38,628 nt of DNA from Acidimicrobium ferrooxidans DSM 10331. Its GTDB lineage: Bacteria > Actinomycetota > Acidimicrobiia > Acidimicrobiales > Ilumatobacteraceae. Positions 1-38,628 of this stretch are shown in pieces; the first letter of the stretch is position 1, and each line of letters opens with the position of its first letter. The translations under genes and the position numbers were made by a program. Where the stretch lies: positions 1 through 38,628 of the forward strand of contig CAMDJX010000005.1 of NCBI GenBank assembly GCA_945900735.1, written 5' to 3'. The notes under the pieces were generated by a model. The model worked only from the letters and a program-made list of their open reading frames with translations, was not told the origin of the DNA and made no database searches.

Positions 1-411
1 TTTGAGGTTTTGGGTCGTCAGCCGCTCTTCATCGTTGACGGGGCACACAACCCAGCCGGAGCCGATGTCTGTGCAGAAGTTTTCTTTGACGATTTCAGTC
101 CTGAGGGGAAACGCATTCTCGTTGTAGGAACGTTGAAAGGCCGAGACCCGGAGCAGTTGCTCTCCGCATTACGCGTAGATGAATTTGATGTTGTGATTTG
201 TTGTACGGCACCTACCGCTCGCGGGCTTTCCGCAGGCGAACTTGGGGAGGTGGCTCGCCGAATGGGATGTGATGAAGTTGTGATCTGCGACACCGTCGAT
301 AATGCCTGCGAAAAAGCAATAAACATGGCAACTGAAGAAGATGCGGTCTTGGTTGCGGGCTCGTTGTATGTAGTGGGTAGTGCGCGAACGCTCTTGCGCC
401 GTATCCTGTAG
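1..411 (+). CDS. folC: Folylpolyglutamate synthase / dihydrofolate synthase, C-terminal part (5' truncated by window edge)
   Basis: Frame is open from base 1 (FEVLGRQPLFIVDGAHNPAGADVCAEVF...). The DGAHNPAG motif is typical of the FolC C-terminal domain, and ndk follows as in actinobacteria. Confidence 0.9.
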   Translation, partial: FEVLGRQPLFIVDGAHNPAGADVCAEVFFDDFSPEGKRILVVGTLKGRDPEQLLSALRVDEFDVVICCTAPTARGLSAGELGEVARRMGCDEVVICDTVDNACEKAINMATEEDAVLVAGSLYVVGSARTLLRRIL

Positions 412-413
412 CC

Positions 414-824
414 ATGAGTAATCGCACCCTTGTCCTGTTAAAGCCCGATGCAGTAGAACGCCAACTAGTTGGCGCAATTCTCTCCCGTTTTGAGACGAAG
501 GGTCTCAAGATCGTTGCGCTAGAACTTCGCACCCTCGACGCTGCAATTCTTGAGCGCCACTACGAAGAGCACAAGGGCAAAGGTTTCTACGCCGAGCTCG
601 TTGCATTCATGTCGCGTGGCCCAGTCGCCGCACTTGTTGTGGAAGGCCCGGAAGACACATGGGAAATTATTCGTTCGATGATGGGCGCAACCAACCCACG
701 TGCCGCAGCACCCGGAACCATCCGCGGTGATTACGGAACTTTGTTCACAGAGAATCTTGTACACGGCAGCGACTCTGCAGCATCTGCAGCTCGAGAAATT
801 GGTATTTTCTTCCCTCATTTGTAG
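414..824 (+). CDS. ndk: Nucleoside diphosphate kinase
   Basis: MSNRTLVLLKPDAVERQLVG...GATNPRAAAPGTIRGDYG...NLVHGSDS: Ndk signature including the active-site NLVHGSDS. Confidence 0.97.
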   Translation: MSNRTLVLLKPDAVERQLVGAILSRFETKGLKIVALELRTLDAAILERHYEEHKGKGFYAELVAFMSRGPVAALVVEGPEDTWEIIRSMMGATNPRAAAPGTIRGDYGTLFTENLVHGSDSAASAAREIGIFFPHL

Positions 825-944
825 GCCAGCACTGCGTATCGGTGCAGCCGCCCACTACGGCCAAGGCGCGATCGGTAGGATATGTAGGGCATTTGCTGTG
901 CTCATCTCGGCATGTTGAATTACAAACTCAAGGAGACCAGTTAG

Positions 945-1979
945 ATGGCAGGTGGAGGCTCACTTTCGTTAGGGCGCGATATCGCAATCGACCTGGGCAC
1001 CGCCAACACTCTGGTGTTCGTTAAGGGCGAGGGCGTCGTGTTGAACGAGCCGTCAACCGTTGCTGTAGACAACAAAACCGGCCAATTGGTTGCAGTTGGT
1101 TATGAGGCAAAACGAATGTGGGGCAGGGCTCCGCAAAGTATTCGCCTCGTTCGCCCACTTAAAGACGGTGTGATTGCAGACTTTGATGTCTGCGAGAAGA
1201 TGCTTCGTTTCTTTATTCAAAAAGTGCACACAAGCCGTTGGAACAAACCGCGAATGATTATTTGCGTGCCATCGGAAATTACAGGCGTCGAGCGACGCGC
1301 CGTGCAAGACGCGGCCGAGTTCGCTGGCGCTCGCAGGCCCGTGTACATCATTGAAGAACCAATGGCGGCAGCTATCGGTGCTGGGCTTCCTGTGCACCTG
1401 CCAAGTGCAAACCTCATTGTCGACATCGGTGGTGGAACCACCGAAGTAGCAGTTATCTCTATGGGCGGAATCGTCACTGCTCATTCGGCTCGCGTTGCGG
1501 GCGACGAACTGAACGAAGCGATTCAGGAAATGTTCAGAACCGAGTTTTCACTCGATGTTGGGGAAAACACGGCGGAAGAAGTGAAGTTGCAGCTTGGGTC
1601 TGCCTGGCCACTAGAAGATGAACTTACGGCCGATGTGGGTGGTCGCGACATTGTCACCGGCCTGCCGCGCACACAGGTGGTCACGAGCGAAGAAGTTCGC
1701 GCGGCGCTCGATGCATCTGTAGGAACAATCGTTGAAGCCATCAAGACAACCCTCGAGCGCACGCCACCCGAACTTGCTGCAGACATTATTAGCCATGGTC
1801 TCGTGCTCTCCGGCGGTGGCGCGCTTCTTGCTGGGTTGCCCGAACGCGTTACGCACGAAACCGGCATTCATGCATATCTCGCACCAGAGCCTTTGTATTC
1901 GGTTGTGCTCGGTTGCGGTCTGACGCTTGACAACATCGAAGCGATGAAGGGACTTACGTCGCAGTCCTACTTTGAGTAG
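945..1979 (+). CDS. mreB: Rod shape-determining protein MreB (actin-like)
   Basis: LGRDIAIDLGTANTLVFVKGEGVVLNEPS...VDIGGGTTEVAVIS; AAGGAG ribosome-binding site upstream of the ATG at 945; followed by mreC and mreD. Confidence 0.97.
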   Translation: MAGGGSLSLGRDIAIDLGTANTLVFVKGEGVVLNEPSTVAVDNKTGQLVAVGYEAKRMWGRAPQSIRLVRPLKDGVIADFDVCEKMLRFFIQKVHTSRWNKPRMIICVPSEITGVERRAVQDAAEFAGARRPVYIIEEPMAAAIGAGLPVHLPSANLIVDIGGGTTEVAVISMGGIVTAHSARVAGDELNEAIQEMFRTEFSLDVGENTAEEVKLQLGSAWPLEDELTADVGGRDIVTGLPRTQVVTSEEVRAALDASVGTIVEAIKTTLERTPPELAADIISHGLVLSGGGALLAGLPERVTHETGIHAYLAPEPLYSVVLGCGLTLDNIEAMKGLTSQSYFE

Positions 1980-1997
1980 GCCGGCGAGGGGCAAGTC

Positions 1998-3044
1998 GTG
2001 GCAGTGATTTCACCACAACGTCGCAGAGCCATTGCGCTTTTGGCCTTGACATCAATCATTTTTGTCACGCTCGACTTGCAGCAAAGCGGTTCGACCTCGG
2101 CTGTGCGGACCGTATTCGGTGTTTTGTTCCGACCGGTAGAGGGTGTGGCCAGGGTTGTTACAAGGCCTGTTTCGAATGCGTGGAATGGAATCACCAATTA
2201 CAACGATGTGACTGCCGAGAACAGGTTGCTGCGAGAAAAGATTGCGCAGCAAGAGGGGGCATCTGTCGCCGCCGCTGCGTCTGTGCGCTTGTCTCAAGAA
2301 TTGCTCGCGCTCAATGGTTTACCGACATTGGCTGGCATCAACTCGGTGAGCGCCCAAGTCATTGGAGACTCGCCATCAAACTTTGCTCAGAGCGTTGAAA
2401 TCAACCAAGGAAGTGAGAGCGGCATCAAGGTTGGTATGCCGGTGCTTAACGCCGCAGGTTTAGTTGGCAAAGTGACGAAGGTGTTTCCTAATCGCGCGGT
2501 GATCATGCTGATTACCGACCCCGAGTATGCACTTTCGGTGAAGGTGGTGAATGCGCCAAAGACAACAGCGTCCACTGTTGCAGACCCAGAGGCAGCACCT
2601 ATCGAAACCACTACGACGGCTCCTGTTGCGACCACCAGCAAGATCCCGGGTTTCACCCCTGGTTCAACTGTGCCTACTGCGATGGTCACCGCGCCTAATG
2701 CAACTGTGGCCGTGCCTTCGCTCACAATTCCGGCGGGCAGTTCCTTGGCAGTTCGCGAAACGGGAGTGTTGGAAGGTCGTGGGCCATCACGAACACCGAT
2801 CGTTCGGTTCATCGATACCGAACAGCGGTTTGGTGAGATTCAATTGGGTTCACCGATCGTGTCGGCAGGTGGTTCGCTCAGTCTGGCCCCACCAGACATC
2901 GTTGTTGGAACCGTTACGAGAGTGAACAAGCGCCTTGGCACAGCTGGGCCAGTGTTGGAAATTGGTTTAGTTGCAGACCTCACCAACTTGTCGTTCGTGC
3001 GCATTTTGTTGTACCAGCCGATCACGGAGCAAAAAGCACCATGA
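1998..3044 (+). CDS. mreC: Rod shape-determining protein MreC
   Basis: N-terminal TM, coiled coil (ENRLLREKIAQQE), MreC beta domain (VIGDSPSNFAQSVEINQGSESGIKVGMPVLNAAGLVGKVTKV); GTG start with GAGGGG upstream. Confidence 0.93.
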   Translation: MAVISPQRRRAIALLALTSIIFVTLDLQQSGSTSAVRTVFGVLFRPVEGVARVVTRPVSNAWNGITNYNDVTAENRLLREKIAQQEGASVAAAASVRLSQELLALNGLPTLAGINSVSAQVIGDSPSNFAQSVEINQGSESGIKVGMPVLNAAGLVGKVTKVFPNRAVIMLITDPEYALSVKVVNAPKTTASTVADPEAAPIETTTTAPVATTSKIPGFTPGSTVPTAMVTAPNATVAVPSLTIPAGSSLAVRETGVLEGRGPSRTPIVRFIDTEQRFGEIQLGSPIVSAGGSLSLAPPDIVVGTVTRVNKRLGTAGPVLEIGLVADLTNLSFVRILLYQPITEQKAP

Positions 3045-3559
3045 GCATTCGGTTTCTACGCATCATGGCCAGCAGGTGGACGCGGCTCGTGTTAGTCGGG
3101 CTCATTTTTTTGGGTATTCAAACAACGATTTTGAGTGAGATGCGACCATTCGGAGTAATGGTGCAACTGATGTTGCTGATTGGGGTGACTGCTGGCGCAA
3201 TCTATGGGCCCGAGGTTGGGGCACTTTCTGGTCTCATTATTGGGTTGATGTATGACTGCGTGTTAACCACGCCTCTTGGGCTCGCAGCGTTGGTCTTAGG
3301 TGGTGTGGGTTTTGGGGCGGGTCTGCTGCCATTTTTTGTCCGCGACCCAAGCTGGTGGAATCGTGCAATCGCCATTGCACTGTTCAGCGCAGTTGGAGAG
3401 ATCTTGTTCCCAGTTGCTCAAGGAATGACCGGCATTGGCGGTTGGGTTCAGCCGCGCATGTTTGTTGTTGCACTTGTCGTTGCTCTGATCAACTTGTTTC
3501 TTGCACCGGTTGTCATGCCCCTGATTCGCTGGACGCTCAAGCAATCGATGATCGGTTAA
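3041..3559 (+). CDS. mreD: Rod shape-determining protein MreD
   Basis: 172-aa hydrophobic multi-TM protein overlapping the mreC stop by ATGA; position between mreC and PBP2. Confidence 0.88.
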   Translation: MSIRFLRIMASRWTRLVLVGLIFLGIQTTILSEMRPFGVMVQLMLLIGVTAGAIYGPEVGALSGLIIGLMYDCVLTTPLGLAALVLGGVGFGAGLLPFFVRDPSWWNRAIAIALFSAVGEILFPVAQGMTGIGGWVQPRMFVVALVVALINLFLAPVVMPLIRWTLKQSMIG

Positions 3560-3565
3560 ACACTG

Positions 3566-5737
3566 ATGACAGCCAACAATCAGTCCAAGCGCTTATTGTC
3601 GCTCGCGATCACGGCGGTCGTACTAATGACTGGCCTATCTACGCGTATGTGGTTTCTGCAGGCGGTGAAGGCCGAAGAGAACGAAGAGATCGTTGTTGCA
3701 GTGCGCACCCGAACTATCCGCTTGCTGCCAGAACGTGGTCGAATCATCGACGCGAAAGGGCGAGTGATCGCCGACAACAAGCGCATCTTGACTGCAACGA
3801 TCGACCGCGAAGTAATTAAGGATCCGGAAGATCGATTGGAGATGTTCCGACGACTTTCAGGCCCGCTGCAAATGCCTGTCGAGACGCTGTTTAAGCGATA
3901 CGAAGACAAGCGATTTGGGCCGCTCGAGGCGTTGCCGCTGAAAGAGGACATCTCTGAAGAGGTGGCACTGTTCCTTCGCGAGCGATCCGAGGATTATCCG
4001 GGTTTGTATGTTCGTGAAGAGTGGAAGCGCAATTACCCCTACGGTGCAATCGGCAGTCACGTCATTGGTTATATGGGCGCCATTTCCGAAAAGAATCTTG
4101 CCTACTACCGCTCGATTGACTACGACCCGAATGAACGCGTTGGCGGATACGGCCTGGAGCAGTCCTACGAACAAATTCTTCGCGGCACTCCTGGTTACGT
4201 GCGATACGAAGTAAATGCGCAAGGAAAACTGCTGCGTTTGATCGAGCGCGTAGAGCCGATCATTGGTAACGATCTTGAGTTGTCGCTGGACATAACGATT
4301 CAACAGTTCGCAGAGCAAGCGTTGGAGACTCAGTTGGTTCTGCGCCGCCGCGTAGAGGCCGGCAACATTCGCCTCGAAGATGGCACGATCGACCCGCTCT
4401 TTCCCGACCCAGTTCTGTACAAGGCGCCGGCTGGCTCGGTGGTGTTGTTGAACCACGACACAGGCCAAGTAATTGCCATGGCCTCCTATCCGCGTTTCGA
4501 TTCGCGATGGTTTAACGCAGGAATAACGAAGGAAAAGTTTGCAGAAATTTTTCCACAAACAGAAGACCCCGACTTGTCGATACTCGTCAATCGGGCTGTT
4601 TCGGGTCGATACAACTTGGGCTCTTCATTCAAACCGTTTATTGCTTACGCAGCCCTCAACTCCGGTCAGTTACCGGGCGGATCATCCTATGTCTATGACG
4701 ACAACGGGACGTACACACTTGAAAGCATTCCCAAAGATCGTTGCCAAGACGGCGTTAAATGTGTTTTCCGTAATGCGGTTTGTCGATCGACCGGCGCCCC
4801 TTGCAGATACGGACCAGTTGCGGTCGACGATGCGCTCGCTGTATCAAGCGACTCGTTCTTTTACAAGATCGGTGAACAGATTTTGACAGAACGTGGGTAC
4901 AAGCCAATTCTGGAAGAACAGGTTCGGCTATTTGGTTTTGGTTCGCCGACAAACATTGATTTGCCATACGAGTACGCGGGCACGATCCCAAGTAAGGCCT
5001 TGAAGAAACGAATGGCAGATATTGGCGCAATTTCAAAAGAATCTGGCAAGGCTTACTACGTCGGCGATCAGATCTTGTTTTCTATTGGCCAAGGTTTGCT
5101 CTCTGCAACCCCGATTCAAGTGGCAAGTGCGTATGGGGTGTTGGGTAGCGGCGGCAAAGTGTTGCAACCCCACTTGGTAAAAACGGTTCTAGAGCCTGGC
5201 ACTCCAGACAGCTCACCAGGCATTGCCAACATGTCGCAATCGTCGGTAGTCGAGCGGTTCGATGCTCGCGAACCAATTAGAACTCTCGACATGTCGGGAG
5301 ATCGGTTGAAACCGATTGTCGATGGTCTCGCCCGTGTGATTACGGGCCCTGGCGTGAACTATGGGACGTACCATAAGACAACGGGGGAGCTGTTGTTTAA
5401 GGGCTACCCGTATGGCGTGCTTCCCATTGCCGGCAAAACCGGAACGGCCCAGGGGCTTGGCAACTTGCCTTGGAACGACTCGTCTGCTTTTGGTGCTTTC
5501 AGCCTCGACCCAAACCAGCCTTATTCGGCATTCGCTTATCTGGAGAAAGCTGGTTACGGCTCTCAGGCTGCAGCGCCCGTAGTGAAATGCATTTTCATGG
5601 CGATGTCTGGGAAGTACAAAGTTGATCCAGTTGTGGCAGCGGACCCACTGAATATCAATAGCAGCGTTGCTGCACCGCCGTCGTATTTGCGCAACCCAAC
5701 ATGTTTGTCGGGTGGCCGATCGGATAATCGCGACTAA
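3566..5737 (+). CDS. mrdA: Penicillin-binding protein 2 (elongasome transpeptidase)
   Basis: GSSFKPF (SxxK), SSDSFFYKIGE, GKTGTAQ motifs; N-terminal TM; rodA follows immediately. Confidence 0.94.
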   Translation: MTANNQSKRLLSLAITAVVLMTGLSTRMWFLQAVKAEENEEIVVAVRTRTIRLLPERGRIIDAKGRVIADNKRILTATIDREVIKDPEDRLEMFRRLSGPLQMPVETLFKRYEDKRFGPLEALPLKEDISEEVALFLRERSEDYPGLYVREEWKRNYPYGAIGSHVIGYMGAISEKNLAYYRSIDYDPNERVGGYGLEQSYEQILRGTPGYVRYEVNAQGKLLRLIERVEPIIGNDLELSLDITIQQFAEQALETQLVLRRRVEAGNIRLEDGTIDPLFPDPVLYKAPAGSVVLLNHDTGQVIAMASYPRFDSRWFNAGITKEKFAEIFPQTEDPDLSILVNRAVSGRYNLGSSFKPFIAYAALNSGQLPGGSSYVYDDNGTYTLESIPKDRCQDGVKCVFRNAVCRSTGAPCRYGPVAVDDALAVSSDSFFYKIGEQILTERGYKPILEEQVRLFGFGSPTNIDLPYEYAGTIPSKALKKRMADIGAISKESGKAYYVGDQILFSIGQGLLSATPIQVASAYGVLGSGGKVLQPHLVKTVLEPGTPDSSPGIANMSQSSVVERFDAREPIRTLDMSGDRLKPIVDGLARVITGPGVNYGTYHKTTGELLFKGYPYGVLPIAGKTGTAQGLGNLPWNDSSAFGAFSLDPNQPYSAFAYLEKAGYGSQAAAPVVKCIFMAMSGKYKVDPVVAADPLNINSSVAAPPSYLRNPTCLSGGRSDNRD

Positions 5738-6921
5738 TGAAAACCACAGATTTTTTACTGCGTGCATTTAAAAAACCCCGCACCGCTAATGCAGGGCTGA
5801 ACAATAGTTATGCCGACCCAGTTCGCAACATCGACTGGATTTTGATGGCGGCGATGGCTGCGCAGGCCGTGATCGGTTTGTTCACGGTTTTTTCTGCAAC
5901 CCATTTGCGCCTTATTGATCAGCGCTTCGATCCTTATGTGTATACGCAACGACAGGTGTTGTTTGTTATTGCGGGAATCGCCGTTCTTTCAACCGTCATG
6001 GCACTTGGTCACGACTGGTTCCGTACACAAAGCGGAGTGTTGTACGGCGGTGTCATTGTTCTGTTGATTCTGGTGCTTGCAACTGGTGCTGTAACTGGTG
6101 GCGCACGACTGGCATTCGACTTGGGCCCGATTTCACTTCAGCCAGCCGAGTTTGCAAAGCCGCTGATTTTGGTATTGATCGCTAGCTATCTCAGCGAATC
6201 TGCCATTGACGGAATTGATTGGCATCAGTTTGTGATGACTCTGTACATGGTGTTAGCACCGTGTGCGCTGATTTTGTTACAGCCAGACCTTGGCTCCGCA
6301 TCGGTTATCTTGGCTGGCGTTGCGGGTGTGTTGTACGTAGGACAAGCACGGCGAAGATACTTGCTGCTTATCGCGGCAATGTCCGTCGGGTCTGTTGCGG
6401 CATCGATTGTTGCAGTGCCAAGCCTTCGCTATCAGTTGCGTCGATTTGATGCGTGGTTTAATCAAAACTCGTTCGACAAAGATTTGGAACAAATCGTGTT
6501 GCAAGTGCGATTTGCTAAACGTGCAGTATCGACCGGGGGAGTCTTTGGAAAGGGCTATCTCAACGGTCCCCTCACCAACGGAAAGTACATTCCAGTGCAA
6601 TTCACCGACTTTCCTTTTTCTGCCATCGGCGAACAATTCGGGATGATCGGTGGCGGTGTGGTGATCGCCCTCTTTTGCGTCATCTTGTGGCGAATCTGGC
6701 GCATCGCGCGGATGGCCCGAGACCGATACGGATTCTTTTTGGCTACTGGTGTCTTCACCATGGTGGTGTGGCAGGTCTTCCAAAACATTGGCATGACGTT
6801 GGGGGTCACCCCAGTGAGCGGCCTTCCTTTGCCCTTCATTTCCTATGGGGGCTCTCATCTGGTGTCTACCGCGGTGCTGTTTGGGCTGGTGCAGAGCATC
6901 CATATGCGCCGTCTGCAATAA
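5737..6921 (+). CDS. rodA: SEDS glycosyltransferase RodA
   Basis: GGARLAFDLGPISLQPAEFAKPLILV...QPDLGSASV...VTPVSGLPLPFISYGGS: SEDS family motifs. Confidence 0.95.
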   Translation: MKTTDFLLRAFKKPRTANAGLNNSYADPVRNIDWILMAAMAAQAVIGLFTVFSATHLRLIDQRFDPYVYTQRQVLFVIAGIAVLSTVMALGHDWFRTQSGVLYGGVIVLLILVLATGAVTGGARLAFDLGPISLQPAEFAKPLILVLIASYLSESAIDGIDWHQFVMTLYMVLAPCALILLQPDLGSASVILAGVAGVLYVGQARRRYLLLIAAMSVGSVAASIVAVPSLRYQLRRFDAWFNQNSFDKDLEQIVLQVRFAKRAVSTGGVFGKGYLNGPLTNGKYIPVQFTDFPFSAIGEQFGMIGGGVVIALFCVILWRIWRIARMARDRYGFFLATGVFTMVVWQVFQNIGMTLGVTPVSGLPLPFISYGGSHLVSTAVLFGLVQSIHMRRLQ

Positions 6922-6955
6922 GGGCCTACGTAAATTCTGCCTAGAAAGCCGAGTT

Positions 6956-7121
6956 CCGCCGCGGGCGGGGGGATATCCTGACTGACAGGAAGGGCATTGG
7001 GCCCCTCCAAAGGTCGTACACGCGATAGCGATTCGGGCGATAGGGAAACCTATGGCCGGTAGCGCTGGACCGCGACGATAGTGCGTGTGGTGGGCATCGT
7101 TGCCGCCTCGGATGCGCTATC
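6956..7121 (+). ncRNA. Candidate structured 5' leader of the RNase E/G gene (may also contain the rodA terminator)
   Basis: Hand-found stems: CCGCC/GGCGG (6956-6960/6964-6968); TCCTG-ACTGA-CAGGA (6976-6990); GGGC/GCCC (6992-6995/7001-7004); ATAGG-GAAA-CCTAT GNRA hairpin (7040-7053) extended by GGC/GCC; long-range GATAGCG/CGCTATC (7024-7030/7115-7121). Confidence 0.45.
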
Positions 7122-7145
7122 CAAGTAAGGAAACGAGCAAGCAAC

Positions 7146-8975
7146 ATGAGTGAGATGAGCGCAGGGGCTTCTGTCCCCGAGCAGCCAAAAGGCACGACGT
7201 CGGGCGAACCGCAAAATGGCGCCCAGGTTCCTGGCGGCCCGAAGAAGCGCCGCCGCGGTCGCCGCGGTGGACGTAACCGCAACCGCACACGCACGGGTGG
7301 CACCAACCCGGCAGCACCTGCAAACGATTCGGTGCAGGCTGCACCCCGCGTGGCAAGGGCACCAAGGCCAGCAACTTCCGAGGTGGAGCTTCCCGATCCT
7401 CCCCAAGAAGGCAAGATGGCAAGCCCCGAGGCAGTCAATGACGCGCTTGTACGCAAGCCTCAAATCGGTGACACCCGCCCGGCTCCTGCTTCTGCACTTG
7501 CCAAACCGGTCGTCGGCGCTGCAAATGGCCAGCGAAACGAAGGTTCTGAAGAAAAGCCACGGAGCAAGAACCGCCGCGGCGGCAAACGAGGCGGACGCAA
7601 TCGCCGAGGCCGAACACCGCGAAGTGAAGATGCGTCGAACGTCGTTGTCGGTACCGACGCCGAATTGATCGAACGCCGACGCGGCAAGGAGCGCAACGGA
7701 AAAGCTGTTGGTCGCTACCTCATGTGCGTGCAAGTGAGCGGCGATTTAACGCAGGTCGCTGTGCTCGAAGGTCGCAGTCTTATCGAGCATTATGTTTCGC
7801 GCCCCGCCGATGATGATTTGCAGATTCACGGCAACATTTACCTAGGCCGAGTACAAAATGTTTTGCCGGGTATGGAAGCGGCATTCGTCGATATCGGAAC
7901 GCAGAAGAATGCCGTTCTGTATCGAGGCGACGTGCAGTTTGACAAGGAAGACGTTGTCGAGCAGGGCCCAGACCCACGTATTGAGCAGGTGTTAAAAGCG
8001 CGGCAAATGATTTTGTGCCAAGTTACGAAGAACCCCATCGGCGCAAAGGGTGGCCGCCTGACACAAGAAGTTTCACTTCCTGGTCGATTCGTTGTGCTCA
8101 TCCCGGATTCGCGCACGTACGGAATTTCTAAACGACTTCCAGAAGGCGAGCGTCGACGCTTGCGCGGCATCCTCGACCGCATTAAGCCCGAGCAGCACGG
8201 AATTATTGTTCGAACTGCTGCAGAGAACGCAACCGAGCACGAACTCACCACCGACCTCACGCGACTAATCGAGCAGTGGGACCTCATTCGCAAACAAGCA
8301 GAAAAAGCCTCAACGCCATCACTGTTGTACCGCGAACCACCATTGGCAGTGCGCGTGATTCGTGAAGAATTCAGCAGCGACTATCGCGGCATTGTCATTG
8401 ACGATCCCCAGTTGTTTGCCGAGGTTCGCGATTACATCTCCGCATTCAACCCAGAATTCGCGGATCGTGTCGAGCTATTTGACGCCGCCAAAGAAGGCCT
8501 GCCATTGTTCGAGCAGTATCGCGTACACGAGCAGTTGCGTAAAGCGCTTGATAAAAAGGTTTGGCTACCAAGCGGTGGTTCGCTGATCATCGAGCACACC
8601 GAAGCGCTCAGCGTTATCGACGTGAACACTGGCAAGAACGTCGGAAAGTCGAATCTTGAAGAGACCGTATTCCACAACAATCTTGAGGCCGCCGAGGAAA
8701 TTGCACGTCAGTTGCGGCTCCGGGATATTGGCGGAATCATCGTCATCGACTTCATCGACATGGAGATTCGTGAGAATCGTCGCAAAGTACTTGAAGCCTT
8801 CAAGAGTGCACTTTCGCGAGACAAGACGCGCACCCAGGTTTTCGATATTTCCGAACTTGGTCTGGTCGAAATGACTCGCAAACGCATAGGCGAGGGCTTA
8901 TTGACGAATTTTGCAGAGGCCTGTGCGGCATGTGAGGGCCGTGGAGTGCTCATCGACATGTCGATGCTTGATTAA
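7146..8975 (+). CDS. rne: Ribonuclease E/G family endoribonuclease with N-terminal Arg/Gly-rich extension
   Basis: YLGRVQNVLPGMEAAFVDIGTQKNAVLY (S1-like), SVIDVNTGKNVGKSNLEETVFHNNLEAAEEIARQLRLRDIGGIIVIDFIDM (DNase I-like subdomain); upstream of rplU/rpmA. Confidence 0.95.
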   Translation: MSEMSAGASVPEQPKGTTSGEPQNGAQVPGGPKKRRRGRRGGRNRNRTRTGGTNPAAPANDSVQAAPRVARAPRPATSEVELPDPPQEGKMASPEAVNDALVRKPQIGDTRPAPASALAKPVVGAANGQRNEGSEEKPRSKNRRGGKRGGRNRRGRTPRSEDASNVVVGTDAELIERRRGKERNGKAVGRYLMCVQVSGDLTQVAVLEGRSLIEHYVSRPADDDLQIHGNIYLGRVQNVLPGMEAAFVDIGTQKNAVLYRGDVQFDKEDVVEQGPDPRIEQVLKARQMILCQVTKNPIGAKGGRLTQEVSLPGRFVVLIPDSRTYGISKRLPEGERRRLRGILDRIKPEQHGIIVRTAAENATEHELTTDLTRLIEQWDLIRKQAEKASTPSLLYREPPLAVRVIREEFSSDYRGIVIDDPQLFAEVRDYISAFNPEFADRVELFDAAKEGLPLFEQYRVHEQLRKALDKKVWLPSGGSLIIEHTEALSVIDVNTGKNVGKSNLEETVFHNNLEAAEEIARQLRLRDIGGIIVIDFIDMEIRENRRKVLEAFKSALSRDKTRTQVFDISELGLVEMTRKRIGEGLLTNFAEACAACEGRGVLIDMSMLD

Positions 8976-9060
8976 GAAGGATTTCCAGAAAAATCAATAA
9001 CAACTTGTCGTTTGACTGGTTGGAGAGCCCATGTGGCGAAGGGTAGAGTAAGGACTCGTT

Positions 9061-9372
9061 ATGTACGCAGTAATCGCAACCGGAGGCAAGCAAGAAAAAG
9101 TCGCCCAGGGCCAACAGGTCCAGGTCGAACTTCTTGGCGCCCAAGAAGGCACCGTGGTGAAGTTCACCCCAGTGCTACTCGTCGACGGAACAACCGTCCT
9201 TTCAACGCCAGCAGAATTGGCGAAGGCAACAGTTACTGCAACCATTATTGGTCAGGCTGCAGGCCCAAAGATCGACGGTTTCACATACAAGCGTCGTACC
9301 AACCAGCGTCGTCGTTTCGGACACCGCCAAAAGTATTCGGTGATTGAAATCACCAGCATCGCGAAAGGCTGA
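9061..9372 (+). CDS. rplU: 50S ribosomal protein L21
   Basis: [23 protein letters not shown]...[24 protein letters not shown]. Confidence 0.97.
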
Positions 9373-9376
9373 TCTC

Positions 9377-9631
9377 ATGTCAAAAACCAAGGGTGGCGGT
9401 TCTACACGCAACGGTCGCGATTCAAACGCGCAACGACTCGGAGTCAAAGTATTTGACGGCACGGTCATCACCGCAGGAACAATTCTCATTCGTCAGCGCG
9501 GCACGAAAGTGCACCCTGGCAACAACGTTGGCATCGGCAAAGACGACACATTGTTCGCTCTTGCAGCCGGCAGCGTGAAGTTCGGCGAGCGTCGCGGTCG
9601 TCGCGTCGTCGACGTTCTTCCAACCAACTAA
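9377..9631 (+). CDS. rpmA: 50S ribosomal protein L27
   Basis: [62 protein letters not shown]. Start set to ATG at 9377, downstream of the track's 9344. Confidence 0.97.
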
Positions 9632-9636
9632 TTGCA

Positions 9637-9656
9637 TTCGCAGCCTCTGCTGCGAA
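9637..9656. terminator. Candidate bidirectional terminator hairpin between convergent rpmA and dgt
   Basis: Perfect 8-bp stem TTCGCAGC-CTCT-GCTGCGAA in the 32-bp gap between the two stop codons; no clear U-tract. Confidence 0.6.
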
Positions 9657-9663
9657 GAGCGAG

Positions 9664-10830
9664 CTAGTTCGTATCGATACCTTTCGGTAGTCGGTCAACG
9701 CCCCAACCAAGAAGCACTGATCCTTGTCTGCACGCGAAACGATCGGTCATGCCCCCAACGTAGGCAACAGCATCGTGCAGCGCTTCGTCGCTATTGGCGA
9801 TTGGAATATTGCTGGTTGGGGATTGTTCGGTGAACATGTCCTCGGGGCGCGCACGGTAGTGCTCCACAAGTGCGCGCAGTAAGTCGATGACAGCTTTCGC
9901 TTGGTTGCGTGAAGCATCGCGCATGTAAATGTTTTCGTAGTTAAAGCGACGAAACTCGGCGAGTGCCTCTGCGGGTAACGACTCCATGCCGATTCGGCCG
10001 GACTGGGCGCTTGCTCTGATCATTGATGTGATGAATGCACGAAGCTGACTCGAACGAGTGAAGCCACATTGCGTGGCGACAATTTCTGGCAGTTGTTGCG
10101 GTGAAACAATGCCGGCGGCGACAGCATCCTCGAAGTCGTGACAAACATAGGCAATGCGATCGGCCCACGAAACCACTTCGCCTTCTGGTGTCATTGGCGC
10201 AGGGCGCGACCAAGAATGATTGCGAATGCCATCCAATGTTTCGACGCACAAGTTGAGAGGAACCAACGTGACATCGGCGCCCCAGAGCGCGTGATCGAAG
10301 CCATGTGCAACGAATGGAGAGAGCGCGTCCTCGCTGGCGTGACCACCAGGGCCATGCCCGCAATCGTGCCCGAGCGCGATGGCTTCAGTAAGCATGGTGT
10401 TGAGCCCGAGTGCACGCGAGACAGCAACGGCCACTTGCGCAACCTCGAGAGCGTGTGTGAGCCGAGTGCGTTGATGATCTTGGGGAAAGACGAAGACTTG
10501 AGTCTTTCCGGCGAGCCGACGAAATGCGGAAGCGTGAAGAATGCGATCGCGGTCGCGCTCGAAGCACGTGCGATAGTCGTCGGCCTGTTCGGCGATTGCT
10601 CGGTTGCCGGCACCCAATGCGCGAGTTGCTAACGGTGCAAGTTGCGCGTCTTCACGCGCCTCGCGCTCTGCGCGCGACACGATGTTGGTAGAGCCAGCGC
10701 CCGCCCAAGAATCGGCATGAGCGAAGATAATTCCATCAGGTGAGTGGAAGCCGTGCATTGTGCTGGCCCATGACTGGGCACGAGACCCTGATGGGTCCTG
10801 AGGCTGTGCAGACTTGTTGACCTCATTCAT
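9664..10830 (-). CDS. dgt: Deoxyguanosinetriphosphate triphosphohydrolase-like HD-domain protein
   Basis: FERDRDRILHASAFRRLAGKTQVF...RTRLTHALEVAQVA...ALGHDCGHGPGGH: HD-domain dGTPase signature. ATG at 10830 with GGAG upstream preferred over GTG at 10839. Confidence 0.9.
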   Translation of the reverse strand: MNEVNKSAQPQDPSGSRAQSWASTMHGFHSPDGIIFAHADSWAGAGSTNIVSRAEREAREDAQLAPLATRALGAGNRAIAEQADDYRTCFERDRDRILHASAFRRLAGKTQVFVFPQDHQRTRLTHALEVAQVAVAVSRALGLNTMLTEAIALGHDCGHGPGGHASEDALSPFVAHGFDHALWGADVTLVPLNLCVETLDGIRNHSWSRPAPMTPEGEVVSWADRIAYVCHDFEDAVAAGIVSPQQLPEIVATQCGFTRSSQLRAFITSMIRASAQSGRIGMESLPAEALAEFRRFNYENIYMRDASRNQAKAVIDLLRALVEHYRARPEDMFTEQSPTSNIPIANSDEALHDAVAYVGGMTDRFACRQGSVLLGWGVDRLPKGIDTN

Positions 10831-10877
10831 AATCTCCACGATACGAGCAGGGTGTCGCAGTAGCCTAGAAAGCCCCT

Positions 10878-12128
10878 ATGAGTGCATTTGTCGACGAAGC
10901 CCAACTGAACGTTCGCGGAGGCGATGGCGGTGCAGGCTGTGTCAGTTTCCGCAGAGAGGGCCCAGTTGCCTTCGGTGGCCCAAACGGTGGCGATGGTGGC
11001 GACGGCGGTTCGGTATGGCTTGAGGCGGATCACAATGTGGCGTCGTTGCTGGCCTTTCGCGATCACCCCCACCGTCGAGCAGGCGATGGCGTGCATGGAA
11101 TGGGCAAAGACTTGCACGGTCGACGCGGACAAGAGATGTTGATCAAGGTTCCGGAAGGAACCGTGGTTCGCGACTTGTACACGAACGAGATTCTCGCCGA
11201 CCTGCCAGAGCACGGCGCCCGCTTCTGCGTCGCACACGGTGGTCAAGGCGGAAGAGGCAATGCGCGTTTCTTGTCCAACCGTCGTAGGGCGCCAAAGTTT
11301 GCCGAACAGGGTGAACATGGAAAAGAGCGTTGGCTGAAGTTAGAACTCAAACTGATGGCCGACGTTGCACTTGTGGGATTTCCTAACGCCGGCAAGTCCA
11401 CATTTATCAGTACTGTCTCGGCCGCAAAGCCAAAAATTGCCAACTATCCGTTTACAACACTCGAACCCCACCTGGGCGTCGTGAAGTTAGACGCGACCAC
11501 CGAGTTCATCATCGCCGACATTCCTGGCATCATCGAAGGCGCCAGCGAAGGGCGAGGGCTGGGCCATCAGTTCTTGCGTCATATTGAACGCGCGCGCGTG
11601 CTGTGCATTTTGCTCGACCTCGCCCCGATGGACGATGTGCCTGCTGTGGAACAGGAGCGAATCTTGTTACAAGAGTTGCAGGCGTATCGCCCCGACTTGC
11701 TGGACCGACCAAGACTGGTAGTGGGCACAAAGACCGACGCAGCCGATGAAGAGCACATGGCAAGTTGGAGCGGCATGAAGATGTCGGCTGTTACACGCGA
11801 TGGCGTGCGCAAAGTGCTGGGCGAATTGGCGCAGCTGGTGCAAGGCGCTCGAACCGTGTTGCCACCTAAGCAAGGCTCTGTAGTGATTAGGCCTGTACCT
11901 GAAGGCACCAAGATTGAGCGGATGGGTGAATCCGAGTTTCGACTGCATGGTCGCGACGTGGAGCGTGCTGTTGCGCTCAGCGATGTAACAACACCAGATG
12001 CATTAAATTACATAGACGAGCGCCTCAAGAACTTGGGCGTACCACGATTGTTGGCACGCGCCGGAGCAAGCGATGGGGCAGTGGTACACATTGGCGCATT
12101 TAGTTTCGACTACACACCCGAGAGTTAG
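10878..12128 (+). CDS. obgE: GTPase Obg/CgtA
   Basis: FVDEAQLNVRGGDGGAGCVSFRREGPVAFGGPNGGDGGDGGSVW (Obg fold) plus GFPNAGKSTFIS (G1) and C-terminal OCT-like domain. Confidence 0.97.
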   Translation: MSAFVDEAQLNVRGGDGGAGCVSFRREGPVAFGGPNGGDGGDGGSVWLEADHNVASLLAFRDHPHRRAGDGVHGMGKDLHGRRGQEMLIKVPEGTVVRDLYTNEILADLPEHGARFCVAHGGQGGRGNARFLSNRRRAPKFAEQGEHGKERWLKLELKLMADVALVGFPNAGKSTFISTVSAAKPKIANYPFTTLEPHLGVVKLDATTEFIIADIPGIIEGASEGRGLGHQFLRHIERARVLCILLDLAPMDDVPAVEQERILLQELQAYRPDLLDRPRLVVGTKTDAADEEHMASWSGMKMSAVTRDGVRKVLGELAQLVQGARTVLPPKQGSVVIRPVPEGTKIERMGESEFRLHGRDVERAVALSDVTTPDALNYIDERLKNLGVPRLLARAGASDGAVVHIGAFSFDYTPES

Positions 12129-12130
12129 CC

Positions 12131-13228
12131 ATGAGAATTGTCGTAAAAATTGGAACCTCATCGGTCACCGATGAGCGAGGCAGTATCAAAACTGATGCCA
12201 TAGCAACGCTGTGCGAACAAGTTGCACAACTACGTGCAGACAAGCACGAAGTGGTGGTTGTTACCTCGGGCGCCGTGGCTGGTGGGGTGGCGGCGCTCGG
12301 CATGAAACAACGGCCAACCGACACACTCACGTTGCAGGCTTTGGCGGCGGTTGGGCAGAGCTTGCTGATGAACGAATACAACAAGTATTTGGCAAAGCAC
12401 GACCTAATCGGTGCACAAGTGCTTTTGGTGCCAAACGACTTCATTGATCGCACGCAATATCTTCATGCGAGAAGCACCCTTATTCGACTGATGGAGTTGG
12501 GATGCGTGCCAATCATTAACGAGAACGACGCCATTGCCAGCGATGAAATACGTTTCGGCGACAACGATCGCATAGCGGCGCTTGTTTCGCACAACATCGG
12601 CGCCGATGTGTTGGTTTTGTTAACCGACATTGCCGGCCTATATACGGCAGACCCAGCCACAGACGCCACGGCGGCTTTTGTTGAAGAAGTTGCTGCCGAC
12701 GACGAACTGCTCTCTGTTCATGCTGGAAGCGCTGGTTCTGCGCGCGGCAGCGGGGGCATGGCCTCGAAGCTTTCGGCAGCGCGGATTGCATCGTGGTCTG
12801 GAGTGCGAACGGTAATCGCAAGTGCCAACCGTGCAGATGTACTGGCACAGGCAATCGCTGCTGTACCAGGAGCTGGCACACAGTTTTTGCCGCATAACCG
12901 AAACCTCTCGGCCCGCAAATTGTGGATTGCGTTTGCAGCGCAGCACAGCGGCAGCATTGTGGTCGACGATGGTGCCAGAACAGCATTGATCGAACGAAAT
13001 ACTTCGCTGCTGCACGCGGGGATCGTTGAAGTGCACGGCGACTTCGTTGCTGGTGACACGGTAGAAATCAAGGACATGCGCGATGTTGTCTTTGCGCGCG
13101 GAATGGTTTCGGTTGACGCCGTCCAAGCCGGTGCTGCAGCCGGTCGCAACAGCTCCGAGCTCCCAGACGGAATTGGGGCCGAACTAGTTCACCGTGATGA
13201 TTTAGTCATTTTGCTGAATACAAAATGA
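12131..13228 (+). CDS. proB: Glutamate 5-kinase with C-terminal PUA domain
   Basis: VVKIGTSSVTDERG...VVVVTSGAVAGGVAALG...IINENDAIASDEIRFGDNDRIAALV; PUA-like C-terminus. Confidence 0.95.
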   Translation: MRIVVKIGTSSVTDERGSIKTDAIATLCEQVAQLRADKHEVVVVTSGAVAGGVAALGMKQRPTDTLTLQALAAVGQSLLMNEYNKYLAKHDLIGAQVLLVPNDFIDRTQYLHARSTLIRLMELGCVPIINENDAIASDEIRFGDNDRIAALVSHNIGADVLVLLTDIAGLYTADPATDATAAFVEEVAADDELLSVHAGSAGSARGSGGMASKLSAARIASWSGVRTVIASANRADVLAQAIAAVPGAGTQFLPHNRNLSARKLWIAFAAQHSGSIVVDDGARTALIERNTSLLHAGIVEVHGDFVAGDTVEIKDMRDVVFARGMVSVDAVQAGAAAGRNSSELPDGIGAELVHRDDLVILLNTK

Positions 13229-14775
13229 CGAATATCTGGCGCACCAAATGTCAGCAATGCAAATACATACACCAGTAGCCCCAGGCACGAGCTAACAACA
13301 ACGCGGAGCAGGGCACCTGCACCAACGTTTGAACCGATAGCGCCGCTGGTGAGGCGAATCACCACGGCCATTAAGGCAGCTGCTCCGATAATCCGAAGTA
13401 TTGAAAACAAAAGTGGTGCGAGTTGAAGCGACGGAGTAGATCGGTGCAGAACAAGTAGCGCAATGGCGCCGGACACGAGATAAGCAAGGGAAAATGCGAT
13501 TCCCAACCCGAGGACATCGAATCGGTCGACGAGCAGTAGCGCAAAAACAATGTTCAGTACATTTTCAACGAGATTGATCAAGAACGGAGTGCGCGTGTCG
13601 TTGCGGGCATAAAAACCGCGAAGGGTAAAGAGATAGATGGAGAAACCCGCCACTCCCAGAGCGAGCCCCGACAAAGCACGGGCGGTGTTGGTGGTGGCAA
13701 CTAGATCAAAGTTTCCATGTTGTAGCAGTGCTCCAACGATTGGTCGAGCCAGAACAAAGAGACCGATTGCAGCAGGAATCGTAAGCATGGCCGTGTAGCG
13801 AATTCCATCGGTCATGCGATGGGCGAAGGACGGTTCGTCTTTGGCATGGATCAGTCTGGATAGCTCCGGCACAAATGTGGTGGCTAGCGAGACAGCAAGC
13901 AGTCCGTGAGGTAGCTGGAAGATAATGAATGCCTTTGCATAAGCATCCACCCAACCGCTTCCGGGCGATGCGAGGTTTTTGATGACTACGAGAGCGATCT
14001 GGTTTGCAACGACGTATCCGAGTGTCCATGTTGACAGCCGAACAAGGCGAAGTACGGCAGGATGTCGAAATTGGGGCTTAAAAGATATGTGTACTTCGTT
14101 GCGACGTACAGCCATCAATTGGACGAGAGACATCATTGCTATTCCGACAGTTGTGCTGAGGCCGAGAGTCCACAACAGCGAATAGTTCGAGTTGATTTCA
14201 CCTAACAGGGGAGGGGATGCCGCACCGACTGAAGGAATGTAGAGAAGAAATGCAACTGCAACGATGTTTGCTAAAGCGGGGGACCATGCCGCAACAAAAA
14301 ACTGGCGGCGCGCGTTCAACAGTGCTGAAGTGATTGCACTTAGTCCGTAGAAGAAAATTTGGACGAGGAAAATTCGCGTCAGGGCGGTGCCGGCGTCCCT
14401 GTATGCGTCTGCGTCCACCGCGCTTGCCGGGTTGAGTGAAAAGAGATGGAAGATCGCCGGCGCTGCCAAAATCGCCACGACAGTAACCGAAACGAGTACG
14501 TAGAAGGCTGTACTGATTACGGCGTCGATGTCATTGCTCTCCTCGCGGTCCTGGTCAACGAGCCTCGCGAAAATGGGAACAAGGCTGGCGGAAAGCACGC
14601 CGCCGATAAAGAGTTCGTAAATGGCGTTGGGAGCGTTATTTGCGCCGTCGAATGCGTCGGCCAATGCGGTTTGACCGATCACGATGCCAAAAATCACAAT
14701 GCGCACAAGTCCCGTGATTCGGGAGACTGCGGTGCCAGAAGCAACGACGAGATTCGATCGAATAAGACCGGCCAT
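13189..14775 (-). CDS. murJ: Lipid II flippase MurJ (MviN family)
   Basis: 14-TM MOP/MviN-like sequence: LVRIVIFGIVIGQTALADAFDGANNAPNAIYELFIGGVLSASLVPIFARL. ATG at 14775 preferred to GTG at 14781. Confidence 0.9.
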   Translation of the reverse strand: MAGLIRSNLVVASGTAVSRITGLVRIVIFGIVIGQTALADAFDGANNAPNAIYELFIGGVLSASLVPIFARLVDQDREESNDIDAVISTAFYVLVSVTVVAILAAPAIFHLFSLNPASAVDADAYRDAGTALTRIFLVQIFFYGLSAITSALLNARRQFFVAAWSPALANIVAVAFLLYIPSVGAASPPLLGEINSNYSLLWTLGLSTTVGIAMMSLVQLMAVRRNEVHISFKPQFRHPAVLRLVRLSTWTLGYVVANQIALVVIKNLASPGSGWVDAYAKAFIIFQLPHGLLAVSLATTFVPELSRLIHAKDEPSFAHRMTDGIRYTAMLTIPAAIGLFVLARPIVGALLQHGNFDLVATTNTARALSGLALGVAGFSIYLFTLRGFYARNDTRTPFLINLVENVLNIVFALLLVDRFDVLGLGIAFSLAYLVSGAIALLVLHRSTPSLQLAPLLFSILRIIGAAALMAVVIRLTSGAIGSNVGAGALLRVVVSSCLGLLVYVFALLTFGAPDIRHFVFSKMTKSSR

Positions 14776-14840
14776 GAGCACTCATCATCGTAGGGGTTTG
14801 GATCGGAGTGTCAGCGGGATCAAGCACTAAGGTTGCCCGA

Positions 14841-15707
14841 ATGGAAAGCCGATTTGAGTCAGTTCAGCAGGTGCGTGATGGTCTAAAGCAGGTCAACTAT
14901 TTGGCCGACGACGGCATTGCTGGTGTGGTGTACTTAGCGCAGAGGCTTGGAAAGCCAATTCTCGTTGAGGGACCAGCTGGCACGGGAAAGACGCAGTTGG
15001 CGAAAAGTGTTGCCGACATGACAGGCGCCCGTCTGATTCGTCTGCAGTGCTACGAGGGCCTCGACGAGTCGAAGGCACTCTACGAATGGAACTACAAGAA
15101 GCAGTTGCTGCGCATTCAAGCCGACAAATCAAGTGACTCGTGGAGCGAAGTTCACGATGACATCTTCTCACAAGAGTTTTTGCTCACCCGTCCTTTGCTA
15201 GAGGCGATCAGCAGCGAAGATCCCGTAGTTCTTTTGATCGACGAAGTGGATCGAGTGGAAATCGAGACAGAGGCATTGCTGCTCGAAATTCTTTCGGAGT
15301 ATCAAGTTTCTATTCCCGAACTTGGAACCATTACGGCCAAGCAAATTCCTATGGTCTTCCTCACATCGAACAACACACGCGAATTGTCGGAGGCTCTCAA
15401 ACGCCGCTGTCTGTTCCTGCACATCGATTACCCAGACATGGAACGAGAAAAAGAAATCGTTCTCACAAAGGTTCCTGACATCACGCAAAACCTTGCCGAC
15501 CAGATTGCTCGTATCGTACGAAGCATTCGTCAGTTGGATTTGAAGAAGGCACCATCAGTGAGCGAGACGCTCGACTGGGCTCGAACTTTGATGTTGCTCG
15601 GTATCGAACACATCGATGCTCAAGAAGCAAAGGAAACCCTCCACATCCTGCTCAAATACCAAACCGACATTGCCAAAGCGGCGAAGGAACTGTCGGTCGA
15701 CAAGTGA
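14841..15707 (+). CDS. MoxR-family AAA+ ATPase
   Basis: GKPILVEGPAGTGKTQLAKSVADMTGARLIRLQCYEGLDESKALYEWNYKKQLLRIQ; Walker B VVLLIDEVDR. ATG at 14841 (MESRFESVQQV). Confidence 0.92.
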   Translation: MESRFESVQQVRDGLKQVNYLADDGIAGVVYLAQRLGKPILVEGPAGTGKTQLAKSVADMTGARLIRLQCYEGLDESKALYEWNYKKQLLRIQADKSSDSWSEVHDDIFSQEFLLTRPLLEAISSEDPVVLLIDEVDRVEIETEALLLEILSEYQVSIPELGTITAKQIPMVFLTSNNTRELSEALKRRCLFLHIDYPDMEREKEIVLTKVPDITQNLADQIARIVRSIRQLDLKKAPSVSETLDWARTLMLLGIEHIDAQEAKETLHILLKYQTDIAKAAKELSVDK

Positions 15708-15715
15708 TCTGAACC

Positions 15716-17158
15716 ATGCCCGTCCTTGACTTGATGTCGGGTTTTATTGTCGAGCTGCGCAACGCTGGGCTTCCTGTGAGCCTGACCGAGAACCTCGATG
15801 CGATGGAAGCGGTGAAAGAGATCCCTCTCGAGGATCGTCAGGCGTTTAAATACGCATTGGGTGCCACACTCGTCAAGAGCAATTCGCACTGGCGCGCATT
15901 TGAAACCATCTTCGAGGTGTATTTCTCGCTTCGTGGCCCTGAATACAACATTGTCGATGGAGAGTCCGACTCACCTAGCGAACTTGGGCGCGACGAACAA
16001 GACTCGCAGCAACCAGGCGAGGGCCGTGGGCAAAGCGGAGGTATGGACGGGCTGACTCCCGAAGAGCTTGCGCAAATGCTGATGCAGGCATTGATGAATG
16101 GCGACCAAGCCATGATGCGCGCGTTGGCCAAGCAGGCTGTGCAGCGTTTTGCTGGAATGGAGCCTGGTCGTCCGGTTGGCGGAACCTATTACTTGTACCG
16201 AACCTTGCGCAATCTTGATTTAGACAACATGCTCGAGAAGTTGATGCAAGCAAACAAAGACTCGGCGCAGCAAGACTTGACAAAGCTCGAGGAGCGCCTA
16301 GAAAAAGACGAATTCGAAAGTCGTATCGAGCAGTTCAAGCAAGAAGTTGAAGCCGAGATCCGACGCAAGCTAGTTGCCGATCGCGGAGCAGAGGCGATGG
16401 CTAAGACCCTTCGAAAGCCACTTCCGGAAGATGTGGATTTCATGCATGCAAGCCGCGAAGAGATGCAGAGCCTGAAAAAGGCCTTGCAGCCACTCACTCG
16501 CAAACTTGCGGCGAAGCTTTCGCGTAAACGCAGGCATGGACGAAAAGGGCCGCTTGATTTCCGAAACACGGTTCGCCACTCGCTCAGCTACGGCGGTGTA
16601 CCTGCCGACCCGAAGTTTAAGTATCCGCGCCCTGCCAAACCCGAATTGATGGTTGTCGCCGATATCTCGGGAAGCGTTGCTGCGTTTGCTCGCTTCACGT
16701 TGATGCTCGTCTATGCCATTCAAGGCCAGTTTTCCAAAGTGCGATCATTCGTATTTATTGACGGTCTCGACGAAGTGACAAGTTATTTCAAAAACACCGA
16801 AGACATCAGCGAAGCAATTCATCGAGTTAACACCGAGGCTGATGTGGTGTGGGTGGATGGTCATAGCGACTATGGGCATGCGTTCGAAGTGTTCTGGGAG
16901 AAGTACGGCAAAGACATCAATGCAAAAACCACAATCTTGCTTCTCGGCGATGCGCGAAATAACTATCACGCAGCGCAATCTTGGGTAGTTAAGGAAATGC
17001 AAAAACGTGGACGACACGTGTATTGGCTAAATCCGGAGCCGAAGAGTTACTGGAACACTGGAGATTCGATTGTGGGCGAGTACGGCACGTTCACTGATGG
17101 CGTATACGAATGCCGCAACTTGAGGCAGTTGGAAGGCTTTGTCGAGAAGCTGGTATGA
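15716..17158 (+). CDS. VWA-domain (CoxE-like) protein paired with MoxR
   Basis: C-terminal MIDAS-like VVADISGSVAAFARFTLMLVYAI...WVDGHSDYGHAFEVF...TILLLGDARNNY; adjacent to the MoxR ATPase. Confidence 0.88.
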   Translation: MPVLDLMSGFIVELRNAGLPVSLTENLDAMEAVKEIPLEDRQAFKYALGATLVKSNSHWRAFETIFEVYFSLRGPEYNIVDGESDSPSELGRDEQDSQQPGEGRGQSGGMDGLTPEELAQMLMQALMNGDQAMMRALAKQAVQRFAGMEPGRPVGGTYYLYRTLRNLDLDNMLEKLMQANKDSAQQDLTKLEERLEKDEFESRIEQFKQEVEAEIRRKLVADRGAEAMAKTLRKPLPEDVDFMHASREEMQSLKKALQPLTRKLAAKLSRKRRHGRKGPLDFRNTVRHSLSYGGVPADPKFKYPRPAKPELMVVADISGSVAAFARFTLMLVYAIQGQFSKVRSFVFIDGLDEVTSYFKNTEDISEAIHRVNTEADVVWVDGHSDYGHAFEVFWEKYGKDINAKTTILLLGDARNNYHAAQSWVVKEMQKRGRHVYWLNPEPKSYWNTGDSIVGEYGTFTDGVYECRNLRQLEGFVEKLV

Positions 17159-17808
17159 CTAAAACACGAATTGTCTTGATTCGTCACGGCGAATCAAATG
17201 TCACTGTCCAGCGAGTATTGGGCGGCCCACGTACGTGTAGTGGTTTGTCGGATTTAGGAAAAATGCAAGCCGAACGGCTGCGCGATCGTCTTGCAAACAC
17301 ACAGGAACTGCAGTGCGATGTGTTGTACTCAAGTGGCTATCCGCGAGCGAAGGAAACTGCCGAAATCATTGCACCTGCTCTCTCTGGTTTGGCCATCAAC
17401 ATCGACACTCGATTTGGCGAGCACGACCCAGGCCCCGAGTGTGATGGGCTCACGTTCGCGGAATTTGTACGTCGTCATGGTTCCCCTGAATGGGGCGGCG
17501 ACCCTCACGCCGAGTTTTTCCCCGGTGGCGAGACCATTGCCCAGTTTCACCAAAGGGTGTACTCGGGGCTGGATGCCATTGTCTCTCAGCACTTCGGTAA
17601 GACAGTTGTAGTTGCTTGCCATGGCGGTGTTGTTGACGCGATTCTCCGCCGCACCATGCGCACGCCGCAGACTGGTGCATTCGAAGTACACACCAAAAAC
17701 TGTTCGCTAACCGAGATTGCAGAGATCCGTGCCGGACACTGGGCAATATTGCGGTACAACGACCACTCGCACCTTCATGGTCTACCGGTTGCCACAAACA
17801 TCGATTAG
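17155..17808 (+). CDS. Histidine phosphatase (phosphoglycerate mutase-like) family protein
   Basis: TRIVLIRHGESNVT (RHGE catalytic motif), VVVACHGGVVDAIL; ATG at 17155 overlaps the previous stop by ATGA. Confidence 0.9.
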   Translation: MTKTRIVLIRHGESNVTVQRVLGGPRTCSGLSDLGKMQAERLRDRLANTQELQCDVLYSSGYPRAKETAEIIAPALSGLAINIDTRFGEHDPGPECDGLTFAEFVRRHGSPEWGGDPHAEFFPGGETIAQFHQRVYSGLDAIVSQHFGKTVVVACHGGVVDAILRRTMRTPQTGAFEVHTKNCSLTEIAEIRAGHWAILRYNDHSHLHGLPVATNID

Positions 17809-17817
17809 TTGATCGAC

Positions 17818-19257
17818 ATGATTTCTCCGAAGCCTCCGATAGTGGTGATCGGTGCAGGAGCGGCAGGTGCGGTCATCGCATCTCGATTGTCAGAAAACGA
17901 GAAGCAGTCTGTTTTGCTACTGGACGCAGGGCCAGACGTGGAATCGTTGCACGAACCTGAAGGAATTAGGTCGCCCGATTTCCTGCAGGCGTTACAGGTT
18001 GCTGAAAGAACCTTTAGCGATTTGCACGTGCAGCGCACTGATCTGCAGGGTTTGGTTTGGTATCCCCGAGGCCGCGGAACGGGCGGTAGTACCGCTATAA
18101 ACGCAATGGTTGCAATGGTGGGTGTTTCGGATGATTACGACCGGTGGAAGCATCTTCACGGTTGTGACGGGTGGGGCTGGAGCGACGTTGACCACGTGTT
18201 CGCATCGTTGCCTTTCGCGATGACAACGGTTGAAGAGTCTGATTGGGGTGTGATTGATGCTGCTCTTGTCGGGGCGCTCACCGCGACTGGAGTTTCCCGC
18301 AACGACCGCCTGTCGTTAGATGCGCAGGAACCAAATGCAGTGGGCGCGGCGACATTGCTGTTTGATGGGAAGCAACGATCTTCAACAAACGCCACGTACA
18401 TAGACCACGCACGAAGTCGACCGAACCTGGAGATCAGAGGAAATTGTGACGTCGAATCGATCGTCATGCATAGCACTCGGGCTGTGGGTGTGAAATTGAT
18501 AGATGGGACCATCATTGATGCATCGGGGGTGGTGTTGTGTGCAGGTGCTATCCATTCGCCAGCAGTGCTCTTGCGCAGCAACGTACAAAGGCGAGGAATT
18601 GGCAAGGGGTTGAAAGATCATCCTGCAATTGCTATGTCCTTGCAATTGCACAAAGAAGTTGAATATCGGTTTGCCATTTCAACTATTTCCCGATTGTCCT
18701 CAACGATCGGCTCGAGTGACATTCACGTGCTCCCGATGAACGCAGTCTCCACCAACGACAACAAAAGCGGCGCATTGCTTGCGGCAGTGATGGAAGTAAC
18801 TTCTACAGGGTCTGTCAGGCTTGGCAACAAACGCCAGCCTGAAGTCAATTTCTCCATGCTGTCGACGGAGCATGACCTGCAAGTGATGCGTGATGCAGTT
18901 GCGTACTCCCTTCAAGCCCTTGAACAAAAACAATTTGCAGATGTGGTGAGAGCGACATATTGCGACAACCTTGGCACGCCTTCTGAGTGGCTTGCTTCAG
19001 CCACGCCAAGTCAATTTGATCAGTGGATGCTGCAAAACGTAGGCGTCTATGCACACGCCGGTTGTTCGCTTCGGATGGGTTCAACAGATGACGAAGACGC
19101 TGTTGTCGACACTGATGGTGCTGTCATCGGATATGAAGCGTTATGGGTTTGCGATGCCTCGATATTCCCCGATTTACCTCGCGCCAATCCGCAGCTTGCA
19201 GTGACCATGGTTGCGGAGCGGATTACCCCGCGCATTGCTGGATGGTTGGGTTTGTAG
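17818..19257 (+). CDS. GMC-family FAD-dependent oxidoreductase
   Basis: VVIGAGAAGAVIASRLSE (GxGxxG), YPRGRGTGGSTAINAM, C-terminal HAGCSLRMG...VCDASIFPDLPRANPQLAVTMVAERI. TTG at 17809 is an alternative start. Confidence 0.9.
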   Translation: MISPKPPIVVIGAGAAGAVIASRLSENEKQSVLLLDAGPDVESLHEPEGIRSPDFLQALQVAERTFSDLHVQRTDLQGLVWYPRGRGTGGSTAINAMVAMVGVSDDYDRWKHLHGCDGWGWSDVDHVFASLPFAMTTVEESDWGVIDAALVGALTATGVSRNDRLSLDAQEPNAVGAATLLFDGKQRSSTNATYIDHARSRPNLEIRGNCDVESIVMHSTRAVGVKLIDGTIIDASGVVLCAGAIHSPAVLLRSNVQRRGIGKGLKDHPAIAMSLQLHKEVEYRFAISTISRLSSTIGSSDIHVLPMNAVSTNDNKSGALLAAVMEVTSTGSVRLGNKRQPEVNFSMLSTEHDLQVMRDAVAYSLQALEQKQFADVVRATYCDNLGTPSEWLASATPSQFDQWMLQNVGVYAHAGCSLRMGSTDDEDAVVDTDGAVIGYEALWVCDASIFPDLPRANPQLAVTMVAERITPRIAGWLGL

Positions 19258-20736
19258 CTAGGCCCAATTCAGCGAACGCTCAACGGCGCGTCGCCACTGC
19301 TGATACTTCGCGTCCTCGCCACCATTTGGTTCGGGGCGAAATGTGCGCTCGAGATGCCATGCGGAGGCAATGTCGTCTAGTGATGGCCAGATACCTTCGG
19401 CTAGCCCGGCAAGATACGCCGCGCCCATTGCGGTTGTCTCAAGTTCTTGAGGGCGCAGGACATCAACTCCAAGTAGGTCGGCTTGCATTTGCAACATGAA
19501 ATCCATAACCGCAGCTCCACCATCCACGCGCATGTCGCGCACCGTCACTGCGGCAGCGCTTGCCATCGCATCAACCACATCGCGAGTTTGGTAGGTGATC
19601 GATTCAATGACAGCTCGTGCGATGTGGGCGCGCGTGGTGCCGCGAGTGATACCAATGATTGTTCCGCGAGCGTGTGGGTCCCACCAAGGGCTGCCTAGGC
19701 CAGTAAATGCGGGTACGACGACGACGCCCCCCGAGTCGTTGACGCTTTGCGCGAGCGGCCCAACTTCGTGTGCATGTTGAATGATCTGCAAGCCGTCACG
19801 TAACCATTGAATGGCCGAACCAGTTACAAATATCGCCCCTTCGAGAGCGTAGGTGGGTGAACCAGTTCCTAAATCCCAAGCAACGGTTGTGAGCATTCCT
19901 TCGGCGGGCTGCGGACATGTATTGCCAACGTTCATCAGCACAAAACTTCCCGTGCCGTATGTGTTCTTGCTGCTTCCAATATCGAAGCAGGCTTGGCCGA
20001 AGAGCGCTGCTTGCTGGTCGCCCGCAATTCCCGAAATAGGTATGGAGGACGGGATTCCAACGTGTTGCGCCGTGAGCCCGCATCTTGCGCTTGATGGGAC
20101 AACGGTCGGTAGCGCGTGCATCGGAACCTGAAACAGTTCGCACATTTCTTTGCTCCAGCACATGTTTTTGATGTCAAAGAGCATTGTCCGGCTGGCGTTG
20201 GTTGCGTCAGTGACGAAGGCCGAACCCCGTGTGAGGTTCCAGATAATCCAGGAGTCGATCGTGCCGAAAGCAAGGCGAGCGTCAATTGGAAGATTGCCGT
20301 TTGCAATCAACCACTCAATCTTTGAAGCCGAAAAGTAAGGGTCGAGCACTAAACCTGTTGTATCTCGAACCAGGGGAAGCGCTGGCTCAAGTTCTTGGCA
20401 GCGTTGCGCGGTTCTACGATCTTGCCAAACAATTGCCCTACCAAACGGTTTGCCAGTGTGTTTGTCCCAGGCAACAATTGTCTCTCGTTGATTGGTAATT
20501 CCTATCGAGGCAATTGGTTGATCAATCTGCTTGATGACATCGGTCAAGGTTGCATGAACTGCGTTCCAGATTTCGTTTGCGTCATGTTCGACCCACCCTG
20601 GTTGGGGGAAATACTGCGGAAATTCTTGATAGGAGGAAATGGATGGACGTCGATCGGCAAAGACGGCTCGAGCACGTACACCAGTTGTGCCTGCGTCAAT
20701 TGCAATGACGACTGGTGATTGTTCCGCGGTCGGCAT
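19258..20736 (-). CDS. glpK: Glycerol kinase
   Basis: VIAIDAGTTGVRARAVF...GITNQRETIVAWDKHTGKPFGRAIVWQDRRT...GLGSPWWDPHARGTIIGITRGT: FGGY family, GlpK-like. Confidence 0.9.
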   Translation of the reverse strand: MPTAEQSPVVIAIDAGTTGVRARAVFADRRPSISSYQEFPQYFPQPGWVEHDANEIWNAVHATLTDVIKQIDQPIASIGITNQRETIVAWDKHTGKPFGRAIVWQDRRTAQRCQELEPALPLVRDTTGLVLDPYFSASKIEWLIANGNLPIDARLAFGTIDSWIIWNLTRGSAFVTDATNASRTMLFDIKNMCWSKEMCELFQVPMHALPTVVPSSARCGLTAQHVGIPSSIPISGIAGDQQAALFGQACFDIGSSKNTYGTGSFVLMNVGNTCPQPAEGMLTTVAWDLGTGSPTYALEGAIFVTGSAIQWLRDGLQIIQHAHEVGPLAQSVNDSGGVVVVPAFTGLGSPWWDPHARGTIIGITRGTTRAHIARAVIESITYQTRDVVDAMASAAAVTVRDMRVDGGAAVMDFMLQMQADLLGVDVLRPQELETTAMGAAYLAGLAEGIWPSLDDIASAWHLERTFRPEPNGGEDAKYQQWRRAVERSLNWA

Positions 20737-20745
20737 GCCTTGATA

Positions 20746-20877
20746 TTACGGCTGAGAGTTGAGTTGATCTTGTCTGGAGGGGTCGATCGGCCTCGGCGCG
20801 CGGTCATTTGCGATACCGCACGAAGTGAGTAGCAACGTAAGTACTGAAATTACCAATACGTAATGGCTGCGTTTCAC
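20746..20877 (-). CDS. 43-aa predicted lipoprotein (signal peptide plus lipobox), possible vestigial LpqB/GerMN-type protein
   Basis: Translated by hand: (V/M)KRSHYVLVISVLTLLLTSCGIANDRAPRPIDPSRQDQLNSQP*. LLTSC lipobox; GTG start overlaps the kinase stop codon (GTGA). Too short for the supplied ORF track. Confidence 0.65.
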   Translation of the reverse strand: MKRSHYVLVISVLTLLLTSCGIANDRAPRPIDPSRQDQLNSQP

Positions 20878-22349
20878 GCCGGTACCTCAATTGCGATCTC
20901 TACGATAAAGCGCGCACCCACGATGCCATCTTGCCGGTTCTCTGCCCAGATGCGGCCACCATGCAGCGTGATGTGTTCAAGCGCAAGGGCCAATCCAAGA
21001 CCGGCACCTTCTTGGCCGAAACGCTTGCCGGCGGCTGCGCCTCTAGAAAATCGCTCGAAGATCTTTTCTGACTCACCATCAATCAAACCCTCGCCGTTGT
21101 CTTCGACGATGATCCAAATGTTTCCAATGGGCTCATCCTCTTCGGCCATTTGCACGTGCACCGTTGGTCGACCGCCGCTGTGGATCCTTGCGTTGTCGAT
21201 GAGGTTTGCGATTACGCGTGCGAGGCGTCGTTTGTCGCCACGAATTACAACCGATTCAACATCGGTAGAAACCCGCACTTCAGTTTTTGGCAAGCTACTT
21301 ACAGAGATTGCTTGGCGGACGAACTCGTGCGCCACAAGCGGCTCCTTTACGAGACGAATAGCTCCTGCATCAAATCGCGAAATCTCAAGCAGGTCTTCGA
21401 CAAGTCCTTGGAACCTCGCAACGTCACCAACGAGCAGGTCGAGCGCTGCCTGCGATCTTTCGGACAGTTCGTCGCGTCGCGACTCCATTACTTGCACTGA
21501 CGCCGCAAGCGTCATGAGGGGGGATCGCAATTCGTGGCTTACATCCGAAGTAAATCTTGCATCTCGCTCTACGCGTAGTTGCATTGCCGAGACCATGTCG
21601 TTAAATGCGGCAGTCAATACTTGCAAGTCCGGATCGTCGGTTGGCTCAAGTCGGGTGTCGAGGCTTCCATCGGCAATTGCCCGTGCTGCTTGGGCGGCGT
21701 TGGCAAGCGGTCTTACAGCGCGCCGTGAGGCGAAAGACCCGAGTCCGAAGCCAACCAAGATGGTGATGAATGCGGAAAAGAACAGTGCGATTTGCACGCT
21801 TCGCAGCGCCTCACGCACTTCGCGCAAATTGTCTAACTCAAAGTATGTTGCGTTTACTCGCTCTAGGCGAATGCCAACAACTAAGGCTTGCCCATTGCGA
21901 ACCGAAGTAGTCATAATGGCAGCCCGACGTTGGCCAATCACCTGTTCCTTCAATGATGGGGGGATCGCCGACTCTGTGAACAGTTGGCTAGTTCCCGTCC
22001 ACTTGCCATCCATGAATAACAATCGGTGAGAGTCGCCAACTTGGTTGAGCGCTTTGTCTATTGCCGAGCGGTCGGCCAACAAATCATTCTGAACGCGTCT
22101 TGCGTTTGCAAAGGCCAAGTTTATTTCGGCCTTTTCACGCTGTTGCAAAAGGCTGGACCGAGTGAAGCTATAGGTAGTTGTCGCAAGAACTCCCGCAAGA
22201 ATCATCGACCCCACTCCGAAGATGATGAGTATTCGATTTCGAAGACCGATCCGCTTTGGCCTCACTCGTTTGGCAACAGTACGGATAATGCGACGAGCCC
22301 TCGTTAGTCGGTATCTCCCTTTGGGTTCGTCGTCAAGGGGATCAATCAC
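20874..22349 (-). CDS. Sensor histidine kinase, MtrB-like
   Basis: TM-dCache/linker-TM-HAMP (RRAVRPLANAAQAARAIADGSLDTRLEP), H-box RFTSDVSHELRSPLMTLAAS, N box NLIDNARIHSGG, G boxes DNGEGL and GAGLGLALA. Confidence 0.92.
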   Translation of the reverse strand: MIDPLDDEPKGRYRLTRARRIIRTVAKRVRPKRIGLRNRILIIFGVGSMILAGVLATTTYSFTRSSLLQQREKAEINLAFANARRVQNDLLADRSAIDKALNQVGDSHRLLFMDGKWTGTSQLFTESAIPPSLKEQVIGQRRAAIMTTSVRNGQALVVGIRLERVNATYFELDNLREVREALRSVQIALFFSAFITILVGFGLGSFASRRAVRPLANAAQAARAIADGSLDTRLEPTDDPDLQVLTAAFNDMVSAMQLRVERDARFTSDVSHELRSPLMTLAASVQVMESRRDELSERSQAALDLLVGDVARFQGLVEDLLEISRFDAGAIRLVKEPLVAHEFVRQAISVSSLPKTEVRVSTDVESVVIRGDKRRLARVIANLIDNARIHSGGRPTVHVQMAEEDEPIGNIWIIVEDNGEGLIDGESEKIFERFSRGAAAGKRFGQEGAGLGLALALEHITLHGGRIWAENRQDGIVGARFIVEIAIEVPA

Positions 22350-23035
22350 GATTGCAGGCGATAACCAAGCCCTCGCACTGTTACTACGTGGGTTGGGTTG
22401 GCAGGATCAACTTCAATTTTCATCCTCAAGCGGCGTATGTGCACATCGACAAGTCGACCGTCACCAAAATATCCGTAGCCCCATACTTTGTCGAGCAACA
22501 ACTCGCGGCTGAAGACGCCGCCTGGGTCGTGCGCAAGTTCGCACAACAAACGAAATTCGGTCTTGGTAAGAACCACTTCGTTGTGGTCGAGCAAGACCTT
22601 TCCTTCATCGGGGATTATCTCAAGATTTCCAAATTGAAGTTTGGAGTGGCCAGTTGCTGAGGGCTTGGCCCTTCGCAGCAGCGCGCGAATTCGTGCTGCA
22701 AGTTCCTTAGGCGCGAATGGTTTCGTCAGGTAATCATCCGCACCTGCCTCAAGGCCTGCAACTACATCGTGCGTGTCGGCACGTGCGGTGACCATGACGA
22801 CTGGAACATCGCTCAGTTTGCGAATGTTTCGACACAGTTCAAAACCATCGATGCCGGGCAGCATGATGTCGATGAGAACGACATCTGTGGTGGTCCGCTG
22901 AAAGACTTCAATGGCTTCTTCGCCGCTGGAAGCTTCATAAACGGTCCAACCTTCGTCTTCGAGAGCTAACTTGACCGACGCACGGATTCGCTCGTCGTCC
23001 TCGACGGTTAGAACGCTGATCCCCACAGACATCAT
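22346..23035 (-). CDS. OmpR-family response regulator, MtrA-like
   Basis: Receiver domain (VEDDERIRASV...VVLIDIMLPGIDGFEL...DDYLTKPF) and winged-helix DNA-binding domain; ATGA overlap with kinase. Confidence 0.93.
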   Translation of the reverse strand: MMSVGISVLTVEDDERIRASVKLALEDEGWTVYEASSGEEAIEVFQRTTTDVVLIDIMLPGIDGFELCRNIRKLSDVPVVMVTARADTHDVVAGLEAGADDYLTKPFAPKELAARIRALLRRAKPSATGHSKLQFGNLEIIPDEGKVLLDHNEVVLTKTEFRLLCELAHDPGGVFSRELLLDKVWGYGYFGDGRLVDVHIRRLRMKIEVDPANPTHVVTVRGLGYRLQS

Positions 23036-23037
23036 TG

Positions 23038-23838
23038 TTACTCGCTGGCAACGCTTGCTGCGGTGATGAGCGCTGAGAGGGGCTCGAATATTTTTGGTGG
23101 GCTTACGAGCAGTTCGGCTGGGCGAACGGGCCCGCCCGAAAAGTCTCCTGATAGGCAGCCTGCCTCACGGGCTATCAGTTCGCCAGCGGCGATATCCCAT
23201 GGAAACAAATTTTCTTCGAAGTAGGCATCCAATCTTCCGCAGGCCACAAAACAGAGGTCGATTGAGGCTGCGCCGAACCTTCGGATGTCTCGAATGTCGT
23301 GGATCATTCGGGAAACTCTCTTTGCCTGAACAGTGCGGGCATCTGGTGAATAGCTAAAGCCTGTGCACACCAATGCTTGCGAGATGGTGTCGATGTCATT
23401 GCAGTGGATTGGCTGGTCGTTCAGAAACGCACCACCACCTCGCGTGGCGGTAAACATTTCATCGAGTGCAGGGATATAAACAACCCCAGCAAGCGGGCCA
23501 CTGCTGTCGGCAGCGCCAATGGACACCGCCCAGTTGGGCAACGCATACAGGAAATTGGTCGTTCCATCGATCGGGTCGATGTACCAAGTGATTTCAGAAG
23601 TTCCCGAGTGCGCTGCACCTTCTTCGCCTACCACCGAGTCGAGCGGTCGTAATGTGCGAAGTCCGTCAAAGATCATTGCTTCCGACGCGCGGTCAAATTC
23701 GGTCACCATGTCGGTGCCAGTCGATTTAGTTTGAACATTGTGCAGTCCGGCTTTTCGACCAGCCAGAGCCATGTCTCCCGCCGCTCGCGCCAACTGCTTG
23801 GCAACAACAAGGGCTTCGTGAGCCAGGGGAAGCGTCAT
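23038..23838 (-). CDS. Inositol monophosphatase family protein
   Basis: VTEFDRASEAMIFDGL, VVGEEG, WYIDPIDGTTNFLYALPNWAVSIG, WDIAAGELIAREAG. Start set at MTLPLAHEA (23838), ATGA-coupled to the upstream gene. Confidence 0.92.
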   Translation of the reverse strand: MTLPLAHEALVVAKQLARAAGDMALAGRKAGLHNVQTKSTGTDMVTEFDRASEAMIFDGLRTLRPLDSVVGEEGAAHSGTSEITWYIDPIDGTTNFLYALPNWAVSIGAADSSGPLAGVVYIPALDEMFTATRGGGAFLNDQPIHCNDIDTISQALVCTGFSYSPDARTVQAKRVSRMIHDIRDIRRFGAASIDLCFVACGRLDAYFEENLFPWDIAAGELIAREAGCLSGDFSGGPVRPAELLVSPPKIFEPLSALITAASVASE

Positions 23839-24134
23839 CTGTCGGAAATCTCTCGCCACTCGCCAACGGCGCGAAGTACAAGTACCGCAACAATGCTCAT
23901 TCCAATAGCGCCTGATATCGAACCAACCAATAAACCGACTCCGGTACCCAATTGGCACGAGCCCGAACACTGCACGTCAACCAATGAGTAACCAATTGCT
24001 CCACCAGTGAGGCCGGCAATACAAATTGCAGCAAAGGCAATGCCGCGTGCAAGCGGGGATGGAAGTGCGGAAAGCTGGCGATCTTGCGAACCGGGGTTTG
24101 ACACAGGGTTATCGTAGTTGTCACCGTGGTTCAC
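23835..24134 (-). CDS. Small membrane protein, two predicted TM segments, function unknown
   Basis: ARGIAFAAICIAGLTGGAIGYSLVDVQ...GTGVGLLVGSISGAIGMSIVAVLVLRAV; stop overlaps IMPase ATG. Start uncertain: ATG 24167, GTG 24134 or GTG 24104. Confidence 0.6.
   Translation of the reverse strand: MNHGDNYDNPVSNPGSQDRQLSALPSPLARGIAFAAICIAGLTGGAIGYSLVDVQCSGSCQLGTGVGLLVGSISGAIGMSIVAVLVLRAVGEWREISDR
24086..24101. promoter_or_regulatory. Candidate LexA (SOS) box upstream of dinB
   Basis: GCGAAC-CGGG-GTTTGA matches 10 of 12 defined positions of the actinobacterial consensus TCGAAC-N4-GTTCGA; ends 25 bp before the dinB GTG and overlaps TTGACA. Confidence 0.5.
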
Positions 24135-25406
24135 TCTGTAAACGCACCTTCGCGAACGATTTTGCATGTTGACATGGACATGTTTTTTGTGGCGGTCGAA
24201 TTGCGGCGGCGTCCCGAGTTGCGCGGTCTTCCCGTGGTCGTTGGTGGTGACGGGAGGCGCGGCGTTGTCGCTGCGGCCTCATATGAAGCCCGACGGTATG
24301 GCGTTTTTTCCGCCATGCCTGCGTCGCGAGCAAGAAAACTTTGTCCCAATGCAATATTTCTTCCGGGCGACATGGATGAGTACGTAAGCGTTAGTGCGCA
24401 GGTGTTTGAAATCTTTCACGACTACACACCCTTGGTTGAAGGGCTTTCGCTCGATGAAGCATTCCTTGATGTCACAGGTTCATTGCGGGCGATTGGATCG
24501 GGCACATTCATTGCGGCAGAGATCAGGCGACGGGTGCTTGAGGAGATTGGTCTCCGTTGTTGTGTCGGGGTGGCACCAAGCAAGTTCATTGCAAAACTTG
24601 CATCCAAGCACGCGAAGCCGATTGCAACTGCAAGTGGGGTTCAGCCGGGATTCGGTGTTTACGAGGTGTTGGCGGGCGACGAACTTGCCTTTGTGCGGCC
24701 AATGCATGTCAAATCATTGTGGGGTGTAGGCCCAGTGACGCTTGAGAAGTTGACGCGGCTTGGCATTTCGACTGTCAACGACTTGGCCGCCATTGATGTC
24801 CGTGCACTTGCCGGGATCGTTGGAGAGTCGCACGCACAACACCTGCACGAATTGGCTCATGCCAAAGACGACCGCGATGTAGAGCCAAATCGCGAATCAA
24901 AATCCATCGGCAACGAGGAAACTTTCTCTCACGATATGTATTCAATTGATGATGTTCGAACGCATGTTGTGCGTTTGATTGATTCGGTGTCGAAGCGATG
25001 CCGCGAGGAATCTCAATGGCCTCGAACGTGCACCCTCAAAATCAAGTATTCGGACTTTCAGATGATTACTCGTTCACATACCGAGCAAACAGCAGTGACA
25101 AGTTCGCAAGCAATGTTGAAAATGCTTGAGCCCCTATTAACGACTATTGACGTGTCGCGTGGGGTTCGACTTGTCGGAGTGAGTGCTCGCAATTTTGATA
25201 CTGACGGCCATCAGCTGTCGCTATTTGACGACGGCATTCAAAGCAATGATGCGGCGGTGCTCGATGAAGCATGGGCGCCGGCAACGCAGGCTATTGACGA
25301 CATCCGGGAGCGGTTTGGGGATAGCGCAATTCGCCCTGCAAGCACGTTGAAATCGACAGAATTATCCACCAGCACCCCGTGGGGGCCGCGAGGCGTACCC
25401 GAATAG
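24126..25406 (+). CDS. dinB: DNA polymerase IV (Y-family)
   Basis: ILHVDMDMFFVAVELRRRPELRGLPVVVGG...SLDEAFLDVTGS...GVAPSKFIAKLASKHAKP: Y-family polymerase motifs. GTG start. Confidence 0.95.
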   Translation: MVHSVNAPSRTILHVDMDMFFVAVELRRRPELRGLPVVVGGDGRRGVVAAASYEARRYGVFSAMPASRARKLCPNAIFLPGDMDEYVSVSAQVFEIFHDYTPLVEGLSLDEAFLDVTGSLRAIGSGTFIAAEIRRRVLEEIGLRCCVGVAPSKFIAKLASKHAKPIATASGVQPGFGVYEVLAGDELAFVRPMHVKSLWGVGPVTLEKLTRLGISTVNDLAAIDVRALAGIVGESHAQHLHELAHAKDDRDVEPNRESKSIGNEETFSHDMYSIDDVRTHVVRLIDSVSKRCREESQWPRTCTLKIKYSDFQMITRSHTEQTAVTSSQAMLKMLEPLLTTIDVSRGVRLVGVSARNFDTDGHQLSLFDDGIQSNDAAVLDEAWAPATQAIDDIRERFGDSAIRPASTLKSTELSTSTPWGPRGVPE

Positions 25407-25452
25407 TTGTCGTGACATTGAGTTTTCGCACAATCCGTGCGAGACTGGTCGC

Positions 25453-25803
25453 ATGCCACTTTCCGATGACGAACAAAGAATCCTTCGGGATATCGAGGAA
25501 CAGCTGCAATCCGACGAACGCTTTGCAACTGCCGTTTCGCCTTCGGGGCTGTACCGACATTCAGTAAAAACTGTTCGTTGGGCCGCGTTAGGGGTGTTCT
25601 CCTCCCTGGTGTTCACAGTTGTTTCGTTGCAGGTGCATTTCATTCTGGCGTTTGTTGGCTTTCTTGGGATGTTGGCATGTGTCCTAGTGATCGAGCGTCA
25701 GCTGCGTGCAATGAGCAAGGTTGGCCTGAAAGATGTGGCGGCAAGCATTCGTGGGTCACGAATGGCAGCCCAAGCTATGCGTTCCAAATTCGGCCGCGAA
25801 TAG
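25453..25803 (+). CDS. DUF3040 family membrane protein
   Basis: MPLSDDEQRILRDIEEQLQSDERFA followed by two TM segments: hallmark N-terminus of DUF3040 proteins next to dinB/mraZ in actinobacteria. Confidence 0.85.
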   Translation: MPLSDDEQRILRDIEEQLQSDERFATAVSPSGLYRHSVKTVRWAALGVFSSLVFTVVSLQVHFILAFVGFLGMLACVLVIERQLRAMSKVGLKDVAASIRGSRMAAQAMRSKFGRE

Positions 25804-25820
25804 TTCAGGTTGGCACGTAA

Positions 25821-26681
25821 GTGGCCGAACAAAGCGGGTTTCTCGCAGTCGATATTGGTGGCACCAAACTGGCGACAGCAATCGTTTCGCTCAGTGGTGC
25901 AGTAATTGCTCGTAGTCAGGCTCCGACACCGAAAACAGATGTATGGGCAACGCTTTCGTCGCTAGTCATTGAACAACTGTCGTCCGCACCCATTGCAGTG
26001 TCCTCGGTTGGTGTCGGTTGTGGTGGCCCGATGGAATGGGCAGGCGAGAGTGTGTCTCCGTTGAATATTCAAGATTGGCGCAACTTCCCGTTGCGCCGAC
26101 GTTTTGCCGAAATAACACAACTTCCTGTATTCATTGCTAACGATGCGCAGGCAATTGTCTTGGGCGAAGCATGGTGTGGCGCTGCTCAAGGAACGAGTGA
26201 TGTGTTGGGCATGGTGGTGTCAACGGGTGTCGGTGGAGGAATACTTTCGCGGGGCCAACTCGTTGTTGGTCGACTGGGCAATGCCGGCCATATCGGCCAC
26301 ATCAATGTGCAGCCCGACGGACGGCTATGTGCATGCGGTGCTCGGGGATGTTTAGAGGCCTACGCGTCCGGGCCATCAATCGCCAGCATCACGGGCGCGC
26401 CAGCCGAGAGCGCTTCAACCGAAACGGTCCTGACAACTGGTCGTTATGTCGGTCTGGCAATCGCGTCCGCCGCGGCCTTGCTGGACTTTGACTTGGTCGT
26501 GATCGGAGGGTCGGTTGCGCTTGGTTTTGGGGAGCCATTCTTTGCTGCGGTTCGCCAGGAGTTAGAGCAATCGGCACAATTGGACTTCATTCGAGGGGTG
26601 CAAGTGAAGCCGGTGGGGTTGGGGGCCGATTCTCCTCTCGTTGGGGCTGCAGCTGTGGCGCGGATGGCGACTATCGTTTAG
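25821..26681 (+). CDS. ROK-family sugar kinase (glucokinase-like)
   Basis: LAVDIGGTKLATAIV, VSTGVGGGI, GHINVQPDGRLCACGARGCLEAYASG (ROK zinc motif). GTG start. Confidence 0.9.
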   Translation: MAEQSGFLAVDIGGTKLATAIVSLSGAVIARSQAPTPKTDVWATLSSLVIEQLSSAPIAVSSVGVGCGGPMEWAGESVSPLNIQDWRNFPLRRRFAEITQLPVFIANDAQAIVLGEAWCGAAQGTSDVLGMVVSTGVGGGILSRGQLVVGRLGNAGHIGHINVQPDGRLCACGARGCLEAYASGPSIASITGAPAESASTETVLTTGRYVGLAIASAAALLDFDLVVIGGSVALGFGEPFFAAVRQELEQSAQLDFIRGVQVKPVGLGADSPLVGAAAVARMATIV

Positions 26682-26684
26682 AAA

Positions 26685-27905
26685 ATGCATCCCTCTTACA
26701 GCCCCGAAGCAGAGCAGTACCGAGCAAAGGTTCAAGAATTTCTTGCAGACAACTTGCCAAAGAATTGGAAAGGCACCGGTTCGCTAGAAGGTGAAGAACT
26801 AGAGAGTTTCGTTCGCGGTTGGCGACCAGTGTTGGCAAAGAGTGGCTATTTGGCGCCAGGCTGGCCGGTTGCGTATGGCGGTGGCGGCCTGTCTGCGTTA
26901 GAGCAAGTAATAGTTGCAGAAGAATTTGAGCGCGCGGGTGTTCCAACAGGCGCCCCCAACGATGTGTTCAGCATTCAGATGCTTGGAAACACTTTGTTGA
27001 TGTTTGGAACCGAAGAACAAAAGAAGCATTTCCTGCCGCGCATCATTTCCGGCGAAGATACATGGTGTCAGGGATATAGCGAGCCCAATGCTGGTAGCGA
27101 TCTTTCCAATGTTGGTTTGAAAGCTGTGCTCGACGGCGATCAATGGATCATTAACGGTCAAAAGATTTGGACTTCTGCGGGGCACTTAGCCGATCACATA
27201 TTTACGCTTGCAAGAACCGACCCAGACTCACCTAAGCACAAGGGAATTTCATTCCTGTTAGTTGACATGCGCCAGCCAGGCATCGAAGTTCGCCCGATCA
27301 AGATGATTTCGGGCGAAAGCGAATTCAACGAAGTCTTTTATACCGATGCAACGACACCAAAGGACCAAGTTGTTGGTGGTGTAAACAACGGTTGGGCCGT
27401 TGCCATGGGTTTGCTTGGGTTCGAACGGGGAGAGGCCGCAGCAACCGCGCCAATTCGTTTCGCTGCAGAAATCGATCGTCTGTTTGCGCTAGCGAAAGAA
27501 CGAGGCGTAAACAACGATCCGCGCATTCGGCAGAAGTTGGCATGGTGCTACTCGCAAGTGCAAGTGATGAAGTACTTGGGAATGCGCACTCTGACAAAGT
27601 TTCTCGCTGGCCATCACCCGGGCCCGGACGGTGCAATTTTCAAATTGTTCTGGAGCGAGTACCACAAGATCGTGACCGAAATTGGTGTTGACATTTTGGG
27701 AATGGACGCGCTTGTGCCGTCAGGCAGAAAGCCTTCAAGCGCATTCCAGACCGATGACGCCGGTGCGCCAAACGACTCGATGAGTTGGGCTATGACATTC
27801 TTGAACGCTCGTGCTGGCACTATTTACGCCGGCTCTTCGCAGATTCAGCGCAATATCATCGGCGAGATGGTGCTTGGACTACCTAAGGAACCAAAGCCGG
27901 GTTGA
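26685..27905 (+). CDS. Acyl-CoA dehydrogenase
   Basis: WCQGYSEPNAGSDLSNVGLKAVLDGDQWIINGQKIWTSAGHLADHIFTLARTD; C-terminal GSSQIQRNIIGEMVLGLP. Confidence 0.94.
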   Translation: MHPSYSPEAEQYRAKVQEFLADNLPKNWKGTGSLEGEELESFVRGWRPVLAKSGYLAPGWPVAYGGGGLSALEQVIVAEEFERAGVPTGAPNDVFSIQMLGNTLLMFGTEEQKKHFLPRIISGEDTWCQGYSEPNAGSDLSNVGLKAVLDGDQWIINGQKIWTSAGHLADHIFTLARTDPDSPKHKGISFLLVDMRQPGIEVRPIKMISGESEFNEVFYTDATTPKDQVVGGVNNGWAVAMGLLGFERGEAAATAPIRFAAEIDRLFALAKERGVNNDPRIRQKLAWCYSQVQVMKYLGMRTLTKFLAGHHPGPDGAIFKLFWSEYHKIVTEIGVDILGMDALVPSGRKPSSAFQTDDAGAPNDSMSWAMTFLNARAGTIYAGSSQIQRNIIGEMVLGLPKEPKPG

Positions 27906-27909
27906 TGAG

Positions 27910-28188
27910 ATGAGTGCTCGGACGTATGTCGGCCTGTTGCTCGCAATCATTGCGCGCCCCTGGTTATGGGTGACTGCAGTTCGACAGGGCTGGCGCATGG
28001 TCCCCAATCGCTGGTGGACACGAGCACCATTTCTTCCAGTCCCAGCAAAGGCGTACGTCCGGTTTCGCTTGGTAACCCAGTACGGAACCGCCGAACACGA
28101 TCCTTATATATATGACGTGATCGACTACTTGGAATGGTCTCGAGATTGGCACAGTACCAACCGCTCGAGCGGGCGACGAAGAGGCTGA
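27910..28188 (+). CDS. Conserved hypothetical protein
   Basis: MSARTYVGLLLAIIARPWLWVTAVRQGWRMVPNRWWTRAPFLPVPAKAYVRFRLVTQYG...; tightly spaced between ACAD and HNH genes. Confidence 0.75.
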   Translation: MSARTYVGLLLAIIARPWLWVTAVRQGWRMVPNRWWTRAPFLPVPAKAYVRFRLVTQYGTAEHDPYIYDVIDYLEWSRDWHSTNRSSGRRRG

Positions 28189-28191
28189 ACC

Positions 28192-28689
28192 ATGAGAAGC
28201 GCGCTCGTTCTTAATGCAACTTACGAGCCGCTGAGTGTGGTGTCCGCGCGAAGGGCTGTGTGCCTAGTGCTGTCGAGTAAGGCCGAAATTGTTGAAGACG
28301 ATGGCACGCATATCCATGCCGAGACCTTGAGTATTCCTTCGCCTCTCGTGATTCGGTTGCGCTACGTGGTCAAGGTTCCGTATCACAGACGAACAGCCTT
28401 GTCTCGACGCGCTGTGTTCGCTCGAGACGATCACCGTTGCCAATATTGCGGAGGTGTTGCAGACAGCATCGACCATGTTCTTCCGCGTTCGCGCGGAGGG
28501 ATGAACGTTTGGGAAAATGTGACAGCAGCATGCAGGCCGTGCAATTTGCGTAAGCGCGACCGCACGCCCGAGGAAGCAGGTATGGCTCTCGCCTCAGTGC
28601 CGCTTGTACCCCGCGAACTTGCTTGGGTCACGGTTTCGGTGGGCAGCGTGCCAGAGGTGTGGAAGCAATACCTTGCCCAAGCCTCCTAA
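28192..28689 (+). CDS. HNH endonuclease family protein
   Basis: RRAVFARDDHRCQYCGGVADSIDHVLPRSRGGMNVWENVTAACRPCNLRKRDRTPEEA: CxxC...H...N...CxxC HNH motif. Confidence 0.93.
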   Translation: MRSALVLNATYEPLSVVSARRAVCLVLSSKAEIVEDDGTHIHAETLSIPSPLVIRLRYVVKVPYHRRTALSRRAVFARDDHRCQYCGGVADSIDHVLPRSRGGMNVWENVTAACRPCNLRKRDRTPEEAGMALASVPLVPRELAWVTVSVGSVPEVWKQYLAQAS

Positions 28690-29347
28690 CGCGCAGTGGT
28701 CGGTGCAGCAACTGCACTGCAGTGCATCTGAACAACACGCAAGGACATTTTCACCGGAGCGAAGAGTGTTTGATGTTCGAATTCAACGATCTGCGCTGGT
28801 GCTTGGTTCGCGCCAATCGCCAGAGCTTGTAGACGCTGATGCGTGTGCTCGACAGAGCGTTGAAGTTGTCCGGCGCAGAAGTGGTGGTGGCGTCGTGTTT
28901 CTAGAACCTGGCGAACATGTTTGGCTTGACATCGTCATCCCGCGGACCGACGAATTGTGGGTCGACGATGTTGCGAAATCGATGTGGTGGCTCGGCGAGG
29001 TTTGGGTACGTGCACTGGCAGACATCGGAATCCACGGAGCACAAGTGCACCGCGGAACGTTGCTCAATGACACATGGGGTGACTTAGTCTGTTTCGCAGG
29101 CGTTGGGCCTGGCGAAGTGACCCTCACGTCAACAGGGTCGAAGGTTGTCGGCATTAGCCAAAGGCGCACTCGCGACTACGCATCGTTCCAGTGCACGGTC
29201 TTTCACGATTGGGCGCCCGAACGGTTTACGCCCCTTCTTCGTGTACTTCCTGGTGTACCTGCCCAGATCGAAGAGTGTGTAACTACTGTTACCGCCAGCA
29301 CGGATGCCGTGGTGAGCGCGGTTGTGAAGCAACTGCAAACCACCTAG
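28673..29347 (+). CDS. Lipoate/octanoate-protein ligase A-like (BPL/LplA/LipB fold) protein
   Basis: VVRRRSGGGVVFLEPGEHVWLDIVIP (RRxSGGG motif) and STGSKVVGISQRRTRDYASFQCTVF (putative SKVxGxxQ lysine motif). Start approximate. Confidence 0.75.
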   Translation: MPKPPNAQWSVQQLHCSASEQHARTFSPERRVFDVRIQRSALVLGSRQSPELVDADACARQSVEVVRRRSGGGVVFLEPGEHVWLDIVIPRTDELWVDDVAKSMWWLGEVWVRALADIGIHGAQVHRGTLLNDTWGDLVCFAGVGPGEVTLTSTGSKVVGISQRRTRDYASFQCTVFHDWAPERFTPLLRVLPGVPAQIEECVTTVTASTDAVVSAVVKQLQTT

Positions 29348-29420
29348 TTGCCGCCTTAATCCCGCCTCGTTGCCTCAACTGCATAAAGCCAATCTTGGCC
29401 GCTGCGCGCCCAAAAAAAAA

Positions 29421-29467
29421 GTGGGGCAAAAGGGGGAAAGATCCTTGTAAGTGGGGGAAAGTGGGGA
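29421..29467 (+). promoter_or_regulatory. Candidate MraZ operator (10-bp periodic GTGGGG array)
   Basis: GTGGGGC at 29421, AGGGGGA at 29431, (no match at 29441), GTGGGGG at 29451, GTGGGGA at 29461, all in one 10-bp register upstream of mraZ. Confidence 0.75.
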
Positions 29468-29473
29468 TATCCT
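29445..29473 (+). promoter_or_regulatory. Candidate sigma70-type promoter for mraZ/dcw
   Basis: TTGTAA (29445-29450), 17-bp spacer, TATCCT (29468-29473); two GTGGGG boxes fill the spacer. Confidence 0.45.
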
Positions 29474-29567
29474 ATGTGTACTTCAGCGGGGTGCGGACTC
29501 TTCCGAAGTGGCAGTAAGTACGGGAATGTAAGCCCCACAAGGGTTTGCAAGGGCAGCGGAGGCAAGA

Positions 29568-29984
29568 GTGTTTGTAGGGGTGCACGAGAGGCAATTAGAC
29601 CCAAAGGGTCGCATGGCATTGCCTGCCTCATTTCGTCCCCGTTTGGAGCCCCGTTGCTACCTCTCGATTGGTCGCGACAAATGCGTTGACATTCTCACCG
29701 CAGAGGCCTTTGAGGAAGTTGCCCGGGACGCAGTCGAAAAGGTCCGCCGCGGCGAGATGGATCGCAATCAGCAACGCGCACTTGCAAGCAACACCTTCGA
29801 GGTTTCAGTTGATGCCCAAGGTCGGATCAACATCGACGAAAAGTTGAGGGCGTACGCCGGCCTCACATTGAACTCACGCGTCGTCGTCAGCGGTTCATTT
29901 GATCGCGCAGAAATCTGGGACCCAACTCGTCACGAACGCATCAGCGACGAAGGTCTTACACAAATCGCCGGAACAGGCCTCTAG
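29568..29984 (+). CDS. mraZ: Transcriptional regulator MraZ
   Basis: FVGVHERQLDPKGRMALPASFRPRLEPRCYLSIGRDKCVDI...FEVSVDAQGRINIDEKLRAYAGL: two DxKGR/DxQGR AbrB-like motifs; GTG with GGAGG upstream. Confidence 0.95.
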   Translation: MFVGVHERQLDPKGRMALPASFRPRLEPRCYLSIGRDKCVDILTAEAFEEVARDAVEKVRRGEMDRNQQRALASNTFEVSVDAQGRINIDEKLRAYAGLTLNSRVVVSGSFDRAEIWDPTRHERISDEGLTQIAGTGL

Positions 29985-30015
29985 GTCGGGGAGGGGAAGC
30001 GCACGACAACATTTT

Positions 30016-30154
30016 CGAAGTTCGCTCTCTAAAAATCGGCAACTTCGCATTTCTGCAGTCCCTCAGTCAACAAGATGGACAGCCCCAACTCCGCCCGCTA
30101 TTCGTCTCGTCGATCCGGGGAGACATCCCGGCGACACCGTTGGCTGGGGGGCTG
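30016..30154 (+). ncRNA. Candidate structured leader upstream of rsmH (possible mraW-type RNA element)
   Basis: CGAAGTT/AACTTCG (30016-30022/30041-30047); CAGCCCC/GGGGCTG (30080-30086/30148-30154) enclosing CCGGG/CCCGG (30115-30119/30127-30131), in a 225-bp gap in an otherwise tightly packed operon. Confidence 0.4.
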
Positions 30155-30209
30155 CAGAGATGCGAATCCCGATAACCAGAGCAACGTTCGAGCGTCGAGC
30201 CAGAACATC

Positions 30210-31175
30210 ATGTCAGCCACCCTTCATACTCGTGAATCATTCGATCACTCGCCAGTGATGGCCGAAGAAATCGTCGCTCTATTCGGCGATGTTCCCCACG
30301 GCGTTGTTGTAGACGCAACGCTTGGTGGAGCGGGTCACACCACGCTTTTGCTCGAGGCCTATCCATGGATGTCCGTTTTGGGGATCGATCAGGACGACAT
30401 GGCTATCGAACACGCAGCTGCACTTCGCGCAAACTCGGTCGATATCGCTCAGCGGTTGGATGTCCAGCGAGGCAGGTTCGACTCAATCGACTCATTCCTG
30501 GCGCAGCGCAGTATTGATTCAATCAGCGGCGCATTGTTCGACCTCGGGGTTTCGTCTCCGCAGTTAGACATGGCAGACCGAGGATTTTCGTACCGCCAAG
30601 ACGGCCCTCTGGACATGCGTATGGACACGAACGCACAACTCAGCGCTGCCGATGTTGTGAATGGTTACGAAGTTCAGCAGTTGACTGATGTGCTTCGCAA
30701 TAACGCCGACGAACGATTCGCGTTTCGTATCGCAAAAGCAATTGTTGCTGCGCGGCCAATTGCCAACACAACACAACTAGCGGAAATTGTTGCGAATGCG
30801 ATTCCTGCACCAGCGCGCAGAACCGGTGGCCACCCAGCAAAGCGCACCTTTCAGGCAATTCGAATCGAAGTGAACAAGGAGCTCGATATTTTGCCTCGAG
30901 CACTACACGACGCAATTCGTGCAACAGCGCCCGGTGGGCGAGTAGCAGTGTTGTCGTACCACTCTGGTGAAGACCGCATCGTGAAGCAGGCATTTCGTGA
31001 CGCCGAGTCGAACCCTCTGGTACAAACAGTCGCGTCCCCTTTCCAGCATCACCAATCGGTCAACAAATTGGTGCGCAAGGTGAAAGTTGCAGAGCGCCCA
31101 AGTGCTCGCGAAATTGAACTCAATCCACGCGCATCTTCTGCGCGACTTCGCGTGATTGAAAAGGTAGGCAGCTGA
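30210..31175 (+). CDS. rsmH: 16S rRNA (cytosine(1402)-N(4))-methyltransferase
   Basis: HSPVMAEEIVALF...GVVVDATLGGAGHTTLLLEAYP...LFDLGVSSPQLDMADRGFSYRQDGPLDMRMD. ATG at 30210 (MSATLHTRESF) preferred over the track start 30075. Confidence 0.96.
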   Translation: MSATLHTRESFDHSPVMAEEIVALFGDVPHGVVVDATLGGAGHTTLLLEAYPWMSVLGIDQDDMAIEHAAALRANSVDIAQRLDVQRGRFDSIDSFLAQRSIDSISGALFDLGVSSPQLDMADRGFSYRQDGPLDMRMDTNAQLSAADVVNGYEVQQLTDVLRNNADERFAFRIAKAIVAARPIANTTQLAEIVANAIPAPARRTGGHPAKRTFQAIRIEVNKELDILPRALHDAIRATAPGGRVAVLSYHSGEDRIVKQAFRDAESNPLVQTVASPFQHHQSVNKLVRKVKVAERPSAREIELNPRASSARLRVIEKVGS

Positions 31176-31176
31176 G

Positions 31177-31668
31177 ATGGCGTTAGCGATTTCGACCGCG
31201 AGGGCGCCACGGCGCAACACTCGTCCAGTCGTTTCGACACCCCCTGAACGCCATCTCACTGTCGTACCTCCCGCAACGAAGGCAACCATTTCGTTTGTCG
31301 CTACTGCCATTTTCGGCATGTTCGTGCTTATCGCTGTTGTCATTGGCTTTCAGGCTTTCATTGCCCAACAGCAGTTGAGGCTGGATCACATCAGCAAGGA
31401 AGTTCGACTTGCACGCATCTATACCGACGAATTGCGTCAACAGAAAATGATGTTGATCGCTCCCGACCGCTTGCGCACAGAAGCCGCGATGCAAGGCATG
31501 ACTCAAGGACTTGGTTCTAGGTTCGCCGAAATTCCAGAGGACGTTGTTGCGCAAGTGTTTGTTGCAACGGGCCAAATGGATGATGAAATCGCTCGACCAC
31601 AACAAACTGCGGTGTCGAACCCGCTTGCTGCATTGGCAACATTGCAGGCGCCAGGAGTAGCACCATGA
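31177..31668 (+). CDS. ftsL: FtsL-like cell division protein
   Basis: Single TM followed by a short coiled-coil-like segment (FIAQQQLRLDHISKEVRLARIYTDELRQQKMML); located between rsmH and ftsI. Confidence 0.7.
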   Translation: MALAISTARAPRRNTRPVVSTPPERHLTVVPPATKATISFVATAIFGMFVLIAVVIGFQAFIAQQQLRLDHISKEVRLARIYTDELRQQKMMLIAPDRLRTEAAMQGMTQGLGSRFAEIPEDVVAQVFVATGQMDDEIARPQQTAVSNPLAALATLQAPGVAP

Positions 31669-33533
31669 ATCTTGTAACTGGCACACGTCGTCCACGTAGC
31701 GATGCTCGACAGGCATCGGAGATCGTTCGCGAGCGCGCACGCAAAGCAACTAAGTCAATGACTACTGACTTGCAAGGTGGGCAAATCAGGCCACGTCTGG
31801 TTGCTATGTATTTGCTCGTCACCGTGATGTTGTTGGCAATGCTGCTGCGCACGGGCTACCTACAAACCATCGGCTCTGGCCAATATCGCGAAGCAAGCAT
31901 GGATCAACGAACTCGGGTATCTACCGATCGTGCAGAGCGTGGATCAATATTGGACAGGCAAGGTCTTGAGCTGGCATTGCCGGTGCCAACGCGAACAGTA
32001 TTTGCAGACCCTTCGGCAATCGTCGATCCGATTGCAACAGCTCGTGCATTGGCCGGAATATTGCAGAACACTCCGGAAGAGGAAATTGCGCTGGCCGAGA
32101 AGCTGCAAAGCAAGGGAAGTTTCGTCTTCATTTCTCGTCAAGCCTCGCAAGAGATTGCCGACGCAATTCTTGCGTTGCAATTGCCAGGTATTTCCTCGTA
32201 TCGAGAAGCCAGTAGAGCAATTACGTCGGAAGGTCTGCGCGCGCTTGTCGGGCGTACGGATCCGGACGGCGTTGGCATTGCCGGCCTTGAGATGCTGTTC
32301 AACGAAACCCTCACGGGTGTCGACGGCAAGTCGGTACGTGAGGTGAACAGCAAGGGTCAATCGATTGCAACAGGGACAGACGAAAGTGTCGAGGCAATTG
32401 CCGGCTCGGACTTAGTGACCACGATCGACCGCAATATTCAATTTCAAGTCGACACCATTCTGACGCAGCAGACGGCTCGACTAAGTGCAAAAAGCGGCAC
32501 AGCAATCGTGATGGATTCGAAAACTGGCGAGATTTACGCGATGTCCACAATGCGCCGAAATGAAGACGGCACATACTCTGCAGATTCGGGAAACTTCGCG
32601 GCGGTAGAGGCCTATGAGCCAGGTTCGGTCGCAAAGGTTTTCAGTATCTCGGCAGCTCTCAACGAGGGAACAGTACAAACAAACTCGACATTCAAGGTCC
32701 CTGGTGCACAAACATTTTTAAAGGGAACTGAGTGGCAAGCAACGATCAAAGATGCTTATCCACATGCGCTGGAAGATATGAGCGTTCGGAAAATATTGGT
32801 TGATTCATCAAACCTTGGCACCATCCAAGTCGCGCAGACTATGCCACCCCAAAAGTTGCACGATTATTTGAAGCGTTTTGGCTTCGGTAAAAAGACCGAC
32901 CTCAGCTTCCCAGGAGAAAGCAATGGCCTATTGGCCGATGCCGACAAATGGCGAGGTCTGGAGAAGGTGACCACGTCGTATGGCTACGGATACGCATCTT
33001 CTGCTTTGCAACTAATTGCAGGCGTCAATGTTGTTGCCAACGGTGGCACCTACGTTGCGCCAAGAATTGTCGCGGCAACAATTGATAAAGATGGCATCAA
33101 CCATCCTGCTGCTCCTTCGGTAACGCGTCCAGTGATCAAGCCGGAAACTGCGGCAACGATGCGCACGCTGATGAGTGAAGTCGTGTGTTTCGGCACTGCG
33201 AAGTTGGCAAAGATTAATGGGCTTACTGCCGCAGGCAAGACGGGAACTGGATACAAGCGCCAAGACAACGGCACGTATCTCAAGGATGATGGTTCGCGCG
33301 CTTACTTCGCATCGTTCGTCGGCTTCCTGCCTGCGGATGAACCACGCTTCACGGTTCTGGTCTCTATCGACGAACCCGATCCGGCATCACGAGATCGTTT
33401 CGGTGGTACTGCTGCTGCTCCGGTGTTCGCGAATATTGCACAAGTCTTAATTAACGAACTTGATATACGTCCGTCGGCAACAGATGCGGGATGTCCTGCA
33501 AATCGCCCGGCCGAACTTGGACCATCGCACTAG
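31665..33533 (+). CDS. ftsI: Penicillin-binding protein 3 / FtsI
   Basis: EPGSVAKVFS (SxxK), DSSN (SxN), AAGKTGTGYK (KTG) motifs; dcw position. Confidence 0.95.
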   Translation: MNLVTGTRRPRSDARQASEIVRERARKATKSMTTDLQGGQIRPRLVAMYLLVTVMLLAMLLRTGYLQTIGSGQYREASMDQRTRVSTDRAERGSILDRQGLELALPVPTRTVFADPSAIVDPIATARALAGILQNTPEEEIALAEKLQSKGSFVFISRQASQEIADAILALQLPGISSYREASRAITSEGLRALVGRTDPDGVGIAGLEMLFNETLTGVDGKSVREVNSKGQSIATGTDESVEAIAGSDLVTTIDRNIQFQVDTILTQQTARLSAKSGTAIVMDSKTGEIYAMSTMRRNEDGTYSADSGNFAAVEAYEPGSVAKVFSISAALNEGTVQTNSTFKVPGAQTFLKGTEWQATIKDAYPHALEDMSVRKILVDSSNLGTIQVAQTMPPQKLHDYLKRFGFGKKTDLSFPGESNGLLADADKWRGLEKVTTSYGYGYASSALQLIAGVNVVANGGTYVAPRIVAATIDKDGINHPAAPSVTRPVIKPETAATMRTLMSEVVCFGTAKLAKINGLTAAGKTGTGYKRQDNGTYLKDDGSRAYFASFVGFLPADEPRFTVLVSIDEPDPASRDRFGGTAAAPVFANIAQVLINELDIRPSATDAGCPANRPAELGPSH

Positions 33534-33538
33534 TAGCA

Positions 33539-34978
33539 ATGAATACGAAACGCAGCGCTTCGCTTGGTGCTGTACTGGGCGCCGCGTGTGGTCGGAAAGA
33601 TTTTGTGTTCGAGCTAGTTGGTGACGCCGAGACCGTCATCACCGATGTCACGCACTCCACGGCATCAGTAATCCCGGGGGCGCTGTTCGTATGTATAACT
33701 GGCGAAAACGTAGATGGCCATGAACTCGCCCAACAGGCAATTGATGCCGGCGCCGTTGCGTTGCTCGTAGAACGCCGGTTGCCAATTTCGATACCTCAAA
33801 TAGTGGTCGCCGATTCGCGCAAAATACAAGGAGTTGTTGCGGCTGCATTCTGGGGATTTCCATCTGATGAACTCCTAGTTGTAGCGGTCACCGGGACAAA
33901 CGGGAAAACAACGACATCGCATTTGCTGGGTTCTATTCTTCGGCAACATGGCTTGCGAACCGAAGTGATGGGCACGCTTAGTGGCAGTAGAACTACAGCC
34001 GAGTCGACAGACCTCCAGCGACAGTTAGCCCACTTTGTTGATCGAAATGTTCAGGCGGTCGTCATGGAAGTGACGTCGCACGCAATGGTGTTGCGTCGGG
34101 TAGAAGGTACGCACTTTGCTTTGGCAATATTCACCAACTTGTCGCCAGAGCACCTGGACTTCCATGGAACCATGGAAAGGTATTTCGCAGCGAAAGCATC
34201 TTTGTTTACAACGGCATTTACTTCGGTTGGCATAGTCAACTCCGACGATGTCTATGGTCGTCTCATTGCAGACACAAACGAGATTAAGTGCTTAACGTTT
34301 TCGGTTAACGATGTGCAGAATGTTTCGGCGTCTGCATCCAGCCATGAATTCTCTTGGAGAACCCATCATGTCAAGGTAAATGTTGGTGGCAAATTCAACG
34401 TTTCAAATTCGCTTGCCGCTGTCGCCGCGGCGGTTCAACTTGGTGTCTCGGAAACAGACATCGTTGCAGGGTTGGCCGCCGCGGAGACAGTTCCTGGTCG
34501 TTTCGAACAAGTACGTTCCAGCAAGGGCTTTGATGTCGTTGTTGACTATGCGCACACCTCGGATGCACTGCAGCAGGTTTTGCTCGCAGCGAGGGATGTT
34601 GTTGGAACAAAGCACCGGGTGTTTGTTGTTTTCGGCTGTGGCGGAGATCGTGACTCTGAAAAGCGTCCGCTCATGGGGGCAATCGCCGCAAAGTTTGCGG
34701 ACTACGTTGTCGTTACCTCAGATAACCCACGTTCTGAATCGCCAGCGGTAATCGCGCAAAACATCATTGACGGCATCGGGACACAAAGTACTAATACAAT
34801 CGTGACAACCGAACTTGACCGACGTCTTGCCATTCAATTAGCACTGAACTCCGCCGGTAGCGGCGACATTGTTGTTATTGCTGGCAAAGGTCACGAGAAA
34901 AACCAAACGATTGGAACTGACGTGCTGCCCTTTGATGACGTTGCAACAGTGAGAGACATTCTTGGAGTGGTTTCATGA
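33539..34978 (+). CDS. murE: UDP-N-acetylmuramoyl-tripeptide synthetase (meso-DAP type predicted)
   Basis: VTGTNGKTTTSHLLGSIL, EVTSHAM, FTNLSPEHLDFHGTMERYFAAK, TSDNPRSE. ATG at 33539 (MNTKRSASLG). Confidence 0.95.
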   Translation: MNTKRSASLGAVLGAACGRKDFVFELVGDAETVITDVTHSTASVIPGALFVCITGENVDGHELAQQAIDAGAVALLVERRLPISIPQIVVADSRKIQGVVAAAFWGFPSDELLVVAVTGTNGKTTTSHLLGSILRQHGLRTEVMGTLSGSRTTAESTDLQRQLAHFVDRNVQAVVMEVTSHAMVLRRVEGTHFALAIFTNLSPEHLDFHGTMERYFAAKASLFTTAFTSVGIVNSDDVYGRLIADTNEIKCLTFSVNDVQNVSASASSHEFSWRTHHVKVNVGGKFNVSNSLAAVAAAVQLGVSETDIVAGLAAAETVPGRFEQVRSSKGFDVVVDYAHTSDALQQVLLAARDVVGTKHRVFVVFGCGGDRDSEKRPLMGAIAAKFADYVVVTSDNPRSESPAVIAQNIIDGIGTQSTNTIVTTELDRRLAIQLALNSAGSGDIVVIAGKGHEKNQTIGTDVLPFDDVATVRDILGVVS

Positions 34979-36021
34979 TTGCTGTACTCATCGCCGGTGC
35001 GGTCGGAATGCTTGTCAGTCTGGCCGGCACACGTGGACTGATCTCGTTTTTCGTTCGCCTCGGCAAGGGTCAACCCATTTTGGGTGCGGAAGATCATGGT
35101 CCCGTGCACCAAATGGGCAAGCAAGGAACGCCCACCATGGGCGGGATTGCCATCGTGCTTGCAGCCGCCACGGGTTGGGTAGCGGCTCACCTTCGTGGTG
35201 GCCTTGCGTTTTCGGATCAGGCGGCAATTATTTGGCTGACGGTTTTCGTGCTTGCCGCCATTGGTTTTCTTGATGACTATCTCAAGGTCAAGCGTCAACA
35301 TAACCGTGGAATTTTTTGGAAGAAGAAGGGTTGGATCACGTTTGGCATCACAGTTCTATTGCTATGGCTGCTTGCGTCAACAACAGGTGTTGCAGAAACT
35401 ATTTCGTTTACACGCGCGCTGAGCCCCGGATGGACAATCCCAGGCCCTTTCTTCGTCTTGTGGACTGCAGTGATGGTGTGGAGCACGACAAACGCGGTCA
35501 ACGTTACGGATGGCCTCGATGGGCTTGCCGCTGGTTCAGCGCTGTTCGGATTTCTCGCTTTCACGATTATTGCTTACTGGGCGTTTAGAAACCCAAAGAT
35601 CTACGACATTGTGAACCCGCTCGATCTCGCAGTGCTTTCTGCGGCGTTTGCCGGTGCATGTGGTGGCTTCTTATGGTGGAATGCGGCGCCAGCAAAGATC
35701 TTCATGGGAGATGTCGGCGCGCTGGGTATCGGTGCGGCATTGGGCATGCTTGCGGTTACCACGAACACACACCTGATGCTTCCGATCATTTGCGGCATCA
35801 ACGTCTTTGAAGCCGGCAGCGTTGCAGTGCAAATGGGTGTGTTCAAAGCATCGGGTCGTAAGAAGCGGTTACTGAAAATGTCGCCCATCCATCACCATTT
35901 TGAACTCAGTGGCTGGCCAGAGACGACCGTAATCATTCGTTTCTGGATCATCTCAGGTATTTGTGTTGCGACTGCAGTTGCAATTTTCATTGCAGACTTT
36001 ACGGAACAAGTGAGACGATGA
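34975..36021 (+). CDS. mraY: Phospho-N-acetylmuramoyl-pentapeptide-transferase
   Basis: HQMGKQGTPTMGGIAIVL, NAVNVTDGLDGLAAGS, FMGDVGALGIGAALG, SPIHHHFELSGW. Confidence 0.97.
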   Translation: MIAVLIAGAVGMLVSLAGTRGLISFFVRLGKGQPILGAEDHGPVHQMGKQGTPTMGGIAIVLAAATGWVAAHLRGGLAFSDQAAIIWLTVFVLAAIGFLDDYLKVKRQHNRGIFWKKKGWITFGITVLLLWLLASTTGVAETISFTRALSPGWTIPGPFFVLWTAVMVWSTTNAVNVTDGLDGLAAGSALFGFLAFTIIAYWAFRNPKIYDIVNPLDLAVLSAAFAGACGGFLWWNAAPAKIFMGDVGALGIGAALGMLAVTTNTHLMLPIICGINVFEAGSVAVQMGVFKASGRKKRLLKMSPIHHHFELSGWPETTVIIRFWIISGICVATAVAIFIADFTEQVRR

Positions 36022-37367
36022 CGATTAGCCACGAAACAACTCTTGTGTTTGGTTTGGCTGTGGCTGGCCAAGCAGTTGCCCGCGAGTTGATAAAACGTGG
36101 AGAAAAAATGGTGTTGGCTGATGACTCGGTCTCTGATTTGCATCGAGCATTTTCGGAAGAGATTGGTATGCCGCTTGTTTCGTTAACTGATTCCTCGGAA
36201 ATCCAAAATATTCTCAAATCGGTTACGCGAGTAGCCCCCGCACCTGGAATACCAAAACAGCATCCGGTTATTGTTGCGGCCCTCAAATTGGGAATAGAGA
36301 TTTGTTCGGAGTTGGAACTTGCTTACCGCTTCGAGCAACGCCGTGCAAGTGGCCCACGGCCAATGGTGGGAGTAACAGGGACTGACGGCAAGACAACAAC
36401 GACGCTGATGACCGCCGCGATTCTGGAAACGGCTGGCTTGCGCACGGCGGCCGTTGGCAACACCGACGTTCCGCTGATCTCTGCTCTTGATACAGACGCT
36501 CACGCTTTTGCCGTCGAATGTTCCAGCTTCCGTCTTGCCCATATTCAGCAATTTCGCATGTGTGCATCGGCTTGGCTCAACTTTGCTCCTGATCATTTGG
36601 ATTGGCATCCAAGCTTGGACGACTATTTTTCGGCGAAAGCAAGCATGTGGGCGCATTCCGTTGAAAGCGACGTGGCGGTGGTGCCAGTTGACGAACCGCA
36701 AATTTGCAGTGCAGCGCGGGCGAGTAAAGCGCGAGTCGTTACTTTCGGTATTGATGAAGGCGATTATCACGCGGCGGATGGCTGGCTGTGTGGGCCAATG
36801 GGCCAAATCATGCCGATATCCGAAATGGGACGTTCGTTGCCGCATGATGTTTCAAACGCGTTAGCCGCAACTGCGTTGTGCGTTGAATCTGGTCTGGCGA
36901 ATGTCGCAGACGTCGCTTCTGCATTGCAGATTTTTAAAAACGCACCGCATCGAATTCAGTTTGTTGGTGAAAAGGGCGGCGTTCGCTGGTTCAACGACTC
37001 CAAGGCAACAAGCCCACATGCGGTAAGCGTGGCCCTGAAGTCCTTTGAGAGTATTGTGTTGATTGCGGGGGGAAAGAACAAGGGCCTCGACCTGTCTGCA
37101 CTAGCCAATCAGCCGAATCGGATGAGAGCAGTTGTTGCGATTGGTGCTGCCGCCGACGAAGTTGCACATGCCTTCAACGGAGTGTGCGAAGTGAGACATG
37201 CCAATTCGATGCAAGAGGCTGTGAACACGGCCCACAGCCTTGCTCAAGGGGAAGACGTTGTTTTGCTTTCCCCGGGATGCACCAGTTACGACTGGTACGC
37301 GAACTACGGTCAACGTGGCGAAGATTTCATGACATGTGTCAGCAATTTGTTTACAGGCAAGGGATAG
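36018..37367 (+). CDS. murD: UDP-N-acetylmuramoylalanine-D-glutamate ligase
   Basis: VGVTGTDGKTTTTLMTAAIL, ECSSFRLAHIQQFR, NFAPDHLDWH, FNDSKATSPHAVSVAL; ATG at 36018 overlaps the mraY stop. Confidence 0.95.
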   Translation: MTISHETTLVFGLAVAGQAVARELIKRGEKMVLADDSVSDLHRAFSEEIGMPLVSLTDSSEIQNILKSVTRVAPAPGIPKQHPVIVAALKLGIEICSELELAYRFEQRRASGPRPMVGVTGTDGKTTTTLMTAAILETAGLRTAAVGNTDVPLISALDTDAHAFAVECSSFRLAHIQQFRMCASAWLNFAPDHLDWHPSLDDYFSAKASMWAHSVESDVAVVPVDEPQICSAARASKARVVTFGIDEGDYHAADGWLCGPMGQIMPISEMGRSLPHDVSNALAATALCVESGLANVADVASALQIFKNAPHRIQFVGEKGGVRWFNDSKATSPHAVSVALKSFESIVLIAGGKNKGLDLSALANQPNRMRAVVAIGAAADEVAHAFNGVCEVRHANSMQEAVNTAHSLAQGEDVVLLSPGCTSYDWYANYGQRGEDFMTCVSNLFTGKG

Positions 37368-37374
37368 GAGCGTT

Positions 37375-38565
37375 ATGGCATCGATAGTCGGTTCGTCAGG
37401 TCCATCTGCCGCGCAACGTCGTCGAGCAACACTCGATCGCAAGGGATATAGCGAGAAGCGCCGTTTAGCTACGGAGGCTCCGAACAACATTTTTTACGGC
37501 ATCTTGGTCGTTTCATCCATGTTGATTGTTTTTGGATTGATCATGGTGTTGTCGTCGTCATCAATTGTCGCAATTAATACTGGCGGCTCTCCTTGGAATA
37601 TGTTCCGCAAGCAAGCAACTTGGGCAACTTTCGGTTTGTTTGCACTGTTCTCTACTTACCGAATGCCATATCACACTTGGCACAAATTGACGAAGCCAGT
37701 TTTGGCATTTGCGTTTGGTTTGATGGCCTTACCATTTGTGCCGGGCGTCGGAATCACCACGAACGGCGCACGAGCATGGGCGCAGCTTGGCCCAATCCGT
37801 TTTCAACCATCCGAAGTCTTGAAGGTTGCCGTACTGTTGTATTGCGCAAGTGTTCTTGGAAGGCGTCGCGCAGAAATCTCTGATGTGCGTCGCACGTTCA
37901 GGCCGGTTATGTATGTCTGGGCGGCCGCCGCCGCAGCATGCTTGTTGCAAAAAGACTTTGGCGCAGCAATCGTCTTTACGTGCATCATTCTTGCGACACT
38001 TTTTATTGCTGGGACGCCACTACGCCTCATCGCGGCTGTGCTTTCAGTGACGCTGCTCGGTTCGACCATACTCATCGCATCAAGCACAAGAATGCAAAAT
38101 CGATTTCTTTCGTTTATGGACATCGAAGGCAACAAGGGCCACTATGCGTATCAAGTGTGGCAATCCATCTTGAGCATTGCCAACGGCGGAGTAGCGGGCG
38201 TTGGTGCAGGTCAGGGAACAGGTAAGTGGGGCTACGTTCCGCTAGCGCACAGCGACTTCATTTTCGCAATTGTTGCCGAGGAGTTCGGTCTCATTGGCGC
38301 GCTGTCTGTTATCGGTGGGTTTCTTGTGTTGGCTTATCTTGGTATTCAGGCTGCGCTCGGCGCACGCGATCCTTTTGGCGCGTTGTTGGCTGGCGGAATT
38401 ACTACATGGCTCTGCATCCAGGCTTGTATCAATATCGGCGGTGTAATTGGGGCGATGCCCGTTACGGGTTTAACGTTGCCGCTCATTTCGTATGGAGGAT
38501 CCTCGCTGTTTATGACGATGGCCGCAGTAGGACTGCTGCTTAACGTTGCGCGTAATATGAAGTAG
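37375..38565 (+). CDS. ftsW: SEDS division glycosyltransferase FtsW
   Basis: MVLSSSSIVAINTGGSPWNMFRKQ...GARAWAQLGPIRFQPSEVLKVAVLLY...MPVTGLTLPLISYGGSS; ATG at 37375. Confidence 0.95.
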   Translation: MASIVGSSGPSAAQRRRATLDRKGYSEKRRLATEAPNNIFYGILVVSSMLIVFGLIMVLSSSSIVAINTGGSPWNMFRKQATWATFGLFALFSTYRMPYHTWHKLTKPVLAFAFGLMALPFVPGVGITTNGARAWAQLGPIRFQPSEVLKVAVLLYCASVLGRRRAEISDVRRTFRPVMYVWAAAAAACLLQKDFGAAIVFTCIILATLFIAGTPLRLIAAVLSVTLLGSTILIASSTRMQNRFLSFMDIEGNKGHYAYQVWQSILSIANGGVAGVGAGQGTGKWGYVPLAHSDFIFAIVAEEFGLIGALSVIGGFLVLAYLGIQAALGARDPFGALLAGGITTWLCIQACINIGGVIGAMPVTGLTLPLISYGGSSLFMTMAAVGLLLNVARNMK

Positions 38566-38569
38566 AGCC

Positions 38570-38628
38570 ATGTCTGTTCCCCCAAATTCAGTTTTTGCCG
38601 TCATTACGGGGGGCGGAACCAGCGGCCA
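38570..38628 (+). CDS. murG: UDP-GlcNAc:lipid II GlcNAc transferase, N-terminus only (truncated by window edge)
   Basis: MSVPPNSVFAVITGGGTSGH: MurG N-terminal GGGTxGH motif directly after ftsW. Confidence 0.9.
   Translation, partial: MSVPPNSVFAVITGGGTSG

Follow-up and report, generated by a model that had tools for sequence, protein, structure and literature searches.

A conserved structured RNA leader upstream of the RNase E gene in a genus of Ilumatobacteraceae

RNase E is the master RNA-degrading enzyme and sets the pace of RNA decay. To our knowledge, feedback control of this enzyme through the leader of its own mRNA has been established in few lineages only. The window analyzed here, a 38,628-nt stretch from an Ilumatobacteraceae genome, raises the question of whether the gap between rodA and rne encodes a leader of this kind. 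If an actinobacterial family has a further, unrelated rne leader, the case for a repeated independent origin of such control is strengthened, and the covariance models built from it supply a defined RNA for testing.

A conserved RNA in the rodA-rne gap

At 1.64 Mb (136 contigs), the source genome is small, and named relatives retrieved by search point to the Ilumatobacteraceae (Acidimicrobiia). The gene order in the window is mreB-mreC-mreD-pbp2-rodA, then rne and rplU, with obg further on. An HD-domain gene (positions 9664 to 10839, minus strand) is located between the rplU region and obg. The rodA stop codon at 6921 and the rne ATG at 7146 leave 224 nt between them, as stated in an initial annotation of this DNA, and each helix arm that it quoted is present where it was placed. 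The coordinates of all features are collected in Table 1.

Table 1. Features of the rne locus and its leader (positions in the window)
Feature	Positions	Strand	Evidence or composition
Predicted -10 element TATCCT	6974..6979	+	8-9 nt upstream of P1
Structured rne 5' leader	6986..7145	+	DNA conservation, covariance model matches, covariation, fold z -3.39
P1, hairpin at predicted 5' end	6988..7008	+	6988-6990/7006-7008, 6992-6995/7001-7004
Linker AAAGGTCGTACA (AAGGTCGATCA in relatives)	7009..7020	+	Mostly single-stranded (predicted)
P2, two-part helix enclosing P3	7021..7074	+	7021-7024/7071-7074, 7026-7030/7063-7067
P3, variable hairpin inside P2	7036..7057	+	7036-7038/7055-7057, 7040-7044/7049-7053
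P4, long hairpin	7077..7121	+	7077-7087/7109-7121 with bulge; inner stem 7089-7096/7101-7107
Ribosome-binding region AAGGAAACGAGCA	7127..7139	+	Conserved; GGAAACGAGC invariant in 16 seed leaders
rne	7146..8975	+	609-aa RNase E/G family; Pfam PF10150, E 5e-105; NCBIfam TIGR00757, E 1.4e-142
rplU (L21)	9061-9372	Same as rne	Downstream of rne

The gap encodes a genuine, evolutionarily conserved, cis-acting structured RNA at about 6986 to 7148. A DNA search found positions 6988 to 7186 to be conserved across the genus (g1) at 67 to 88% identity. With a covariance model built from 16 seed leaders of g1 (model R1), the leader was detected in front of rne in 20 of the 23 genomes of the genus, in a single copy each; three of these 20 are non-seed genomes, with E values of 1e-14 to 1e-16, and in all three the match is just upstream of rne. 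The genomes that the model missed are two assemblies without a detected rne and one with a divergent leader, and wherever genus assemblies cover the locus, the leader is directly upstream of rne. A covariance model search of the order found no further copies, and no relative of rne was found in viral contigs. Weak matches in two genomes of other genera (G133 and G196) were not at the rne locus, and a third (G099) was partial, spanning 52 positions; all three were treated as chance. At the level of the covariance model, conservation is limited to one genus, with weak similarity in two others.

Aligning the rodA-rne gaps of relatives and testing for covariance, a check proposed in the initial annotation, yielded both conservation and covariation, and these, together with the fold of the predicted transcript, bear out its claim that the rne leader is structured. 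Its suggestion that the leader is unrelated to the enterobacterial rne5 element agrees with the Rfam searches, in which nothing relevant, rne5 included, was matched in the window at the gathering threshold or in positions 6800 to 7400 by cmscan at E values up to 10. No description of the g1 rne leader RNA was found in the literature. The leader is a previously unlisted and unrelated RNA of a known kind, the structured cis-regulatory rne leader. A conserved reading frame was considered as well; the length of the P3 region differs between relatives by numbers that are not multiples of 3, which argues against it.

Fold of the leader and predicted start of its transcript

A secondary structure backed by compensatory change, the mark of a structured rne leader, was found among 18 distinct sequences: 97.4% of cells are paired, 15 of the 33 modelled pairs show two-sided change, none of 500 shuffles reached that number, and controls with slid partner strands came nowhere close, although these figures are not probabilities, because the sequences were aligned to the model itself and the shuffles take no account of relatedness. 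In the seed MAFFT alignment alone, which is not model fitted, two-sided change occurs at 3 pairs and in 13 cells, of which the cell count is above all shuffles and the pair count is not. The predicted transcript (6986 to 7148) folds more stably than its shuffles (z = -3.39; 0 of 200), and in the window this fold yields the same helices as the comparative fold. The fold of the entire gap has no excess stability (z = -0.70), because it takes in sequence upstream of the promoter. Since chance can also be expected, roughly, to yield a perfect 7-bp helix within some 200 nt, a single sequence proves little here.

The helices differ in how they are supported. P1 is paired in 100% of cells, with two-sided change at two pairs in divergent members of the genus, and the linker that follows it is nearly invariant in g1, with a related TCGAT motif after P1 in two other genera (g4 and g9). 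P2 is paired in 98 to 100% of g1 cells and is mostly invariant there, and the covariation that supports it is therefore found mainly in g4, where the equivalent helix shows compensatory changes. The stem of P3 is retained across clades while its sequence is replaced. This is the ATAGG-GAAA-CCTAT hairpin of the initial annotation, whose stem is therefore real and kept in relatives of different sequence; its GNRA loop is not conserved, being found only in the window and in the closest relative. Taken leader by leader, the P3 fold reaches significance in some cases only (mean z of about -1.5), and several folded intervals exceeded P3. P4, which ends just before the ribosome-binding region, shows two-sided change at 12 of its 17 pairs among the 18 distinct sequences. 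The CGAG of the ribosome-binding region can pair weakly with 7014 to 7016, a hypothetical helix P0 that is present in the minimum-energy fold.

Two long-range helices, 7024-7030/7115-7121 and 7018-7023/7083-7088, had been proposed to interleave as a pseudoknot or to alternate as a switch. Both are perfect in the window sequence, but they are broken in most of the 15 distinct relatives: the first shows no covariation and has one pair mismatched in 13 of the 15, and two of the six pairs of the second are broken, in 13 and 14 of the 15. Both also compete for bases with P2 and P4, the helices that the relatives support, and we regard a pseudoknot or switch of this form as hardly credible.

The transcript is predicted from sequence to start at about 6985 to 6988. 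In almost every leader among 19 representatives from g1, g4, and g9, a TAnnnT element keeps a constant spacing to P1, the counterparts of the putative -10 element of the window in relatives being TAGCCT, TAACCT, and TAGGCT. A generic sigma-70 scan found no full promoter, so the -10 assignment rests on this conservation. A start downstream of this element would place P1 at the extreme 5' end of the mRNA and leave the hairpins before position 6980 outside it. Of three short hairpins noted earlier near rodA, only the last, which is P1, is conserved; the other two either run into the promoter-like element or lie ahead of it. Conversely, a start downstream of about 7060, which would leave the helices out of the transcript and which the initial annotation had named as evidence against its leader, is unlikely, because in three genera the TAnnnT element lies just upstream of P1. 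The leader is contiguous from P1 to the start codon and contains neither a terminator-like site nor a U-run.

Proposed role of the leader

The likeliest role of the leader, on which our judgment is evenly balanced, is to place RNase E synthesis under feedback control, an autoregulatory role such as the initial annotation had suggested. The rne mRNA would start near 6986 and bear a folded, cis-acting 5' leader of about 160 nt, in which P1 would shield the extreme 5' end from 5'-end-dependent decay, P2, P3, and P4 together would make up a folded domain immediately before the ribosome-binding site, and conserved stretches on either side of it, one reaching back to P1 and the other on to the start codon, would be single-stranded. 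When abundant, RNase E would presumably recognize this leader and bind or cleave it, and the direction of control would probably be negative, its own mRNA decaying faster or being translated less. Such feedback would operate as it does in Escherichia coli, through an unrelated RNA. The proposal draws on analogy with rne5 and rne-II, with the rne leaders of E. coli and Synechocystis, which mediate or reflect autoregulation (PMC10989929), and with the destabilizing 5' region of rne in Mycolicibacterium.

The main rival is a constitutive leader that stabilizes or insulates the mRNA and so fixes its stability and translation level without feedback. Three genera retain a hairpin of the P1 type at their predicted 5' end, and P3 is free to change in sequence provided that the stem remains; both would fit such a leader. 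However, the near-invariance of the unpaired positions 7009 to 7020 and 7127 to 7138, together with the compensatory changes that maintain P4, and in g4 P2 as well, suggests more than a generic shield, and we consider this reading unlikely.

A further reading is a translational switch, in which GGUCG (7012 to 7016) would pair with CGAGC (7134 to 7138), close a junction over P2 to P4, and mask part of the ribosome-binding region, with a protein or ligand as the controller. Both arms are invariant in g1, and the pairing appears in the minimum-energy folds of the window and several relatives as well as in the consensus fold. Arms that never vary are nevertheless beyond the reach of covariation, the ribosome-binding region pairs with the coding start instead in three leaders (L007, L011, and L015), and the pairing is not recognizable in g4 and g9, which leaves the switch quite improbable. 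Binding of the leader by L21 or another ribosomal protein is suggested by the position of rplU, which follows rne on the same strand. We judge it very unlikely, since the leader precedes rne rather than rplU and matches no Rfam family, ribosomal-protein leaders included.

Other genera and known rne leaders

The 18 leaders of g4 contain a hairpin, the TCGAT motif, a helix with an inner hairpin, a further hairpin, and the ribosome-binding site, which is the order found in g1. Covariation in these leaders is independent (8 pairs, reached in 0 of 500 shuffles) and includes the P1-like hairpin. The g4 model (R2) matched 25 genomes, all from g4 and with one copy each, and g9 has a comparable leader. 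Model R1 finds no g4 or g9 leaders and R2 finds no g1 leaders, so the case for homology at the family level is built on the order of the helices, the TCGAT motif, and pairwise similarity, for which tests among the three genera were mixed (0 to 692 of 1,000 shuffles were as good, and only some pairs were significant). A common origin of the g1, g4, and g9 leaders is likely.

Elsewhere in the family the gap takes other forms. In g40, g10, g42, and others, the preceding gene runs almost up to the rne start and leaves no space for a leader; likewise, in relatives with larger genomes, another gene abuts rne and there is no leader (L099 to L105, L112, and L119 to L121; g40 included). The gene ending just before rne in g40 and the larger-genome genera is presumably of the TIGR03936/DUF2344 type, and leaders occur where the abutting gene is absent. 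Genus g48 (L109 to L111, L243 to L246, L253, and L254) has a different conserved hairpin leader, in which CATGGCGCGC-loop-GYGCGACGTG is invariant and directly precedes the ribosome-binding site of rne. In g13 (L106, L108, and L237 to L242), the rodA-rne gap holds an open reading frame of about 70 to 80 codons that crosses the rne start in another frame; it begins roughly 9 nt after a -10-like element, is apparently leaderless, and encodes peptides that are similar in several species (for example, MST-TPVVLTVF-VAIATIRLQNVG). A separate observation concerns a contig titled as a Bifidobacterium breve metagenome-assembled genome (L133, CAMBWL010000011.1), which encodes an Ilumatobacteraceae-type RNase E (82% identity); the title looks wrong.

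One tentative reading, which we think clearly less probable than its opposite, is that in streamlined Ilumatobacteraceae, which lack the genes found between rodA and rne in larger-genome relatives, rne is served by a promoter of its own and by several distinct RNA leaders. Its members would be the related three-part leaders of g1, g4, and g9, the other hairpin leader of g48, and the overlapping leaderless open reading frame of g13. If true, posttranscriptional control of RNase E would have been reinvented repeatedly within one family.

Among known systems, rne5 of enterobacteria is the obvious comparison: RNase E binds a stem-loop of this leader and thereby feedback-regulates rne. Like rne5, the g1 leader belongs to the 5' UTR of an RNase E gene, folds into multiple hairpins, and would be expected to control RNase E synthesis in cis. 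It differs in having no Rfam match up to an E value of 10, in belonging to another phylum, in a length of about 160 nt rather than 361 nt, and in a response to RNase E that we infer, whereas the enzyme of E. coli is feedback regulated through its own 361-nt 5' UTR (PMC10989929). The rne 5' UTR of Synechocystis, likewise a long leader, is itself cleaved by RNase E (PMC10989929); it has a U-rich cleavage site and shows premature termination, in contrast to the g1 leader with neither U-run nor terminator-like site. The rne gene of Mycolicibacterium smegmatis, also actinobacterial, is preceded by a 5' UTR of 236 nt, and replacing the native rne promoter and 5' UTR lengthened the half-life of rne mRNA (PMC10641625); this species belongs to a distant actinobacterial class. 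A second conserved RNA associated with rne, rne-II (RF01756), has been described from Pseudomonadales (PMC2864571). The g1 leader does not match it up to an E value of 10 and differs from it in lineage and sequence, but the two are alike as independent conserved RNA structures associated with rne.
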